Shown here: positions 1 to 64,000 of the stretch, piece by piece
Layout of the letters: every line of letters begins with the position of its first letter
How positions within the stretch are numbered: position 1 is the stretch's first letter
Assembly (NCBI RefSeq): GCF_019968905.1
Contig: NZ_CP079946.1
Location: forward strand, 1,736,001-1,800,000
Source of the DNA: Corallococcus sp. EGB
GTDB taxonomy: Bacteria; Myxococcota; Myxococcia; Myxococcales; Myxococcaceae
DNA: 64,000 nt
Direction: 5' to 3'
The notes under the pieces: model-generated
What the model was told of the DNA's origin: nothing
The model's input: the letters and a program-made list of their open reading frames with translations, nothing else
Database searches by the model: none
Translations under genes and position numbers: made by a program

Positions 1-27
1 GGTTTCGTTCAGTTTTGAGGCGAAACC
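1..27. other. short hairpin at window edge
   Basis: A 7-bp inverted repeat (GGTTTCG and CGAAACC) encloses a 13-base loop. It could be part of a terminator between genes of the mobile element, but no T-run follows on either strand and the left context is missing. The rest of the stretch up to 256 shows no gene I can support. Confidence 0.25.
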
Positions 28-269
28 CGCCTTGCGCTGCGCATAACGCCCACCCCACGGGGGCCCGCGTTTTGTCCCAGAATTTCTTCAGCGTGTACGA
101 CCGCCGAGCAAGCCTTGAAGAGGCCGGGCTCCGGAAATCCGAGCCGGGGGGGATCCACTCCCGCCCCCCGCCAGGCCGGGCAAGCCGTCCCGCTCCAGAG
201 AAAGCGACAGGGCACGTGAGCCAGTCCCAAAAGCCGCAGGCATTTACGCGGGTACGGGAGATTCGAAAC

Positions 270-467
270 ATGCTGGAGCCGGTTGAGCAGTACCGGCCCC
301 ACATCATCGAAGCGCTCGCCCGAGAGAACGACGGAGCGAGCGAGCCACTCCCAGAAGTTGCCCCCATTGAAAGGGGGAAAGGGAGATTCGAACCATGCTG
401 GAGCTTGTTGAGCAGTACCGACCCCGCATCATCGACGCACTCACCAAGGCCTCGCCGCAGGGGCTGA
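270..467 (+). pseudogene. truncated, frameshifted copy of the adjacent winged-helix gene (65 codons)
   Basis: The first 20 or so codons (MLEPVEQYRPHIIEAL) are nearly identical to the start of the gene at 395, and the upstream GGGAGATTCGAA ribosome-binding segment is duplicated with them. The offset between the copies is 125 bases, not a multiple of three, so this frame runs through the second copy in the wrong phase and ends in a Pro/Arg/Ser-rich tail. I read it as the remnant of a tandem duplication. It could still be translated as a leader peptide, because it keeps the GGGAG motif at 256-260 and an ATG. No function is claimed. Confidence 0.5.
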
Positions 468-643
468 CGGTGAAGGAGCTGTGCGCCGCGCTTGGCGCCG
501 GAGAGCAGGTCCTCCGCCGTTGCCTCGCCGCCCTCGTGCTGGCTGGCGTCATTCGCGAGGCCGCGAGGTACACGCCCGGAGCGCGCGGCGCGGTGCCTCG
601 GGCCTACAGCCTCACCGACGCGAATCGCGAGGGCGAGCCGTGA
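395..643 (+). CDS. small winged-helix-like DNA-binding protein (82 aa)
   Basis: This is a short basic protein. Residues about 20-50 have the pattern of a winged-helix recognition unit (GLTVKELCAALGAGEQVLRRCLAAL), followed by a loop and a beta-wing-like end (GVIREAARYTPG...PRAYSL). The start codon has GGGAG nine bases upstream and a CCCCC/GGGGG hairpin (361-377) just before it. The family is not recognised beyond the fold. Its position before the candidate origin region and the primase gene suggests a replication or transcription regulator of the mobile element. That role is an inference from context. Confidence 0.55.
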   Translation: MLELVEQYRPRIIDALTKASPQGLTVKELCAALGAGEQVLRRCLAALVLAGVIREAARYTPGARGAVPRAYSLTDANREGEP

Positions 644-688
644 GCGTCCCCCAGCGCATTCAGGACGTCACTCCGGCTGTCAGCTCAC

Positions 689-976
689 TGCCCCGCCTCT
701 CGGCACACCGGGGCACAAAGCGGGGCACCATCGAACGCGAGAAACCTCCAAGAAATCAACGGCTTGGCGGGCCCCTTTGGCTCACTGCCCCGCCTGCCCC
801 GCTTGTTTCAAAGAAGAGAGAGAGAAAGAGGAGGACATACCCCAGAGGGGGAATTACAGACATTCAACTCCTCTCATTCTCTCCATGCACCACTGCGTGT
901 GTTCCGGTGAAACAGCGGGGCAGCGGGGCAGATCGCCAGATTCCCTAGTGATTCTCGCCGCTTAAGCCTGCCCCGC
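689..976. repeat. cluster of seven TGCCCCGC boxes, candidate iteron/origin or operator region
   Basis: This 390-base non-coding gap holds the octamer TGCCCCGC in direct orientation at 689, 786, 795 and 969, and as its complement GCGGGGCA at 720, 915 and 923. Two copies share a longer match (GCTCACTGCCCCGCCT at about 683 and 780). Between them is a purine-rich then pyrimidine-rich stretch (about 807-880) that is AT-richer than its surroundings and could form an imperfect hairpin. The region lies directly upstream of a primase/helicase gene, where integrative elements and satellites often keep their origin. Binding of a replication or regulatory protein is inferred. Confidence 0.45.
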
Positions 977-1077
977 TTTCCGCCCCGCCACTCAATCCGC
1001 CCCGGGCCCACCCCGGATGGCCAGCGCAGCAGCCCTTGGGCTCGCCGCGATTCCCTTCTTTTGCCCTTGGATGTCCC

Positions 1078-3825
1078 GTGGAAGCCTCTGACCCGAACTC
1101 GACTCACTCACTGGAAGCCGCCGCCCTGGAGTACGCGGGGCGCGGCTGGCATGTCTTCCCTTGCTTTGAACCCGTTCGCTCGCCCTCCGGCGCCGTCATT
1201 TGCGCTTGCCCCAAGGGAGCGGAGTGCAGCCAAGCGGGCAAACACCCACGCACACGCAACGGAGTGAAGGACGCCACGACGGACGAGGCCCAAATCCGCG
1301 AGTGGTGGCAGCAGTGGCCGTTCGCCAACGTCGCCATCGCCACGGGTGCCCTCTCCGGCGTGGATGTTGTGGACGCGGACGCGAAGGCCGACGGAGTGGC
1401 GACCCTCGTGAAGCTGGAAGAGGAACGAGGCGAACTGCCTGACACCGTCACGGCCCGCACCAGCGGCGGCGGTTGTCACGTCTACTTCCGCCACGCGGGC
1501 ATGGTGTCGAAGGCTGGCAGCCTTGCGCCCGGCATCGACACCCGGGGCAACGGCGGTTACGTCATCGCGCCCCCGAGCCTTCACCGCACGGGAGAGCGCT
1601 ACGCATGGCTTGAGGGAGCGTCCCCTTCCGAGCTTCCGCCCGCCGAAGCGCCGCAGTGGATTCGCGACGCAGCCCAAGCGAAGCGCACGCGCCCCACGCT
1701 CGCGAAGGGGGAATCGGCGGTGGGTACGTGGCAGCCGCCAACCCAGGATGGACTCACCGAGTCCCAGCTCTGGATGCGGTGGCACGCGACAAGCGCCCCG
1801 GAGCATGCGGCGGCGGTGAAGCGCATGAAGCAGGGCCAGCCCTTGTTCCCCTCTGGGCATCATGAAGGGAACCTCTGGGCCTTCATCTCGTACCTGCGCT
1901 TCAAGGCTCCCGAGGCATCGGACGCAACCGTGCTGCGGCTCTTGGCCCCGTCCGTGACGGCGATGAACTGCGCGAAGCACGACACCGCGCACGTTGCGGA
2001 ACGCCTCCGACGAATCAATGACGATTACGGCGCCGCGCTGGCCGAGTCCGCGCTGATCGCCGCTGCACTGAGAGGCGTGGCCGGGGCCCGCCCGTCAACC
2101 GAGACTCCTGTCCCCTCCGATGCGCCCCCTGGCGCCGACGGCTGGATGGCGGCTCCGGGCTACGCCATCCACGATGGACAGTCGCTCGGCATCTTCAAGC
2201 TCACCGACAAGGGCAACCTTTCCACCATCGCCTCCGCCCCCATCAACATCACCGAGACAGGGGAGGACGAGCACGGCACCTGCTACGTGACGGTGCGGTG
2301 GCGGTACGGGCAACGCGAGCGCGTGGAGACGATGCCGCGCGCCAAGGTCTCGGGGAACGAAATCCTGGAACTGGCCGGTCGCGGCGCGCCCCTCACCAGC
2401 AGCAACAGCAAGAAGGTCCAGGACTTCCTCCAAGCCCAGGAGCAGCACAGTCACGCGAGCTTGCCCCGGGTGCGCATCTTCACTCAGAGCGGCTGGTCCC
2501 ACGACATGAAGAGCTTCGTCGTGGGACGGCAGGTGATTGGCGAGCCCGGCCGCGTCATCATGCCCGGAGAGGCAGCCTTCCTCGATGCGCTCGTGTCGCG
2601 GGGCTCGGCGGATGAACACCTGCGCTTGATGCTGGCCGTTCGTGACAGGGGCCCCTTCGCTGAAATGGCGTGGGCTGCTGGCTTCGCGGCCCCTCTGTTG
2701 CGGCTCTTGGGCCTGCGCAGCATGTGCCTGTCCATCTGGGGCGCCTCGGGGACGGGGAAGTCCGCCGTGCAGGCCACCACCACGTCGGTGTGGGGGCGTC
2801 CTTCTGGCCTCAAGGTCAGCGGGGACGTCTCGTCAGCCGCGTTGCAGGGAGAGCTGTCCCGTCACCGCGACCTGCCCACCTGGATTGACGACACCCAAGT
2901 TACACGCGAGGGAATGACGAACCTCATGGCCTATATCGTGGGGACGGAGACGAGCGGCGCGCGGGCGACGCAGACCGGAGAGCTGCGCGCACGGAAGACC
3001 TGGCGCTCGCTGGCTTTCATCTCCGGCGAAAAGCCGCTGTTGCAGATTGGAGGCGCGGCAGGGGCGAAGAATCGCACGCTGGAGGTGTGCGCCCAGCCGT
3101 TGGGGGACGCGAGCCTCGCCACGCAAACGCACCAGGGCTTGGAGAAGCACCACGGCCACGCGGGGCCCGCCTTCATCCGCGCTCTCATGGAGCGCTACAC
3201 GGGCGCGGACCGACTCGACGAACTCCGCGAGCAACACCGCCAGCTCGCCGCCCAGATGGTGACGGAGACAGCGGAGCAAGCACGCTACGCCGCGCTCCTC
3301 GTGTTGGCCGACATACTCGCGCGCATCCACATCTGCGGCGAGGCCGATGCCCACGCCCAGGCAGCCGCGCTCGAAGCGGGGCACGCCTTCTGCGCGGCGG
3401 TGTTGAAGGAGTCCCGCGAGACGAGGACGACCGCCGACGCGGCCTATGACTTCATCATGAACTACGTCGCCGCGAACTGGTCCGGCTTTGAAAGCTCCTT
3501 CCCCATCAAGCGCCCCGGGATGGTGACGGACGACAGGGACTCCAGCGGGAGGCGGGTTGTCGCCATCTTCCAGACGACGATGCACGACATCGCGAGGGAA
3601 GGACGATTCGACACCCGACAGGTGATGACGGAGCTTGCCGCGAAGGGGTTGGTGTTCAAGGAAGACGGCCACCTGACGCGCAAGGTCTCCGTCGAGGGCA
3701 AGCGTGTGCGCGCCTATTGCTTGGTTCTCGATGACGAGAAGGTGGGGGCGGAGAACGCGCAGGGGGCATCGATTGCCCAGCGACTCCAGGCGCGCCCGTC
3801 GCAGATGGGGAGGGCGGCGTCATGA
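1078..3825 (+). CDS. Prim-Pol / DUF927 primase-helicase of a mobile element
   Basis: The N-terminal 200 residues form a bifunctional primase-polymerase domain: GRGWHVFPC near the start, an acidic VVDADAK motif, GGGCHVYF, and the RGNGGYVIAPPS signature. The C-terminal half is a DUF927-type helicase/ATPase with a Walker A motif (GASGTGKSA, about residue 555) and an acidic TWIDDT segment. Such fusions replicate or prime integrative elements, satellites and plasmids. I chose the GTG at 1078 because the domain begins almost at once; a TTG at 1036 would add 14 residues, and neither has a strong ribosome site. The stop overlaps the next start (ATGA), indicating translational coupling with the excisionase-like gene. 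Confidence 0.85.
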   Translation: MEASDPNSTHSLEAAALEYAGRGWHVFPCFEPVRSPSGAVICACPKGAECSQAGKHPRTRNGVKDATTDEAQIREWWQQWPFANVAIATGALSGVDVVDADAKADGVATLVKLEEERGELPDTVTARTSGGGCHVYFRHAGMVSKAGSLAPGIDTRGNGGYVIAPPSLHRTGERYAWLEGASPSELPPAEAPQWIRDAAQAKRTRPTLAKGESAVGTWQPPTQDGLTESQLWMRWHATSAPEHAAAVKRMKQGQPLFPSGHHEGNLWAFISYLRFKAPEASDATVLRLLAPSVTAMNCAKHDTAHVAERLRRINDDYGAALAESALIAAALRGVAGARPSTETPVPSDAPPGADGWMAAPGYAIHDGQSLGIFKLTDKGNLSTIASAPINITETGEDEHGTCYVTVRWRYGQRERVETMPRAKVSGNEILELAGRGAPLTSSNSKKVQDFLQAQEQHSHASLPRVRIFTQSGWSHDMKSFVVGRQVIGEPGRVIMPGEAAFLDALVSRGSADEHLRLMLAVRDRGPFAEMAWAAGFAAPLLRLLGLRSMCLSIWGASGTGKSAVQATTTSVWGRPSGLKVSGDVSSAALQGELSRHRDLPTWIDDTQVTREGMTNLMAYIVGTETSGARATQTGELRARKTWRSLAFISGEKPLLQIGGAAGAKNRTLEVCAQPLGDASLATQTHQGLEKHHGHAGPAFIRALMERYTGADRLDELREQHRQLAAQMVTETAEQARYAALLVLADILARIHICGEADAHAQAAALEAGHAFCAAVLKESRETRTTADAAYDFIMNYVAANWSGFESSFPIKRPGMVTDDRDSSGRRVVAIFQTTMHDIAREGRFDTRQVMTELAAKGLVFKEDGHLTRKVSVEGKRVRAYCLVLDDEKVGAENAQGASIAQRLQARPSQMGRAAS

Positions 3826-4073
3826 GCCGTCGCACTTGCCAGAAGGGGCCCGCGACGCCAGCAGAGCCGCCCACCGTTGCGGCTCCCGAATTCCTCACCG
3901 TGGAAGAATCCGCCACGCTCCTGCGCGTGAACCGCAAGACGCTGTACGAGGCCATCCGCCTCGGGCAGGTGCCCGGCATCGCCCGCCTCGGCAGAGTGCT
4001 CCGCATCCGCCGCGACGCGCTGCTAGCATGGCGGCCGGGTAACGGCGGTCCTGCGCTCGGAGAGAAGCCATGA
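3822..4073 (+). CDS. excisionase-like helix-turn-helix protein (83 aa)
   Basis: Residues about 24-70 carry the MerR/excisionase-type HTH_17 pattern (FLTVEESATLLRVNRKTLYEAI, then RLGRVLRIRRDALLAW). This is the usual DNA-binding module of small directionality factors. It overlaps both the primase stop and the integrase start by four bases, so the three genes form one tightly coupled unit. A role as recombination directionality factor for the neighbouring integrase, or as repressor of the element, is inferred from family and context. Confidence 0.8.
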   Translation: MSRRTCQKGPATPAEPPTVAAPEFLTVEESATLLRVNRKTLYEAIRLGQVPGIARLGRVLRIRRDALLAWRPGNGGPALGEKP

Positions 4074-5272
4074 GCGTCAGACTGCGGAAATGGAAGACGA
4101 AGGAGGGCAAGGTGCAGGAGGCGTGGTGGGTGGACGTCAAGTACCAGCACCCCAACGGGAAGGTGGAGAGAGTCCGCAAGGCCTCGCCCATCGACACCAG
4201 GAGGGGCGCCGAAGAGTACGAGCGTCAGGTCCGCCACGCCCTGCTCACCGGAACCTTCGGAAAGGAGAACAAGAGCGAGGAAGCGCCCCTCACCATGATG
4301 AACTTCACCCAGCGATTCCTCACCTACAGCGACAACAACAACAAGTACTCCACCGTCGTCAGCAAGCAGCAAATCCTCCGGGACCACATCCTCCCCTTCT
4401 TCGGGGAGATGGCCTTGGACGCCATCGGCCCCGCCGAAATCGAGGACTTCAAGGCCGTCATGAAGAAGAAGGCCCCGAGGCGGGGAAGGCTCTCGGAGAA
4501 TCCGTCCAAGAGGGCGCTCCGCAGGCGCACGGGTTCAAAGCCGAAGACGTTGAGCCTGAAGACCATCAACAACGCCCTGGCCGTCCTCGGCAAGCTGCTC
4601 AATCTCGCGAAGGAGCAAGGCGTCCTGGCGCACGCTCCCGACATGAAACTCTTCAAGTTGAAGAAGCCGGATTTCGACTTCCTCTCCTTCGAAGAAGTGG
4701 AGCAGCTCATCGACTCCGCCGCGCCTCAAGACGTCGCCCTCCTGACGACGGCTCCGAAGACGGGCCTACGGCAGGGGGAACTCATCGGGCTCCAGTGGCC
4801 GGACCTTGACCTCATCCGCGCCAAGCTCCACGTCAAGCGGACCGTCTGGCGCGGTGTCGAAGGCCCACCCAAGGGCGGCAGCACCCGGACGGTGGACCTT
4901 CCAGAGTCCGTCGTGGACGCACTCAAGGCCCACCGGCACCTCCGAGGCCCCTATGTCTTCTGCGAGGAGAACGGTGAGCGCCTCACCCCGGGCAAGATGG
5001 GTGCGCCGCTTCGCCGGGCCCTCCGGGCAGCAGGCATCACCCGCGAAGTGGGGAGAATCGGGTGGCACGACCTGCGCCATACCTACGGGAGCCACCTCGC
5101 CATGAAGGGCGTGCCACTGCGGGTCATCCAGGAACTGATGGGGCACGCCACCCTCAGCATGACGGAGCGGTACGCCCATTTGAGCCCGGACATCAAACGA
5201 GAGGCGGTGAAGGTCCTCGACAGCCGCCCGAGGGGCACACTGGGGGCACACGCGCAGGAGGCCACGGCCTGA
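4070..5272 (+). CDS. tyrosine recombinase / phage-type integrase (400 aa)
   Basis: An N-terminal basic arm-binding region is followed by a SAM-like core-binding domain (about 75-200) and a C-terminal catalytic domain with all the expected residues: R234 (TGLRQGEL), K268, H333 and R336 (HDLRHTYGSHL), H359 (MGHATL) and the nucleophile Y368 (RYAHLS). It should cut and rejoin DNA at attachment sites. The gene is last in the coupled primase-excisionase-integrase unit and stops 47 bases from the 3' end of a tRNA gene, the classical position for an integrase next to its tRNA-borne attachment site. Confidence 0.93.
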   Translation: MSVRLRKWKTKEGKVQEAWWVDVKYQHPNGKVERVRKASPIDTRRGAEEYERQVRHALLTGTFGKENKSEEAPLTMMNFTQRFLTYSDNNNKYSTVVSKQQILRDHILPFFGEMALDAIGPAEIEDFKAVMKKKAPRRGRLSENPSKRALRRRTGSKPKTLSLKTINNALAVLGKLLNLAKEQGVLAHAPDMKLFKLKKPDFDFLSFEEVEQLIDSAAPQDVALLTTAPKTGLRQGELIGLQWPDLDLIRAKLHVKRTVWRGVEGPPKGGSTRTVDLPESVVDALKAHRHLRGPYVFCEENGERLTPGKMGAPLRRALRAAGITREVGRIGWHDLRHTYGSHLAMKGVPLRVIQELMGHATLSMTERYAHLSPDIKREAVKVLDSRPRGTLGAHAQEATA

Positions 5273-5275
5273 AAA

Positions 5276-5305
5276 TGAAAAAGCCCCCAAGTCACAAGGA
5301 CTTGG
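5276..5305 (-). terminator. rho-independent terminator for the tRNA transcript
   Basis: A perfect 7-bp stem (CCAAGTC/GACTTGG) with a 5-base loop is followed, on the minus strand, by GGGCTTTTTCATTTT. It lies just past the 3' ends of the two minus-strand tRNA genes and just past the integrase stop, so it may serve transcripts from both sides. Confidence 0.7.
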
Positions 5306-5319
5306 AGGTTTGTTCGAAG

Positions 5320-5394
5320 TGCCGAAGGCGGGATTCGAACCCGCAACCTCCGCGTTCTGAGCGCGGCGCCTCTACCAGGTTGGGCTACTCCGGC
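5320..5394 (-). tRNA. tRNA with anticodon CAG (leucine codon CTG), class I structure
   Basis: The minus strand folds into a complete cloverleaf of 75 bases: acceptor GCCGGAG/CTTCGGC with discriminator A, anticodon arm CCGCG-CTCAGAA-CGCGG, T arm GCGGG-TTCGAAT-CCCGC, and no encoded CCA. The anticodon reads CAG, which decodes the leucine codon CUG. The variable region has only five bases (AGGTT), whereas bacterial tRNA-Leu normally has a long variable arm. The D stem has three pairs plus a C-A mismatch. The isotype is therefore uncertain. The 3' end faces the integrase gene, so this is the probable integration target. Confidence 0.8.
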
Positions 5395-5421
5395 GGGGTG
5401 TGTCTGTGATTGGATTTGAAG

Positions 5422-5497
5422 TCGGGATGACTGGATTCGAACCAGCGACCTTGCGCGCCCGAGGCGCACGCTCTCAACCAGGCTGAGCTACATCCCG
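5422..5497 (-). tRNA. tRNA-Pro (anticodon CGG)
   Basis: A 76-base cloverleaf on the minus strand: acceptor CGGGATG/CATCCCG with the C1-G72 pair typical of bacterial tRNA-Pro and discriminator A, D arm GCTC/GAGC, anticodon loop CTCGGGC, variable region AGGTC, and T arm GCTGG-TTCGAAT-CCAGT. CCA is not encoded. It lies 27 bases upstream of the CAG tRNA on the same strand, so the two are probably processed from one precursor. Confidence 0.92.
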
Positions 5498-5535
5498 AGG
5501 TGTTTCGACGACCTTCGAGGGAGGACCCGGACACG

Positions 5536-5573
5536 ACAGGGGCCGGGTCCCCCCTCGGGAACCCGGCCCCTGT
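5536..5573. terminator. strong GC-rich hairpin
   Basis: Thirteen-base perfect arms (ACAGGGGCCGGGT and its complement) surround a 12-base loop. It sits between the small minus-strand reading frame that stops at 5612 and the tRNA pair. No T-run follows on either strand, so it may be a processing or rho-independent-like hairpin rather than a textbook terminator. Confidence 0.45.
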
Positions 5574-5611
5574 CCGCGCCAGCCCGGTTCGCCGGGCGGC
5601 GGGTTCGAGGG

Positions 5612-5722
5612 TCAGGTGCCGAGCGGACCGCCACGGAAGGATGCGATGGCCAGCTCCAGGCTCTCCGGAGAAGCCACCGGCGTGGCGGGTCGCTGCGGGT
5701 TCGGCAGATGGGGGTTCAGCAT
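5612..5722 (-). CDS. possible 36-aa peptide with a strong ribosome binding site
   Basis: The second of two nearby ATGs lies seven bases after a consensus AAAGGAGGG (5729-5737), the best ribosome site in this part of the window. The first ATG is too close to it. The frame encodes MLNPHLPNPQRP...ASFRGGPLGT, a Pro-rich start, a short possible helix (SPESLELAIASF) and a Gly-Gly near the end. It is divergent from the gene at 5797 and ends 38 bases before a strong hairpin. I do not recognise the family. A leader peptide of the tRNA transcript or a small precursor peptide are both possible. Confidence 0.45.
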   Translation of the reverse strand: MLNPHLPNPQRPATPVASPESLELAIASFRGGPLGT

Positions 5723-5796
5723 GGGCATCCCTCCTTTCTTGTGGGGAATGACGGGGCGATGATTCCGCGCCTGACGCGCACCTCGCGGAGACACCC

Positions 5797-6948
5797 ATGA
5801 CGGAGCTGGAGACCCTGGCTGCTTTCGAGCAGTACCTTCGCGAAGGCCGGAGCCTCGCCAACGTCGTCCTCCAGGGGCTGGATCTGCGCGCGTGGAGCGA
5901 CGCGCTGCTCGGCGCGGACCTCCCCGGCACCGTCTTCCTGGGCTGCCTCCTGGAGCCCGCGACCCTGCATCAGGTCCTCGAACGGGGCGCCATGGTGTTC
6001 CCGCCGTTCTCCGGGCTGCCCTATTGCCCGTACCGGGGCAGCCTCTACACGCCGGAGGAGCTGTACGCGGGCTTCGACCCGACCCTCCCGGAGACCTACG
6101 CGGACACGCTGGACGCGCGTGTCTACGCGCACTGGAGCTCGCGCGGCGGGGCCCACCCGCCCTCCATCCTGGAGACCCTGGCGCAGCGGCTTCACGACCA
6201 TGCCATCAGTGACGCGCTGGAGGAGGCGCTGGTGGATCAGGGCAAGCCCCGCCGCGTGGTGGCCATCATGGGCGGCCATTCCATGCTGCGGGGCCAGGAC
6301 GACTACCGCTCCGTCGCGGAGCTGGCCCGTTCACTGGTGCGCCTGGGGTTCTTCCTGGTGAGCGGCGGCGGGCCGGGCGCCATGGAGGCCACGCACCTGG
6401 GCGCGTGGTTCGCGTCGCGGGCGGATGCGGACCTGGACGCGGCGCTCGCGGTGCTGGCCCGGGCTCCGTCCTACAAGGACCGGGACTGGCTCTCACGCGC
6501 CTTCGAGGTGCGCGCCACCTGGCCACTTCGCGACGCGGCGGAGATGGGCGACAGCCTGGGCATCCCCACCTGGCTCTATGGCCATGAGCCGCCCAACCCC
6601 TTCGCCACGCGCATCGCGAAGTACTTCGCCAACAGCGTGCGCGAGGAGGGTCTGCTCTCCATCGCCCGCGGCGGCGTCATCTATTCCCCCGGCAGCGCGG
6701 GCACGGTGCAGGAGGTCTTCCAGGACGCCTGCCAGAACCACTACAACACCGTGGGCGTCATCAGCCCCATGGTCTTCCTGGGCCGCGAGTTCTGGACGAA
6801 GACGCGGCCCGTGTACCCGCTGCTGGAGCACCTGGCCCGGGGACAGGAGTACGCGCGACACCTGCTCCTCACGGACTCGCAGGCGGACGTCGTTCAGGCG
6901 CTCATGCGCTTCGACCAGGAGCGTGAAGCCCTGGCGCGGACGGGCTGA
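5797..6948 (+). CDS. LOG/TIGR00730-like Rossmann-fold nucleotide-binding protein (383 aa)
   Basis: The central part begins with RRVVAIMGGHSMLRG and carries SGGGPGAMEA (about 190) and YSPGSAGTVQE (about 298). These correspond to the GGGxxGxM and PGGxGTxxE phosphate-binding motifs of the LOG (lonely guy)/lysine-decarboxylase-like family. The protein is about twice the size of typical LOG enzymes, with an N-terminal extension of about 140 residues, so cytokinin-type phosphoribohydrolase activity cannot be assumed. A GGAG motif lies about nine bases before the ATG. The protein should be cytosolic; its ligand is unknown. Confidence 0.7.
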   Translation: MTELETLAAFEQYLREGRSLANVVLQGLDLRAWSDALLGADLPGTVFLGCLLEPATLHQVLERGAMVFPPFSGLPYCPYRGSLYTPEELYAGFDPTLPETYADTLDARVYAHWSSRGGAHPPSILETLAQRLHDHAISDALEEALVDQGKPRRVVAIMGGHSMLRGQDDYRSVAELARSLVRLGFFLVSGGGPGAMEATHLGAWFASRADADLDAALAVLARAPSYKDRDWLSRAFEVRATWPLRDAAEMGDSLGIPTWLYGHEPPNPFATRIAKYFANSVREEGLLSIARGGVIYSPGSAGTVQEVFQDACQNHYNTVGVISPMVFLGREFWTKTRPVYPLLEHLARGQEYARHLLLTDSQADVVQALMRFDQEREALARTG

Positions 6949-6958
6949 CAGTGGATGC

Positions 6959-7543
6959 TCAGCCCGGATCCACGACCGGGGTGACGGAGCTCAGGTTCAC
7001 GAAGGCGTCTCGCTTCACCCCGTGCTTGAGGAAGTCCTGCACCGCCCGCGCGAGCGTCGCGGCCAGCAGACCCAGGAGCGGCAGGTGCTCGCCACCCTCG
7101 CAGGTGGCCTGGCCTTGCGTGTCCTCGGCGTCGGGAGTGAAGCGTTCATCCCAGCGCACCAGCCCGAACATGCCGTCCGCGGACACCGCACCGTGCACCA
7201 GCGGCGTACCCGTCCTGCGGGCGTGCTCGCTGAGCAGCTGGCGGCTGTCCTGGTTGTCGAAGGCATCCACCAGCAGGTCCGCGCCCTTGCACAGCGCCTC
7301 CACGTTGTCGCGCGTGAGGCGCACGCCGAAGGATTCCGCCTTCACGCCGTGCAGGTTGTGCAGCTGGAGCTTCAGCGCCTCCGCCTTGTTCTTGCCCACG
7401 GACGGCTTCACGTAGGCCTGCGACAGCAGGTTCTTCGACTCCACCCGGTCGAAGTCGATGAACACCTGCGTCGCGTCCAGATTGCGGCACAGCAGCGCCG
7501 TCGTGGACCCGATGGCCCCCACGCCACAGAAGACGATGCGCAT
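6959..7543 (-). CDS. ThiF/MoeB/E1-like adenylyltransferase-fold protein (194 aa)
   Basis: The protein starts directly with the nucleotide-binding loop FCGVGAIGS, continues with an acidic strand and FDRVESKNLLSQ (the ThiF-type D...N...R/Q segment), a K in VGKNKAEALK, and LLVDAFDNQDSR. These are E1-superfamily landmarks. There is no CxxC zinc pair and no obvious catalytic-cysteine domain, and the length is short for MoeB/ThiF (about 245-390 residues). I chose the ATG after GAGGGCGG; a GTG six codons upstream overlaps the preceding gene. It follows an 82-aa gene with a gap of 11 bases or an overlap, so the two are probably one operon. Confidence 0.75.
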   Translation of the reverse strand: MRIVFCGVGAIGSTTALLCRNLDATQVFIDFDRVESKNLLSQAYVKPSVGKNKAEALKLQLHNLHGVKAESFGVRLTRDNVEALCKGADLLVDAFDNQDSRQLLSEHARRTGTPLVHGAVSADGMFGLVRWDERFTPDAEDTQGQATCEGGEHLPLLGLLAATLARAVQDFLKHGVKRDAFVNLSSVTPVVDPG

Positions 7544-7554
7544 GGTGGCCGCCC

Positions 7555-7803
7555 TCAGCACGCCCCGAAGGGCACCTTCGGACGCAGGTAGATGCGCTCC
7601 TCGCCGTGCGTGCCGCGGAAGCGGTCCACGACGTAGTGCTGGAAGGCCTCGTCATGCAGCTGGAAGCGGTGCAGGCCCGGCACGCCACCCGAGCGCACCA
7701 ACTCCACCGCGATGCGGCGCACATCCGCGTCGCTGATGTGCCGCTCCAGCTCCACTGGCACGTCCGCCGAGTATCCGTCGAGGGTGATGTTGAGCGTCGC
7801 CAT
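7555..7803 (-). CDS. 82-aa protein paired with the E1-like gene
   Basis: I do not recognise a family. The sequence alternates short strands and one helix (ATLNITLDGY-ADVPVEL, SDADVRRIAVELVRSGG, HHYVV-type strand, RIYLRPKVPFGAC), which would suit a compact alpha/beta or beta-grasp fold. It ends in Gly-Ala-Cys. The start has GGAGG nine bases upstream, part of which overlaps a small hairpin. Its fixed position before an E1-like gene makes a substrate or partner role plausible, but a ubiquitin-like fold is only a hypothesis here. Confidence 0.6.
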   Translation of the reverse strand: MATLNITLDGYSADVPVELERHISDADVRRIAVELVRSGGVPGLHRFQLHDEAFQHYVVDRFRGTHGEERIYLRPKVPFGAC

Positions 7804-7815
7804 GGCCGCGTGCCT

Positions 7816-7835
7816 CCAGGGAAGAGAAACCCTGG
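7816..7835 (-). promoter_or_regulatory. hairpin overlapping the ribosome site of the 82-aa gene
   Basis: On the minus strand a CCAGGG/CCCTGG stem with an 8-base pyrimidine loop ends inside the GGAGG of the gene that starts at 7803. It could modulate access to the ribosome site. The stem is only 6 bp, so this is weak evidence. Confidence 0.25.
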
Positions 7836-7981
7836 CCCGGGACGACACCCCCCGGCGCTTCCTGACAACCCGGCCCGTCAGGCAGGCCGCTATGTCCGTC
7901 ACCTCCTGGACGAGGGGGAGGGGCGCGGCGGTCACTTTCCGGCCACACGATGCACAGTGTTGGGCTCACGGGAGGAGCCGC

Positions 7982-8698
7982 ATGGAGTCACCGCGAGCAC
8001 CGCACACCTGGATCGTGACGCCCACGGAGGCCGTGGCGCTTCAGAAGCGCCTGCGCGACCAGCTCATCCTCGAACCGCCGCCGGGACTGAGCGTTACCCG
8101 GCTGGCGGGCGCGGACATCTCCACGGAGAAGGGCAACGACACGGGCTATGGCGGCATGGTGGTGCTCGACGCTCGGACGCTCCAGCCGGTGGCCCGCGCC
8201 GTGGCCACGGCGACGCTGACGTTCCCCTATGTCCCCGGCCTGCTATCCTTCCGCGAACTGCCGGTGCTGGCCGCCGTCTGGGCGAAGCTCACCGTCCGCC
8301 CCGACGTGCTCGTCTTCGATGGCCAGGGCACCGCGCACCCTCGCCGGCTGGGCATCGCCTGCCACGGCGGGCTGCTGTTCGACATCCCGTCCATCGGGTG
8401 CGCCAAGTCGCTGCTGGTGGGCACGCCCGGGAAGCTCACGGAGCGGCGGGGCGCCACGTCCCCCATCACCCACAAGGGCGAGGTGGTGGGCATGGCCGTC
8501 CGCACCCGCGCGGGTGTCAGCCCCGTCTACGTCTCCCCTGGCCACCGCATGGACCTGGACACCGCCGTGGAGTGGGTGTTGAAGGCCAGCCCTCGCTACC
8601 GCGAACCGGAGACGACGCGCCACGCGCACCGGCTGGTGAATGCCTTCCGCCGCGCGGGGGGCGAGGCCTCGGAGCTGGAGGAGGGCCGTCCCGGATGA
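7982..8698 (+). CDS. nfi: endonuclease V (deoxyinosine 3' endonuclease)
   Basis: The protein (238 aa) matches the endonuclease V family end to end: AGADIS with D45, the diagnostic FPYVPGLLSFRELP with E92, and DGQGTAHPRRLGIACHGG with D113 just before it. These three acids are the metal-binding catalytic triad. The enzyme nicks DNA near deaminated adenine (inosine), starting its repair. The ATG has GGGAGGAG six bases upstream. The next gene overlaps its stop by four bases. Confidence 0.92.
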   Translation: MESPRAPHTWIVTPTEAVALQKRLRDQLILEPPPGLSVTRLAGADISTEKGNDTGYGGMVVLDARTLQPVARAVATATLTFPYVPGLLSFRELPVLAAVWAKLTVRPDVLVFDGQGTAHPRRLGIACHGGLLFDIPSIGCAKSLLVGTPGKLTERRGATSPITHKGEVVGMAVRTRAGVSPVYVSPGHRMDLDTAVEWVLKASPRYREPETTRHAHRLVNAFRRAGGEASELEEGRPG

Positions 8699-8910
8699 AA
8701 CCCGTGGGATTGATGCTGGTGGTGGCGGGCCTGGGGCTCGTCGTCGTGGGCCTGCTGGTGTGGATCGGCGCCTTCGCCTGGTTCGGACGCCTGCCCGGGG
8801 ACATCCGCGTGGAGAGCGGCAACACGCGCATCTATGCACCGCTGGCGTCCATGTTCCTCATCTCCGTCCTGCTCAGCCTGGGGGCGTGGGTGCTGCGCCG
8901 CTTCCTGTAG
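8695..8910 (+). CDS. DUF2905 family small membrane protein (71 aa)
   Basis: Two hydrophobic helices (about residues 4-28 and 49-67) flank the conserved WFGRLPGDIRVESGNTRIYAPL loop, the signature of the short DUF2905 family found in many bacteria. It should be an inner-membrane protein of unknown function. ATGA overlap with the endonuclease V gene implies translational coupling, but I know of no functional link. Confidence 0.85.
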   Translation: MKPVGLMLVVAGLGLVVVGLLVWIGAFAWFGRLPGDIRVESGNTRIYAPLASMFLISVLLSLGAWVLRRFL

Positions 8911-9022
8911 GCCTTTGGACGCCCCGGCGGATTTCCCCTCAAGAAAGGACGCCCTGCGCGTCTGACCGGCGGAGAGCCGACTGGACAGGTGGGCTGCCTG
9001 CTGTCCGGCCGTTCAGATGGGG

Positions 9023-9042
9023 GCCTGTCCTCAAGGACAGGC
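9023..9042. other. hairpin in the intergenic region before the GMC oxidoreductase
   Basis: An 8-bp perfect stem GCCTGTCC/GGACAGGC closes a TCAA tetraloop. No T-run follows. It lies in a 270-base gap that otherwise shows no gene, and it may be a transcript end or a leader structure. Confidence 0.4.
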
Positions 9043-9179
9043 GGCGGACGGGGGACAGCCGGAGAGTGGATCCGCGGCGTTGGACCGCGCAGCATGCGGC
9101 CCGCCGTCCCGGTGTCAGCGGTGGGGAATAAAAAGGCGGCATCTGGAAGAGGGCGGCGGTCGAGCCGCCAGGAGTGCGC

Positions 9180-11528
9180 ATGCGCAGGCTGTCATCCCCG
9201 TTGAGTGAGCTGGCATCCCACTACCCCGTGGTCGTCGTGGGGTCGGGCTATGGCGGAGGCATCACGGCCAGCCGGCTGTCGCGCGCGGGACAGCAGGTGT
9301 GCGTGCTGGAGCGCGGCCGGGAGATGCACCCGGGAGAGATGCCGCGCACGCCCGCACAGGCGCTGGCCGAGTTCCAGCTCCACTGCGCCCCGGGCCAGGG
9401 CGACCTGGACGTGGGCAGCCCCACCGGGCTCATCGAGGTGCACCGCAACGGCGACGTGTCCGTCATCGACGGCTGCGGCCTGGGCGGCACGTCGCTCATC
9501 AACGCCGGCGTGACGATGCGGCCAGACCCTCGCGTGTTCGAGGACCCTCGCTGGCCGGCGGCCCTTCGCGCCGACGTGCACGGCCTCCTGGAGGACGGCT
9601 TCACGCACGCGGAGCTGATGCTGCGGCCCCTGCCGTATCCGGAGGACCATCCGCCCCTGCAGAAGCTCAAGACGTTCGGCATCTCCGCGGAGAAGCTGGG
9701 AGGACGGCTGACGCGGCCGCCGGTGGCGGTGACGTTCGAGGCGGGCGTCAACGCCGCGGGCGTGCGGCAGCCGGGGTGCTCGCTGTGCGGTGACTGCGCC
9801 ACGGGCTGCAACACCGGCGCGAAGAACACCGTGCTGATGAACTACCTGCCAGACGCGCGCGCGCACGGCGCCCGCATCTTCACCGAGGTCTCGGTGCGCG
9901 CGGTGGTGCCGGACGGCGCGAAGTGGCGCGTCTACTACCGCCCCCTTCACACCGGCCGCGAGCGCTTCGACGCGCCCGATGCCTGGCTCACCGCGGACCG
10001 GGTCGTCCTGGCGGCCGGCACCATGGGCACCGCTGAAATCCTGCTGCGCTCGCGCGAACTGGGGCTGTCCGTCTCCTCGAAGCTGGGCCACCGCTTCAGC
10101 AGCAACGGCGACGTGCTGGCCTTCGGCTACAACCTGGACATGCGCGTCCACGGCGTGGGCCATGGCGAGCAGGACCACGAGAAGCGCGACCCGGTGGGCC
10201 CCTGCATCGCGGGCGTCATCGACCAGCGCGACACCGCCCGGCTGGACGAGGGGATGATCATCGAGGAGGGCGCCATCCCCGGCGCGCTCGCGTCCTTGAT
10301 GCCCGCGGCGCTCGCGGGGGCCGCGGCGCTGGTGGGCGAGGACACCGACGAGGGCATCCTGGACTGGGTCCAGGAGCGGCTGCGCCAGGCGGACAGCTTC
10401 GTGCGCGGCCCGGACCACGGCGCGGTGGAGCACACGCAGACGCTGATGGTGATGTCCCACGACGAGGGCAAGGGTGAGCTGCGGCTGGAGAACGATCGCG
10501 TGCGCCTGCACTGGCCGGACGCCGGACGCGACCCGCAGCTCACGCGCATCGAGGAGCGCCTGCGCCGGGCCACCGCCGCGCTGGGCGGCACCTTCGTGCG
10601 CTACCCGCTCTGGTCGGAAGCCTTTGGCAAGGAGCTGCTCTGCACGCATCCGCTGGGCGGCTGTGTCATGGCCGAACGGGCGGAGGACGGCGTGGTGGAC
10701 CACGAAGGGCGCGTCTTCTCCGGCGCGTCCGGCCACGCGGTGCACGAGGGCCTGTACGTGTCCGACGGCTCCGTGGTGCCTCGCTCGCTGGGCATCAACC
10801 CGCTGCTCACCATCTCCGCCGTCGCCGAGCGCGCCTGCGTCCTGATGGCGCGGCGTCACGGGTGGACCATCGACTACGCGCCGTTGCCGGAGGCCGCCGC
10901 GCCCCAGGCCCCCGGGCCCGTGGGCGTCCGCTTCACGGAGACGATGCACGGCTTCGTGTCCGGCGACGTGAAGGCTCCGCACCTGGAGGCCGGCGACCCG
11001 GAGCGCGACGACGCCACGCCCCTGCGCTTCGTGCTCACCGTGACGGCGGAGGACCTGGACGCGACGCTGCGCGACGAACGGCACGCGTTGAAGCTGATGG
11101 GCACGGTGACGGCCCCGGTGCTGTCGTCCCGCCCGCTGGTGGTGACTCGAGGTGAGCTGCGCCTGATGACCCGCGAGCACGCGCGCCCGGGAGGCCAGCG
11201 CATGGAGTACCTGCTGCACCTGCTCACGGAGTCCGGAGAGGCGTACTACCTGGAGGGCTACAAGGACCTCTACGACGACCCGGGCCTGGACCTGTGGAAG
11301 GACACCACGACGCTGTTCGTGTCCCTGCACCGGGGAAGCGGACCGGAGGCGCCGTGCATCGGCCGGGGCTTCCTGCGGCTGACGGCGGAGGAGTTCGCGC
11401 GCCAGCTCACCACCCTGCGCGTGCTCAACGCCCGGGACGGCAAGCAGCGGGCGGAGGCGTTGGCTCGCTTCGGCGGCTTCTTCTTCGGCGCGCTCTGGGA
11501 CACCTACGTCCGGCGCGTGGCCGCCTAG
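9180..11528 (+). CDS. GMC oxidoreductase, cholesterol-oxidase-like (782 aa)
   Basis: An N-terminal FAD-binding motif (VVVVGSGYGGGITASRL) is followed by GCGLGGTSLINAGV, a Cys-rich segment (CSLCGDCATGCNTGAKN, about 200-215) and the C-terminal GMC motif (HPLGGCVM ... GLYVSDGSVVPRSLGINP). These features fit the cholesterol oxidase-like branch of flavin oxidoreductases. After about residue 580 comes an extra domain of about 200 residues (HGFVSGDVKAP, GYKDLYDDPG, GRGFLRLT) that also occurs with such enzymes. The ATG at 9180 follows AGGAG by five bases; a GTG two codons upstream is an alternative. The substrate is probably a sterol or other hydrophobic alcohol. No signal peptide is obvious. Confidence 0.8.
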   Translation: MRRLSSPLSELASHYPVVVVGSGYGGGITASRLSRAGQQVCVLERGREMHPGEMPRTPAQALAEFQLHCAPGQGDLDVGSPTGLIEVHRNGDVSVIDGCGLGGTSLINAGVTMRPDPRVFEDPRWPAALRADVHGLLEDGFTHAELMLRPLPYPEDHPPLQKLKTFGISAEKLGGRLTRPPVAVTFEAGVNAAGVRQPGCSLCGDCATGCNTGAKNTVLMNYLPDARAHGARIFTEVSVRAVVPDGAKWRVYYRPLHTGRERFDAPDAWLTADRVVLAAGTMGTAEILLRSRELGLSVSSKLGHRFSSNGDVLAFGYNLDMRVHGVGHGEQDHEKRDPVGPCIAGVIDQRDTARLDEGMIIEEGAIPGALASLMPAALAGAAALVGEDTDEGILDWVQERLRQADSFVRGPDHGAVEHTQTLMVMSHDEGKGELRLENDRVRLHWPDAGRDPQLTRIEERLRRATAALGGTFVRYPLWSEAFGKELLCTHPLGGCVMAERAEDGVVDHEGRVFSGASGHAVHEGLYVSDGSVVPRSLGINPLLTISAVAERACVLMARRHGWTIDYAPLPEAAAPQAPGPVGVRFTETMHGFVSGDVKAPHLEAGDPERDDATPLRFVLTVTAEDLDATLRDERHALKLMGTVTAPVLSSRPLVVTRGELRLMTREHARPGGQRMEYLLHLLTESGEAYYLEGYKDLYDDPGLDLWKDTTTLFVSLHRGSGPEAPCIGRGFLRLTAEEFARQLTTLRVLNARDGKQRAEALARFGGFFFGALWDTYVRRVAA

Positions 11529-11630
11529 CAGTCAGCCAGCCGGCGGACAGCGCGGCGGTCCGCGGTGACGTGCCCTCCGGGGCGAGCATGGTCACCCTGT
11601 CAACCACCGGGACCGACAGGGAGGACCCCC

Positions 11631-12146
11631 ATGGCTGAAGACCGTGATCCGCAGCGCCGCTCGGGCGCACCCCAGGACGAGGAGCATGCGGAGGAGCGGC
11701 GCGAGCTGTCCATCGAGGAGCGGCGTGCGCGGCGCAGTGCGATGCGGGCCAGTCAGACGTATGCCCGTTTCATTGACCACCTCTGCGAACGGGGCGGCAT
11801 GTCCCCGAGCGTCGCCCAGCAGGCGGCCGTCTCCGTCCTCTGCGGCCTGGAGCAGCGCATCCAGGCGGAGGAGTCCCAGGACCTGGAGGCGCAGCTGCCG
11901 CGCAGGCTCACGGAGCTCCTGCACCGCTGTGAGCGCCACGACACCGACCCGCGTCCGTCGAAGTTCGGCCGCGACGAGCTCCTGAAGCTCGTGGGGGAGG
12001 ACCTGGCCCTGCACCCGGACGCGGTGGAGCCGGTGGTGCGCGCGGTGATGGACGCCGTCCGCCATCAGATCAGCGAAGGCGAAGCAGAGGACGTGAGCGC
12101 CCAATTGCCGCCGGACATCCGCCACCTTTGGCTGCCGACGATGTGA
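11631..12146 (+). CDS. DUF2267 domain protein (171 aa)
   Basis: After a charged, Arg/Glu-rich N-terminus (about 1-45), the protein carries two DUF2267-type helical repeats. The first has FIDHLCERGGMSPSVAQQAAVSVLCGLEQRI and then ADDLEAQLP-type spacing (SQDLEAQLPRRL). The second has FGRDELLKLVGEDL and ends in AEDVSAQLPPDIRHLW. The function of the family is unknown. The start has GGGAGG seven bases upstream. The protein looks cytosolic. Confidence 0.8.
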   Translation: MAEDRDPQRRSGAPQDEEHAEERRELSIEERRARRSAMRASQTYARFIDHLCERGGMSPSVAQQAAVSVLCGLEQRIQAEESQDLEAQLPRRLTELLHRCERHDTDPRPSKFGRDELLKLVGEDLALHPDAVEPVVRAVMDAVRHQISEGEAEDVSAQLPPDIRHLWLPTM

Positions 12147-12194
12147 AGGGGGCTGTTAAGGTCTCCGGCGCACGCTTGCCGGAGACCGCGCAAC

Positions 12195-12452
12195 ATGGCC
12201 CTCGATGATGACTTCAGCGCTGCCCAGACCCGGGTGAAGACGCTGACCAAGGCTCCCTCGAACGACACGCTGTTGGAGCTGTACTCCCTCTACAAGCAGG
12301 GCACGGAAGGCGATGTGCAGGGCAAGCGCCCCGGCATGCTCGATATCAAGGGCCGCGCCAAGTACGACGCGTGGGCCGGCCGCAAGGGGCTGGCGAAGGA
12401 CGCCGCGAAGCAGCAGTACGTGGCGCTCGTGGAGCGGCTCCTGCGCGGGTAG
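12195..12452 (+). CDS. acyl-CoA-binding protein (85 aa)
   Basis: The complete small protein matches the four-helix ACBP family: FSAAQTRVKTLTKAPSNDTLLELYSLYKQGTEGD, GKRPGMLDIKGRAKYDAW, and a C-terminal KQQYVALVERL helix. ACBPs bind long-chain acyl-CoA esters in the cytosol and buffer them for lipid metabolism. They are common in eukaryotes and sparse in bacteria; myxobacteria, rich in lipid pathways, are among the bacteria that carry them. The next gene follows after 12 bases. Confidence 0.93.
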   Translation: MALDDDFSAAQTRVKTLTKAPSNDTLLELYSLYKQGTEGDVQGKRPGMLDIKGRAKYDAWAGRKGLAKDAAKQQYVALVERLLRG

Positions 12453-12464
12453 AAACGGCCCTTC

Positions 12465-13634
12465 ATGTCCCACTGGCTCCGGATGATGTTGTTCCTCGTG
12501 CCGGTCACCGCGCTGCTCGCGCTGGCGCACGTCTACCTGTACCGCCGCCTGGTGCGTGACGTGACGGCGAGCAGGGGGCTGCGCCGCGCGGGGATGGCGC
12601 TCTTCGCCGGGGGGCTGGTGGGCTCGCTGGGCGCCCGGGCCGTGGGAGGAAGGTTCGCCTCCGAGGCCGCCTGGGGCACGAGCATCGTGCTCCTGATCTG
12701 GATGGGGCTGGTGCTCTACATGCTCATGTTCACCCTGGTGCTGGACGTGGGACGGGGCGTGCTCGCGAAGGTGCGCAAGCCTCCGGCGCCGCCGTCGCCG
12801 GAGCGGCGGGCCTTCCTCTCGCGCGGGCTGGCGGCGGGCGCCACCGTGGCGGGCGCGGCGGTGAGCACCTACGGCACCTGGCGCGCGTTTCATCCGCCGG
12901 ACGTGCGGGACATCCCGGTGCGGCTGCCCGGCTTGCCCAAGGCACTGGAGGGCTTCACGCTGGTGCAGCTCACGGACATCCACCTGGGCGGCATCTTGCA
13001 ACGCCGCTTCGTGGACGAGCTGGTGGCGCGCACCAACGCGCTCAAGCCGGACCTCATCGCGGTGACGGGCGACCTGGTGGATGGCACGGTGCCGGAGCTG
13101 GGGCGCTACGCGGCCGGCTTCGGCGCGCTCAAGGCCCGGCACGGCGCGTACTTCGTCACCGGCAACCACGACTACTACTCCGGGGTGGAGGCGTGGACGG
13201 AGTTCGTGCGGGGGCTGGGCATCACCGTGCTGCGCAACCGCAGGGTGTCCATTGGTGACGTGGGCGCGTCCTTCGACCTGCTGGGCGTGGATGACTGGAG
13301 CGCGAGCCGCTTCGGCGAGGCCGGTTACGACCTGGATGCGGCGATGCAGGGGTTCAAGCCGGACCGCGCTTCGGTGCTGCTGGCGCACCAGCCCTCCAAC
13401 TTCGAGGTGGTGGCCCAGCGGGGCGTGGGGCTCCAGATTTCAGGGCACACGCACGGCGGGCAGATGTTCCCGGGCAACGTGATGGCGCACATGGTCTGGG
13501 GAGAGACGGACGCCGGCCTGAGCCAGCGGGGCAACTCGCAAATCTATGTCAGCCGCGGGTGCGGCTTCGTGGGGCCGCCCATGCGCGTCGCCGCGCCGCC
13601 GGAGATCGCCCGCATCATCCTGCTGCCGGGCTGA
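12465..13634 (+). CDS. membrane-anchored metallophosphoesterase (YkuE-like, 389 aa)
   Basis: The N-terminal 130 residues contain about three transmembrane helices and a segment with a twin-Arg-like stretch (RRAFLSRGLAAGA). The rest is a calcineurin-like phosphoesterase with its motifs in order: LTDIHLGG (about 170), VTGDLVDG (about 200), GNHDYY (about 233) and SGHTHGGQ (about 326), which bind two metal ions. YkuE-type relatives act on phospholipid or lipid-A-type phosphoesters at the membrane; the substrate here is not known. It ends convergently with the JAMM gene. Confidence 0.88.
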   Translation: MSHWLRMMLFLVPVTALLALAHVYLYRRLVRDVTASRGLRRAGMALFAGGLVGSLGARAVGGRFASEAAWGTSIVLLIWMGLVLYMLMFTLVLDVGRGVLAKVRKPPAPPSPERRAFLSRGLAAGATVAGAAVSTYGTWRAFHPPDVRDIPVRLPGLPKALEGFTLVQLTDIHLGGILQRRFVDELVARTNALKPDLIAVTGDLVDGTVPELGRYAAGFGALKARHGAYFVTGNHDYYSGVEAWTEFVRGLGITVLRNRRVSIGDVGASFDLLGVDDWSASRFGEAGYDLDAAMQGFKPDRASVLLAHQPSNFEVVAQRGVGLQISGHTHGGQMFPGNVMAHMVWGETDAGLSQRGNSQIYVSRGCGFVGPPMRVAAPPEIARIILLPG

Positions 13635-13643
13635 AGAAGCGGC

Positions 13644-14072
13644 TCACGGTTTGCGGTGGGCGCTGTCCAGGAGCAGGCCGTCCTCCTGGAGGATGGTCGG
13701 CCCGGGCCGGGGGCGTCCGTACAGCAGCCCCGAGGCGATGCGCAGCGGCGCGGCCCACACGGGCTCGTCGTGCACCAGCACGTCCTCGCCGCCCATGCGG
13801 ACCACCATGCCGTCGGGGGCCACCACGGAGAAGCGCAGCGGGCGGCCCAGCGCGGTCTGGAGCGCGGCCATGGTCGTCTCGTCCTCCTGCGAGAAGGCCA
13901 GGGGACCTTCCGGATGGCTGTGGGTGATCTCCACCAGCAGAGCCCTCAGGCTCCAGATGGCTTCCCACCGGGCTCGGGAGTCTGGAAGCGCCAGGGGATG
14001 ATCGAACGAATCCCCCCACAGCACCCGGTCCCCCGGTCCGATGAGCAGACACACTTCGCGCGTCGTCGACAT
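13644..14072 (-). CDS. JAMM/Mov34 (MPN+) domain protein (142 aa)
   Basis: Residues 51-64 fit the zinc-binding JAMM signature HxHx10D exactly: H51, H53 and D64 in HSHPEGPLAFSQED. A Glu near the start (E6, REVCLLIG) is well placed to be the catalytic acid. Prokaryotic JAMM proteins remove ubiquitin-like or sulfur-carrier tails, or act as isopeptidases or metalloproteases. The gene is last in a minus-strand set with an unknown protein and a TROVE-like vWA protein, which suggests a shared process. No ubiquitin-like gene is adjacent; the nearest E1-like gene is 6 kb away. Confidence 0.75.
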   Translation of the reverse strand: MSTTREVCLLIGPGDRVLWGDSFDHPLALPDSRARWEAIWSLRALLVEITHSHPEGPLAFSQEDETTMAALQTALGRPLRFSVVAPDGMVVRMGGEDVLVHDEPVWAAPLRIASGLLYGRPRPGPTILQEDGLLLDSAHRKP

Positions 14073-14135
14073 TCCGTTCGTCCTCCCGAATGCCTGGATC
14101 GACGTGCGGGACGGGTCCGGTCGGACACGCGGGCT

Positions 14136-15260
14136 TCAGGCGTGCCGGGTGATGACCAGCGCGTCCGTGTCGATGGCTTCCCTGAGCACGGACGGCAGGC
14201 TCTCCAGCGTGACCCGGGCATCCGCGCCCGCCAGGCAGACGCCCGCGTCGCGCACGCGCAGCGTCGCGGCCTCCACCACCGTGACGAAGCGCTCGCCCAT
14301 GAACGTGTAGATGACCTCCAGCAGGCCGTCCCCCAGCCGGCGGTGGCCCAACAGCCGCGCGCCGGCCTTTTCGAGCGCGCGCTCCATCCGCGCGCCGACG
14401 TCGGACTCCGCTCGCCAGCGCTCCTGGCGCGTGGGCTCCCGGCCGTTCCACGCACCCGACGTCCGGGATGAAGCGTGCGCGTCCCACACGCGAGCCTCCT
14501 CGCGGTGGAGGGACTCCCGTTGTGCGCGCTCGCGCCCTGGCAGCGGCCGGGCGACCTCACGTCCCTCCGCGTCCCGCCAGACCGCTTCCGTCCCGTGGTC
14601 TCGGTCCGTCCACGCACGTGCCTCCGCTTCGCGCCGGGCCTCCCGCTCCACCTGCATCCGGAGAAAGCGCACCCGCTCCTCCGCCAGCGCGCGCAGGCAG
14701 CGCTCGGCCTCCGCGCGGCCCTCTTGCGCCACGTCGAGCACGCGAGCACGGGCCTCCACGGGCGCGAACGGGATGCCCGTGCCGCGCGACGCCGCCTCCA
14801 ACACTGCAAAGCCGAACGCCGCGCGCAGCGATGCACCGACGCCGCGCGCGTCCCCCAGCGGGCGGTCCTCCTCCAGCGCGCGGCGTGCCGTCTCCTCCGC
14901 GTCACCTTCAAACTCCACGCCCTCGAAGAGCAGCGTGCCGTCATGCCAGCGGCGCGCGGTCACCGGTGACAGGCGCGGCGGCTCCTCGTCCGGCATCAAC
15001 GCCAGCGGCTCCGCCACCGCGCCGTCTCGCACCAGCCGCGTCCCCCAGAGATGGCCCCGCACGCGCGGCAGCGCCTCCAGTCCTTCCGGAGACGCCGGTT
15101 CGCGCGCGGTGGCCTCGCGGCCCTTCACCTCGAAACGCCACCAGCCCGGGGCGACGGGCTGGGGGACGCGCAGGCGGCGTGAAGGTGCATCCACGGTCCC
15201 GCCGCCGAAATACGGCAGCACCGCCGACTCCACCTTTCCGAGCAGCTTCCGGTAATCCAC
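14136..15260 (-). CDS. uncharacterised 374-aa protein of the JAMM/TROVE operon
   Basis: No family is recognised. The N-terminus (KVESAVLPYFGGG, then RRLRVP and GWWRFEVKGREA) looks like a conserved beta-rich segment. The middle (about 150-290) is highly charged, rich in Arg, Glu and Ala, and likely helical or coiled-coil. The C-terminal 90 residues form an alpha/beta unit (ALEKAGARLLGHRRLGDGLLEVIYTFMGERFVTVV). There is no signal peptide or membrane segment. It sits 16 bases after the vWA gene and 63 bases before the JAMM gene on the same strand, so the three are probably co-transcribed. Confidence 0.7.
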   Translation of the reverse strand: MDYRKLLGKVESAVLPYFGGGTVDAPSRRLRVPQPVAPGWWRFEVKGREATAREPASPEGLEALPRVRGHLWGTRLVRDGAVAEPLALMPDEEPPRLSPVTARRWHDGTLLFEGVEFEGDAEETARRALEEDRPLGDARGVGASLRAAFGFAVLEAASRGTGIPFAPVEARARVLDVAQEGRAEAERCLRALAEERVRFLRMQVEREARREAEARAWTDRDHGTEAVWRDAEGREVARPLPGRERAQRESLHREEARVWDAHASSRTSGAWNGREPTRQERWRAESDVGARMERALEKAGARLLGHRRLGDGLLEVIYTFMGERFVTVVEAATLRVRDAGVCLAGADARVTLESLPSVLREAIDTDALVITRHA

Positions 15261-15276
15261 GCCCCTGCCTCCTGCT

Positions 15277-17043
15277 TCACGCCACCTTGAGCAGGGGCGT
15301 GCTCATCACCCGGTCTACCCAGCCGGACTGGCTGGCGCCCGCCTCGCGCGGGGCGTCCATCATCGCCTGGAGCACGCGCGGCACCTGGTAGGGGTCCGCG
15401 AACTGCAGCACGTTCACCTCGCTGAAGGGCACGCCCAGCTGCTTCGCGCACGAGCGCACCGTGCTGCCGCGCGCTCCCGCACTCGCCACGCTCACCAGCA
15501 ACGCCATGGCCGCCACGCTGTAGCCACACGCGTGGAAGGCCCTGGCGAACTGGTCGCCCGCCTCGCCCGCCTCGTCACCCACCACCATCACCACCAGCTT
15601 CGCCTCCGCTGGGATGCGCACGCCGGAGCGGTGCAGCGCGTGGATGCCGGCCGCGTGCACCGTGCCGCCGCACGCCTGCAGCCCGGACAGCATGTGCTGC
15701 ACCGCCGTGCGGTTCGCCGCCTTGGGCTGGAGCACCGTGCCCATGGTGTCGAACGCCGCCACATGGAGCTTGTTCATCGGGAAGCCCGCGAGGATGCGCG
15801 ACAGCGCCTCCTTGGACTGCTCGATGGCGCCCTCCATGGAGCCCGACTTGTCGATGAGGAACATCACCCGCACGTCCGTCTCCGCCGTCGCCTCCGCCAC
15901 CGCCTTCTTCACGGCGTTGTCGCTCGCCTCCTCAAGCTTGCGACGCACGTCCTCGCTCCGGACGTTCTTCGCGATGTTCAGCGCGCGCTGATCCGTGGCG
16001 CTCGCCACCGCCCGCTCCCAGCGCGCCTTCACGGACGGCTCCTGCAGCAGGCCCAGCTCCTCCAGCGTGGGCGTCATCAGCCGCAGGTCGCGGTCCGACA
16101 ACGACGGCAGCAGCGTGGCCAGGATGGCGGGCGTGAGGCCCACGTCCTTCGGCAGCCGGCCCACGACCTCCTTGTAGGAGAGCCGCTCCAGTTCAATCCA
16201 CTCGCAGATCTCCGCCTCGGAGAGGCCGTCGAAGCGCTCGCGCTTCACCAGCGTGAGCCCCTGCAGCCCCACCTGCCGGTGGCCGCCGCCCGCCTGCTTC
16301 TGCTTCCAGCCGAGCACCTCGAAGAAGCCCTGTGACTGGGGCTTGTAGCCCGCCTTGCGCGCCAGCTTCTTCAGCGTCTCCTTGTAGCCCGCCTTCACCA
16401 GGCCCTGGAGCATGGGCAGGTTCGCCTCACGCGCGGCCAGCCACTTCTGCGCCACGCGCTTCCAGCGGCCCAGGGGCGGCTTGCGCGACGCAGGGTCTCC
16501 GAAGCCCGCGGCGCGGTTGAGGCGCGCGATCTCCGGCGTCTCCAGCAGCTCCGCCACGCGCAGCACGGCCTTGGGCGTGAGCATCCGCGTGGAGCGGCGC
16601 ACGTAGTGCAACACCATGGCCTCGCCGATGGCGCGATAGTCGTCGTCGTGGAAGGCGATGGTGCCCTGGCCGTCGCGCACGGGCTGGCCCGCGTGCTCCT
16701 GCACCAGCATCAGCGCGCAGGTGGCCACCTTCAGGTCGCGCCAGTCCGTCTGCGTCAGCGCGTACGACGCGAAGTGCGCCATCAGCGCCGGGTTCAGGCG
16801 GTAGAGCTCCAGCAGCTGTCCGTACAGCTTCACCGCGGCGGGCACGAACAGGCCCGGCGCGACCTTGCGGCCGAGCGTCCGCACTTTCGCGTCCGCTCTG
16901 GCGGCGGGCACCCAGGTGCCGTTCACGTCCAGGCCGGGGCGGTGGTGCCACAGGTGGGCAGCGCCGCCGAGCACCACGTCGAGCAGCCGCTCGGCTGGTC
17001 CCCGCTGCGTCTCCGGAAGGGTCGTCTGCGTGCGAGTGCTCAT
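15277..17043 (-). CDS. Ro60/TROVE-like protein with C-terminal vWA domain (588 aa)
   Basis: The N-terminal 370 residues are helical repeats. One stretch (LLPSLSDRDLRLMTPTLEEL, about 311-330, followed by a run ending in ALNIAKNV) resembles the late TROVE repeats of bacterial Ro (Rsr). The C-terminal part is a von Willebrand A domain with a complete MIDAS: D398, S400 and S402 in LIDKSGSMEG, T461 in CGGTVHAAG and D490 in VVMVVGDEAG. Ro proteins bind misfolded RNA and Y RNAs and can gate exonucleases. The TROVE assignment is by my own comparison and is divergent; the vWA assignment is firm. A tRNA-like element lies about 120 bases upstream on the same strand. Confidence 0.7.
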   Translation of the reverse strand: MSTRTQTTLPETQRGPAERLLDVVLGGAAHLWHHRPGLDVNGTWVPAARADAKVRTLGRKVAPGLFVPAAVKLYGQLLELYRLNPALMAHFASYALTQTDWRDLKVATCALMLVQEHAGQPVRDGQGTIAFHDDDYRAIGEAMVLHYVRRSTRMLTPKAVLRVAELLETPEIARLNRAAGFGDPASRKPPLGRWKRVAQKWLAAREANLPMLQGLVKAGYKETLKKLARKAGYKPQSQGFFEVLGWKQKQAGGGHRQVGLQGLTLVKRERFDGLSEAEICEWIELERLSYKEVVGRLPKDVGLTPAILATLLPSLSDRDLRLMTPTLEELGLLQEPSVKARWERAVASATDQRALNIAKNVRSEDVRRKLEEASDNAVKKAVAEATAETDVRVMFLIDKSGSMEGAIEQSKEALSRILAGFPMNKLHVAAFDTMGTVLQPKAANRTAVQHMLSGLQACGGTVHAAGIHALHRSGVRIPAEAKLVVMVVGDEAGEAGDQFARAFHACGYSVAAMALLVSVASAGARGSTVRSCAKQLGVPFSEVNVLQFADPYQVPRVLQAMMDAPREAGASQSGWVDRVMSTPLLKVA

Positions 17044-17160
17044 GGCGGTCGTCCCCCTTTCGGGACGCAGAGGCATGCCCGGAAGGGCTGCCTGGGGTGG
17101 GAGGGAAAAAGTGAGCGCCCGAGTGAGGAAGCCGGAAGGCTGAATCCAGAATTCAGTGCC

Positions 17161-17275
17161 GGACCGCCGGCGGTCCCCCCGCCTTGTGAGCGGAGAGGTG
17201 GAGTCGAACCACGGCGTGTAGGGCCTCTTCGGCCGGGCGCTCGAAAGCGATGCGCCCCTGGACGGCACCTCGGCC
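17161..17275 (-). ncRNA. candidate Y-RNA-like (YrlA-type) tRNA-mimic RNA
   Basis: Within a 400-base gene-free gap, the minus strand contains a perfect tRNA T-arm mimic (GTGGTTCGACTCCAC, 17198-17212). Before it come GGCCGAAGAGG, whose 9-base part at 17225-17233 fits the GNCGAAGNG Ro-binding consensus as I remember it for bacterial Y RNAs, and a 9-bp hairpin with a CTTT loop and one bulge (17235-17257). A CCGC/GCGG hairpin with a 7-base loop follows, and then a 16-base palindrome (17161-17176). No full tRNA cloverleaf can be drawn. Position upstream of, and co-directional with, the TROVE/vWA gene supports a Y-RNA role. The ends are guesses. Confidence 0.35.
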
Positions 17276-17443
17276 GGAACCCTGACGGCGCACTTTCCGG
17301 GCCTTTTTCCGGGACCTTACGGGCCTGCCCCTGCGTCTTTGGAGAAGACCCACCGCGTCATGCGTGGCGCCGGAAGAAAGCGCGTCAGGAAGCGCTGGGG
17401 GAGGGCGTCGGAGGTCCTGTAACCAGTCGGAGGCTGTTCGCGG

Positions 17444-18202
17444 ATGCAACGTGTTAATTTGCCGCGCCACATCCCCGTAACCCAACCTCTCGGGACGAGG
17501 ACCTCCCGGGACAGCCTCCAGGGTCTTCCGGTGTACGAGCAGCTCACGGATGAGGAATTGTTCGCGGAGGTGACGCGGCGCCGAGCCACGGGCGAGGCCG
17601 TCGGGACCCCGCTGGGGGCCTTGTGCGCGCGGTGGGCGCGCCCGGCCCGCTACGTCATCAGCAGGATCCAGGGCAGCTACGGACGGGGTTCGCCGGCGGA
17701 CGCCGACGAGCTCTTCCAGGACGCGGTGGGGAAGTTCCTCGACCGGGGCCTGGATCAGTTCCGGGGCGTGTCCGAGCAGATGCCGGGCAGGAGCGCGTCT
17801 CCCAAGACGTTCTTCCTGCGCATCGTCAAGCACGTCGCCATCGACTTCTACCGGCGGCACCGGGAGGAGCTGGCGCCCGCGCCGGCCTCACCCGACGACG
17901 TGATGGAAGAGACCCCGTCCGAAGTGGCCCGGGCGGTGGAGGGCGCACGGCGTCGCGAGGAGCGCGCCGAGGCGCAGGAACTGTACTGGGCCGCCTACGC
18001 CAGGCTCCAGCAGGAGCACCCCAAGGAGGCTTCCGCATGGGAGCTCTATCACCACGAGGACGTGGAGGATCACGAGGAATGCGCACGCCGTCTGAACATC
18101 AGCGTGGTGAACTCGTACAAGCGCGTCAGTCGCGCACAGGCATACCTGCGTTTGTACCTGCTGGAGTTGCAGCGGGACGGACTGCCGGAGGACCAGTCGT
18201 GA
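17444..18202 (+). CDS. ECF-type RNA polymerase sigma factor (252 aa)
   Basis: The central part has sigma region-2 character (DADELFQDAVGKFLDR followed by PKTFFLRIVKHVAIDFYRR, about 85-140). A charged linker follows, then a C-terminal region-4-like helix pair (ECARRLNISVVNSYKRVSRAQAYLRL). The arrangement fits a divergent ECF sigma factor. A GGAGG lies about ten bases before the ATG. The next gene, 46 bases on, encodes a Cys/His-rich protein that is the probable regulator of this sigma factor. Confidence 0.78.
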   Translation: MQRVNLPRHIPVTQPLGTRTSRDSLQGLPVYEQLTDEELFAEVTRRRATGEAVGTPLGALCARWARPARYVISRIQGSYGRGSPADADELFQDAVGKFLDRGLDQFRGVSEQMPGRSASPKTFFLRIVKHVAIDFYRRHREELAPAPASPDDVMEETPSEVARAVEGARRREERAEAQELYWAAYARLQQEHPKEASAWELYHHEDVEDHEECARRLNISVVNSYKRVSRAQAYLRLYLLELQRDGLPEDQS

Positions 18203-18248
18203 TGCCGCGCGGGGGCATGCCGTCCTCCGCCCTGCCCGGGATGTCGCG

Positions 18249-19439
18249 ATGAAGAGTGATGCGCTGTCCCGCTACCAGGCCCGGTTCGCGCGCCTGGGTG
18301 CGGGCCCCCTCGAGGTGGGTGAGTTGTTGGAGGTGGTGGGGGATGTGCTGCGCCGCTCGGACCGGCTCGGCACCGACGGGGTGGAGGAGGCCTTGAAGGG
18401 CCTGGGCCGCCCCGAAGTGGAGGCCTGGCTGGCCCAGCAGAAACCGCAGGCGCTCCAGCCGGTGCTCCTTCGCGCCGCCGAGGAGTCGATGGAGGTGGCG
18501 CTGGGTGAGGAGGGTGAGGAGTCGGAGCTGTGGCGCGCCTCCGCGCTGGAAGGGCTGGCCGCCCGGGACCGGGCCGCCTCGGCCGCCCGCGCGCTCATCA
18601 CCTGGGAGATGTTGAAGGGCCCGTTGGACGGAGATGCGGGCGCCGCCCGCGAGCGCTTCCTCGGGGCGCTGGGGCACCTGGACACCGCGCTGCGCCCGAG
18701 GGCGCGCTGGTTCATCCCGCTCAACACCGAGCGCCGCGCCGAGCGCGACCTGCTGGACCCCGTGGAGCGCCCCGGCGCCTGGTGGTTCTCCGCGCGGGCC
18801 GGCTGTGATGACCTGGTGGCGTCCTGGACGGGCCGCCCCATGAAGGACCCGAAGCACCTGAAGGACTGCGCCAGCTGCCGCGCGGACCGGATGGACACCG
18901 CGGTGGTGGACACGCCCCCTCGCCGCCACCTCACGGACGACGAGCTGTGGCGGCTGGACTCGGGCGAGATGAGCCTCGAGGAGCGCGACCGCGTGGAGGC
19001 CCACACCGCCAGCTGCGCTGATTGCGCGCAGGCCGTGCTGGCGCTGGAAGAGGGCGACGCCGCCATCGAGGAAGCGCTGGAGTTGGAAGAGGACGGGGTG
19101 CAGGCCCCGCGCGCGGCGCGCGACTCGCGCGCGGACGTGGCCCGGCGCCCCGGCGCGGCCCGCCTCCCGGAGCACCGCGAGGTGCTGGAGGAGCGGCGCG
19201 ATTTCCGCGTGGTGCTGGTGCGCGAGCGTCAGCGGTTGAGGCTCCTGGTGCAGCCCCTGGGCGCGCGGCCGGTGACGGCCGCCGTCTTCCTGTCGCCTGG
19301 ACGCCCGTCGCTCAAGCCGACGCAGGGACCGGAGGGGTTGTCCTTCGACCTGTCCACGGCGCTGGCCACCGGCGCGCACTCGGCCCACCTCACGGTGCAG
19401 GCCGGGCAGGAGACGCTGGAGCGCGACTTCGCCTTCTGA
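18249..19439 (+). CDS. zinc-finger (zf-HC2-like) protein, probable anti-sigma partner (396 aa)
   Basis: The N-terminal 180 residues are a helical domain of unknown type. The middle has two Cys/His clusters: DCASCRAD, preceded by H in KHLKDC (about 204-212), and AHTASCADCAQAV (about 253-266), the HxxxCxxC form seen in zinc-binding anti-sigma domains. The C-terminal 100 residues look beta-rich. No transmembrane helix is evident, so if it is an anti-sigma factor it would be soluble. Its position directly after the sigma gene supports that role. The C-terminal function is unknown. Confidence 0.6.
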   Translation: MKSDALSRYQARFARLGAGPLEVGELLEVVGDVLRRSDRLGTDGVEEALKGLGRPEVEAWLAQQKPQALQPVLLRAAEESMEVALGEEGEESELWRASALEGLAARDRAASAARALITWEMLKGPLDGDAGAARERFLGALGHLDTALRPRARWFIPLNTERRAERDLLDPVERPGAWWFSARAGCDDLVASWTGRPMKDPKHLKDCASCRADRMDTAVVDTPPRRHLTDDELWRLDSGEMSLEERDRVEAHTASCADCAQAVLALEEGDAAIEEALELEEDGVQAPRAARDSRADVARRPGAARLPEHREVLEERRDFRVVLVRERQRLRLLVQPLGARPVTAAVFLSPGRPSLKPTQGPEGLSFDLSTALATGAHSAHLTVQAGQETLERDFAF

Positions 19440-19449
19440 GTGAAGCGCG

Positions 19450-19483
19450 GAGCGGCGGAAGGGGGATCCTTCCGCCTCCGCTC
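19450..19483. terminator. bidirectional hairpin between convergent genes
   Basis: GAGCGG and CGGAAGG pair with CCTTCCG and CCGCTC, giving 13 pairs with a 3-base bulge. It is placed between the stop at 19439 and the minus-strand stop at 19488. It lacks a T-run but is well placed to end both transcripts. Confidence 0.5.
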
Positions 19484-19487
19484 CCGC

Positions 19488-20771
19488 TCACTGCATCTGG
19501 GAGGGAGGCTCGTCCCGGCCAGAGGAGTCGTACGGCTGGGGCGAGCGCACCGGCGAGCGGGGCAGTGGGAGGGGGCCCCGCGAGGCGCCGGCCCGCACGC
19601 CGCCGGACAGGAACGCCGCCACGAGCTGTGTGAGCGGCGGCCGGGTGGCGAGCGCCACGCCGCACACCATCAACACCTGCTGTTCGAAGCGCCCCTGGGT
19701 CTGCCGGTACGCGTTGCAGCCCTTCGGCGTGGAAGCGCCCAGGTCCCGGTCGAAGTGCTGGTCGTCGGTGCCCCAGCGGATGCGGAGGGAGTCCGCCGCG
19801 AGCCGGATGAGCAGGGGCTCTCCGCCCCAGGTGCCCTCGATGAGGGTGGCGGGGCCTCCGGCGCGCACCTTCACCGAAAGGTCGCGCAGCTCGTAGGTTC
19901 CGTTCACCTCGATGCCGTGCTCGAAGAGCTCGTCACCGAACCCGCCCTTCCACGAGGGGCCCTTGCCTCGCACGAGCGGCGTCGCCGTCTGCACGTGCTG
20001 CGCGTCGAACCAGGCGGTGCCGACCCTGCCCAGCGGTGTGTTCGCCTTGGGCTTGGGGTCGTCCTCCAGACCCTGGGGGCCGGAGGGCAGGGGCTGCGGC
20101 GCGGTGAGCAGGTCCGTGGTCTTCACGGACGCGTCCACCGTCTCGAAGCGTACGCCGCCGAGCCACGCCTGGCCGGTGCCGCTCATGATGAGGCCGGCCA
20201 TGATGGTGGTGGCCTCTTGCGGCACGTCCAGCACCACGTCGTAGCGCTTGCAGCCGCGGGTGCCCACCAGGGCGCGCGACTGCATGTTGTCGAAGGCGAG
20301 CGGCTGCTTGGGGTCCGAGCCCTCCACGCGCATCCACAGCCCCGCCCAGCCCTTCACGTCCTGGTGGCGCACGGCCGCGGAGAAGCGCAGGCGCTTGCCC
20401 CGGAAGTCCTGCGCGCTGAAGGCCTGCATGAAGGTGCCGAAGCTGTCCGTGGCCTGCGTGCGCGAGCGCAGGAAGGCGCTGCGCGTGCCTTCGCACGGCG
20501 AGGATTCATCCACGCCGGCTTCGTAGTGCTGGGGCGCGCTCTCCGTGACGTACCAACCCTGCGGCAGCTTCGGCCGCGAGGTGTCCTGCGCCGCGGGCAT
20601 GCCGCCGGATGCGGCGGGAGACGGCGTCGCAGCGCCCGGCTGAGCCGAGGACGCGGAGACGGACGCCGCGCCCGACGTCAGCGCTGAAGCACCGGACGGG
20701 GACGGCTGGGCCGCCGCGAGGGTAGCGCAGAGCACGAAGAGCAGGCCGGGGATGCGGTGTCGGAGTGCCAT
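19488..20771 (-). CDS. exported protein with a carbohydrate-binding-like (AraC-effector-associated) domain
   Basis: A signal peptide (about 1-22, ending LAAAQ) is followed by a Ser/Ala/Pro-rich linker to about 65. The domain from GWYVTESAPQHYEAGVD to GVRFETVD has the motifs FGTFMQAFSAQDFRGKRLRFSA, WAGLWMRVEG and AFDNMQSRAL. This jelly-roll-like domain is usually found at the end of AraC-type regulators and related proteins. The remaining 200 residues, with two well-spaced Cys, are unassigned. The gene follows an ECF sigma/anti-sigma pair on the same strand after 11 bases, so it may be under that sigma factor. Substrate and function are unknown. Confidence 0.6.
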   Translation of the reverse strand: MALRHRIPGLLFVLCATLAAAQPSPSGASALTSGAASVSASSAQPGAATPSPAASGGMPAAQDTSRPKLPQGWYVTESAPQHYEAGVDESSPCEGTRSAFLRSRTQATDSFGTFMQAFSAQDFRGKRLRFSAAVRHQDVKGWAGLWMRVEGSDPKQPLAFDNMQSRALVGTRGCKRYDVVLDVPQEATTIMAGLIMSGTGQAWLGGVRFETVDASVKTTDLLTAPQPLPSGPQGLEDDPKPKANTPLGRVGTAWFDAQHVQTATPLVRGKGPSWKGGFGDELFEHGIEVNGTYELRDLSVKVRAGGPATLIEGTWGGEPLLIRLAADSLRIRWGTDDQHFDRDLGASTPKGCNAYRQTQGRFEQQVLMVCGVALATRPPLTQLVAAFLSGGVRAGASRGPLPLPRSPVRSPQPYDSSGRDEPPSQMQ

Positions 20772-20782
20772 CACGGATGTCC

Positions 20783-21319
20783 TCACAGGGCGGCCGGCCG
20801 CGAGCTCAGCGCCGCCCGTGTCAGGCCGCTGGACGCGTCGTAGCGGGGGACCTCGCCTTGTCCACCGGGGTGATACACGAGCAGCCCGCGCGCATTCGCG
20901 GACCGGAGGCAGTGCTCCTGCGTGGCCAGGTCCGGGCACGCGACCACGATGTCCCGGGGCACCTCCTCCGCCTCCTGAGCCGCGACGGTTGGCGCTTCCA
21001 CGGGCGTCACGGACGGGGAACTCGCTTCCCGACCCGGACGCAGCAGCAGGAACACGGAGGCCGCAACCGCGACCAGCGCCGCGGCAGCGGCTGCCGGACG
21101 GTGCCAGCGCGCGGGGCGCACCACGACCGTGTCGTGCGGCATGGAGGCGGCGACCTCGTACAACTGCTCCTCCAGCAGGGCCTCCTCCTGGAGCAGCCGC
21201 GCGCACGCTTCGCACGTGAGCGTGTGGGCCTCGAGCTCCGCCGCGGCTTCGGGCGGCAGCGCGCCCAGCAGGTACTGCTCCGTGCGGTCGCGGGTGAGGT
21301 GGGGCGTGAGCGGCTTCAT
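20783..21319 (-). CDS. membrane anti-sigma factor with zinc-finger N-terminus (178 aa)
   Basis: The N-terminal cytosolic part carries the anti-sigma zinc-finger pattern (AELEAHTLTCEACARLLQEE, HxxxCxxC). One transmembrane helix (AAAAAALVAVAASVFLLL, about 75-92) anchors it, leaving about 85 residues outside, with two Cys. The gene overlaps the sigma-factor stop by four bases (ATGA), the standard organisation of ECF sigma/anti-sigma pairs. It should hold the sigma factor at the membrane until an envelope signal is sensed. Confidence 0.82.
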   Translation of the reverse strand: MKPLTPHLTRDRTEQYLLGALPPEAAAELEAHTLTCEACARLLQEEALLEEQLYEVAASMPHDTVVVRPARWHRPAAAAAALVAVAASVFLLLRPGREASSPSVTPVEAPTVAAQEAEEVPRDIVVACPDLATQEHCLRSANARGLLVYHPGGQGEVPRYDASSGLTRAALSSRPAAL

Positions 21320-22041
21320 GGCTTTTCCTCTTCGAGCGCGGCGCGCAGCTTCTTGCGGACCTCGCACACAATCTGTCGCACGCGCTGGACGGACAGCCCG
21401 ACGCGGGAGGCGACCTCGGCATGGGGAAGCCCCTGGCCGTCACAGGCCAGGAGGAAGACGTTGCGCGCGCCTGGCGACACCTGCTCCAGCGCGCTCCGGG
21501 CCCGGGTGAGCTGCTCCTCCGACAACAGGCGCTTCTCCGCGGACTCGGCGGGGTCCACCGGGTGCTGCCGCTCCGTCAGCTCCTCCACCGTGCCATCCAC
21601 CGACTCGCGCCGCGTGCGCCGGGCATCATCCGACGCGAGGAACGCCGCCTGGGCGAGCGCGAGCGCTGGCAGGCGCAGCTCGGTGAGCAGGCCCCGCTGC
21701 TGCTGCTGGATGAGGCGCGCCCATGTCTCCTGCGCCAGCTCCTGGGCCCGGTCCACCCGCAGGCCCCGCGCGAGCAGCGACACGACCACCCGGCGCTGGT
21801 GCCGCGCGATGAGCGCGTCCCACGCGGCCCGCTCCCCGGACAGCGCGCGCCGGGACAGGGCCTCCTCGTCCGGCGCCACGGGCCGGGCGGCCCTGCTCGA
21901 GTCCTGCCGTGACTGGAGGGTCGTCATCCCCAAGCCCTGAACGGCTGCATCCATGCCGTCTTCCCGTTGCGAGCCGCGCTCGTCCACCGGAGCGCGTTCC
22001 AGCCCCGGGCTTCCGGGGAAACGCGCCTCCTGGCCGGACAT
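21316..22041 (-). CDS. ECF-family RNA polymerase sigma factor
   Basis: Region 2 is recognisable as AWDALIARHQRRVVVSLLARGL, then DRAQELAQETWARLIQQ, and region 4 as SPGARNVFLLACDGQGLPHAEVASRVGLSVQRVRQIV. The start is uncertain: no candidate has a strong ribosome site, and ATGs at 21954 and 21927 would shorten the poorly conserved N-terminus. The gene is coupled to the anti-sigma gene by an ATGA overlap and probably controls its own operon, including the exported protein at 19488. Confidence 0.82.
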   Translation of the reverse strand: MSGQEARFPGSPGLERAPVDERGSQREDGMDAAVQGLGMTTLQSRQDSSRAARPVAPDEEALSRRALSGERAAWDALIARHQRRVVVSLLARGLRVDRAQELAQETWARLIQQQQRGLLTELRLPALALAQAAFLASDDARRTRRESVDGTVEELTERQHPVDPAESAEKRLLSEEQLTRARSALEQVSPGARNVFLLACDGQGLPHAEVASRVGLSVQRVRQIVCEVRKKLRAALEEEKP

Positions 22042-22082
22042 ATCGACGGGAATGGGCAATGGGGGCCCGGGGTGGGGAAATG

Positions 22083-22553
22083 TCAGTTCGTGGCGGGGCT
22101 CTCGCCGGAGGCCCAGGGCTGACTGGAGACGCGCACCACGCCCTGGCAGCGGGCGCAGACGCGGCCTTCAGCGTCCATCAGCCTGGCGGAGGCGAAGACG
22201 GTGGACGGGCCGCCGTTGTCGATGACGGCCTCCACGCGGAGGTGGTTGCCGGTGGCGGGGCGCTCGAAGCTCATGGACAGCTGGACCGTGGCGCAGCGGC
22301 GGGTGGGGTCCCGGAGCGCCGGGGTGCAGCCGATGGCGAAGTCGAAGAGGGCGGAGAGCACGCCGCCGTTGACGGCGGAGGCGCCCAGGCCGCCCCGGTG
22401 CTGGGGCTGCACCTCCGGCAGCTCCACCACCACCATGCGTCCTTCGGGGAAGGACATCCTGGCGCCGAAGTGGCGCAGGGTGAGGCTCTGGTTGAAGAGC
22501 TCCGCGAAGCGGTCGAGCTTTTCCTGGGAGGGTCGGGACGGGGTGTCGGACAT
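22083..22553 (-). CDS. PaaI-family hotdog thioesterase (156 aa)
   Basis: The protein has the hotdog-fold pattern of the PaaI/YdiI family: a strand-rich N-terminal half (GRMVVVELPEVQPQHRGGLG), the core ASAVNGGVLSALFDFAIG, where N and the G-G pair mark the long hotdog helix, and RCATVQLSMSFERPA, with an acyl-CoA thioesterase-type C-terminal sheet. It should hydrolyse short or aromatic acyl-CoA esters in the cytosol. Its transcription is divergent from the helicase gene. Confidence 0.85.
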   Translation of the reverse strand: MSDTPSRPSQEKLDRFAELFNQSLTLRHFGARMSFPEGRMVVVELPEVQPQHRGGLGASAVNGGVLSALFDFAIGCTPALRDPTRRCATVQLSMSFERPATGNHLRVEAVIDNGGPSTVFASARLMDAEGRVCARCQGVVRVSSQPWASGESPATN

Positions 22554-22646
22554 GGCAGGTGACGCCTCTTATAACCCACGCTCCTGCCCGTCCCGGGAGC
22601 GGACGGCCCGGCGGGCGCCAGGGTTGGCGGAAGACCCGGCACCCAC

Positions 22647-25016
22647 ATGCGAAAGACGTTAGAAGACGGGGTTCTCCCCCTGGTGGAAACCCCCGTGAAC
22701 GCCCACGAAACCGCCCTCCTCGAAGACCTCAACCCGCCCCAGGCGGAAGCCGTGCTCCATGGCGACGGCCCCCTGCTCGTGCTGTCGGGCGCCGGCAGCG
22801 GCAAGACGCGCGTCATCACCCGCCGTGTGGCCCATCTGGTGAAGGTCCGCCGCGTCTTCCCGTGGCGCATCCTGGCCGTCACCTTCACCAACAAGGCCGC
22901 GCGCGAGATGCGCGAGCGCCTCACCCAGCTGTTGGGCGCGCAGGCGAACGACCTGGTGGTGAGCACGTTCCACTCGGCCGCGGCCATGATTCTTCGCCGT
23001 GAGGCGGAGTCCGTGGGCCTGACGAAGTCCTTCGTCATCTACGACGACGGCGATCAGCTCAACCTGGTGAAGCGCGCCATGCGCGACACCGGCGTGGAGC
23101 CGGTGATGCAGCCGCGCGAAATCCTCCACCGCATCGACCAGGAGAAGAACGCCGCGCGCCTGCCAGAGGACATGCGCGTGGAGCAGGAGGACATCCGCGG
23201 GCAGATCGTCAAGCGCGTGTACGCGGGCTACCAGAAGCTGTTGCGCGCGGCGAACGCGGTGGACTTCGGAGACCTGCTGCTGTTGTTGGTGAAGCTCTTC
23301 CGCGACCGGCCGGACGTGCTGGAGCGCTACCGCACGCGCTTCACGCACGTGCTGGTGGATGAGTTCCAGGACACCAACCCCGTGCAGTACGCGCTCCTGC
23401 GCCAGCTTGCGCCGCCGCCGTCCGCGAACCTGGTGGTGGTGGGTGACGACGACCAGTCCATCTACCGCTGGCGCGGCGCGGACGTGGACAACATCCTCAA
23501 CTTCCCCCGGCAGTACCCCGGCGCGAAGGTGGTGAAGCTGGAGCAGAACTACCGCTCCGACCAGAACATCCTCACCGCCGCGCACGAGGTCATCTCCAAG
23601 AACACGCGCCGCATGGCGAAGAAGCTCTGGAGCGAGCGGCCCAAGGGAGAGAACCTGGAGCTGCTCCTACACCGCGACGAGCGCGCGGAGGCGCAGGAGG
23701 TGGCCCGGCGCATCCTGGCCCTCCAGCGCGAGGGCTTCATCAAGTTCTCCAGCATGGCGGTCTTCTACCGGACCAACGCGCAGAGCCGCGTGCTGGAGGA
23801 GGCGCTCCGGCTGGCGCGCGTGCCGTACACGCTGGTGAGCGGGCGCAGCTTCTATGACCGCGCGGAGGTGCGCGACGCTTCCGCGTATCTGCGGCTGATG
23901 GTGAACCCCCGCTCCGACGCGGACCTGTTGCGCGTGCTCAACGTGCCGGCGCGCGGCATCGGCGATACCACCGAGGAGCGGCTGACGGACTTCGCGAACG
24001 AGCAGGGCCTGAGCCTCTACGAGGCCCTGGGCGAGCGCCACCGCATCCCCAGCCTCAACGCCACCGCGCAGAAGCGGCTGGGCGGCTTCCACCAACTGCT
24101 CCAGTCGCTGCACGCCTTCTCCCTCACGGCGAAGGACGCGGCGGGCGCGGTGGACCAGATGCTGAAGGAGACGAAGCTCGTGGAGACGCTCGTCGCGGAA
24201 GGCAGCGACGAGGCGCTCACCCGCGCGGAGAACCTGAAGGAACTGTTGGGCGCGGCGCAGGAGTTCGACCTGAAGCGCGCGTCCGACATGGTGGCCTCCG
24301 CGCAGGCGGCCGAGGAGCGCGAGGAGGAGGCGCCGGAGGGCGTGGACTCCGCGCCGCTCACCGCGGACATCCCTCCGCTGCAGGCCTTCCTGGAGCAGAT
24401 CAGCCTGGTGGGCGAGGCGGACGCGGAGGTGAGCGAGGGGCGCGTGGCGCTGATGACGCTCCACGCGGCCAAGGGCCTGGAGTTCGACGCCGTGTTCCTC
24501 ACCGGCCTGGAGGAGGGCGTCTTCCCGCACTCGCGGGCGCTCAAGAGCGACGAGCCCGACGGCGAGGAGATGGCCGAGGAGCGGCGGCTCTGCTACGTGG
24601 GCTTCACCCGCGCGCGCAAGCGGCTCTTCGTGAGCCTGGCGCAGTGCCGCTCCCTCTTCGGCGAGCTCAAGTACAACGCACCCAGCCGCTTCCTCGCGGA
24701 CGTGCCGCAGGCGCTGTTCGGCTTCAAGGAGAACGACCTGCCGCCTCCGCCGCGCGCCGCCGCCATGCCGCAGCGCCGCCGCAACTGGGACGACGACGAG
24801 ACAGGCCCGCGCGTGGACCGCAGCTACTCGCAGGCCTCGTCCGACATGGACGGCGTGGGCGGCGACGTGCGCGGCATGCGCGTGCGGCATGAACAGTTCG
24901 GCATGGGCCGAATCGTCGCCGCGGAGGGGTCCGGCCCCAACGCCAAGGTCACCGTGGAGTTCGGCGGCAGCGTGGGCCTCAAGCGCGTCATCGCGCGCTT
25001 CCTCATCCCCGGCTAG
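22647..25016 (+). CDS. UvrD/PcrA-type superfamily 1 DNA helicase (789 aa)
   Basis: All helicase motifs are present in order: LNPPQAEAV (Q motif), LSGAGSGKTRVI (Walker A, about 47-56), TFTNKAAREMRERL (Ia), VDEFQDTNPVQ (II), GDDDQSIYRWRGAD (III), LEQNYRSDQNIL (IV), LMTLHAAKGLEFDAVFL (V) and EERRLCYVGFTRARKRL (VI). The C-terminal 60 residues (VRHEQFGMGRIV ... VTVEFG) form the Tudor-like tail that binds RNA polymerase in PcrA/UvrD. The protein unwinds DNA 3' to 5' in repair and transcription-conflict resolution. I cannot decide between UvrD, PcrA and a second paralog. Confidence 0.93.
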   Translation: MRKTLEDGVLPLVETPVNAHETALLEDLNPPQAEAVLHGDGPLLVLSGAGSGKTRVITRRVAHLVKVRRVFPWRILAVTFTNKAAREMRERLTQLLGAQANDLVVSTFHSAAAMILRREAESVGLTKSFVIYDDGDQLNLVKRAMRDTGVEPVMQPREILHRIDQEKNAARLPEDMRVEQEDIRGQIVKRVYAGYQKLLRAANAVDFGDLLLLLVKLFRDRPDVLERYRTRFTHVLVDEFQDTNPVQYALLRQLAPPPSANLVVVGDDDQSIYRWRGADVDNILNFPRQYPGAKVVKLEQNYRSDQNILTAAHEVISKNTRRMAKKLWSERPKGENLELLLHRDERAEAQEVARRILALQREGFIKFSSMAVFYRTNAQSRVLEEALRLARVPYTLVSGRSFYDRAEVRDASAYLRLMVNPRSDADLLRVLNVPARGIGDTTEERLTDFANEQGLSLYEALGERHRIPSLNATAQKRLGGFHQLLQSLHAFSLTAKDAAGAVDQMLKETKLVETLVAEGSDEALTRAENLKELLGAAQEFDLKRASDMVASAQAAEEREEEAPEGVDSAPLTADIPPLQAFLEQISLVGEADAEVSEGRVALMTLHAAKGLEFDAVFLTGLEEGVFPHSRALKSDEPDGEEMAEERRLCYVGFTRARKRLFVSLAQCRSLFGELKYNAPSRFLADVPQALFGFKENDLPPPPRAAAMPQRRRNWDDDETGPRVDRSYSQASSDMDGVGGDVRGMRVRHEQFGMGRIVAAEGSGPNAKVTVEFGGSVGLKRVIARFLIPG

Positions 25017-25150
25017 GCGACGAGCGGATCCGGTGGGGGCAGCGGTTTCCAGCAGGCGTGTGACACGCTGCCTGCCCGGCCAGGGTGCGGATTGACTTCC
25101 GGGGATTTCCCAATTGGGATGAGCGCCAACGAACGGAGGCGCTTCCCCCC

Positions 25151-26842
25151 ATGGCGCTACGTCAACGATGGTGGACTTCCGCGCTGCTCGCGGGCTCCTT
25201 GAGTCTTCTGAGCGCCTGCGAGGGCCAGATTGCCGACGCGGCGAACCCGCGCAATCCGGGCCCTGGCGGGACGGCCAATCCTCCTCCTGGCGTGGAGCAG
25301 GCGGCGCGTTCGACGCGCGTCGCCCGGCTGACGCATGCGCAGTGGGTGAGCAGCGTGAAGGACCTGCTCAGGCTGGACGCGGCGCCCACGGCGCTGGCGC
25401 AGTCGTTCCGCGCGGACCCGTCCCAGAGCGGCTTCCTCTTCGACAACGACGCCCGCGCGCTGTCGGTGGATGAGGCGCTGTGGAGCGCCTACCAGCGCGC
25501 CGCGGCGGACCTGGCCGGGCAGGTGGCCGCGGACGCGACGAAGCTGGGCAAGCTGCTGCCCGCCGGCGCCACCACGGATGAAGCGCGCGCGAAGGCGTTC
25601 GTGGAGTCCTTTGGCCTGCGCGCCCTCCGGCGCCCGCTGACCGCGGACGAGGTGGAGACGTACCTGAAGCTGTACCGCCAGGGCCCGCAGGCGTACCCGG
25701 CGATGGCCGCGTTCCAGGGCGGCCTGCGGCTGGTGCTGGAGGGCTTCCTCCAGTCGCCCCTGTTCCTCTACCGCGTGGAGCGCAGCACGCAGGCGGCGGA
25801 CGGGAAGGTGCCGCTGGATGGCTTCGAGGTGGCGTCGCGGTTGAGCTACGCGCTGTGGAACTCCATGCCGGACGACGCGCTGTTCGCCGCCGCGCGCGAG
25901 GGCCTGCTCGCGAAGCGCGAGGGCGTGGCCGCGGAGGCGCGCCGGATGATGGCGGACCCCCGGGCGCGCGACGTGGTGAACGCGTACCACCAGGCCGTCT
26001 TCGACGTGCCCCGCTACGCGAGCATCCGGCCCAACGCCACGCGCTTCCCCAACGTCACCGCGAAGCTGGCGGAGTCCGCGGCGAAGGAGAACGCGCTCTT
26101 CGTGCAGGACGTCGTCTTCGGGCGCAAGGGGCGCTTCACGGACCTGCTCACGTCGCGCGACACCTTCGTCAACGACGAGCTGGCGCGCATCTACGGCCTC
26201 ACCGGGACGTTCACCGCGGACTTCGTGCCGGTGACGCTGGACGGGGCGCAGCGCCGGGGCGTGCTCACGCAGGTGGGCTTCCTGGCATCGCACGCGACGT
26301 CCATCGACCCGGACCCCATCCACCGGGGCGTGTTCCTGTCGGAGCACCTGCTGTGCCAGAAGATTGGCGCGCCGCCAGCCAACATCCCCGCGCTGCCCGC
26401 GCCCAACGGCCGCACCAACCGCGAGGTGGTGACGTCGCACACGGAGGCGCCCGGAACGGTGTGCGCGTCCTGCCACGCGACGCTCATCAATCCGCTGGGC
26501 TTCCCCTTCGAGAACTTCGACGCCGTGGGTGGCTACCGCACCACGGACAACGGGCACCCGGTGGACGCGTCGTCGTCGCCGGGCATCGGTGGGCAGAAGG
26601 TGTCGGTGAAGGACGCGCTGGACCTGGCGGACGTGCTCGCGAGCTCGCAGGCGGTGCACGAGTGCTACGCGCGCCACTGGGTGGAGTTCCTGAGCGGACG
26701 CCCCGCGGCGGCGGAGGACGACGCGCTGGTGGCGCGGTTGGGCAGGCTGTCACAGGCCGGGCAGTTGTCCATCGTGGACCTGGTCGTCGAGGTCGTGACG
26801 GGCGTGGGCTTCGTGAATCGCCACCCGGAGGAGCTGCCGTGA
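25151..26842 (+). CDS. DUF1592/DUF1588-type exported lipoprotein (563 aa)
   Basis: The N-terminus has a lipobox (LSLLSAC, Cys about 21). After a Pro/Gly linker come the DUF1587/1595-like helical part (RLTHAQWVSSVKDLL ... FGLRALRRPLTADEVETYLKLY), the DUF1592 core and the DUF1588 end with CASCHATLINPLGFPFENFDAVG. The CxxCH could bind one haem c. Such proteins are planctomycete-type predicted cytochromes, here in the envelope. The start lies about 11 bases after GGAGG. The downstream DUF1552 gene overlaps by GTGA, the usual partner arrangement, which points to one complex of unknown function. Confidence 0.82.
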   Translation: MALRQRWWTSALLAGSLSLLSACEGQIADAANPRNPGPGGTANPPPGVEQAARSTRVARLTHAQWVSSVKDLLRLDAAPTALAQSFRADPSQSGFLFDNDARALSVDEALWSAYQRAAADLAGQVAADATKLGKLLPAGATTDEARAKAFVESFGLRALRRPLTADEVETYLKLYRQGPQAYPAMAAFQGGLRLVLEGFLQSPLFLYRVERSTQAADGKVPLDGFEVASRLSYALWNSMPDDALFAAAREGLLAKREGVAAEARRMMADPRARDVVNAYHQAVFDVPRYASIRPNATRFPNVTAKLAESAAKENALFVQDVVFGRKGRFTDLLTSRDTFVNDELARIYGLTGTFTADFVPVTLDGAQRRGVLTQVGFLASHATSIDPDPIHRGVFLSEHLLCQKIGAPPANIPALPAPNGRTNREVVTSHTEAPGTVCASCHATLINPLGFPFENFDAVGGYRTTDNGHPVDASSSPGIGGQKVSVKDALDLADVLASSQAVHECYARHWVEFLSGRPAAAEDDALVARLGRLSQAGQLSIVDLVVEVVTGVGFVNRHPEELP

Positions 26843-28266
26843 AACTGAGCCGTCGACGCGTGTTGCAGGGCCTGGGTGGCGTGGTGCTGGGGCTGCCGGT
26901 GCTGGAGGGGCTGTTGCCTCGGAAGGCCCAGGCGGCGGAGGCGGACGCGCTGCCCTTCGCCATCTTCCTGCGCCAGGCGGATGGTGTGGCCGCCGCGCAG
27001 AACACCTCCGAGCTGGGCAACGAGCCGGAGCGCTTCTGGCCGGAGCCGCTGGGCAACCTCACCACCACGACGCTCGCGGGCAAGTCGCTGGTGGAGCTGG
27101 CGGACCACCGCGCGCGCCTGCTGGTGGTGCGCAACGTCAACATGAAGGACTACAACTACGGGGACGGCCACGCCCGTGGCGCGCTGCAGGCGCTCACCGC
27201 GCGCGGCCCCGCCGTGGAGGGCGTGGGCGGCGACTCCGAGGCGTCCGGCGAGTCGCTGGATCACCGCATCGGCCGCGAGCTGAACCCGCAGAAGCGCGAC
27301 TCGCTCTACCTCTACGCGGGGCAGGCCGGCGGGTGGCTGGGCGGCCCGTGCATCTCCCACCGGGGCAGCGCCTCGCGCCGGGCCGCGCTGCATGACCCGT
27401 GGGTGGCCTACCAGACCATGGTGGGCGGCCCCGGAGGCCTCACGCCGGAGGCGCGCGAGCAGCTGCTGGTGCGCCAGAAGAGCCTCAACGACCTGGTGTC
27501 GGGCCAGCTGAAGGCGCTCCAGTCGCGGCCGGAGCTGAGCAGCACGGACCGGCAGCGCCTGGACCTGCACCTGTCCAACGTGCGCGACCTGGAGGTGGCG
27601 CTGAGCTGCCGCGCCCGCGCGGATGAGGAGCTGCGGCTCCAGCAGCAGGCGCCCGGCTACAACAGCACGGACGGCGACAAGGTGTTGGCCACGGTGCGGC
27701 TCCACATGGACATCGCGGTGCTGGCGGTGGCGTGTGGCACCACGCGCTCGGTGGCCATCCAGGTGGGCAACGGCAACGACAGCTCCACGCGCTACCGAGA
27801 CCCCACGACAGGGCAGTTGATGGAGAACTTCCACTACATCTCCCACCGTCGCGCGTCGCATGACGCGTCGGGCGGCATCATCGCCGGGTCGGACGTGCTG
27901 CACTCGCGCGTGGACGCGCAGTTCGCGCAGACCTTCAACTACCTGCTGGACCGGCTGGCGGCGTACGCCCTGCCGAACGGCAAGAAGCTGGTCGACCAGG
28001 GCGTGTCCGTCTGGTTCAACGACCTGGGCAACGGGCCGGCGCACTCGGCGCACAACATCCCCTTCATCCTCGCGGGCAGCTGCAACGGCTACCTCAAGCA
28101 GGGCGTGGCGGTGACGGTGGCCAACGGCAGCGGCAACCCCAACCTCAACAAGATGCTCAACACGATTGGCGCCGCGGTGGGCCTGAAGAACGCGGCCGGT
28201 GGCCCGCTGGATGACTTCGGTGACCCCTCGCTGCCCAAGGGGCTGCTGACGGAATTGCTGGCTTGA
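26839..28266 (+). CDS. DUF1552 protein with Tat signal (475 aa)
   Basis: A GTG start inside the upstream stop begins KLSRRRVLQGLGGVVLGLPVLE, a clear twin-arginine signal with a cut near AQAAEA. The mature part has DUF1552 features: GDGHARGALQALTA, a LHLSNVRDLEVAL segment, FHYISHRRASHD and NPNLNKMLNTIGAAVG. It would be exported folded, and it is almost always encoded next to DUF1592 proteins, as here. The biochemical role is unknown. Confidence 0.85.
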   Translation: MKLSRRRVLQGLGGVVLGLPVLEGLLPRKAQAAEADALPFAIFLRQADGVAAAQNTSELGNEPERFWPEPLGNLTTTTLAGKSLVELADHRARLLVVRNVNMKDYNYGDGHARGALQALTARGPAVEGVGGDSEASGESLDHRIGRELNPQKRDSLYLYAGQAGGWLGGPCISHRGSASRRAALHDPWVAYQTMVGGPGGLTPEAREQLLVRQKSLNDLVSGQLKALQSRPELSSTDRQRLDLHLSNVRDLEVALSCRARADEELRLQQQAPGYNSTDGDKVLATVRLHMDIAVLAVACGTTRSVAIQVGNGNDSSTRYRDPTTGQLMENFHYISHRRASHDASGGIIAGSDVLHSRVDAQFAQTFNYLLDRLAAYALPNGKKLVDQGVSVWFNDLGNGPAHSAHNIPFILAGSCNGYLKQGVAVTVANGSGNPNLNKMLNTIGAAVGLKNAAGGPLDDFGDPSLPKGLLTELLA

Positions 28267-28292
28267 TGCGCCGTTGACCCGATTCGACGCCG

Positions 28293-28328
28293 CCCTTCCT
28301 CCTTTGTTTCTGAACAGAGGAGGAAGGG
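28293..28328 (+). promoter_or_regulatory. 16-bp hairpin sequestering the ribosome binding site of the LPMO gene
   Basis: The left arm CCCTTCCTCCTTTGTT pairs with AACAGAGGAGGAAGGG across a TCTG tetraloop, with 15 Watson-Crick pairs and one G-U. The right arm contains the whole GGAGG of the downstream gene and ends directly before its ATG. As RNA it would hide the ribosome site. It is also placed to end the upstream operon, but the following bases are not T-rich. Confidence 0.65.
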
Positions 28329-29507
28329 ATGTTCCCAGCAATCCGCAAGGCCTTCACCGCGTCGCTCGCGTTCGTCTCGCTGCTGTCCGCCGGTCCGGCG
28401 GCGGCGCACGGCTCCATGGAAGTCCCCCTGAGCCGCGTCTATGGATGTTTCAAGGAGGGGCCGGAGAACCCCAAGTCCGCCGCGTGCCGGGCCGCGGTGC
28501 AGGCCGGTGGGACGCAGGCCCTGTATGACTGGAACGGCGTCCGGCAGGGCGCCGCCAACGGGCGCCACCGCGAAATCATCCCCGACGGCAAGCTGTGCAG
28601 CGGCGCCAATGAGAGCCACAAGGGCTTGGACCTGGCGCGCGCGGACTGGCCGTCCACGTGGATCACCCCGGACAGCAACGGCCGCTTCGAGTTCGTCTTC
28701 CACGCCACCGCGGTGCACGCCACGGGCTACTTCCAGCTCTTCGTGACGAAGGAGGGCTACAACCCGGCGCTGCCGCTGAAGTGGTCCGACCTGGAGGCGA
28801 CGCCCTTCTGCAACGTCACCCACGTGACCGCGGTGAACAACCGCTATCGCCTCGACTGCCCCTTCCCGGCTGCTCGGACGGGCTCGCACGTCATCTACGC
28901 CATCTGGCAGCGCGCGGACAGCCCGGAGGCCTTCTACGCCTGCACGGACGTGAAGTTCAGCAACACGCCGCCCCCTCCGGCGGCGTGGAAGGAGTTGGGA
29001 CAGGTGCAGGCGCGTGAGGAGCTCCCCAGGTCGAGCAAGGTGACGTTCCGTCTCTTCGACAGCGCGGGCCGCGACGCCGAGTCGTATCCGCTCACGCTCG
29101 ACGCGGCGACGCCCGCGGCCACGTGGATCTACCGGCTGGCGCAGCAGGTGAACGCGAGCTCCCGCCGCGCGCAGGTCGGCGTGCTGCAATCAAATGGCAT
29201 CGTGACGCCGGTGCAGGACGCGCTGGGCAACCGCGTGTACGCGAAGGAGACGGGCGACTCGTTCCAGGTGGACATCGAGAAGCCCTCCACCGGTGGCGGC
29301 AACGATGGAGGCACCGGCGGCACGGCGCAGGACAAGTACCCGGCGGGCATCAACAGCTACACTGCGGGCACGCTGGTGGAGGGCACGGATGGGCTGCTCT
29401 ACCGCTGCAAGCCGTTCCCGTACTCGGGCTGGTGCAACGGTGCGGCGTCGTACTACGCGCCCGGCACGGGCATCGCGTGGCAGGACGCGTGGGAGCGCGC
29501 CAACTAG
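28329..29507 (+). CDS. AA10-type lytic polysaccharide monooxygenase with C-terminal chitin-binding module
   Basis: A signal peptide ends AAA|H, so the mature protein starts with H27, the first ligand of the copper histidine brace. The second ligand is probably H130 in HATAVHATGYFQLFVT. The LPMO domain spans about 27-210. A GbpA-type middle domain follows (SSKVTFRLFDSAGRDA ... VYAKETGDSFQVDI), then a Gly-rich linker and a CBM5/12-like end (YPAGINSYTAGTLVEG, WCN, WQDAW). It should cleave crystalline chitin oxidatively outside the cell, fitting a predatory or fungus-degrading lifestyle. Its ribosome site lies in a strong hairpin. Confidence 0.9.
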   Translation: MFPAIRKAFTASLAFVSLLSAGPAAAHGSMEVPLSRVYGCFKEGPENPKSAACRAAVQAGGTQALYDWNGVRQGAANGRHREIIPDGKLCSGANESHKGLDLARADWPSTWITPDSNGRFEFVFHATAVHATGYFQLFVTKEGYNPALPLKWSDLEATPFCNVTHVTAVNNRYRLDCPFPAARTGSHVIYAIWQRADSPEAFYACTDVKFSNTPPPPAAWKELGQVQAREELPRSSKVTFRLFDSAGRDAESYPLTLDAATPAATWIYRLAQQVNASSRRAQVGVLQSNGIVTPVQDALGNRVYAKETGDSFQVDIEKPSTGGGNDGGTGGTAQDKYPAGINSYTAGTLVEGTDGLLYRCKPFPYSGWCNGAASYYAPGTGIAWQDAWERAN

Positions 29508-29610
29508 GCCGGGCGGAGTAATCCAGGACCCACCGTGAAGCCGCCGCAACGCCCTGTATTTCCAGTGGCCGGCTCATGCCTTTCACGGTCCCCCCCCATT
29601 TCCTTGGGAA

Positions 29611-29626
29611 TTTGACACTGTATAAT
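29611..29626 (+). promoter_or_regulatory. candidate promoter -10 (TATAAT) upstream of the M4 protease
   Basis: A consensus TATAAT at 29621-29626 stands out in a GC-rich region, about 150 bases before the protease start. The TTGACA just upstream is only three bases away and so cannot be its -35 box; a good -35 at 17 bases is not visible. TTCC and GGAA half-sites at 29600-29610 could bind an activator. Confidence 0.35.
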
Positions 29627-29775
29627 GGCGGACAATTACGCTGATCATGGAACGAACGGGGGGAAAGGTCTGAGGCTGTCCGGACCCTCCGCCATGAGCG
29701 TGATCCTTCCGGTGGCAGCACGCCCCCACGGGTGCTGCCGGCGGGAGTTCCCCTGAACGCTGTGGAGTCAATTCC

Positions 29776-32700
29776 ATGCCCAAGCCGTGGCCCCAGTGGC
29801 CTCTGCTCCTTGCCGGTCTCCTCTCGGCGAGCACATCCCTCGCGGCTGAGAAGCTCAGCCCTGTTGCTCCGTCCACGCTGCTGCAACTCCAGGTCCGGGA
29901 GCCAGCGCGTGTGGCGGAATCCCTGGCAAACCTCAAGGCGCAAAGCCTCAAGCTCGGGCTGGGGTCGCGGGACGACTTCCAGCTGTCCAGCTCCAGCACG
30001 GACTCCTTTGGCCAGACGCACGCGCGCTTCGCGCAGACGTACCAGGGCGTACCCGTGTGGGGCGCCATGGCCATCACCCACCAGGGGCTGTCCTCAGGGG
30101 ACATCCGCATCACCACCGACGGCCTGCGCAAGGGCATCCGTCTGGACGTGACGCCCACGCTGGACGCGAAGTCCGCGGTGGCGAAGGCCACCCAGGAACT
30201 GGCGCCCAAGGGCGAGTTCGCCGTCGCGCCGAATAGCGAGCTCATCGTCTACCCCCAGACGCGACTCGTGAACCGCTACCCCGGCAAGCCGGCCGCGCAG
30301 CAGAACGCGGCGGACTTCGACACGGAGGTCGTCGCCTACCGGCTCGCGTACCACGTGCACACCGAGCTGGAGAACGCGAAGGACGGCGTCAAGCACACGG
30401 ACTTCATCATCGACGCGCGGTCGGGCGACGTGCTGAAGAAGTGGAACTCGCTCCAGACGGCCGCCGCCAAGGGCCTCGGCCACTCGCAATACAGCGGTGA
30501 CGTCTCGTTGGACGTCTTCCAGAACGCCCAGGGCCTCTTCGAGCTGCGCGACGTCACGCGCGCCGGCGGTGAGGGCATCCGGACCTACGACGTCAACCAC
30601 GCCGCCGTGCAGAACGGCGTCGTTCCCACGCTGACCCTCTACACGGACGCGGACAATGTCTGGGGCGATGGGCAGAACTACATCGTCGGTGCCAACAACA
30701 CCCTGAGCACCAACGGCCAGACGGCCGCCGTCGACGCGCACTTCGGCCTGCTGGCGACCTGGGACTTCTACAAGAAGATCTTCGGCCGCGACGGCATCGA
30801 CGGCTTCGGCTCGCCCACCTACAACCGGGTGCACGCCAGCAACCTCTACAACAACGCCTTCTGGAGCGACGGCTGCTTCTGCATGAGCTACGGCGATGGC
30901 TCGTTCCCGGCCGCAGGCGGCTTCCGCTCCATGGGCGTGCTCGACGTGACGGGCCACGAGATGACCCACGGCGTCACCTCGCACACGGCCGGCCTCATCT
31001 ACGACGGCGAGTCCGGCGGCCTCAACGAGGCCAACTCGGACATCTTCGGCACCCTGACGGAGTTCTGGGTGGCCAACGGCCGCGGCAGCACCATTGGTGA
31101 CACGGGCGGCAACTGGCTCATGGCCGAGCAGCTCAGCGACTTCCCGCTGCGCGTCATGTTCCGCCCGTCGCTGGACGGCGCGAGCCCGGACGCCTGGTAC
31201 CCCGGCATCGGCAACGTCGACGTGCACTACAGCAGCGGCCCGATGAACCGCGCCTTCTACTTCCTGTCCCAGGGCGTGCAGCCGCTGTCGGTCAGCACCG
31301 ACTACTCCAGCAGGTACCTGCCCGCGGGCGCGAGGGGCATCGGCAACGACAAGGCGGCGGCCATCTGGTTCCGCGCGCTCACCACCTACCTGTTCCCGTC
31401 GTCCAACTACATGTCGGCCCGCACCAGCGCCCTCCAGGCCGCGGCGGACCTCTTCGGCTCCCAGTCCAACGAGTACCGCGCGGTGCAGAACGCCTTCGCG
31501 GCCATCAACGTGGGCTACACCGCCGGTACGTACGACGACCGCACGGCCCCCACCGTCGCCGCGAGCGTCTCTGGCAGCGCGCCTGACATCCAGCTGAAGG
31601 CGCAGGCCGACGACAACGTCGGCGTGGCCCGCGTGGAGTTCTACGTCGACGGCGCCCTGGCGGGGAACGTCCTCGCCCAGCCGTTCCAGATCCCGCTGGA
31701 TGCCACCTCGCTGTCCAACGGCGCGCACACGCTGGTGGCGGTGGCGTTCGACGCGGCCGGCAACTCCGCTGCGTCCGCGCCGGCGAGCTTCAACGTCACG
31801 AACAGCTTCGATCAGCTCCTGATCAACCCGGGCTTCGAACAGAACACCCTGGGCTGGACGGATGACCCGTCGAACATCAACTTCCCGGTCTCGTCCGGCC
31901 CGCGCACCGGCCAGGGCTTCGCGTGGCTCAACGGCTATGGCACGACGCATATCGATCGGCTGTGGCAGGACGTCACCCTTCCCGCCGACGTCACCAAGGC
32001 CGCGCTGACCTTCTTCCTCAACATCACCACCGCCGAGACGACGACCACCGCCGTGCGCGACACGCTGACGCTGCAGGTGCGCGACACCTCGGGCACGGTG
32101 CTGGGGACGGTGGCGACGTGGTCCAACCTGGATGCGACGCTGGGCTATGCGCAGCAGAGCGTGGACCTGACGGCCTACGCGGGCCAGACGGTGCGAATCT
32201 TCCTGGAAGGCAGCGAGAACGCCTCGCTCGCCACCAACTTCCAGGTGGATGACTTCTCGCTGCGCGTCACCCGCACGGCGGACGCCGAGGCGCCCCGGGT
32301 GAAGGCCAACGTGGTCATCTCCGGCACGCGCGTGGGCTACTTCGCGGACGTGTCCGACAACGGCTTCGTCAACGCGGTGGAGTTCCTCGTGGACGGCGTG
32401 TCCCTGGGCAACTCGGTCAAGTCGTTCACCCGGGTCGTCAACCTCTCCACGCTGACGAGCGGCGCGCACACGCTCGTCGCCCGGGCCACGGACGCGGGCG
32501 GCAACGTGGGGAACTCTCCCGTGGTGACGTTCTACGTGGACGCCACCGCCACCCAGCGCGTGCTCAATCCCAGCTTCGAGACCTCCGGGAGCTGGACGAG
32601 CGCGACGACGGTGTCGGGCTCGACGGGCATCTTCAGCAGCGCGTCCTTCGCGCACACGGGCAGCCGCTTCTACATCTTCTGGACCTCCGGGCCGGTGCGG

Positions 32701-33993
32701 CACTCCGTCCGCCAGTCCGTGGCCATCCCGGCGACCTCGACCTCGGCCATCTTCAGCTTCTGGCTGCGCATCTACGACGGTGGTTTCACCGACGGCCTGG
32801 CCCACCACACCTTCAGCGCGAAGGTGAGGGACTCCGCCGGCACCGAACTGGCGACGCTGAAGACGCTCTCCAACGCGGATGACACCAACGCGGAGTACAT
32901 CCAGCACCGCTTCGACCTGACCGCGTACAAGGGCCAGACGGTGCAGTTGTTCTTCGACGTGGACCAGATGGCGGCCATGCAGCTGCCGGACGGAGACGTC
33001 CAGTTCTTCCTCGACGACGTCAACCTGGTCACCTCGACCCAGGCGGACATCCAGCCCCCCGCGCTCACCGCGGCGGTCGAGGGCAGCTACGGGACGGTGC
33101 AGCTCAAGGCCACCGTGAGCGACAACGTCTGGACCTCCACCCTGGCGTTCCAGGTGGACGGCACCCCGGTGGTCTCGTTCACGGACGTCGCGGGCGTCTA
33201 CGCGAAGGCGTTCGACACGAAGAGCCTGTCCAACGGCCCGCACGAGTTCAAGGCGACGGCCACGGACAGGGCGGGCAACACGACGGAGCGCACGGTGACC
33301 TTCGAGGTGCGCAACTCCACCATCCAGGACCAGGGCGCGCCGCACATCACCGCCAGCGTGGAGGGCCTGTATGAGACCTACACGATGCGGGCCGAGGCCA
33401 CCGACGACACGGGCGTGACGTACGTGGAGTTCTACGTGGACGGCGCCCTGAAGGGCCGGGTCTCGTCCGCGCCGTACACGCTGCCGCTGTTCGCGATTCC
33501 GCTCGCGCCGGGGGAGCACGTGCTCGAGGCGGTGGCGTACGACGCCTACGGCAACTCGTCCAAGGCGACCACCCCCTTCACGCTCCTGCCCGTCACGGTG
33601 GAGTTCGCGGTGGCGCGGCTCGCGGTGCCGGTGGGTGGCTCCGTCACCCTGCAGGCGAACGTGGCGAACGTGGTGAACACGTCGGTGAGCTGGTCCGTGG
33701 CGGAGGGCCGCGTCTGCGGCACCGTCGGCGCGGACGGCGTCTACACCGCGCCGGTGGCCCGTGGCCTGTGCCACGTGTCCGCGGCGAGCGTCGTGGTACC
33801 GACGGCGAAGGCCGTGGCGGCCATCCAGGTCTACACGGGCGACATCAATGGCGACAACGTCGTGGACGGAGAGGACATGGGCCTGCTCGCGCAGGACTAC
33901 GGCACCAACGGCTCCGAGGTGACGAACCTCGACGGGGCCGGCTCTGTGGACGACAACGACATCACCCTCTTCGTCAGCCAGTTCGGACGGTAA
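29776..33993 (+). CDS. secreted M4 (thermolysin-family) metalloprotease with Ig-like, jelly-roll and dockerin-like modules (1405 aa)
   Basis: A signal peptide ends LAAEK; an FTP/PepSY-type propeptide runs to about 230. The M4 domain has HEMTH (H394, H398) and E418 in GGLNEANSD, the 24-residue spacing seen in thermolysin. After about 590 come four related Ig-like modules (VEFYVDGALAGN, VEFLVDGVSLGN, LAFQVDGTPV, VEFYVDGALKG) alternating with two jelly-roll-like modules (NPGFEQNTLGW, NPSFETSGSW). One further Ig-like unit precedes the last 50 residues, GDINGDNVVDGEDMGLLAQD and NLDGAGSVDDNDITLFVSQF, a duplicated calcium-loop dockerin pattern. The next gene, six bases away, ends in a cohesin-like domain. 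Confidence 0.88.
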   Translation: MPKPWPQWPLLLAGLLSASTSLAAEKLSPVAPSTLLQLQVREPARVAESLANLKAQSLKLGLGSRDDFQLSSSSTDSFGQTHARFAQTYQGVPVWGAMAITHQGLSSGDIRITTDGLRKGIRLDVTPTLDAKSAVAKATQELAPKGEFAVAPNSELIVYPQTRLVNRYPGKPAAQQNAADFDTEVVAYRLAYHVHTELENAKDGVKHTDFIIDARSGDVLKKWNSLQTAAAKGLGHSQYSGDVSLDVFQNAQGLFELRDVTRAGGEGIRTYDVNHAAVQNGVVPTLTLYTDADNVWGDGQNYIVGANNTLSTNGQTAAVDAHFGLLATWDFYKKIFGRDGIDGFGSPTYNRVHASNLYNNAFWSDGCFCMSYGDGSFPAAGGFRSMGVLDVTGHEMTHGVTSHTAGLIYDGESGGLNEANSDIFGTLTEFWVANGRGSTIGDTGGNWLMAEQLSDFPLRVMFRPSLDGASPDAWYPGIGNVDVHYSSGPMNRAFYFLSQGVQPLSVSTDYSSRYLPAGARGIGNDKAAAIWFRALTTYLFPSSNYMSARTSALQAAADLFGSQSNEYRAVQNAFAAINVGYTAGTYDDRTAPTVAASVSGSAPDIQLKAQADDNVGVARVEFYVDGALAGNVLAQPFQIPLDATSLSNGAHTLVAVAFDAAGNSAASAPASFNVTNSFDQLLINPGFEQNTLGWTDDPSNINFPVSSGPRTGQGFAWLNGYGTTHIDRLWQDVTLPADVTKAALTFFLNITTAETTTTAVRDTLTLQVRDTSGTVLGTVATWSNLDATLGYAQQSVDLTAYAGQTVRIFLEGSENASLATNFQVDDFSLRVTRTADAEAPRVKANVVISGTRVGYFADVSDNGFVNAVEFLVDGVSLGNSVKSFTRVVNLSTLTSGAHTLVARATDAGGNVGNSPVVTFYVDATATQRVLNPSFETSGSWTSATTVSGSTGIFSSASFAHTGSRFYIFWTSGPVRHSVRQSVAIPATSTSAIFSFWLRIYDGGFTDGLAHHTFSAKVRDSAGTELATLKTLSNADDTNAEYIQHRFDLTAYKGQTVQLFFDVDQMAAMQLPDGDVQFFLDDVNLVTSTQADIQPPALTAAVEGSYGTVQLKATVSDNVWTSTLAFQVDGTPVVSFTDVAGVYAKAFDTKSLSNGPHEFKATATDRAGNTTERTVTFEVRNSTIQDQGAPHITASVEGLYETYTMRAEATDDTGVTYVEFYVDGALKGRVSSAPYTLPLFAIPLAPGEHVLEAVAYDAYGNSSKATTPFTLLPVTVEFAVARLAVPVGGSVTLQANVANVVNTSVSWSVAEGRVCGTVGADGVYTAPVARGLCHVSAASVVVPTAKAVAAIQVYTGDINGDNVVDGEDMGLLAQDYGTNGSEVTNLDGAGSVDDNDITLFVSQFGR

Positions 33994-33999
33994 TCCCCC

Positions 34000-35577
34000 A
34001 TGAAAACGTGGATGAAGCTCATTGTTCCGCTCCTGATTGGGGCGCTGGCGGCCTGCACCGACCCCGACTCGGGGCCGGTGACGGTGACTCCGAAGACCGC
34101 GACGGTGAAGGCCGGTGAGAAGAAGGCCTTCAGCGCCTCGGTGAAGGACGCGAAGGAATCGCGCGTGCTCTGGTCGGTGGAGGGAGGCGACTCCCACGGC
34201 ACCATCACCAGCTCGGGCGTCTACACCGCGCCGGCCGAAGCCGGCACGTACACCGTGGTGGCCACCAACGCGGTGGACACCTCGAAGAAGGACACGGCCA
34301 CCGTCAAGGTGGAGCCTGCTGATGTCGGCGAGACGCCGACGGTCATCGTGAAGGTGACGCCGGAGACGGTGACCATCGGGCAGGGGACCGTCACGGACCT
34401 CACGGCCGAGGTCTCCGGTTCCTCCATCACCGCGGTGCAGTGGTCCGTGGAGGGCGGCGACGAGAACGGCACCGTCAGCAGCACGGGCCGGTACACGGCG
34501 CCGAACAAGTCGGGCACGTTCACCGTGACGGCCACCAGCGTGGCGGATGCGACGAAGAAGGCCTCCGCCACCATCACGGTGGAGCCGGTCGTCGTCGAAG
34601 AGGTGAAGGTCGCCGTGAGCCCCGCGTCGGGCAGCACGACGTGGGATGGCACCGTCCAGCTCACGGCCACGGTCACCGGCACCAACAACCTCGCGGTGCA
34701 GTGGGCCGTGGAGGGTGGCGACGCGAACGGCTACGTCAGCAGCACGGGCGTGTACCGCGCGCCGAAGAAGACGGGCACGTTCACCGTGACGGCCACCAGC
34801 GTGGCGGATGCGACGAAGAAGGCCACGGCCACCATCCGGGTGGACCCCGTCGTCGTCGAGACGGTGACGGTGACCGTCTCTCCGAAGACGGGCACGGTGG
34901 CGCAGGATGGCGCCTTCACCCTGTCCGCGCAGGTCACCGGCACCAACAACCAGGCGGTGCTCTGGTCCGTGGAGGGCGGTGACGCGAACGGCACCGTCAG
35001 CAGCACGGGCGTGTACCGGGCGCCGCGCCGCGTGGGCTCGTTCACCGTGACGGCCACCAGCGTGGCGGATGCGTCGAAGAAGGACTCCGCCGTCATCACC
35101 GTGCCCGCCGCCGGCACTGTGAACTACGTGGACCCCACGGGTACGGGCTGGCGCCTGGTTCGCAACGCCAGCCTGTCCTCGGGCAACACGCTGGTGCTGG
35201 ACCTGGTGGGCCCCACGGGCCAGTCTGGCCGCGGCGCGGACCTGACGCTGGGGCTGGATGCGGCCACCGCGTCCTGGTCCACCGTGGGCGGCACCGAGTA
35301 CGTGGCCAACGGTGGCTACGACCTGGGCGCCGCGCCCCACCTGCTCAAGTCTGCCGTGAAGGGCAGCACGCTGAGCGTGGGCGTGTACCAGAAGGGCGCT
35401 GCGGCGCATGCGTACGACGGCGCGCTGCTGTCCGTGGCGCTGACCGTGAAGGCCTCTGCCGAGACGCCGGCCGGCACCGTGGTGCCGCTGAACGTCCTCA
35501 AGGCGCACGCGCTGCCGGCCTCCGGCTCGCTGCAGGCCATCAACGTGGCGGTGGGCACCATCACCGCCGCGCAGTAG
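34000..35577 (+). CDS. lipoprotein with four Ig-like repeats and a cohesin-like C-terminal domain (525 aa)
   Basis: A type II signal with lipobox LAAC (Cys19) predicts lipid anchoring; the following TDPD is an acidic spacer. Four Ig-like repeats of about 87-90 residues follow, each with a VSPxTGTV start, a WSVEGGDANGTVSSTGVYRAP core and a TFTVTATSVADATKK end. The last 150 residues (about 375-525) have the length and pattern of a cohesin: LVLDLVGP, ADLTLGLDAATASW, GALLSVALTVKASAETPAGT and a final VAVGTITAAQ. The gene lies six bases after a protease with a dockerin-like end, so this protein may hold it on the cell surface. The cohesin call is by eye. Confidence 0.75.
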   Translation: MKTWMKLIVPLLIGALAACTDPDSGPVTVTPKTATVKAGEKKAFSASVKDAKESRVLWSVEGGDSHGTITSSGVYTAPAEAGTYTVVATNAVDTSKKDTATVKVEPADVGETPTVIVKVTPETVTIGQGTVTDLTAEVSGSSITAVQWSVEGGDENGTVSSTGRYTAPNKSGTFTVTATSVADATKKASATITVEPVVVEEVKVAVSPASGSTTWDGTVQLTATVTGTNNLAVQWAVEGGDANGYVSSTGVYRAPKKTGTFTVTATSVADATKKATATIRVDPVVVETVTVTVSPKTGTVAQDGAFTLSAQVTGTNNQAVLWSVEGGDANGTVSSTGVYRAPRRVGSFTVTATSVADASKKDSAVITVPAAGTVNYVDPTGTGWRLVRNASLSSGNTLVLDLVGPTGQSGRGADLTLGLDAATASWSTVGGTEYVANGGYDLGAAPHLLKSAVKGSTLSVGVYQKGAAAHAYDGALLSVALTVKASAETPAGTVVPLNVLKAHALPASGSLQAINVAVGTITAAQ

Positions 35578-35600
35578 TCCGGAGTCCGAAGCAGTGAGAG

Positions 35601-35632
35601 CGGCGGCCTTCCCCAGGGAAGGCCGCCGTTTT
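35601..35632 (+). terminator. rho-independent terminator after the cohesin-like lipoprotein gene
   Basis: A perfect 13-bp stem CGGCGGCCTTCCC/GGGAAGGCCGCCG with a 2-base loop is followed by TTTT. It ends the protease-lipoprotein operon and overlaps the stop region of the convergent gene. Confidence 0.85.
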
Positions 35633-38610
35633 CATTGATGCGACAGAGGGGGGGCTTCCACGGTGAAGGTCACCTCGCCCCGGGAGGGAATCTGGACCTT
35701 CCTGGGCGTGAAGCGGGGCCCTTCGTCCGGGTCGGCCGCGCGGGCGTCCAGCAGGTACTCGCCGGGTTCGACGCCTCGGAGGACGAGGGTTCCGCCTGGG
35801 GCAGCGTCCTGGTAGCGGATCATCCCCGGGCGCTCCACCTCCTTGAGCGAGATGAGCGCGGGCAGGGGCGTGCCGTTCGTGTCCCGGGCCAGGAGCCGCA
35901 CCGTCGCGGCGCGGTCCAGGGCCACGGTGAGCGTGTCCATGCGGGCTGTCACCTGCTGCTCGAAGGGCCGCGTGTTCCGGCTCCGGAGCGACAGGGTGAA
36001 GGGTGGGGGCGGCAGCTCCGTCAGCGTGTAGACGCCGTCGCGGACGGAGACGTTCCGGGGGAGCGCGAGCCCGCGGACGAGGGCGGAGTCCGTGGGCTTG
36101 CCGAGGGTCGCCCGGAGGGACTCCAGTTGGGAGAGGACCTCGCCGGTCTCCGCGTCGTGGAGGTCGAGCCGCAGCGTCCAGCCGGGATCGAGCGTCAGCA
36201 GGCCCAGGTCCAGGTCCACGCCCTCCGTCAGCGTCACGGCGCGCTCCAGCGGCATGAAGCCAGGGGCCTCCACGGTCAGGACCACCGGGCCGGTGGCGGA
36301 GAAGGGACGCTCGAAGGACCCGTCCGGTGACACATCGGGCTGTTGGTGGTCCGGGAGGCCCGTCACCTTGAACGAGGTGACGGCCTGGCCTCCGGGGTCC
36401 ACGACGCGGCCCCGGATGCGTCCGTCGCGCTCCAGGACGAGTTGGAGGGGCGCCTCGCTGGAGTCCACCCAGAGGGCGCCGTTCTCCGTGTCGGGCTCGC
36501 CTCCCAGGGAGCGCCGGGGGCGGAAGCTGTAGCCCGGCAGGTTGGCCCACAGCGCGTAGCGAGGGGCCACGAGCCCGCGCAGGGTGAAGCGCCCGTCCGG
36601 GCCCGTGCGGAGGCCGGGAGGACCCTCGTCGTAGTCGACTCGCCAACCGGATGAAGCGCTCTCGGGGAGGTCCGCGGTGATGACGACATCCGCGAGCGGC
36701 TGGCCCGCGCCATCCACCGCGATGCCGGAGCGCTCACGGCCTGCTTCCAGGCGCAGGGACACGTCTGGGTGTTCGCGCGCCTGGAAAGTGAGGGGCTGGG
36801 ACACGGAGGCGTCCATCAGGTCTCCTCGGACGACGGCGCCCAGGAGGTAGGTGCCCGGAGCAATCCCTTGCAGATGGAAGCGGCCCTGTTCATCCGTCAG
36901 GGCCTGACGTGGCTCCTTGTACGGCACGTCTTCCTCCGCCGCCTGCGCCTCCGACTCCAACGTCACGTTCGCTCCCCGCAGCGGCAGTCCCCGCGAATCG
37001 GTGACGGTGCCGGACACGGAGGCGCCCCGGTCCAGCACGACCACCACGTCTCGCGAGGGGACGCGCACCGCGAGGGTTCGAGGCTGGAAGGACGGATCCT
37101 CCACGGACAGCTCACCAGTCCCCGCGCGCTTCACGTCCAGGATGAAGTGCCCGGTGGCATCCGAGCGCCGGGCTCCGCCTGCGTCGATGGCGTCCCTGTC
37201 GCCGAGCTTGCCCGACAGCGACAGGAGGATGCCCGCGACTGGAGCACCCGACGTGTCGACGACGCGGCCCTCCACGCTCTGCGCGCGCCGGAGCGTGAAG
37301 TCCAGGGGCGCCATGCCCTGCTGGAGCTTCCGCGCAGGTTCCTCCACGTCCAGGTAATGGGGCGCGAGGACCCGGAAGGTATGCGGCCCGGGCCGCGTGG
37401 GGCCCAGCAGGAAGCGGCCCCCAGCGTCCGTCACGGTGGTCGCCTCGGCGGTGACCGGACCGCCGTCCTCGCGGTAGGTCTCCACGCGCGCGTTCGCGAT
37501 GGGCTGGCCCGCGTCGTCTCGCACCGTGCCTGTGACGAACACGCCGGGCTGGAGGCGCAGCTCCACGTGCTCCAGGGGCGGGGTCACGTCCAGCGTGGCG
37601 AACGCGCCTCCTGACTCCGCGTTGAGTTGATGGAGAACGGCGGGTGCGGTGAAGCGGAAGCGCCCCTCTCCATCGGTCGTGGTGCGTTGGTTGGACGCCG
37701 TCGCGGTGTCACCGTCGAGGTGCACCAGGATGCCCGGTACCGGTGCGCCATCCGCCGAGAGGACCTGTCCCGAGAGCGAGAGTGCGCGCGCGAGCACCAC
37801 GGGCTCCAGGGCCGTGAGGGATTCGAGCTCCGGCTGGAACCACGGGGACCGGCCCTCGGCGGTGACGAAGGCGGCGTAGTCCCCCTGGGGGAGGGGGCCC
37901 ACGGTGAAGTGACCCTCGGCGTCGGTGACCGCGTCGAAGAAGCGCGTGTGCCAGCGCGAGACGAGTGTCACCCGTGCGTCGGGGACGGGCGTCTTGCGGT
38001 CCGTGTCCGTGACGGTCCCCTCGAAGAGCACGCCCTGCTCCAACGTCAGTTCGACATTGTCCGAGCCCACCGCGACGCCGCCCTGCGACACCGCGCCCGT
38101 GTCGCCCAGGGCCCAGAGCGTGACGTGGCCCTCGGGCAGTCCCTCCAGCACGAAGCGGCCCTCCGCGTCCGTGGTCGCTTCCGCGAACACCAGGGCCTCA
38201 CCATCGCGGGCCTCGATGGACTCGCCCTGCATGCGTTCGAAGTCGAAGCTGCACGCGCCGCTCTTGAGCAGCGGAGCCCGCGCGTCGTCCTGGTCCGTGG
38301 GGGAGGGGCAGGGCCGTTCCGACAGCGTGACTCCCGGCTCCACGCGGGAGGCGGAGACGCGGACGCCCGCGGTCGGGCCAGAGGGGCCCAGGACATGACC
38401 CGTGATGCGCGCGGTGCCCGCGGGCCGTGGTGGCGTGGTCACCCGTGTGGCACGAGCCACGGGTTTCAGCGCGGACGCCGTGGGCGCGGGAGTGTCCTTC
38501 GTCGATGAAGGCGCCTCGGTGTTCCACAGGAGGAAGGCGAGGAGCGCGACGACCATCAGCGCGGCGCCTCCCAGCCAGGGCTTCCATCCCCCTTGTCTGC
38601 CATTCCCCAT
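35632..38610 (-). CDS. carboxypeptidase-regulatory-like repeat protein, paralog 1 (992 aa)
   Basis: One N-terminal hydrophobic helix (GGAALMVVALLAFLLW) serves as signal anchor. The rest is a chain of about ten prealbumin-like CarboxypepD_reg modules, each with G.V.D..G.P..GA.V and TD..GRF.L..L..G patterns (for example GTVTDSRGLPLRGANVTL). The first module has an insert with conserved Cys (LSERPCP, SGACSFDF). Such modules build beta-sandwich rods on the cell surface or in the periplasm; binding partners are unknown. It is the downstream end of a block of four similar genes, all on this strand. Confidence 0.8.
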   Translation of the reverse strand: MGNGRQGGWKPWLGGAALMVVALLAFLLWNTEAPSSTKDTPAPTASALKPVARATRVTTPPRPAGTARITGHVLGPSGPTAGVRVSASRVEPGVTLSERPCPSPTDQDDARAPLLKSGACSFDFERMQGESIEARDGEALVFAEATTDAEGRFVLEGLPEGHVTLWALGDTGAVSQGGVAVGSDNVELTLEQGVLFEGTVTDTDRKTPVPDARVTLVSRWHTRFFDAVTDAEGHFTVGPLPQGDYAAFVTAEGRSPWFQPELESLTALEPVVLARALSLSGQVLSADGAPVPGILVHLDGDTATASNQRTTTDGEGRFRFTAPAVLHQLNAESGGAFATLDVTPPLEHVELRLQPGVFVTGTVRDDAGQPIANARVETYREDGGPVTAEATTVTDAGGRFLLGPTRPGPHTFRVLAPHYLDVEEPARKLQQGMAPLDFTLRRAQSVEGRVVDTSGAPVAGILLSLSGKLGDRDAIDAGGARRSDATGHFILDVKRAGTGELSVEDPSFQPRTLAVRVPSRDVVVVLDRGASVSGTVTDSRGLPLRGANVTLESEAQAAEEDVPYKEPRQALTDEQGRFHLQGIAPGTYLLGAVVRGDLMDASVSQPLTFQAREHPDVSLRLEAGRERSGIAVDGAGQPLADVVITADLPESASSGWRVDYDEGPPGLRTGPDGRFTLRGLVAPRYALWANLPGYSFRPRRSLGGEPDTENGALWVDSSEAPLQLVLERDGRIRGRVVDPGGQAVTSFKVTGLPDHQQPDVSPDGSFERPFSATGPVVLTVEAPGFMPLERAVTLTEGVDLDLGLLTLDPGWTLRLDLHDAETGEVLSQLESLRATLGKPTDSALVRGLALPRNVSVRDGVYTLTELPPPPFTLSLRSRNTRPFEQQVTARMDTLTVALDRAATVRLLARDTNGTPLPALISLKEVERPGMIRYQDAAPGGTLVLRGVEPGEYLLDARAADPDEGPRFTPRKVQIPSRGEVTFTVEAPPLSHQ

Positions 38611-38644
38611 GCCAGACAGGATACCCGGGGCCCTGCTTCGTGCG

Positions 38645-41600
38645 TCAGCGCGTGAAAGGCATCCACGCCGGCTTCACGTCGCGGAACACGGTGCCGTCGG
38701 CGGGCACGTCCAGTTCCTCGCGATGGATGCGGTCCTTGTCGCGGGTGAGCGCGATGACGGTGTAGTGGCCCGCGGGAACGTGCCGGAACGTGATGGACGT
38801 GCCTGCCCATTCCTCCACGGGGTGCTGCTGGAGGCGCAGGGGTACCAAGGCCCTTGCGCTGTCGGGGATGGGCGCCTGGCCGGGCAGCAGGAACGCGTCG
38901 TCGACATCCTCCGGCAGCCGCAGCGTGACGGTGGCGCCGGTGTCCAGGGCGTCGAAGGTGAGGGCAACGTCTCCGCTGGGAGGAATCCGCAAGGTGCGGG
39001 GCGGGAAGACGGTGTCGCGTGCCGCGTCCTCCACGAAGGCGTTCACCGTGTAGAGCCCGGGGGGCATGCCCCGGAGCGTGAAGTCTCCCGAGCCGAGATA
39101 GCGTTGAAGCGTTACGCCGTCAGAGCGCGTGAAGGTGAGCCGGGCTTCCACGGGCTTGCCTTGTGCATCGCGTACGTGCCCCACCACGCGGGCGCCAGTG
39201 TCGAGCGAGAGGGTGAGGGTGTCCTGCTCCGCGCTCACCGTCGCTCGCGCCGGCAGGTGGCGTTGAGTGTCCACCTCGAGCGTGAACTCGGTGGTGGGCA
39301 GATGCTCCAGCAGCAGCGAGCCATCCTTTCGAGGCTCTGCTCCAGTAGCTGACAGATAGGGCGGGCCGTCCGCGACGCCCTCCCCGTGGATCCAATAGCC
39401 GATGGCCCCTGTCGCCCACTGCCCGGAGTCATCGCGCACGCGTCCGGTGAACGGCTCGCCGGTCGCGGCATCGCGCAGGAACACCTGGAGCGTCCGTCCC
39501 CGCGTCAGCGTGACCGTCCCCAGGTCCACGTCGTTCTCCCCGTCAGGCGTGACGGTGCGATCCATCCTTGCGAAGCCCCTGGCGCTCACCACGAAGCGCT
39601 GGGCTCCGGTGGCTTCGTGCAGGAGCGTGTCGAAGTGCCCATCCGGGTCCGTGTAGCGACGGCCATTCACTTCGAAGAACTCCAGCTTCGCGTCACCCTC
39701 CGCCACCACCCGGCCCCGCACGTGCGGCGTGCGCCGCAGCACCAGCCGGACCTCTCCCGCGTCGCTGGCCACCACGGCGGTGTCGTCCTCGCCAGCGCGG
39801 ATGCCCTTTGAGAGGGAGGTGTCGATGACGTGCTCCTCCAGTGAGGCTGTGAGCACGTAGCGGTCCGCGCTCAGTTGGCGCAGGGTGAAGCGGCCCTCGG
39901 CGTCCGTGCGGACGCCCTCGGGAGCCCGTCGAAGGTCGGGCAGGTCGCCGCGGTAGCGGGGGCGGTCCGCGTCCAGGAGCTGGGCGCGGATGCTGACCCC
40001 AGCCAGGGGCAGGCCCCGCAGATTCACGACGACGCCCTTCAAGGTCCGGCCTTCCTCCAATCTCAGCGTGACGGACGGCGCTTCACCCGTCGCGATCTCC
40101 AGCGGTTGGGACGCGTGGACGTCCACGGCCTGCTTCGCCACCCGAGCCTCGACCACGTAGCTTCCGGGAGGGACGCCCTGGAGCGTGGCCTGTCCCCGGG
40201 TATCCGTGACGCCGGTGTGTTCGGATTCGCCGCGCGCGTGGCTCTTCCAGAGCGCCACCTGGGCGCCGCGTACCGGTGCACCTGCCGCGCTCAGGACGGT
40301 GACGGACACGGTGATACCCCGGCGCAGGACCAGCCGCACGTTCTCCGAGGGCAGCTCCACGGCGAAGCTCTGGGGGATGAAGGCCGGGTCGTGGATCCGC
40401 AGCGATGCGAGGCCTGCCTTTTCCGCAGCCAGCACGAAGTTCCCTGCGTCATCCGTCACGGTGCGATCCATGGCGGTGTCCAGCTTCTGGGGATCCTGCT
40501 TTGGGCCCGGCTGGAGCACGACCTTGCGGCCCGCGAGAGGTTGGCCCGCTTCGTCAACGACGATGCCCTGCACGGAGACTGCGCGCGGCAGGGTGAAGTC
40601 GAGCGTCTCCTCCGCCTCGTCAAACTGCTGGTAATCCGGCTCCACGTGGAGGTGGCGCGCGGCGTGGGCCGTCACGAAATGTGGCAGAGGGAACAGCGGC
40701 CCCAGCCGATAGTGGCCTCGTGCATCCGTGACGGCCTGCCTCCGTGGGGACGGCGCGTTCCCATCGTCGAGATCCGCCTGGACCCGAGCGCCGGGAATCA
40801 GGCTTCCATTCCCATCGCTGACAGTGCCCTGGAGGATCGTCCCGGGCCCGAGCGTGAGGACGATGTCCTCGCGGGGCTCTGTCCTGAGATGGGCCAGTCC
40901 GTCGTGCGTGGAGGTCTCCGCGAAGAGCTGGCCAGGCACCTCTTCGAAGGAGGGAAAGGAGAAGTGGCCCCGAGCATCCGTGAGGGCGGTGCGCGACTCG
41001 GGCGCGGCGCGGGGGGTGTACAGCCGGACGGAGACGCCGGGCGCGGGAGCTCCCTTCTCCGTCACGACCGTGCCCGCGTACTTCGCGGGGCGGTCCATGA
41101 TGAAGGTGTCCTCCTCCAGCGGCTCCGCCCGCATGCGCAGGTTGGGGCCGCGGTCGGATGCCGTGACGAGGATGCCGTAGTCCGCTGGAGGCACGGGCCC
41201 GATGCGGTAGCGTCCGTCCGCGCCGCTGGTCGCGGGGTAGAAGCGCGTGTGCTCGTGGGAGAAGACGGTGACGCGGGCATTCGCGATGGGGGCGCTTCCC
41301 GTCGGTCCTTCCAGGACGACGCCCTCGAAGAAGGAGCCTTCATCGAGCACGAGGACCACGCCCTGCTGGCCTGTCGCTACGTCCGAGCGCAGCGCCACGT
41401 TCTGGCCGCGGGAGGCCTGGAGCGTGACCGTCCCGCCGGGAAGTCCGTCCAGGACGAAGGTGCCGTCCTCCGCGCTGAGGGTCTCCGCGACGGTGGGGGC
41501 TTCTCCTTCGCGCTTGTCGACCTGATCCACCAGCTCATCGAAGGCTTCGTTCCAGCACTGCATCAACCGGCGCGGAGACGCGTCATCGGAAGGAGGGCAC

Positions 41601-41887
41601 GAGCGCTCCGACAGCGTGACCTCCGGCTCAGCGCGGGACGCGGACACGCGGACGCCCGGAAGCGGACCCCGTGCATCGCGCACGACGCCGGTGATGCGCG
41701 CGTTTCCAGTCGAGGAGAGGGTGGCCTGTCCCGCGCTGATGCCAGTGAAGAACCCGGAGGAAGCAGTGGAGCCCCGGGATGCGCGGCCCGAAGTGCTCTC
41801 GGGCCCGCGCAGGGCGAAGAAGGCCAGGAGCAGCAATCCGGCGACGACCGCGGCCGTGAACCCGGCTGCTCGATGCCCTCTCTGCAT
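38645..41887 (-). CDS. carboxypeptidase-regulatory-like repeat protein, paralog 2 (1080 aa)
   Basis: It has the same plan as its neighbour: a hydrophobic N-terminal anchor (AAVVAGLLLLAFFAL), a Ser/Gly linker, then tandem CarboxypepD_reg modules starting with ARITGVVRDARGPLPGVRVSASR. The first module carries the same Cys insert (LSERSCPP, MQCWNEAF) and is followed by EGEAPTVAETLSAEDGTFVLDGLP, conserved in all four paralogs. It is the longest of the set. The gap to paralog 1 is 34 bases, so co-transcription is likely. The function is unknown; a structural or adhesive envelope role is inferred from the modules. Confidence 0.8.
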   Translation of the reverse strand: MQRGHRAAGFTAAVVAGLLLLAFFALRGPESTSGRASRGSTASSGFFTGISAGQATLSSTGNARITGVVRDARGPLPGVRVSASRAEPEVTLSERSCPPSDDASPRRLMQCWNEAFDELVDQVDKREGEAPTVAETLSAEDGTFVLDGLPGGTVTLQASRGQNVALRSDVATGQQGVVLVLDEGSFFEGVVLEGPTGSAPIANARVTVFSHEHTRFYPATSGADGRYRIGPVPPADYGILVTASDRGPNLRMRAEPLEEDTFIMDRPAKYAGTVVTEKGAPAPGVSVRLYTPRAAPESRTALTDARGHFSFPSFEEVPGQLFAETSTHDGLAHLRTEPREDIVLTLGPGTILQGTVSDGNGSLIPGARVQADLDDGNAPSPRRQAVTDARGHYRLGPLFPLPHFVTAHAARHLHVEPDYQQFDEAEETLDFTLPRAVSVQGIVVDEAGQPLAGRKVVLQPGPKQDPQKLDTAMDRTVTDDAGNFVLAAEKAGLASLRIHDPAFIPQSFAVELPSENVRLVLRRGITVSVTVLSAAGAPVRGAQVALWKSHARGESEHTGVTDTRGQATLQGVPPGSYVVEARVAKQAVDVHASQPLEIATGEAPSVTLRLEEGRTLKGVVVNLRGLPLAGVSIRAQLLDADRPRYRGDLPDLRRAPEGVRTDAEGRFTLRQLSADRYVLTASLEEHVIDTSLSKGIRAGEDDTAVVASDAGEVRLVLRRTPHVRGRVVAEGDAKLEFFEVNGRRYTDPDGHFDTLLHEATGAQRFVVSARGFARMDRTVTPDGENDVDLGTVTLTRGRTLQVFLRDAATGEPFTGRVRDDSGQWATGAIGYWIHGEGVADGPPYLSATGAEPRKDGSLLLEHLPTTEFTLEVDTQRHLPARATVSAEQDTLTLSLDTGARVVGHVRDAQGKPVEARLTFTRSDGVTLQRYLGSGDFTLRGMPPGLYTVNAFVEDAARDTVFPPRTLRIPPSGDVALTFDALDTGATVTLRLPEDVDDAFLLPGQAPIPDSARALVPLRLQQHPVEEWAGTSITFRHVPAGHYTVIALTRDKDRIHREELDVPADGTVFRDVKPAWMPFTR

Positions 41888-41936
41888 GCGCTGCGTCTCC
41901 TGAAGTGCGAAGTCGCACGATAGTCGTTCGCCGGGC

Positions 41937-44631
41937 TCAGTGTTTTGGGGCGGGCATCCGTACCGTGACGGTTTCCTGCCGCCTGCCCAAGGTCACCTCC
42001 CTTTCGAACTCGTCCGACCCCAGGCTGACGGTCATGACGACGGGCGTGAAGGGGAGGTCCTCCACGTCGGCGCCACCTTCCGTGTCGAGGTTTCCGTAGA
42101 ACGTTCCGGGAGGCTGCCCCGTGTACTCAACTGCATCGTGCTCACTCGGGCCAATGAATGCGCGGGCGCCCACCAGGGGGGCTCCCGTCGCTTCGTCCAG
42201 GATGATGAAGCGCGTCCTGCGGCCTCGCTGCATCACCAGCGTTCCCAGGTCGATGTCCTTGTCGGGGCTCACGACCAGTTCCCGCTTGAGGTCGATGAAG
42301 CCCTTGGCCATCACGGTGATCTTCCCGGGGCCATCTTCCAGCAAGGGAAACGCGATGGCGCCGTCAGGCGCGGGCACCTGGTTGCGCCAGCCTCTCACCT
42401 CGCAGGGTACGGGGATTCCGTCTTCGTTCACGACCTGTCCGCGCAGCGTGGGACGTTTCTGCAGGACCAGCCGGATGTCTTCTGTCCCCGCCAGGACCTC
42501 CCGCGGTTGGCCCGGAGTTTCCGCCACGCGAGCGAGCGGGCACGAAGACATGACCCTCCTTCCACGCGACGAGTTGATAGGCCGAGCCCACCAGGCGATT
42601 GAGCACGAAGTGACCCCCTTGCCTGGAGAGAACGCCTTGCTCGAGGTCGGCGTCACATCGAGGGGGACGTGTCGGCCAAGCGGGATCCTTCTCCTGAACG
42701 AGACATGCTTGGACCCGGACGCCGGCCAATGGCTGTCCATCGGTGTCGACCGTCAGCCCCTTCACCGCGCGACCTTCCTCGAAGCGAAGCGACACAGTGG
42801 CCCGCGAGTGCGCTTCCAGGTCGACGGGCCGCGACAAGGACTGCTCGACGCCAGAGGTCTGGAGCCGGGCCTCCACCACGTAGTGTCCTGCCTTCAGCCC
42901 CGCAGCGGAGAAGGCGCCTTCGCCGTCCACCCGGAGGATGCGAGAGTCTCCATGCAGTGGCGGGGTGTCCCACAACAGGACCTCCGCGTGTGACAGCGGC
43001 ACTCCCTTCGCATCCAAGACCTTGCCGGACACGGAAGCCCCTCGGCTGAGGACCACGCGGACTCCCGTCGATGGGAACTCCACGGGTTGCTCCACGGGGG
43101 CGAAGTCCTCGGACTCGGCGAAGAGGTAGCCTGACCCCTTGGCCGCGGTGTCCAGGATGAAGTGACCATCGTCGTCCGACCGGACCTCAGTCTCTTCGAA
43201 GGAGTCACGGGTACTGATGTCGTCAGGGATGTTGGCGAGCAGCAACCGGATGCCTGGAAGCGGGGTGCCTTCGGTATCGACGACCTGGCCTTCGACCGAG
43301 CCCGTTGGCTGGAGTGTGAAGTCCCACGGTCCCGGATGCGGCGCGCGAAGGTCGACCTCCTCGGCCCTGTTGGTGTATCGAGCGCGCAGCAGTCGCAGGT
43401 GCAGGTGAGTCTGTCGCAGTGGCCCCAGCCGGTAGTGCCCTGCTGCATCCGAGCGGGCCTCTAGGGAGGCTTGGACTTCTTCCGGCAGGTTTCCTCCTCG
43501 CAGGCGCACACCCTCCAGGGGTCTGCCCCGCTCATCCCTCACCGTGCCCTCCATGAAGGTCACGGGCTCCAGCCGGATCACGATCCGCGCCGGAGGCGTC
43601 ACCGGGGCGTCGCCATAGGCGCTCCCATCCGGGGCCCAGGCCCAGACGGTGTGGTGAACCCCACTGACGTCCTCGAAGACGAACCGGCCCTGCGCATCGC
43701 TTCGCGTGGATTGGGTGTCGTCCGAGACGCCCGCGGCGAATGCGTGGAGGGTGACGCCGCTCGCGGGCCGTCCCTCCGGGGTGAGCACCAGTCCCTCGAG
43801 CTGGGCCTGCTTCCGCAACTCCAGGGTCATGTCCTCGTCGGCGTCGAGCCAGACGCCATCGCGGAAGGGGGTCGCCCGCCAGCCCTGCGCGCTCCCGACC
43901 CTCAGGTACCGGCCTGGAGGCACGGGGCCGATGCGGAAGCGCCCCTGGGCATTCGCGAGCGTGTCGAAGAAGCGGGACTGCGTATCCTGGACCGCCGTCA
44001 CCCGCGCACCGGGAATGGGAACCTGCGTGTCTTCATCCACCACGGTGCCGGAGAGGAAGATGCCTGCTTCCAGTGTCAGTGCCACGTCCGTGCTTCCCGC
44101 TGGCTCATCCGGCTGCATCGCCGTGCCCATATCGCCCTGGGCCCAGAGGGTGAACGCTCCGGCGGGCAGTCCATCCAGGATGAAGCTGCCATCGTGCGCT
44201 GTCACCGTCTGCGCGAACACGGGGGCTTCGCCCTCGCGGGCCTCCACGAGCCGCGCGAGTTCGAATCCCCGTTCATGAAAGCAGCACTTCGTCAGCCACG
44301 TCTTCCCGGCACAGGAGAACTCGCGGGACCGTGGTTCCAACGGGCAGGCGCGTTGCGAGAGGGAGTCCGCGTCCACTTGGGACGCGGACACACGCACGCC
44401 CGGGACCGGACCGCGCGCATCCCGCACGATGCCGCGGATGCGGAGGCTCTCCCTTGCGGAGGTCATGGCGAACGAGTCCGTATGGGAGCCCGGGACGCGC
44501 GCTGGACCGCTGGAGGAACTCCGGCCCGGAGGAGGCGAGGCGGCGTCACCTGAGCGCAGGAAGAGGGCCACGAGCAGCACCGCGATGATGCCCGCGACGA
44601 GGAACGCTGCCTGGCCATGTCCCCTCTTCAT
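41937..44631 (-). pseudogene. carboxypeptidase-regulatory-like repeat protein, paralog 3, broken by a +1 frameshift
   Basis: The first part (from 44631) has the family's anchor helix, linker and modules (RIRGIVRDARGPVPGVRVSASQ) and runs into an unrelated Arg/Pro-rich tail that stops at 42364. The missing continuation (ETPGQPREVLAGTEDIRLVL, ending VRMPAPKH at 41937) lies in another frame. Alignment with paralog 4 puts the switch after ARSRGG, at a TTT (plus strand, 42518-42520). Removing one T restores RGGTPGQPREVLAG and one continuous frame of 897 residues. Everything else is intact, so this is a recent mutation or an assembly error; the truncated product could still be made. Confidence 0.8.
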
Positions 44632-44667
44632 GCGCGTATCTCCCGGCGGTGAAGGCCCCCGTCCGGC

Positions 44668-47385
44668 TCAGCGGCCCGGAGCCGGCAGCGTCACCGTGAC
44701 GACGTCCTGCCGCGTCTCCACGATGCCTTCCCGATAGGGCTGACCTTCCTCCGTCATGACCTTGAAGTGGATGGGGGAGATGGGCAGGTCCTCGAACTCG
44801 ACCGTGCCCGTCATGTCGAGGTTCCCGTGAAACGAGGGCGGCATGGCGACCTCATACGGCCAGACATTCAGGGCGTAGCTCAGGTCGATGGTGACGCGGG
44901 CTCCCGCAAGGGGAGCGCGGGTCGCTTCATCCAGGATGTCGAACCGAACCTTCCGGCCCTTGAGCAGCTTCACGGTCCCCAGGTCGATGTCCTGACCGGG
45001 ACTCATTTCGACGAATCGCTCGAGGCCCAAGAAGCCCTTCGCGCTCACGGTCACCTGCCAGGTGCGGTCCTCCGGAAGGGGGAGGGCGAAACGGCCATCC
45101 AAGCGATGCTGCTCTGCCCGGGACACGGAGGTTGGATCCGGGCAGGCAACGACGAAGGTGGCCTCCTCGATTCGGACCGTGCTGGGAAGGGGCGCGCCGT
45201 TCTCATCCACGACCTGTGCTCTCAACCGGGGGGAGGGCTCCATGACCAACCGGATGTCGTCGGCTCCCGCCGGAACGCGCATGGAGCGCGGACCGGGTGT
45301 CCCGCCCCGCGAGCGGCCGGGCGCGAGGCGGAAGCCCTCCCTTGCGGCGACGAGCTGATACACCGGCGCGGTCAGATGTTTGAGGGTGAAGCGGCCGTCC
45401 GGTCCGGACCTCACACGGTCATCCTCCGTGGAGGCGCAACTCAGCATCCGCCCCCTTCCCGCGGAAGCGTCCTCTGGCGAGAGACAGGCCTGGACCCAGA
45501 CCCCTGCGAGGGGCTGGCCCGCGGCATCCGTCGTCACCCCGTGCAGCGTCCGACCCTCCTCCTCGAACCGCAGGACCACGTCCGCGTGGGCCCGCTCCTT
45601 CAGGTCGAGGGTCTGGGAAGCCCATTGCACGGCGCCCGGCGTGCGGTGCCAGGCCTCCAGCACGTAGCGGCCCGGCTTCAGTCCGCTCATCGAGAAGGCC
45701 CCGTGGCTGTCCGTGGAGATGGGGTCGGGTTGCGAGCGACCGCTCGAGGGCGTCGAACTCCAGAGACCGACACGCACCTCGGGCAGGGGTTGTCCCGTCG
45801 CATCCGTGATCGTGCCCGACACGGAGGCTCCCCGGTCCAGCACCAGGCGGACCCCTGTCGACGGTACCTTCACGGGGACCGTCAGGGGGATGAAGCCCTG
45901 GGGTTCGACGGAGAGGTCCCACGCGCCTGCATCGAGCGCACCCGCGACGAAGCGGCCCGCCTCGTCGGACTTGCCAAACGCATCCTCGAAGTTCATGGCC
46001 GCCAAGGTGAATCCACCGGAAGCGCTGGGCCGTCCCAGCGACAGGGACACGCCGGGGACAGGCTTGCCTTCGTCATCGACCAGGGTGCCGTCGACCGACT
46101 GGCCAGACGTGAGGGTGTAGTCCCATGGGCCGGTCCGTGCTCCACCCAGGAGCAGTTGCTCGCGTCGAACGCGGGAGTGGTCACCTTTGAGAGAGACGGT
46201 GACGGAGGTCTTGCTCAGCGGCCCCAGCCGGTAGTGACCGGCTTCGTCGGTGACAGTCTCTGGGGGAAGCTCGTCTCCAACGGTACCCGAGAGATCCTGC
46301 ACGAGCACCCCGCTCAGCGGACGCCCCTGTTCGTTCTTCACAGTGCCCTCGATGAACGGGCTGGGCCGCATCCGGATGACGGCGCTGCGGGCCGGAGTCA
46401 CCCAGCTGTCGCCATATGCGGTCTGGCCGTCGTTCCAGGCCCAGGCCGTGTACTCCCTGGGAGGGATGCCGTCGAAGACGAACCGTCCCCGGGCATCGCT
46501 CCGGGTCGTCAACGTCTCGCCAAACTCCGCGTTGGGCCGCAGGTGGACGGTCATGCCGCTCGCGGGGCGTCCCTCCTGCGTGAGGACCACGCCCTCGAGC
46601 CGTTGTCTCCTCTTGATCCCCAGCGTCACCTCCACGTCCGAGCTCAGCCAGACGTCCTCGCGGAAGGCATGGGGGACCCGGCCCTCCGCCCCCGCGACCT
46701 TCAGGTAGCGCCCCGGCGGAAGGGGCCCGATGCGGAAGTGTCCCTTGTCATCCGCGAGCACACGGAAGAAGCGGGACGCGGACTCGTGCACCGCCGTCAC
46801 CCATGCGCCTGGAATGGGCGTCTGCCCGTCGTCCTCCACCACCGCGCCGGAGAGGAAGAAGCCCGCATCCAGCGGGAAGGTCACGCCCTCGCTGCCGGCC
46901 TGCACCTCCTGTCGCACCGCCGCGCCCGTGTCGCCCAGCGCCCAGAGCGTGAAGGCGCCCGGCGGCAGTCCCTCGAGCACGAAGGTGCCATCCGTCCCCG
47001 TCACCGTCCGCGCGAACACGGGTGCTTCGCCTGCGCGGGCCTCCACGAGGCGTGCGGTAGACGCCGCCAGCTCCAGGAAGCAGTGTTCGACCGGTGTCTG
47101 CAGCGGACGGGCGCGCTCCGGGTGGGGACACGGACGCTGAGACACGCTGTCTGCGTCCACGCGCGTCGCGGACAGCTCCACCCCCGCGACAGGGCCTCGT
47201 GCATCGCGCACCGCGCCGGTGATGCGCAGCGGGCCCGGAGGCGGGGAGGGAAGGGGCCGCGTGGAACGCGTTCCCGCGCGGGCCGCCCTGGCGTCTGCGC
47301 TGGTCGCGTCTTGCAATGACACACAGGCCACGCTCCATCCGAAGAGGAACGCGACTGCCCCCCACCACGGCTTCCTGGCGCGCAT
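44668..47385 (-). CDS. carboxypeptidase-regulatory-like repeat protein, paralog 4 (905 aa)
   Basis: The signal sequence ends in GWSVACVSL, possibly a lipid-modified Cys. The chain of CarboxypepD_reg modules begins RITGAVRDARGPVAGVELSATR and has the family's Cys insert (VSQRPCPHP, EHCFLEL) and the conserved REGEAPVFA-type strand followed by GTFVLEGLPPGAFTLWALGD. It is the closest relative of the broken paralog 3 and shares its C-terminal end (ITLPAPGR versus VRMPAPKH type). It is the first gene of the four-gene block on this strand; the TIGR02588 gene ends 25 bases upstream. Confidence 0.8.
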   Translation of the reverse strand: MRARKPWWGAVAFLFGWSVACVSLQDATSADARAARAGTRSTRPLPSPPPGPLRITGAVRDARGPVAGVELSATRVDADSVSQRPCPHPERARPLQTPVEHCFLELAASTARLVEARAGEAPVFARTVTGTDGTFVLEGLPPGAFTLWALGDTGAAVRQEVQAGSEGVTFPLDAGFFLSGAVVEDDGQTPIPGAWVTAVHESASRFFRVLADDKGHFRIGPLPPGRYLKVAGAEGRVPHAFREDVWLSSDVEVTLGIKRRQRLEGVVLTQEGRPASGMTVHLRPNAEFGETLTTRSDARGRFVFDGIPPREYTAWAWNDGQTAYGDSWVTPARSAVIRMRPSPFIEGTVKNEQGRPLSGVLVQDLSGTVGDELPPETVTDEAGHYRLGPLSKTSVTVSLKGDHSRVRREQLLLGGARTGPWDYTLTSGQSVDGTLVDDEGKPVPGVSLSLGRPSASGGFTLAAMNFEDAFGKSDEAGRFVAGALDAGAWDLSVEPQGFIPLTVPVKVPSTGVRLVLDRGASVSGTITDATGQPLPEVRVGLWSSTPSSGRSQPDPISTDSHGAFSMSGLKPGRYVLEAWHRTPGAVQWASQTLDLKERAHADVVLRFEEEGRTLHGVTTDAAGQPLAGVWVQACLSPEDASAGRGRMLSCASTEDDRVRSGPDGRFTLKHLTAPVYQLVAAREGFRLAPGRSRGGTPGPRSMRVPAGADDIRLVMEPSPRLRAQVVDENGAPLPSTVRIEEATFVVACPDPTSVSRAEQHRLDGRFALPLPEDRTWQVTVSAKGFLGLERFVEMSPGQDIDLGTVKLLKGRKVRFDILDEATRAPLAGARVTIDLSYALNVWPYEVAMPPSFHGNLDMTGTVEFEDLPISPIHFKVMTEEGQPYREGIVETRQDVVTVTLPAPGR

Positions 47386-47409
47386 GTGCTGCCAGGATAG
47401 CAGCGGGTG

Positions 47410-47796
47410 TCAGGGCGTGGCGAAGCCCACCGTGTAGGCCTCTACACCCGTGAGCGTCGGGTCCTCGCGGAAGGAGACCCAGGCCTCCCGTTGGGAGTGG
47501 CGCGGCACGTACGCCAGCACGAACTCCGCCACCTGCTTCGGCTCGCGGCCGCCTCGCATCGACACGCGCACGTGGACCTCCTCCGCCGCCGAGTCGCCCT
47601 GGTTCCTCACCGTGACGGGCACCCGCCACTCCTTCGCGCTCGCGGCGGCCACCGGTGTGCCCACCTGCACGACCAGGTCCGCCGGTCCGCTGCCCGTCGT
47701 CCAGGCGTCCACCACCAGGTAGCCCATGACCAGTGCCACCAGCACGCAGCTCGACACGAAGACGACGCCCTCCAGCCAGTTCCAGTTCGCCTTCAT
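47410..47796 (-). CDS. TIGR02588 family protein (128 aa)
   Basis: One transmembrane helix (VVFVSSCVLVALVMGYLVVDAW) is followed by a beta-rich periplasmic domain with VPVTVRNQGDSAAEEVHVRV, like a small CARDB/FN3-type fold, and a C-terminal SQREAWVSFREDP segment. These fit the TIGR02588 family, which is nearly always encoded beside TIGR02587 membrane proteins. The start overlaps the TIGR02587 stop by four bases. The function is unknown. Confidence 0.82.
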   Translation of the reverse strand: MKANWNWLEGVVFVSSCVLVALVMGYLVVDAWTTGSGPADLVVQVGTPVAAASAKEWRVPVTVRNQGDSAAEEVHVRVSMRGGREPKQVAEFVLAYVPRHSQREAWVSFREDPTLTGVEAYTVGFATP

Positions 47797-48665
47797 GATT
47801 GGATGAGCAACCTCCCCGCGGACGCACCCAGCGTCGACGCCAGCCCCAGCACCACCACCTGCGCCACGCAGATGCTCAGGCCGTTGCCGGTGAACCGTCC
47901 AAAGAACCACAACACCAGCGCGCTCGACAGCAGCGCGAGCGCATACGTGACGACCGTGCCCGCCAGCACATCCCGGCGCAGTCGGCGGCGCGTGAAGCGC
48001 CTGGCGCGCGTGAAGTCGCTCTGGAAGAGGATGAGCCCGCCCAGGAGCAGTGACAGCACGGCGAGCCCCAGCAGGCACCAGGGCTGCGTCTCCACGGCGA
48101 TCATCACGACCTCCTCCGTGGGCGCCACGTTGGCCGCGAACAGCACCGCGCCGCAGAACGCGATGACCAGCTGACCGGGGACATGATCCGCGGACCCCAG
48201 CCGCTTCGCGTCCTCTTCGTCGTCCTCCTCGCGGTGCTGGCCGCCCAACTGCGCGGTGCCCACCGACACGCCGATGGCCACCGTGCCGGCCTCCACCACC
48301 ACCATGCCCACCGCTTCCTGCAGCGACGTGCCCTGGCCAATGCGGCCAATCAACACGAGCACCACGACGGACACGAGCAGCCCCAGCCCCAGCTCCTCCA
48401 GCGAGTCCGTGAAGACGTCGAACCAGCACACGTCCCGGCGGAACCCCCCGTAGCGGTTGTACCCGAGCAGCAGCACGTACGTGGCCACCAGGTAGGTCAG
48501 CACGCTGCCCGGATGGGACGTGAAGCCCGCCCACCACACCTCCATCGTGTAGAGCAGCGGCAGGCTGAAGAGCAGGCCCCCGGCGATGCCCCGGCCGTAC
48601 TCGCGCAAGGACTCCGGCACCGGTCGTCGGGGTCGGGGCGCGTCGGCTGGGAGACGGTCGGCCAT
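47793..48665 (-). CDS. TIGR02587 family integral membrane protein (290 aa)
   Basis: After a Pro/Arg-rich cytosolic start, about seven or eight hydrophobic helices span the protein (GIAGGLLFSLPLLYTMEVWW, VLTYLVATYVLLLGY, LGLGLLVSVVVLVLIG, and others), with a charged cytosolic loop (REEDDEEDAKR) in the middle. This is the TIGR02587/DUF2391 membrane family. It is coupled to the TIGR02588 gene by an ATGA overlap, so they probably form a complex. No substrate is known. Confidence 0.85.
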   Translation of the reverse strand: MADRLPADAPRPRRPVPESLREYGRGIAGGLLFSLPLLYTMEVWWAGFTSHPGSVLTYLVATYVLLLGYNRYGGFRRDVCWFDVFTDSLEELGLGLLVSVVVLVLIGRIGQGTSLQEAVGMVVVEAGTVAIGVSVGTAQLGGQHREEDDEEDAKRLGSADHVPGQLVIAFCGAVLFAANVAPTEEVVMIAVETQPWCLLGLAVLSLLLGGLILFQSDFTRARRFTRRRLRRDVLAGTVVTYALALLSSALVLWFFGRFTGNGLSICVAQVVVLGLASTLGASAGRLLIQS

Positions 48666-48785
48666 GAATGAACAGAGTCTAGGTTCGCTTCCTGGAGAGG
48701 GAAGCCTCCCGCGCATGGGACCGGACAATCCCCGTCGTCCCTGCGAGCGCGCCATCACCCGGAGTGCCTATAGTCGCCGCCGCTT

Positions 48786-49649
48786 ATGACCGAGCGTCCC
48801 GCCCAATACATCCTCACGCTGTCGTGCCCGGATCAGCGCGGCATCGTCCATGCCGTCTCCGGTTGGCTCGCCGAGCACGGCTGCAACATCCTCGACAGCG
48901 CCCAGTACGGCGACCCGCAGACTCGGCTGTTCTTCATGCGTGTGCACTTCGCGGATGAAGAGGGGAAGGCTGAGCCTGGAGCGCTGCGCGAGGCCTTCGG
49001 GGCGCTCGCGGGGCGCTTCTCCATGGAGTGGCACCTGCACGACGCGGCGGTGAAGCCCCGGGTGCTGTTGATGGTCTCGAAGATTGGCCACTGCCTGAAC
49101 GACCTGCTGTATCGCTACCGCAGCGGCATCCTGCCGGTGGAGATCCCGGCCATCGTGTCCAACCACCGGGACTTCTACCAACTGGCCGCGTCCCACGACA
49201 TCCCGTTCCACCACCTGCCGGTGACGGCGGAGAACAAGGCGCTGCAGGAGACGCGGCTGTTGGAGCTGGTGCGCGAGCAGCGCGTGGACCTGGTGGTGCT
49301 CGCCCGGTACATGCAGATCCTCTCCGCGGAGACGTGCGAGGCGCTGCGCGGGCGGCTCATCAACATCCACCACTCGTTCCTGCCCAGCTTCAAGGGGGCT
49401 CGGCCGTATCAGCAGGCGTACGACCGGGGCGTGAAGCTGATTGGCGCGACGGCCCACTTCGTCACGGGCGACCTGGACGAGGGGCCCATCATCGAGCAGG
49501 ACGTGGAGCGCGTGGACCACACGCTGTCGCCCGAGGCGCTGACGGCGATCGGCCGCGACGTGGAGAGCGTGGTGCTGGCGCGCGCGGTGACGTGGTTCGT
49601 GCAGCACCGCATCCTGCTCAACGGCCACAAGACCGTCGTGTTCCGCTGA
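48786..49649 (+). CDS. purU: formyltetrahydrofolate deformylase
   Basis: An N-terminal ACT domain (YILTLSCPDQRGIVHAVSGWLAEHGCNI, about 8-85) precedes a formyltransferase-fold domain with KPRVLLMVSKIGHCLNDLLYR, ISNH-type motif IVSNH, FHHLPV, VLARYMQIL, the catalytic NIHHSFLPSFKGARPYQQA and GATAHFV...DEGPIIEQ. The enzyme hydrolyses 10-formyl-THF to formate and THF, feeding purine synthesis and one-carbon balance. The length (287) equals the family norm. It ends tail to tail with the next gene, the two stop codons abutting in TGATCA. Confidence 0.95.
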   Translation: MTERPAQYILTLSCPDQRGIVHAVSGWLAEHGCNILDSAQYGDPQTRLFFMRVHFADEEGKAEPGALREAFGALAGRFSMEWHLHDAAVKPRVLLMVSKIGHCLNDLLYRYRSGILPVEIPAIVSNHRDFYQLAASHDIPFHHLPVTAENKALQETRLLELVREQRVDLVVLARYMQILSAETCEALRGRLINIHHSFLPSFKGARPYQQAYDRGVKLIGATAHFVTGDLDEGPIIEQDVERVDHTLSPEALTAIGRDVESVVLARAVTWFVQHRILLNGHKTVVFR

Positions 49650-50837
49650 TCATCCGGCGGGGCACGCCGCGCCCGCGTCGAGCACGTCCGTGTCGTGGTG
49701 CACCTGCACCGCGCCGGACGCTTCGAGGTGGCGCACGAACAGCGAGCCGAACACCTCCGCGTTGCCGCTCAGGTTGAGTGGGGCCTGGGGCGCGTAGACG
49801 TTGCCGGCGAGGGTGCTACCCGCGGAGATGTCCAACGCCTGCGTGCCCGCGACGTAGACGCGCACGCGCGAGGGCAGGGCGGCGGAGCCCAGCGTAAGCT
49901 GGCCGGACACGATGAAGCCCCCGGCGAGGAAGAGGTCCAGCTCGCCCGGCGGCTGTACATCGATGGTGAGTGCTTCCTTCAGGTCCACGCCGCCGGGGAT
50001 GAACAGCGCGGTACGGCCCCGGATGCGCAGCGTGGCGTGGCCTGGCCCCTCGATGCGTGTGAGCAGGAAGCGGCCACAGGGCAGCTCCAGCACGCGCTGG
50101 CCGGTGACGTCCGTCAGCGCCGCTGGATCCAGCCCGATGACCGCGTTGTCGTTGTCCACGGTGTGGTGAGCGATGAGCGCGGCCGGGTCGAAGCGCGAGC
50201 CCTCGTCGCAGTCGCAGGGGGTGACCGAGGGCACGGGCTCACGGCGCAGCTCGGAGGCCTGCGCGGGACCGGGGGAGAACCCGGGAGGAACGGTGAGCAC
50301 TCCGCCCACGGTGAGCGACGCGAGCGCCACGTCCCCGTTCACCCGGGCGTCCCCGGCCACGGTGGCGGAGGTCCCCGGACCGGAGAGCGGCCCGTTGCTG
50401 TCCAGGTTGCCGCCGACGCTGAGGGGGCTGCTAAGCTGGACGCTTCCCACCTGGAGCGAACCGCCCACCGTGACGCGGTCGTTCGCGGACAGGCCGCCGT
50501 TCACGCCCACGTCGCCGCCCGCGCCACCGGGCGCGTAGGGCCCCGCCGAGCTTCGGAATGCATCGACTTTGAAAGGGGCACTGAGGGACAAGCCTTCACA
50601 GGAGCACGCCGCGCGGCGGAACAGCGTCTGCGCCAGTTGGCCGCTGCAGAGCTGAGGCCCCGAGGCAGGATTCCCCAGCAGGAGCGGAGGACCGCTGTCC
50701 GCGCAGTGCGCCATCCATTCATCCGGGATGCCAGTCCCCGCGTCGGGCGAACGCAGCGTGGCCACAGGATCGTTCACCGTGCACGCCGTGCCCAGCAGTG
50801 CGACCCACGGCGTGTACCGTGCGATGCGGAAGCTCAT
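49650..50837 (-). CDS. exported protein with polymer-type beta repeats, possible lipoprotein (395 aa)
   Basis: A short signal (YTPWVALLGTAC) may end in a lipidated Cys19, though the lipobox is not ideal. The mature part has many Cys in its first third. A repetitive beta segment follows (NGGLSANDRVTVGGSLQVGSVQLSSPLSVGGNLDSNGPL), resembling polymer-forming, bactofilin-like or PilX-associated folds, and then a late beta-helix-like part (LFLAGGFIVSGQLTLGSAALPSRVRVYVAG). It lies downstream of the sigma/TPR/outer-membrane operon on the same strand, across the palindrome array. An envelope role is likely; the exact function is unknown. Confidence 0.6.
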   Translation of the reverse strand: MSFRIARYTPWVALLGTACTVNDPVATLRSPDAGTGIPDEWMAHCADSGPPLLLGNPASGPQLCSGQLAQTLFRRAACSCEGLSLSAPFKVDAFRSSAGPYAPGGAGGDVGVNGGLSANDRVTVGGSLQVGSVQLSSPLSVGGNLDSNGPLSGPGTSATVAGDARVNGDVALASLTVGGVLTVPPGFSPGPAQASELRREPVPSVTPCDCDEGSRFDPAALIAHHTVDNDNAVIGLDPAALTDVTGQRVLELPCGRFLLTRIEGPGHATLRIRGRTALFIPGGVDLKEALTIDVQPPGELDLFLAGGFIVSGQLTLGSAALPSRVRVYVAGTQALDISAGSTLAGNVYAPQAPLNLSGNAEVFGSLFVRHLEASGAVQVHHDTDVLDAGAACPAG

Positions 50838-50985
50838 GGGCCTGTCGCCATGCCCCGTCCTGTGCGGGAGGCTCCTGACGCGTCATCGACAGCGCTCCGG
50901 GGCGCGTGCCGCAAGTGGACGCACTGCACGCTGTATGCCATGCGGCCTGGCCATCCAAGACGTTCCCCCCTCGCCCGAAACATCC

Positions 50986-51678
50986 AAACCTGTCCGACTG
51001 TCCGACAGGATTGCGACGCCCGGCCCAACCCGTCCGACAGTCGGACAGGTTTCCGAAGTCCGGCCGGCGCGGACGCTCCGAGCGGCCAGCCCAATTGCTC
51101 CGACAGTCCGAGAGGTTTCCCGCGCGAGGTCCAACCGGTCCGACAATCGGACAGGTTTCCCTGGCCAGAGCGCTCGCCCCAGCTGCGGTGCTCCAACCCG
51201 ACTGACTGTCCGACAGGTTTCCTCCGTTCGCCCAAGCGGTCCGACAGGTTTTCCCATTGCCCGTTCGAAGCGGGTGCCCCGTGCCGCGGCCATTCCGACC
51301 TGTCCGACAGTCGGACAGGTTTCTGGTGCCCGGATGGCGTGGCGACTCCCTGGCCCCGCACCTCCTCACAGGTCCGACAGTCGGACAGGTTTCTGGTGCC
51401 TGGATGGCGTGGCGACTCCCTGGGCCTCGCTTCTCCTGACCGGTCCGACAGTCGGACAGGTTTCTGGTGCCTGGATGGCGCGGCGGCTCCTCGGACCCCG
51501 CTGCTCCTTGCCGGTCTGACTGTCGGACAGGTTCGTGCGGTGCTCCGGTCAAGGGGCGGCTCCACGGACCCCGCCCCTCCTGGCCGGTCCGACTGTCGGA
51601 CTGGTTTTGGCCGCCGTGATGGCGCGGCGGCTCCTCGGGCCCCGCTTCTCGTGGCCTGTCCGACTGTCAGACAGGTTC
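50986..51678. repeat. array of 12 imperfect 27-bp palindromes
   Basis: The unit is a palindrome with 13-base arms (AAACCTGTCCGAC and its complement) around one central A/T. Centres are at about 50999, 51039, 51105, 51145, 51207, 51243 (half unit), 51309, 51379, 51450, 51521, 51594 and 51665. Spacing alternates about 40 and 66 in the left half and is a steady 70-73 in the right half. The array fills the gene-free stretch between the TPR gene stop and the lipoprotein gene start. It may be a multi-operator region, a set of transcribed hairpins, or a REP-like element. Nothing here favours a coding role. Confidence 0.85.
51296..51678. repeat. tandem repeat of about 71 bp containing the palindromes
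   Basis: In the right half of the array the sequence between palindromes is itself repeated: TTTCTGGTGCC(T/C)GGATGGC then GTGGCGACTCCCTGG or GCGGCGGCTCCTCGG, then a CGC..CTCCT run. A second spacer type (GTGCGGTGCTCCGGTCAAGG) occurs twice, at about 51534 and 51679. The array therefore grew by duplication of palindrome plus spacer, unlike CRISPR, where spacers are unrelated. Confidence 0.75.
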
Positions 51679-51807
51679 GTGCGGTGCTCCGGTCAAGGGG
51701 CGGCCCCGCTGGGTTCTTGGCTTCCAGCAATGTGGTGGGAACTCGTGTCCAGAGGCCTGATGGACGGGGCATGGCTCGACGTGGGCTGCTCCACGGTTCG
51801 CCTCGCC

Positions 51808-52608
51808 TCATGGAGGCGACAGCTCCCGGAGCCTCGCGCGCGACGCCGTGCTCAGCGGCGAGTCCGGATGCAGCGCGAGGAACTCCTCCAGCGCTCGGGC
51901 CTCCGCCGTGGCATCGCCTAGGGCCCGGTGTGCTTCGGCCACGCCGTGGCGCGCCTCCGGATCCAACATTCCACCGGGCTGCAACCGCACGGCGTCCTCG
52001 AACTGGCGCAGGGCTCCTCGCGCGTCACGCAGGTGCTCCAGCCGCAGCGACCCCGACGCCACGCGCGCGACGTACGCGGCCAGCGACGACGGCTCCGCGC
52101 GGATGACGCGCAGGTACAGCCCTTCCGCCTCCGCCCACTTCCCTTCGGAACGGAGCGCATTGGCCTGGCGCAGCAGGTCCTCCGGCTTGGAGGACTCCTT
52201 CACCGTGATGCTCGGGCGCAGCGGGCGGGGATGCTCGATGACGAAGGGCTCGGGGGGCGCTGGCGGAGGCAGGGGCACCGGCTCCAGCGTGGCCACCCGC
52301 GTCGGCTCCGGGACGGCCGGTGTCAGCACCACCGGCCGCGGCTGCTCGGGGAGCGCATAGCGCCAGACGGCGGCGGCCGCGGCCCCGGTGAAGACGAGCG
52401 CCGCGCCCGCCATCAACCACACGGGAGGCCGCCTGCGTCCGCGCGGAGGCGCTGGCGCCTGCTGGAGCGCCGCGTCCAGCGCTGCCTGGACGAGCGCGCT
52501 TGAGCGCTGTCGGGACAACCGCCGCGCCGGGCCACTGCCGCCGTCCAGGGGCCGCAGCAGGTCGTCCATCGGCGCTGCCTCACCATCGTCGGGGGGGAGG
52601 GGACTCAT
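51808..52608 (-). CDS. membrane TPR protein, probable regulator of the upstream sigma factor (266 aa)
   Basis: The cytosolic N-terminus (about 1-60) contains a possible sigma-interacting helix (RQRSSALVQAALDAALQQ). One transmembrane helix follows (VWLMAGAALVFTGAAAAAVW), then a Pro-rich periplasmic linker and a C-terminal region with TPR-like helices (LLRQANALRSEGKWAEAEGLYLRVIRAEP, GDATAEARALEEFLALHP). The architecture fits myxobacterial transmembrane partners of ECF sigma factors. It overlaps the sigma gene by four bases, supporting an anti-sigma role. Confidence 0.68.
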   Translation of the reverse strand: MSPLPPDDGEAAPMDDLLRPLDGGSGPARRLSRQRSSALVQAALDAALQQAPAPPRGRRRPPVWLMAGAALVFTGAAAAAVWRYALPEQPRPVVLTPAVPEPTRVATLEPVPLPPPAPPEPFVIEHPRPLRPSITVKESSKPEDLLRQANALRSEGKWAEAEGLYLRVIRAEPSSLAAYVARVASGSLRLEHLRDARGALRQFEDAVRLQPGGMLDPEARHGVAEAHRALGDATAEARALEEFLALHPDSPLSTASRARLRELSPP

Positions 52609-53243
52609 GACGTCTCCCCCTCCGGTGCCTCGCCGTCCGAGGCCAACGCGCGCAAGGCGGTGCGTCCCAGGCGCAGCCGGCTGCGCACGGTCTCGAAGGG
52701 GACGCCCAGCTCTGACGAAATCTCCTGCACGCTCAATTCCAGCACGTGGTGCAGCACCAGCGCGTGCCGCTGCTCCGTCGACAACCTGTCCAGCAACGTC
52801 ACCAGGTGACGGCGATGCAGGTATTCGTCCGCCGGCGCTTCGTCGGACGGCACCGCCAACAACTCCACCGGGTCTTCACTGTAGCGGGCCTCGCGCCCGC
52901 GTGAACGCTTGAGCCACGCGAACGTGGTGCGCACCACCACGCGGTCCACCCAGCCGTGAAAACGCCCGTCGCCGCGGTAGGTGGGCAGGCCCCGCACCAG
53001 CGCGATGAGCGACTCCTGGGCGATGTCCTCCACATCCGAGTCCCCGCGCACCAGGTAGCGCACCAGGTTGCGCACCCGCGGCAGCAGCTCCAGGAGCAAG
53101 GACTCCGTCGCGTCGCGCTGGCCCCGCATGGCCGCCGCCAGCCGAGGGTCTTCACCCCGGGGCGCGACCGTCGCATGTGAGCCCGAGCTCCTCATGCCCG
53201 GTAGAGAGAACGGACGCCGCGAAATCGGGTCATCGGTGCTCAC
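52605..53243 (-). CDS. ECF-family RNA polymerase sigma factor (212 aa)
   Basis: Region 2 (RVRNLVRYLVRGDSDVEDIAQESLIALVRGLPTYRGDGRFHGWVDRVVVRTTFAWLKR) and region 4 (LDRLSTEQRHALVLHHVLELSVQEISSELGVPFETVRSRLRLGRTAL) are both clear. It lies between the exported protein upstream and the TPR protein downstream with ATGA overlaps on both sides, so the three form one coupled operon that it may activate itself. Confidence 0.9.
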   Translation of the reverse strand: MSTDDPISRRPFSLPGMRSSGSHATVAPRGEDPRLAAAMRGQRDATESLLLELLPRVRNLVRYLVRGDSDVEDIAQESLIALVRGLPTYRGDGRFHGWVDRVVVRTTFAWLKRSRGREARYSEDPVELLAVPSDEAPADEYLHRRHLVTLLDRLSTEQRHALVLHHVLELSVQEISSELGVPFETVRSRLRLGRTALRALASDGEAPEGETS

Positions 53244-54319
53244 GGGAAAATCACCATCCCCACTCCCAGTCGGGGACGCACCGACGCGCCGTCCTCCCGG
53301 AGGACGAAGCCGCCATCCGTCGCATAGCCCAGCCGGGGTCGTCCCAGGAGCACCTCACCCGACAGCGTCGCCTCCAGCGCGAACGCCGGCCCCAGCCGCC
53401 ACGCCATACGCACCGCTGGCCCCACGACGAAGGCCGCCACCCCGCGCGAGGGCGTTGGCTCCACCTCCGAAGCCCGCGCCGCCGTGCGCCGCCAGAAACC
53501 CGCGATGCCCGCGCCCAGCCCCACCGTGGCCTCCCAGGCCCCCGCCTTCACGAAGGGCATGTCGGCCCACGCGAGTGCGGCCCCCTGGGTCAGGCGAATG
53601 TCCGCGTACTCATCGCGCAGGTGTACTGGCAGCGACGCCAGCACCTGCGCGCGAAGGCGCAGCACCCGGCCCGCCCACCCCGCGCCCACGGAAAGGCCCT
53701 GCTGTCCTCGCGGGTAATAGCCATCCAGCGCCACGTGCAGGCCCACCTGGACGAAGGCGCCCTCCACTGGAACCGTGACCACCGGATCCGCCGCAACCGG
53801 GGGCAGGGGAGGAGGCGCCGTCACCACGGGAGGCGGGGGCGCGGGCGCGACGACTTCACCCAGCGGTTCTCCCGCGTCCACCGCGCGCAGCGCCGAGCGC
53901 ACCGTCAGCGCGAGGGCCTCCGCCCCCACGGACCACGTCAGCGACTCCGGAGGACCCTCCACCCGCGCGCTCCGCACGAACAGGTGGCCCGTGCTCGGCG
54001 CCGCCACCGACACGCGCAGCTGGGCCCCGTCGCGCGTGAACCACAGCACCGCGCGAGCGTCCTCCCGCGAAGCCAACTGCTCCGCCTCGCGCCACGCGCC
54101 ACCGGGGCTCGCGTCCAGGGGCGGACCGGCTTCCGACTCCAGCACCACCGGCAGGTCGCTGCTCTGTCCCCGCACCCGCTCCAGCAGTGCGCGGTCTTCC
54201 GGCGTAGCGACGCGCGTGACCGCCCGCCAGGGAGCGGCCGCCCACGCGGGGCTCCCCAGCGCCAGCACCAGGGCCAGCACCACCACGCGCTGCCACGCCA
54301 CGGCCTCCAACACGGACAT
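53240..54319 (-). CDS. exported beta-rich protein of a sigma operon, possible outer-membrane protein (359 aa)
   Basis: A signal peptide ends PAWAAAPW. The first 170 residues (SSDLPVVLESEAG, ARAVLWFTRDGAQLRVSVAAP) look like a periplasmic alpha/beta domain. A Pro-rich linker (VVAPAPPPPVVTAPPPLPP) follows. The last 160 residues have alternating strands (VGLHVALDGYYPRGQQGLSVGAGW, FVVGPAVRMAWRLGPAFALEATLSGEVLL) and end in a hydrophobic strand with a terminal Phe-Pro, as in small outer-membrane barrels. It starts the sigma operon. The function is unknown; envelope sensing or structure is inferred. Confidence 0.6.
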   Translation of the reverse strand: MSVLEAVAWQRVVVLALVLALGSPAWAAAPWRAVTRVATPEDRALLERVRGQSSDLPVVLESEAGPPLDASPGGAWREAEQLASREDARAVLWFTRDGAQLRVSVAAPSTGHLFVRSARVEGPPESLTWSVGAEALALTVRSALRAVDAGEPLGEVVAPAPPPPVVTAPPPLPPVAADPVVTVPVEGAFVQVGLHVALDGYYPRGQQGLSVGAGWAGRVLRLRAQVLASLPVHLRDEYADIRLTQGAALAWADMPFVKAGAWEATVGLGAGIAGFWRRTAARASEVEPTPSRGVAAFVVGPAVRMAWRLGPAFALEATLSGEVLLGRPRLGYATDGGFVLREDGASVRPRLGVGMVIFP

Positions 54320-54586
54320 GTGGTAAAACCTACCTTCCAGGAAATTCTAGAGGAAGCACCTCACGGTACGGGTTGCCGTCACAATCCGGTGGGGACGGCG
54401 GACGGGCGGCGTTCACCCCTGCCTGTCCTCCCGGACCCGGAGCAGCACATCCCTGCGCTCCAGTGCAGGGACGGCGGCCGTCGCGGCCCGGATGTCTGTG
54501 TTTCGTGGAGCGCGGAGTCGTGGCTCAACGCCAGACATGCCTGAACCCACTTGCTCCAAAGGCGGGAACGTCCCTAATCACGCCCC

Positions 54587-55846
54587 ATGAACCGCCTCCG
54601 GGAACTGCGCTCGGTCCTGAACCTCACCGTCCTCGTGGCGGGGCTCGGCTACTTCGTGGACCTCTTCGACATCACGCTGTTCGGCGTGGTGCGCGTCGCG
54701 TCGCTGAAGGACCTGGGCCTCACGGACCCCTCGGACATCTTCCAGAGGGGGCTCGTCGTCTACAACGCGCAGATGGCGGGGATGATGGTGGGCGGCCTCT
54801 GCTGGGGGCTGCTCGGGGACAAGCGGGGACGGCTGTCCGTGATGTTCGGCTCCATCCTGCTGTACTCGGCGGCGAACCTGCTGAACCCCTTCGTCTGGGA
54901 CGTGAACAGCTACGCCGCCTGCCGCTTCCTCGGCGGCCTGGGGCTCGCGGGGGAACTGGGCGCGGCCATCACCCTGGTCGCGGAGTCCCTGCCCAAGGAG
55001 AAGCGCGGCCTGGGCACCACCGTCGTCGCCACGCTGGGCATGCTGGGCGTCGTGGTCGCGGCGCTCGTCGCGCAGCACCTGCACTGGAAGACGGCGTACG
55101 TGACGGGCGGCGTGCTGGGACTGCTGCTCCTCTTCGCGCGCTTCAAGGTGTCCGAGTCCGTCCTCTTCACCCAGAAGGCCGGCCCCGCGAAGGGCCACGC
55201 GCTCCTGCTCCTCACGGGCGGCCGCTTCTCCAAGTACCTGGGCTGCATCCTCGTGGGCGTGCCCATCTACTTCACCACCGGCATCCTCTTCGTCTTCGCC
55301 CCGGAGCTGACGGCGGGCCTCCACGTGCAGGGCACGGTGACCGCGGGCAACGCCATCCTCTTCGGCAGCGTGGGCCTGACGCTGGGAGACCTCCTGTCCG
55401 GCGTGCTGAGCCAGTGGATGCAGAGCCGCAAGCGCGCCGTGGGCTTCAGCCTGTGCGCGTGGTTCGCGCTGGTGCTGGTGTACGGCCTGGTGCCGGGCCT
55501 CACCCCGGCGCTCATCTACGCGCTGACCTTCCTCATTGGCCTGAGCGTGGGCTACTGGGCGGTGCTCGTCACCATGGCCGCCGAGCAGTTCGGCACCAAC
55601 ATCCGCGCCACCGTGACGACGTCGGTGCCCAACTTCGTGCGCGGCTCCGCGGTGCTCGCGGCCACCGCCTTCGGCGAGCTCAAGGGCTCCCTGGGCGTGG
55701 CGCACGCGGCGCTCGCGGTGGGCGCGGTGTGCTTCGGCCTCGCGCTCCTGTCGCTCGCGCGGCTGGCGGAGACCTTCCACCGCGACCTGGACTACGTGGA
55801 GTCCTCCGGCGCCGCGAACACCGCGGACGCCCGCGCCGGCACCTGA
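54587..55846 (+). CDS. MFS transporter (419 aa)
   Basis: The protein has about twelve hydrophobic helices. The classical MFS loop between helices 2 and 3 is present as GDKRGRLSVMFGS, the helix-4/5 motif as RFLGGLGLAGELGAAITLVAESLPKEKRGLG, and a helix-8/9 loop follows (LSQWMQSRKRA). These resemble the sugar/metabolite-proton symporter branch. The substrate cannot be told from sequence. The upstream 260-base gap shows no gene. It ends four bases from a convergent gene. Confidence 0.87.
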   Translation: MNRLRELRSVLNLTVLVAGLGYFVDLFDITLFGVVRVASLKDLGLTDPSDIFQRGLVVYNAQMAGMMVGGLCWGLLGDKRGRLSVMFGSILLYSAANLLNPFVWDVNSYAACRFLGGLGLAGELGAAITLVAESLPKEKRGLGTTVVATLGMLGVVVAALVAQHLHWKTAYVTGGVLGLLLLFARFKVSESVLFTQKAGPAKGHALLLLTGGRFSKYLGCILVGVPIYFTTGILFVFAPELTAGLHVQGTVTAGNAILFGSVGLTLGDLLSGVLSQWMQSRKRAVGFSLCAWFALVLVYGLVPGLTPALIYALTFLIGLSVGYWAVLVTMAAEQFGTNIRATVTTSVPNFVRGSAVLAATAFGELKGSLGVAHAALAVGAVCFGLALLSLARLAETFHRDLDYVESSGAANTADARAGT

Positions 55847-55850
55847 GACC

Positions 55851-56963
55851 TCAGGCGGGCGGAGGCACCCGCAGCCGCCACGCCAGCACGCGGCCGTCCA
55901 GCCCCTGCACGAACACCAGCAGGCCGCGCACCACCGGCCGCGTGCGCAGCGGCGTGTCCGCCCGCACCGTGAACGCGGGCGTCCAGCCCGGCGCCTTGAG
56001 CGCGATCAGCCGCCCTTCGTGCCCGGACGTGGGCACCAGCAAGAGGTCCTCCAACCCCACCTGCACCCGGCCCACCAACGGCGAGGGCAGCGCCACCCGC
56101 GCGAGCTCCCGCCCCTCCGCGGTGGAAAGCCCCACCAGCGACGACGGCCCGGCGCCCACCCACAGCGCGCCCAGCGCCCGCGCGGGCGGCCCCGTCACCC
56201 CGTCCGCGAAGTGCTGCTCCCAGCGCGTGCTCCCGTCCTTCACGGACACCGCCAGCACCCGGCCCGGACGCGTGGCCGCGAAGACGGTGTCGCGCTCCGA
56301 GTCCAACCCCACCACGTCCGTCACCGGTCGCGACCAGCGCGGCTCCCCGCTCTGGGCGTCCAGCGCCCACAGCCCGGAGGCCAGGGGCACCACCAGCACG
56401 CCCTCCACCAGCACCGGCGCCGCCCGGACCGCCGGTGCCACGGATGCCTGCGGCCCCAAGGATTCCGCTGGCACGGACCCCGGAGCCTGGGGCGCCCGCT
56501 TCCAGCGCGTCCGCCCGGAGTCCACCGCCAGGGCGCGGACCGTTCCATCAGGCGCCACCAGGAAGACGGTGTGTCCCGCGTCGTCCACCACCGGCGGCGT
56601 CAGCACGGGGGGCTCGCCGCCCAGGCGCCAGCGCTCCTTGCCGTCCTGGAGCGACAGGCTGGCCACCTCACCCACCACCGTGCCCACGATGACGCTGTCG
56701 CCGGCCGGGGCCGGAGCCACCGCCACCTCTCGGCCCAGGCGGGTGGTCCACAGCGGCCGGCCCTCCCGGTCCAGCCGCACCACGGCGCCCGCCTCGTTGC
56801 CCAGGAGCACCCCGTCCGGCAGGGCTGTCAGCCCTGTCCGGGATGAGGCATCGCTGGAGTACTGGAAGGCCGGTTCCACCGGCGCGCGCTGGCATGCCAT
56901 GACGGCCAGCGTCAACGTCAGGCAGGGCACCAGGAGCAGGCGTGGACAGGCGCGGGACGGCAT
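55851..56963 (-). CDS. PQQ-type beta-propeller lipoprotein (BamB-like, 370 aa)
   Basis: A lipoprotein signal (LTLTLAVMAC, Cys about 24) precedes repeated propeller blades with the PQQ-repeat pattern: GAVVRLDREGRPLWTTRLG, GEVASLSLQDGKERWRLGG, GTVRALAVDSGRTRWKR, GLWALDAQSGEPRWSRPV and GRVLAVSVKDGSTRWEQHF. Such proteins act as scaffolds at the outer membrane; BamB in the BAM complex is the best known. Membership of the BAM complex is not shown here. Its start is only 38 bases from the divergent adenosine deaminase gene. Confidence 0.82.
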   Translation of the reverse strand: MPSRACPRLLLVPCLTLTLAVMACQRAPVEPAFQYSSDASSRTGLTALPDGVLLGNEAGAVVRLDREGRPLWTTRLGREVAVAPAPAGDSVIVGTVVGEVASLSLQDGKERWRLGGEPPVLTPPVVDDAGHTVFLVAPDGTVRALAVDSGRTRWKRAPQAPGSVPAESLGPQASVAPAVRAAPVLVEGVLVVPLASGLWALDAQSGEPRWSRPVTDVVGLDSERDTVFAATRPGRVLAVSVKDGSTRWEQHFADGVTGPPARALGALWVGAGPSSLVGLSTAEGRELARVALPSPLVGRVQVGLEDLLLVPTSGHEGRLIALKAPGWTPAFTVRADTPLRTRPVVRGLLVFVQGLDGRVLAWRLRVPPPA

Positions 56964-57001
56964 GGTTTGGGGGAGGATGACGCAAGCGAGGAACTTCGAC
57001 C

Positions 57002-58165
<1,164 letters not shown>

Positions 58166-58176
58166 CCTGAGAAGAC

Positions 58177-58641
58177 ATGGACACGCCCCAGGACTTCCCC
58201 CCCTCGCCGGACTTCAACCCCCTGCGCGCCAAGGCGGCGCAGGAACTGTCCGTCCCCGCCATCCTGATGATGGTGATGGCGGGCCTCACCTTCCTGTACT
58301 CGCTGGTGAGCCTGGTGACGCCGACGAACTCGGCGCAGCTGGAGACCGTCCTCAGCAACCCGGACATCCCCCAGCAGGCGAAGGACGCGATGACGTGGTT
58401 CGTGTCACCGCTGGGCCGCGTCGCGCTCACCGTGCCCGGGCTGGTGCTCAACGCGCTGGTGGCCTTCGGCGGCTGGAAGATGAAGAACCTGCAGAGCTAC
58501 GGCCTGTCCATGACGGCCGCCATCATCTGCTGCATCCCGTGCTGTGGCCCGTGCATGTGCCTGTCGCTCGTGCCGGGCATCTGGTCGCTCATCGTTCTCA
58601 ACAAGCCGGAAGTGAAGGCCGCGTTCCGCCAGACGGCGTGA
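58177..58641 (+). CDS. small membrane protein of unknown function (154 aa)
   Basis: Three hydrophobic segments are visible: PAILMMVMAGLTFLYSLVSLV, LGRVALTVPGLVLNALVAFGG and a Cys-rich AAIICCIPCCGPCMCLSLVPGIWSLIVL that ends in NKPEVKAAFRQ. The last element, including the NKPEV end, is common in small DUF4190-like membrane proteins. The cluster of six Cys in the third segment could be lipidated or bind metal; that is a guess. It follows the deaminase gene by 11 bases on the same strand. Confidence 0.65.
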   Translation: MDTPQDFPPSPDFNPLRAKAAQELSVPAILMMVMAGLTFLYSLVSLVTPTNSAQLETVLSNPDIPQQAKDAMTWFVSPLGRVALTVPGLVLNALVAFGGWKMKNLQSYGLSMTAAIICCIPCCGPCMCLSLVPGIWSLIVLNKPEVKAAFRQTA

Positions 58642-58650
58642 CGCGGAAAC

Positions 58651-58682
58651 GGGCGCCCCGGGGAGTGCCTCCGGGAGCGCCC
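58651..58682. terminator. hairpin between convergent genes
   Basis: GGGCGC pairs with GCGCCC, and an inner CCGG/CCGG adds four pairs after a small mismatch. It lies between the stop at 58641 and the minus-strand stop at 58710. No T-run follows; probable bidirectional transcription end. Confidence 0.5.
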
Positions 58683-58709
58683 GCTTGCGTGAAGGCGCCT
58701 GACGAACGC

Positions 58710-59939
58710 TCAGGTGACCTTCATCCCCTTGGGGATGACGACGACGCCGCCGGACGTGACGTGGAAGCGGCGCTTGTCCTCCACCGGGTCGTAGCCAATG
58801 GTCATCCCGGGGGGAATTTCCACGTTCTTGTCGATGATGGCCCGCTTGATGCGGCACCTGCGGCCGATGGTGACGTTCTCGAAGAGGATGGAGTCCTCCA
58901 CCTCCGAATAGGAGTTCACCCGCACCTTCGGCGACAGCACGGAGCGGTGCACGTGGCCGCCGGAGATGATGCAGCCCTCCGCCACCAGCGAGTCCGTGGC
59001 GGTGCCCACCCGCTTGTTCTCCCGGTCCGCGAAGACGAACTTCGCCGGCGGGTAGTTGTTGGGCTGCGTGTGGATGGGCCAGCGGTCGTTGTAGAGGTTG
59101 AACGTCGGGTCCACCTCCACCAGGTCCATGTTGGACTGGTAGTACACGTCGATGTTGCCCACGTCCCGCCAGTAGCCGCGCTCCTTCTCCTCCTGGCCGG
59201 CCACCGTGTTCTGCGCGAAGTCGTACACGTACACGGGCTCGTGCTTGTAGAGCTCGCTGATGATGGACTTGCCGAAGTCGTGCGCGCTCTTCTCATCCGC
59301 CGCGTCGCGCACCACCTGCTTCACCAGCGTGTCCGTGGTGAAGAGGTAGTTGCCCATGGAGGCCAGGCACATCTTCGGGTTGCCTGGCATGGGCGGAGGG
59401 TCCTTGGGCTTCTCCAGGAACTGGCGCATGCGCCCGTCCGGCCCCACGTCGATGATGCCGAACTCGCGCCCCTGCTCGATGGGGACGGGAATCGCGGCCA
59501 CCGTGCACGCGGCCTTCTGCTGGATGTGGAAGTCCAGCATCTTGCGGACGTCCATCCGGTACACGTGGTCCGCGCCGAAGACGAAGATGTGGTCCGGCTC
59601 CTCGTCCGTGATGATGTTGAGGTTCTGGTAGATGGCGTCCGCGCTGCCCTTGTACCAGTCCAGGCCGGTGCGCATCTGCGCGGGCACCGCCTCCACGTAG
59701 TGGCCCAGGAACGCCGTCATGCGCCACGCGCGCGACAGGTGGTTGTTGAGCGAGTCGCTCTTGTACTGGGTCAGCACCTTCATCCGGTACACACCGGAGT
59801 TGGCGAAGTTGGAGAGGACGAAGTCGATGATGCGGTAGCGCCCACCGAACGGAACGGCGGGCTTCGCGCGCTCACGGGTCAGGGGCTCCAGGCGCGTGCC
59901 CGCGCCTCCCGCCAGAATCATGGCCAGCAGCTTTGACAT
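58710..59939 (-). CDS. glgC: glucose-1-phosphate adenylyltransferase (409 aa)
   Basis: The N-terminal pyrophosphorylase motif [28 protein letters not shown] is followed by [41 protein letters not shown] and the sugar-phosphate-binding [14 protein letters not shown]. The C-terminus is a left-handed beta helix ([30 protein letters not shown]). The enzyme makes ADP-glucose from glucose-1-phosphate and ATP for glycogen synthesis. Length is typical (E. coli 431). Confidence 0.94.
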
Positions 59940-60143
59940 AGGTGCGGCCACGTTAGCCCCGGGCCGCCGTCCCACAATGGCCGTGCGGCCCGTGCAAGCC
60001 TTTCCGTTGAGTGCCCAACCGGCGGAAGCAGGGGCGCGCGGCGGCCTCCCGTTTTCGCCGCATGTAGGAGGAGGGGCGCAACCCCGTGTGTCCTCTTGGC
60101 TTGCGTGGCTTCCCCGGACCTTGCGTGCTAGCGTGACCGGGCG

Positions 60144-61025
<882 letters not shown>

Positions 61026-61031
61026 GCTTCC

Positions 61032-61211
61032 ATGGCGGCGGACGAAAGCGGCGGCCCGTCCTTCCTGGCCCGGCTCGTCCTCGTCCTGCTGGGGTTCGCC
61101 TTCCTGGGGGCCGCCTGGGTGTGGCACCAGAAGGACAGGGACCCGAAGGCGGCCCGGCTCATAGAGCGCGTGAGCGGCGGCCGGGTGCGCGGCGGCGCGG
61201 CGCGCCCGTAA
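61032..61211 (+). CDS. small single-helix membrane protein (59 aa)
   Basis: One hydrophobic helix ([21 protein letters not shown]) lies between a short acidic N-terminus and a basic C-terminal tail ([22 protein letters not shown]). It starts six bases after the diguanylate cyclase stop, so the two are probably co-translated. The family is not recognised; it could anchor or tune the cyclase, but that is only suggested by position. Confidence 0.55.
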
Positions 61212-61239
61212 GGCCCACCGCGCCCCTGCTTCACGGACG

Positions 61240-62268
61240 TCAGGTGCCTTCGCGCGACTCGGCCAGCCGGCCGCGGGTGCCGGGGAGGCTTCCGGGCGGC
61301 ATCTTCGAATAGATGTACTGGACGGTGTCGAGCAGCGTCTCGTGCGCGTCGCGCGCCTTGAAGCCCAGCTCGCGCTCGGCCTTGGCGGGCTCCAGGTAGA
61401 AGAAGTGCTCGCCAATCTCGACCTCCTGCGGGTCGAGCTTGGACGTGACGCCGCGCCACTTCGCCACCTGCTCCAGCAGCTTGCCGCCCCAGATGTTCAC
61501 CTCGCGCGGCAGCTTCATGCGCGGGGCGGGCACGCCGGTGAGGCGCTGGAGCCGGTCGAAGAAGTCCGGCATGGCCATGTTCACGCCCATCAGGTGGCGG
61601 CCGTAGAGCTCACCCTTCGTGAGCGCCTGCGCGAAGGCGTCCGCCGCGTCGCGCGCGTCCACGAAGGAGATGCCGCCGCCGGGCATGGACGGAATCTCCC
61701 GGTTGAGGAACTTCACCACCGTCCAGGTGGAGGACAGGCGGTCATCCCCGGGCCCCATCAGCAGGCTGGGGTTGAGCACCACCAGCGGGATGGAGTGCTT
61801 GCGGCAGTACTCCAGCGCCAGCTTCTCCTCGTAGATTTTCGACAGGTAGTAGGGCCAGTGGGCCACGGTGGTGATGGGGTAGTCATCCTCCTCCGTGCCC
61901 ACGCGGTCCTCCTTCGACACCGCGATGGTGCCGGAGGTGGAGCCCAGGATGACGCGCTGGATGCCCGCTTCACGCACGTCGCGCAGGAGCTCGCGCGTGC
62001 AGTCCACGTGCAGCTCGTACATCCGCCGCGCGTCCTTGTTCTGGAAGGAGACGAGCCCCGCCAGGTGGTAGACGGCGTCCACGCCCTCCAGCGCGCGGCG
62101 CACGGCGTCCCGGTCCTTCAGGTCGCCCTGGCGCACTTCCGTCTTCGCGAACGCGGGGCCTGACGGCTTCGAGCGCGCGATGAGGCGCACGTCGTGGCCC
62201 GCGGCCACCAGCTTGGGCACCAGGTGCGTGCCCAGGAATCCCGTGCCTCCGGTGACGAGCAGCTTCAC
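61240..62268 (-). CDS. NAD(P)-dependent epimerase/dehydratase, extended SDR family (342 aa)
   Basis: A Rossmann motif opens the protein ([15 protein letters not shown]). It continues with [24 protein letters not shown], a Ser-rich active strand ([12 protein letters not shown]), and YYLSK, the catalytic YxxxK. The later part ([29 protein letters not shown]) is typical of the dihydroflavonol reductase/3-beta-HSD-like branch. The start overlaps the AMP-binding gene stop by four bases, so it likely acts on a lipid or polyketide-like product of that enzyme. Confidence 0.85.
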
Positions 62269-64000
62269 GCGTCCTTCCCTTCCGGCAGGGCCCGGGCGGG
62301 CGGGGTGAAGTCCCGGTCCGCGCCCACCTGCTCCAGGTCCAGCACCTTGCCCGCCCGCAGCGCGCGCACCGCCTCCTCCGCGATGTGCGTCACGTAGCGG
62401 TAGCCCTCCGAGCGCGCCATGCCCTGCGCCCGGGCCTTCAGCGACGCGTACTCCAGCGCCGGGCCCACGTGCACCTCCAGCTCCTTCGTCTTCGGGAACA
62501 TGGAGCCCTTGGGCAGCGCTTCATACGCGCCGTGGATGTACAGCGGCAGCACGTCCACGCCGTAGGTGAGCGACAGGTAGCCCAGCGTCGGCTTGAACTC
62601 CATCAGCTCGCCCGTCTTGGAGCGCGTGCCCTCCGGGAAGATGAGGACGTTGAAGCCCTGCCGGAGCGCCTCGCCCGCCACGCGCAGCGACTCGCGCAGG
62701 CTCCCCTGCCGGTCGATGGGGATGAGGTGGGTGAAGTTCTCGAACCACGCGCGCTTGAGCGGCGTGTCGAAGAAGTAGTCGCGCGCGGCCAGCGACACCA
62801 GGCGCTCGCCCTGGTCGCCCAGCACCACGCGCACCAGGCCCGCGTCCAGGTGGCTGGCGTGGTTGGCGATGACGAGGAAGTTGCGGTTCTGCGGGATGAA
62901 CGTCTTGCCCGTCACCTTCACGTCGAAGACGCCGCCGTAGAGCACCTTCTGCCCGAAGGACAGGAGCTGCCGGCCCAGCGCGGACACCGCCTCCGGCACC
63001 GGAATCTCGGCCTCCTCCGCGCGCTCGGCCTCCTTCTTGATGTCGCGCGCGCGCGTCTCCTGCGAAGGCCGGCGCCCGGAGGCCACCACCAGCTTGCGCA
63101 GGTCCTCCACCGTCTGCACCTGGGTCAGGTCCTCGATGGCGGGCAGCGGCACGCCCGCGCCCTCCAGCGCCACGGACATCTCCGTGAGCATCAGCGAGTC
63201 GAAGCCCAGGTCGCCAATGAGCTGCGCGTCCGGCCGCACGTCCGTCACCGGGCGGTGGCACACCTCCGCGATGAGCGGGTAGAGCCAGTCCGACACGCCG
63301 CCCGTGGTGGGCGCCGCCTGCGCCTTCTCCTTCACGCGGCCCGCGCTGGCCGCCACGCGGTCCAGCCGCTGCAGCTCCTCCACCACGCGCTTGCGCTTCA
63401 CCTTGCGCGTGGAGGTGCGCGGCAGCTCGCCATCCCAGAAGCGCAGCACCTTCACGCGCCGGTAGAAGGGCATGCCCGCGCTCACCTTGCGGAAGTGCTC
63501 CTCCAGCTCGTGGCGGACCTCCTCACGCGGGCGGTCCTTGAAGTCCGGCACGCACAGGCACGCCACCTTCTCGCCGCCCGCTTCATCCGGCAGGCCGACG
63601 ATGGACAGCTCCTTGATGTGCTCGTGCTCCTGGTACAGCTCCTCCAACTCGTCCGGGTAGACGTTCTTGCCGTTGGCGTCGACGATGACGTCCTTGGCGC
63701 GGCCCATGAGGTACAGGCGGCCCTCGTCGTCCATGCGGCCCAGGTCGCCGGTGTGCAGCCAGCCGTCCTTCACCACGGCCTCGGTGGCCTCGCGGTCCCC
63801 GAAGTAGCCCGCCATCACGTTGGGGCCCTTGGCGAGCACCTCGCCAATGCCGTCGTTGTCCGGGTTGAGGACCTTGAACTCGATGCCCGGCAGCGCCTTG
63901 CCCACCGTGCCCTTCACGCGCTTGTTGGTGGCCTCGGACACCGCCAGCACCGGCGCGGCCTCCGTGAGGCCGTAGCCCTCGCGCATGGTGAAGCCCAGCG
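62265..64000 (-). CDS. AMP-binding (acyl-CoA/ACP synthetase) - ACP - PlsC acyltransferase fusion, 5' end outside window
   Basis: Only the C-terminal part is in the window; the frame stays open past the right edge. It begins with the adenylation-domain motif YGLTEAAP, followed by GWLHTGDLGRMDDEGRLYLMGRAKDVI, DELEELY and a final Lys region. An acyl-carrier domain follows (IGDLGFDSLMLTEMSVALEG, whose Ser takes phosphopantetheine). The last 230 residues are a PlsC acyltransferase with NHASHLD (HX4D) and FPEGTRSKTGEL. Such fusions activate a fatty acid, hold it on the carrier and transfer it, as in 2-acylglycerophosphoethanolamine acyltransferase-like enzymes. It is coupled to the downstream reductase gene. 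Confidence 0.88.
   Translation of the reverse strand, partial: LGFTMREGYGLTEAAPVLAVSEATNKRVKGTVGKALPGIEFKVLNPDNDGIGEVLAKGPNVMAGYFGDREATEAVVKDGWLHTGDLGRMDDEGRLYLMGRAKDVIVDANGKNVYPDELEELYQEHEHIKELSIVGLPDEAGGEKVACLCVPDFKDRPREEVRHELEEHFRKVSAGMPFYRRVKVLRFWDGELPRTSTRKVKRKRVVEELQRLDRVAASAGRVKEKAQAAPTTGGVSDWLYPLIAEVCHRPVTDVRPDAQLIGDLGFDSLMLTEMSVALEGAGVPLPAIEDLTQVQTVEDLRKLVVASGRRPSQETRARDIKKEAERAEEAEIPVPEAVSALGRQLLSFGQKVLYGGVFDVKVTGKTFIPQNRNFLVIANHASHLDAGLVRVVLGDQGERLVSLAARDYFFDTPLKRAWFENFTHLIPIDRQGSLRESLRVAGEALRQGFNVLIFPEGTRSKTGELMEFKPTLGYLSLTYGVDVLPLYIHGAYEALPKGSMFPKTKELEVHVGPALEYASLKARAQGMARSEGYRYVTHIAEEAVRALRAGKVLDLEQVGADRDFTPPARALPEGKDA

Follow-up and report, generated by a model that had tools for sequence, protein, structure and literature searches.

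The palindrome array at positions 50986–51678 of the window, the stretch of 64,000 nucleotides analyzed here (positions 1736001–1800000 of the 9.43-Mb single-contig genome of Corallococcus sp. EGB, G000:C1), belongs to a family of interspersed repeats that are modular, form hairpins, are specific to the genus and vary in unit number from site to site. In Corallococcus, a genus of predatory bacteria, the palindrome holds a fixed position before the gene of a FadR-like GntR regulator, and the copy numbers of the two are correlated. Furthermore, the single centre base of the palindrome is polarized by replichore in two complete genomes, G000 and G028. The best joint explanation, to which a probability of roughly 0.6 is given, is a BOX-like repeat whose palindrome would be the operator of the FadR-like regulator and whose centre base would be set by template switching.

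Array in the window

Eleven units of an odd palindrome, 27 bp long, and one half-site make up the array. The consensus of the palindrome is AAACCTGTCCGAC-W-GTCGGACAGGTTT, with 13-bp arms around one centre base, and each unit differs from it by 2–7 mismatches. The array is located in a 970-bp gap (50838–51807) between genes for a DUF7305 protein and a TPR protein, both on the minus strand. The features are as follows; no strand is assigned to the palindrome units and the half-site.

49650–50837, minus strand: flanking gene for a DUF7305 protein, with a weak ice-binding-like adhesive match; 148 bp lie between its start and the array upstream of it
50986–51012: palindrome unit 1, centre T, begins with AAACC
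51026–51052: palindrome unit 2, centre A
51092–51118: palindrome unit 3, centre A, 7 mismatches
51132–51158: palindrome unit 4, centre A
51194–51220: palindrome unit 5, centre T
51234–51252: collapsed half-site, a single GTCCGAC heptamer, read directly
51296–51322: palindrome unit 6, centre A
51366–51392: palindrome unit 7, centre A
51437–51463: palindrome unit 8, centre A
51508–51534: palindrome unit 9, centre T
51581–51607: palindrome unit 10, centre T
51652–51678: palindrome unit 11, centre T
51679–51735, minus strand: right end module; its purine-rich box is decayed, with 6 mismatches of 16 to the box motif, below the cut-off
51808–52608, minus strand: flanking gene for a TPR protein; the array is downstream of its stop

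Unit starts are separated by 40, 66, 40, 62, 102, 70, 71, 71, 73 and 71 bp, and the collapsed half-site (~51234–51252), which has one heptamer and not two, falls within the 102-bp gap. The sequence-only reading had described a dozen 27-bp palindromes with one collapsed half site, 13-base arms around one central base, a spacing of about 40/66 on the left and 70–73 on the right, and a 970-base intergenic gap with same-strand neighbors; unit alignment and measured spacings bear out this description, and its coordinates hold. Between the units, the palindrome arms are 88% identical and adjacent spacers 43%. All matches to the 15-bp core with 0–2 mismatches in the window are inside the array; at up to 3 mismatches the window has 31 matches against a shuffle mean of 14.9, and 2 of 100 shuffles reach 31.

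Elsewhere in the window, two adjacent large minus-strand genes at 42364–47385 are alike by eye, possibly through tandem duplication, and two tRNA genes lie side by side on the minus strand at 5320–5497.

Dispersed repeat family in the genus

A search of the genome and related genomes for the palindrome, as the sequence-only reading had proposed, finds it at 53 loci of G000, with 1–20 units each, and cores in all 16 same-genus genomes. The exact 15-mer core, GTCCGACAGTCGGAC, occurs 124 times (64 + 60) in the whole G000 genome and 3–157 times per genome among the 16, and the reversed pattern is absent from all of them. Six of these genomes are low-copy, with only 3–18 cores. Among the other 80 genomes of the family, any core is found in seven, and the reversed pattern once in each of two. 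Of at least 119 core-bearing stretches in named genomes, the 80 listed comprise 71 from Corallococcus, seven from one Myxococcaceae metagenome bin, one from Hyalangium and one from a Gemmatimonadaceae bin. Nine arbitrary 20-kb stretches of G000 contain no palindrome unit at up to 7 mismatches.

The G000 loci were found by exact cores, and the list for a wider core pattern ends at 2.7 Mb, so that wholly degenerate loci are missed. Locus counts leave out four stray clusters without a unit under 5 mismatches (L134, L135, L143, and L161) and one fetched locus with no unit (L123); the two arrays of L138 count as two loci, though an insertion sequence separates them.

Because the palindromes are scattered genome-wide, which the sequence-only reading itself had named as the sign of a repeat, a dispersed repeat is the preferred reading of the array. 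The selfish REP-like repeat suggested there stands as to its genome-wide scatter and its REP-like style, and fails as to a RAYT partner: a profile search for the Y1/RAYT transposase (PF01797) found none in the 16 same-genus genomes, and the same search found it in 5 of 14 well-known genomes used as control. A RAYT-driven REP is thus rejected. Carriage by phages or plasmids was also rejected, since an array (L139) used as query matched none of 50,697 phage and 72,556 plasmid records, and two viral contigs that hold the 18-mer of the palindrome have no regulator in the ~10 kb available. In one of these contigs, L390, a repetitive reading frame has two copies of the core 45 bp apart (3497–3560), probably an unrelated occurrence. 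A literature search found no published account of the palindrome repeat, subscription papers being mostly out of reach; a repetitive sequence in Myxococcus xanthus was reportedly described by Fujitani and others in 1991.

Element anatomy and folding

Many loci share their ends. From one side to the other, an element has a purine-rich box, a GC-rich arm, palindrome + spacer units and an inverted GC-rich arm. With a cut-off of at most 5 of 16 mismatches, the box motif, GGATGAGAAGGNGAGAACCC, is recognized at 19 of 53 loci, and the G018 and G020 orthologues of the array have a clear box, unlike the decayed copy in the window. Judged by eye, unit periods cluster near 70, 50, 58, and 38 bp. In the 23 arrays with at least five units, arms are 87% identical between units and adjacent spacers 48%. 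The elements are visibly GC-rich.

A single long hairpin is the predicted fold of each of two boxed single elements (z −5.8 and −7.1), and a period-50 element folds more weakly (z −2.4). Two units of the window differ in this respect (z −3.6 and +0.7), and the whole window array gives z −5.3 in 20 shuffles only. Eight boxed single elements together yield a predicted consensus hairpin, some outer pairs of which do not form in one or two of the elements; no covariation is claimed for it because double changes are seen at only 2 of 23 pairs. When two single elements were compared for a clean empty site or target duplication, their flanks were rearranged or too diverged.

Gene settings

By a simple reading-frame caller, 50 loci of G000 have both neighbors called, 28 in tandem, 14 convergent and 8 divergent; no clear preference for promoters appears in these raw counts. 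Forty-two of the 53 loci are outside called frames and 11 overlap one, real or spurious. Two arrays sit within long open frames. One of them (L144, G000:C1:4360737–4361451) has 13 units with a period of 57 (one of 60), in frame inside an NRPS gene, and its units add a repeated EPVGQSDRF-like peptide; the other (L140, G000:C1:2696695–2696794) has two units 72 bp apart.

A transposase-like insertion sequence, with frames of 399 and 409 aa and ends CCTGAAGG..., is located inside one array (L138, 3698–4976), flanked by repeated TTCCGAA. The insertion sequence also adjoins the array in L143, on its right side, so that arrays may be insertion targets.

FadR-like regulator downstream of the palindrome

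Immediately downstream of period-50 arrays there is a multi-copy gene, whose product is a FadR-like GntR regulator; one of its G000 copies is at G000:C1:5171828–5172526. The product matches PF00392, for which Pfam names the N-terminal domain only, and its best phmmer match among PDB sequences is PdhR (E 1.8e-6). The AlphaFold model (mean pLDDT 83) has E. coli FadR (1e2x) as its best Foldseek match (E 5.7e-7), with a whole-chain TM of only 0.52 and an rmsd of 9.2. Its architecture, an N-terminal winged helix followed by an all-helical C-terminal domain, is that of FadR-like GntR regulators.

The palindrome is found 86–224 bp upstream of all 44 regulator copies examined, out of 114 matches at E 1e-20. 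For example, it precedes 9 of 9 copies in G000 by 86–126 bp, and the exact core precedes 8 of 8 copies in G028 by 97–125 bp. In G018, the exact core lies 96–167 bp upstream of all nine copies (of 12) within the listed range, which covers 100 of its 155 core sites. A further sample was chosen by protein similarity: among its 30 loci, 26 have a strong regulator match and 24 of these have upstream DNA, and in all 24 a palindrome with 0–6 mismatches is present 87–224 bp before the match. Adding the copies left over in G000, in G028 and in the listed range of G018 brings the number of different copies to 44. Four of the six low-copy genomes (G021, G023, G024, and G026) have a single regulator gene with a single palindrome before it.

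Regulator matches at E 1e-20 and exact cores (regulator/core) number 9/124 in G000, 12/148 in G016, 9/79 in G017, 12/155 in G018, 13/101 in G019, 11/77 in G020, 1/5 in G021, 15/157 in G022, 1/10 in G023, 1/5 in G024, 0/5 in G025, 1/3 in G026, 6/69 in G027, 8/84 in G028, 11/124 in G029 and 4/18 in G030, where the regulator counts of G020, G027, and G029 include partial matches. With kinship ignored, the two numbers are correlated over the 16 genomes (Spearman rho 0.91) and over the ten high-copy genomes alone (rho 0.72, p 0.018); the relation falls short of significance in the six low-copy genomes (rho 0.54, p 0.27). Cores are present without a regulator at E 1e-20 in G025 (5 cores) and G006 (12 cores).

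Other genera are also rich in relatives of the regulator, with 31 matches in G037 and 16 in G039. A strict palindrome scan of 20 stretches with such relatives, 18 of them with upstream DNA, found none like the Corallococcus palindrome. A different palindrome paired with the regulator in those genera was also rejected, since the 18 regions yield just one, unrelated palindrome (L324). The relatives in G037 and G039 have a similar leader (TGTCAG...ATGG) before the start, with no palindrome in the copies examined. G079, of another genus, has a palindrome upstream of the regulator that is decayed as judged by eye, and also a core-bearing copy ~0.3 kb downstream of the gene. A leader motif, GTMNKAC, at about −53 occurs in 5 of 18 non-Corallococcus leaders and in 0 of 7 G037 leaders, and for this reason it is not taken as evidence.

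The consensus of FadR-subfamily sites is GTM-N(0–1)-KAC, in which GT and AC are mostly 3 nt apart (PMC4494728), and the palindrome core fits this consensus twice, as two overlapping sites GTC-S-GAC 8 bp apart. Over 203 units, the most variable positions of the core are the two half-site centres and the main centre: the former are C or G in 198 and 195 units, and the latter is A or T in 191. Such S/S/W variation is expected if symmetry alone matters at those positions. At the half-site centres, GG prevails over CC in 13 versus 7 loci, which is not significant.

The palindrome is, most likely, the operator of the multi-copy FadR-like GntR regulator, as predicted from these sequence features and from its place before every copy examined. 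The operator for a dimeric repressor envisaged in the sequence-only reading is hereby revived as a regulator-linked palindrome (44 of 44 upstream), and the control of the window locus that went with it finds nothing in its support. Since four of the low-copy genomes have a single gene with a single palindrome and both are numerous in high-copy genomes, the operator was probably captured by the repeat or was its source. We infer that regulator and palindrome were amplified jointly.

Centre base and replication direction

In G000, a DnaA-type motif is present at the contig start, and the GC skew changes sign between ~5.4 and 5.8 Mb. By the majority centre base of each locus on the plus strand, replichore 1 has 24 A loci and 6 T loci, and replichore 2 has 4 and 18 (p 1.4e-5; 52 loci, one tied locus left out). 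In G028, whose origin was put at ~2.03 Mb by sampled GC skew, the A:T ratios of the two replichores are 16:4 and 2:17 (p 1.7e-5, three ties left out). The polarity is weak in G018 (p 0.09 over the loci listed, 100 of 155 sites) and is not significant in single-unit loci of G000 alone (14 loci, p 0.27), and many exceptions are found inside arrays.

On the leading strand, A prevails at the centre in either element orientation (p 0.027 and 0.016), and the orientation is independent of replichore (p 0.55). The purine side of the spacers served to call the orientation; where the box gives a call as well, the two coincide in 17 of 17 cases. Transcription direction was rejected as the cause, since the centre follows the replichore at 11 of 12 loci whose flanking genes are transcribed against the fork. 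Base skew was also rejected: the leading-strand AT skew in fetched stretches of the two replichores is −0.011 and −0.025, that is, slightly more T than A, opposite to the bias of the centre. Near regulator genes the centre follows the replichore in 13 of 22 loci, that is, without polarity, and at other loci in 94 of 113; these numbers pool three genomes, between which orthologous loci are dependent, and the loci were split post hoc.

According to PMC8604942, template switching at inverted repeats homogenizes the arms and inverts the spacer, and it can be stronger on the leading strand under some conditions, as stated in PMC6357072. We infer that replication-coupled template switching sets the centre base of the palindrome.

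Alternative explanations

A purely selfish, BOX- or MITE-like hairpin repeat could have been inserted once before the ancestral regulator gene and co-duplicated with it, unbound by the regulator, the palindrome being conserved through mobility or template-switch homogenization only. Scatter over all gene settings, two arrays within long reading frames (one an NRPS), outer inverted arms with a long hairpin in single elements (z −7.1 and −5.8, consensus from eight), and the absence of the palindrome from other-genus regulator relatives are all as such a repeat would have them. However, the core has two fits to the FadR-subfamily consensus and symmetric S/W centres, the placement near the regulator start is 44 of 44, copy numbers correlate among the high-copy genomes too, and the PF01797 search offers no transposase candidate (0/16). 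We consider this explanation unlikely, though still one to be reckoned with.

The array could also be a multimeric operator for a local repressor of the DUF7305 gene or of the sigma/TPR operon, as its start 148 bp upstream of the DUF7305 gene would permit. This is improbable: related elements are present at 52 other loci of G000, and the orthologous site is variable. It has 11 units in G000, seven in G020, two each in G018, G016, and G019, and one clear unit in G022. Among the 15 congeners, of which G029 is left out, nine have no unit though both flanks match, and five have units. The two flanking genes almost touch at this site in G028 and G017.

Transcribed hairpins in a row, acting as terminators or insulators of transcription or as stabilizers of RNA, are given equally little credence. 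Strong folds are predicted for two single elements and for the whole array (z −5.3, 20 shuffles only), but positions 50700–51900 of the window have only one terminator-like site, against a shuffle mean of 0.5, and convergent settings account for 14 of 50 loci (a raw count). Rfam has no match over seven element loci up to E 0.5, and its scan of the window returned two tRNAs only and nothing over the array; a known Rfam structured RNA is rejected on these grounds.

Finally, a replication-polarized chromosome-organization signal, as KOPS and matS are, with the centre base read as direction, would agree with the polarity found in G000 and G028 and, in part, in a third genome, but is scarcely credible given that the asymmetry is one base in a palindrome with many exceptions inside arrays; nor would it be essential to the genus, because six same-genus genomes hold only 3–18 copies.

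Proposed mechanism

In the preferred explanation, the BOX-like repeat with a FadR-like regulator operator, the repeat is built from an end module, n × (27-bp palindrome + spacer) and an inverted end module. The candidate regulator would bind the palindrome as its operator, and this operator would have been amplified into the repeat, either captured by it or giving rise to it. The dispersed palindromes may in turn serve as arrays of decoy or potential operators. Replication-coupled switching of template from one arm to the other would invert the centre and leave A on the leading strand. More tentatively, the regulator and its own operator may have spread together: as a self-amplifying hairpin repeat, the operator would strew FadR-type operator arrays over the genome while regulator genes multiply alongside, which would expand the regulon or supply decoys, and the centre base, driven by the replication fork, would record fork direction.

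Likeness to known systems

Two different end modules and variable tandem inner modules are found both in the present repeat and in the BOX elements of Streptococcus pneumoniae (boxA-boxB(n)-boxC). BOX elements are also predicted to form stem-loops and differ in complement between strains (PMC3049150), features that they share with the repeat. The difference lies in the inner module, whose odd palindrome of 27 bp is here also the mark of one regulator family, and in the host, which is GC-rich and of a different phylum. The likeness is therefore one of the way of working only, with no sequence relation claimed, and the repeat is said to work like a BOX element, not filed as one.

Like REP/BIME sequences with RAYT, the repeat consists of short palindromes in high copy number, single or in spaced arrays, mostly outside called genes; unlike them, it has no PF01797 gene in any of the 16 genomes. 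A MITE with an internal minisatellite in Porphyromonas gingivalis, as presented in PMC4596501, similarly has inverted ends around a tandem array, whereas here the PF01797 search gave no parent transposase, and the flanks compared for a target duplication were rearranged or too diverged. Single elements share the inverted ends and highly base-paired structure of MITEs. However, MITEs are AT-rich according to PMC3049150, and the present elements are visibly GC-rich.

With the FadR subfamily of GntR regulators, the regulator shares its fold and the palindrome a core, GTC-N-GAC, that falls within GTM-N-KAC with GT and AC 3 nt apart. FadR-subfamily operators are normally few. In contrast, two overlapping sites 8 bp apart here form one long palindrome in more than 100 copies. 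Template switching at inverted repeats yields homogenized arms and an inverted spacer (PMC8604942), as is proposed for this repeat; what differs here is the genome-wide polarity of a one-base spacer, for which a direction of flipping is proposed.

Significance

Few interspersed repeats of bacteria have a candidate DNA-binding partner; for this one, a FadR-like regulator can be named. The polarity of the centre base would give a natural genome-wide readout of template switching, with element orientation as an internal control. Furthermore, repeat and regulator bear on how new regulons arise by operator amplification.
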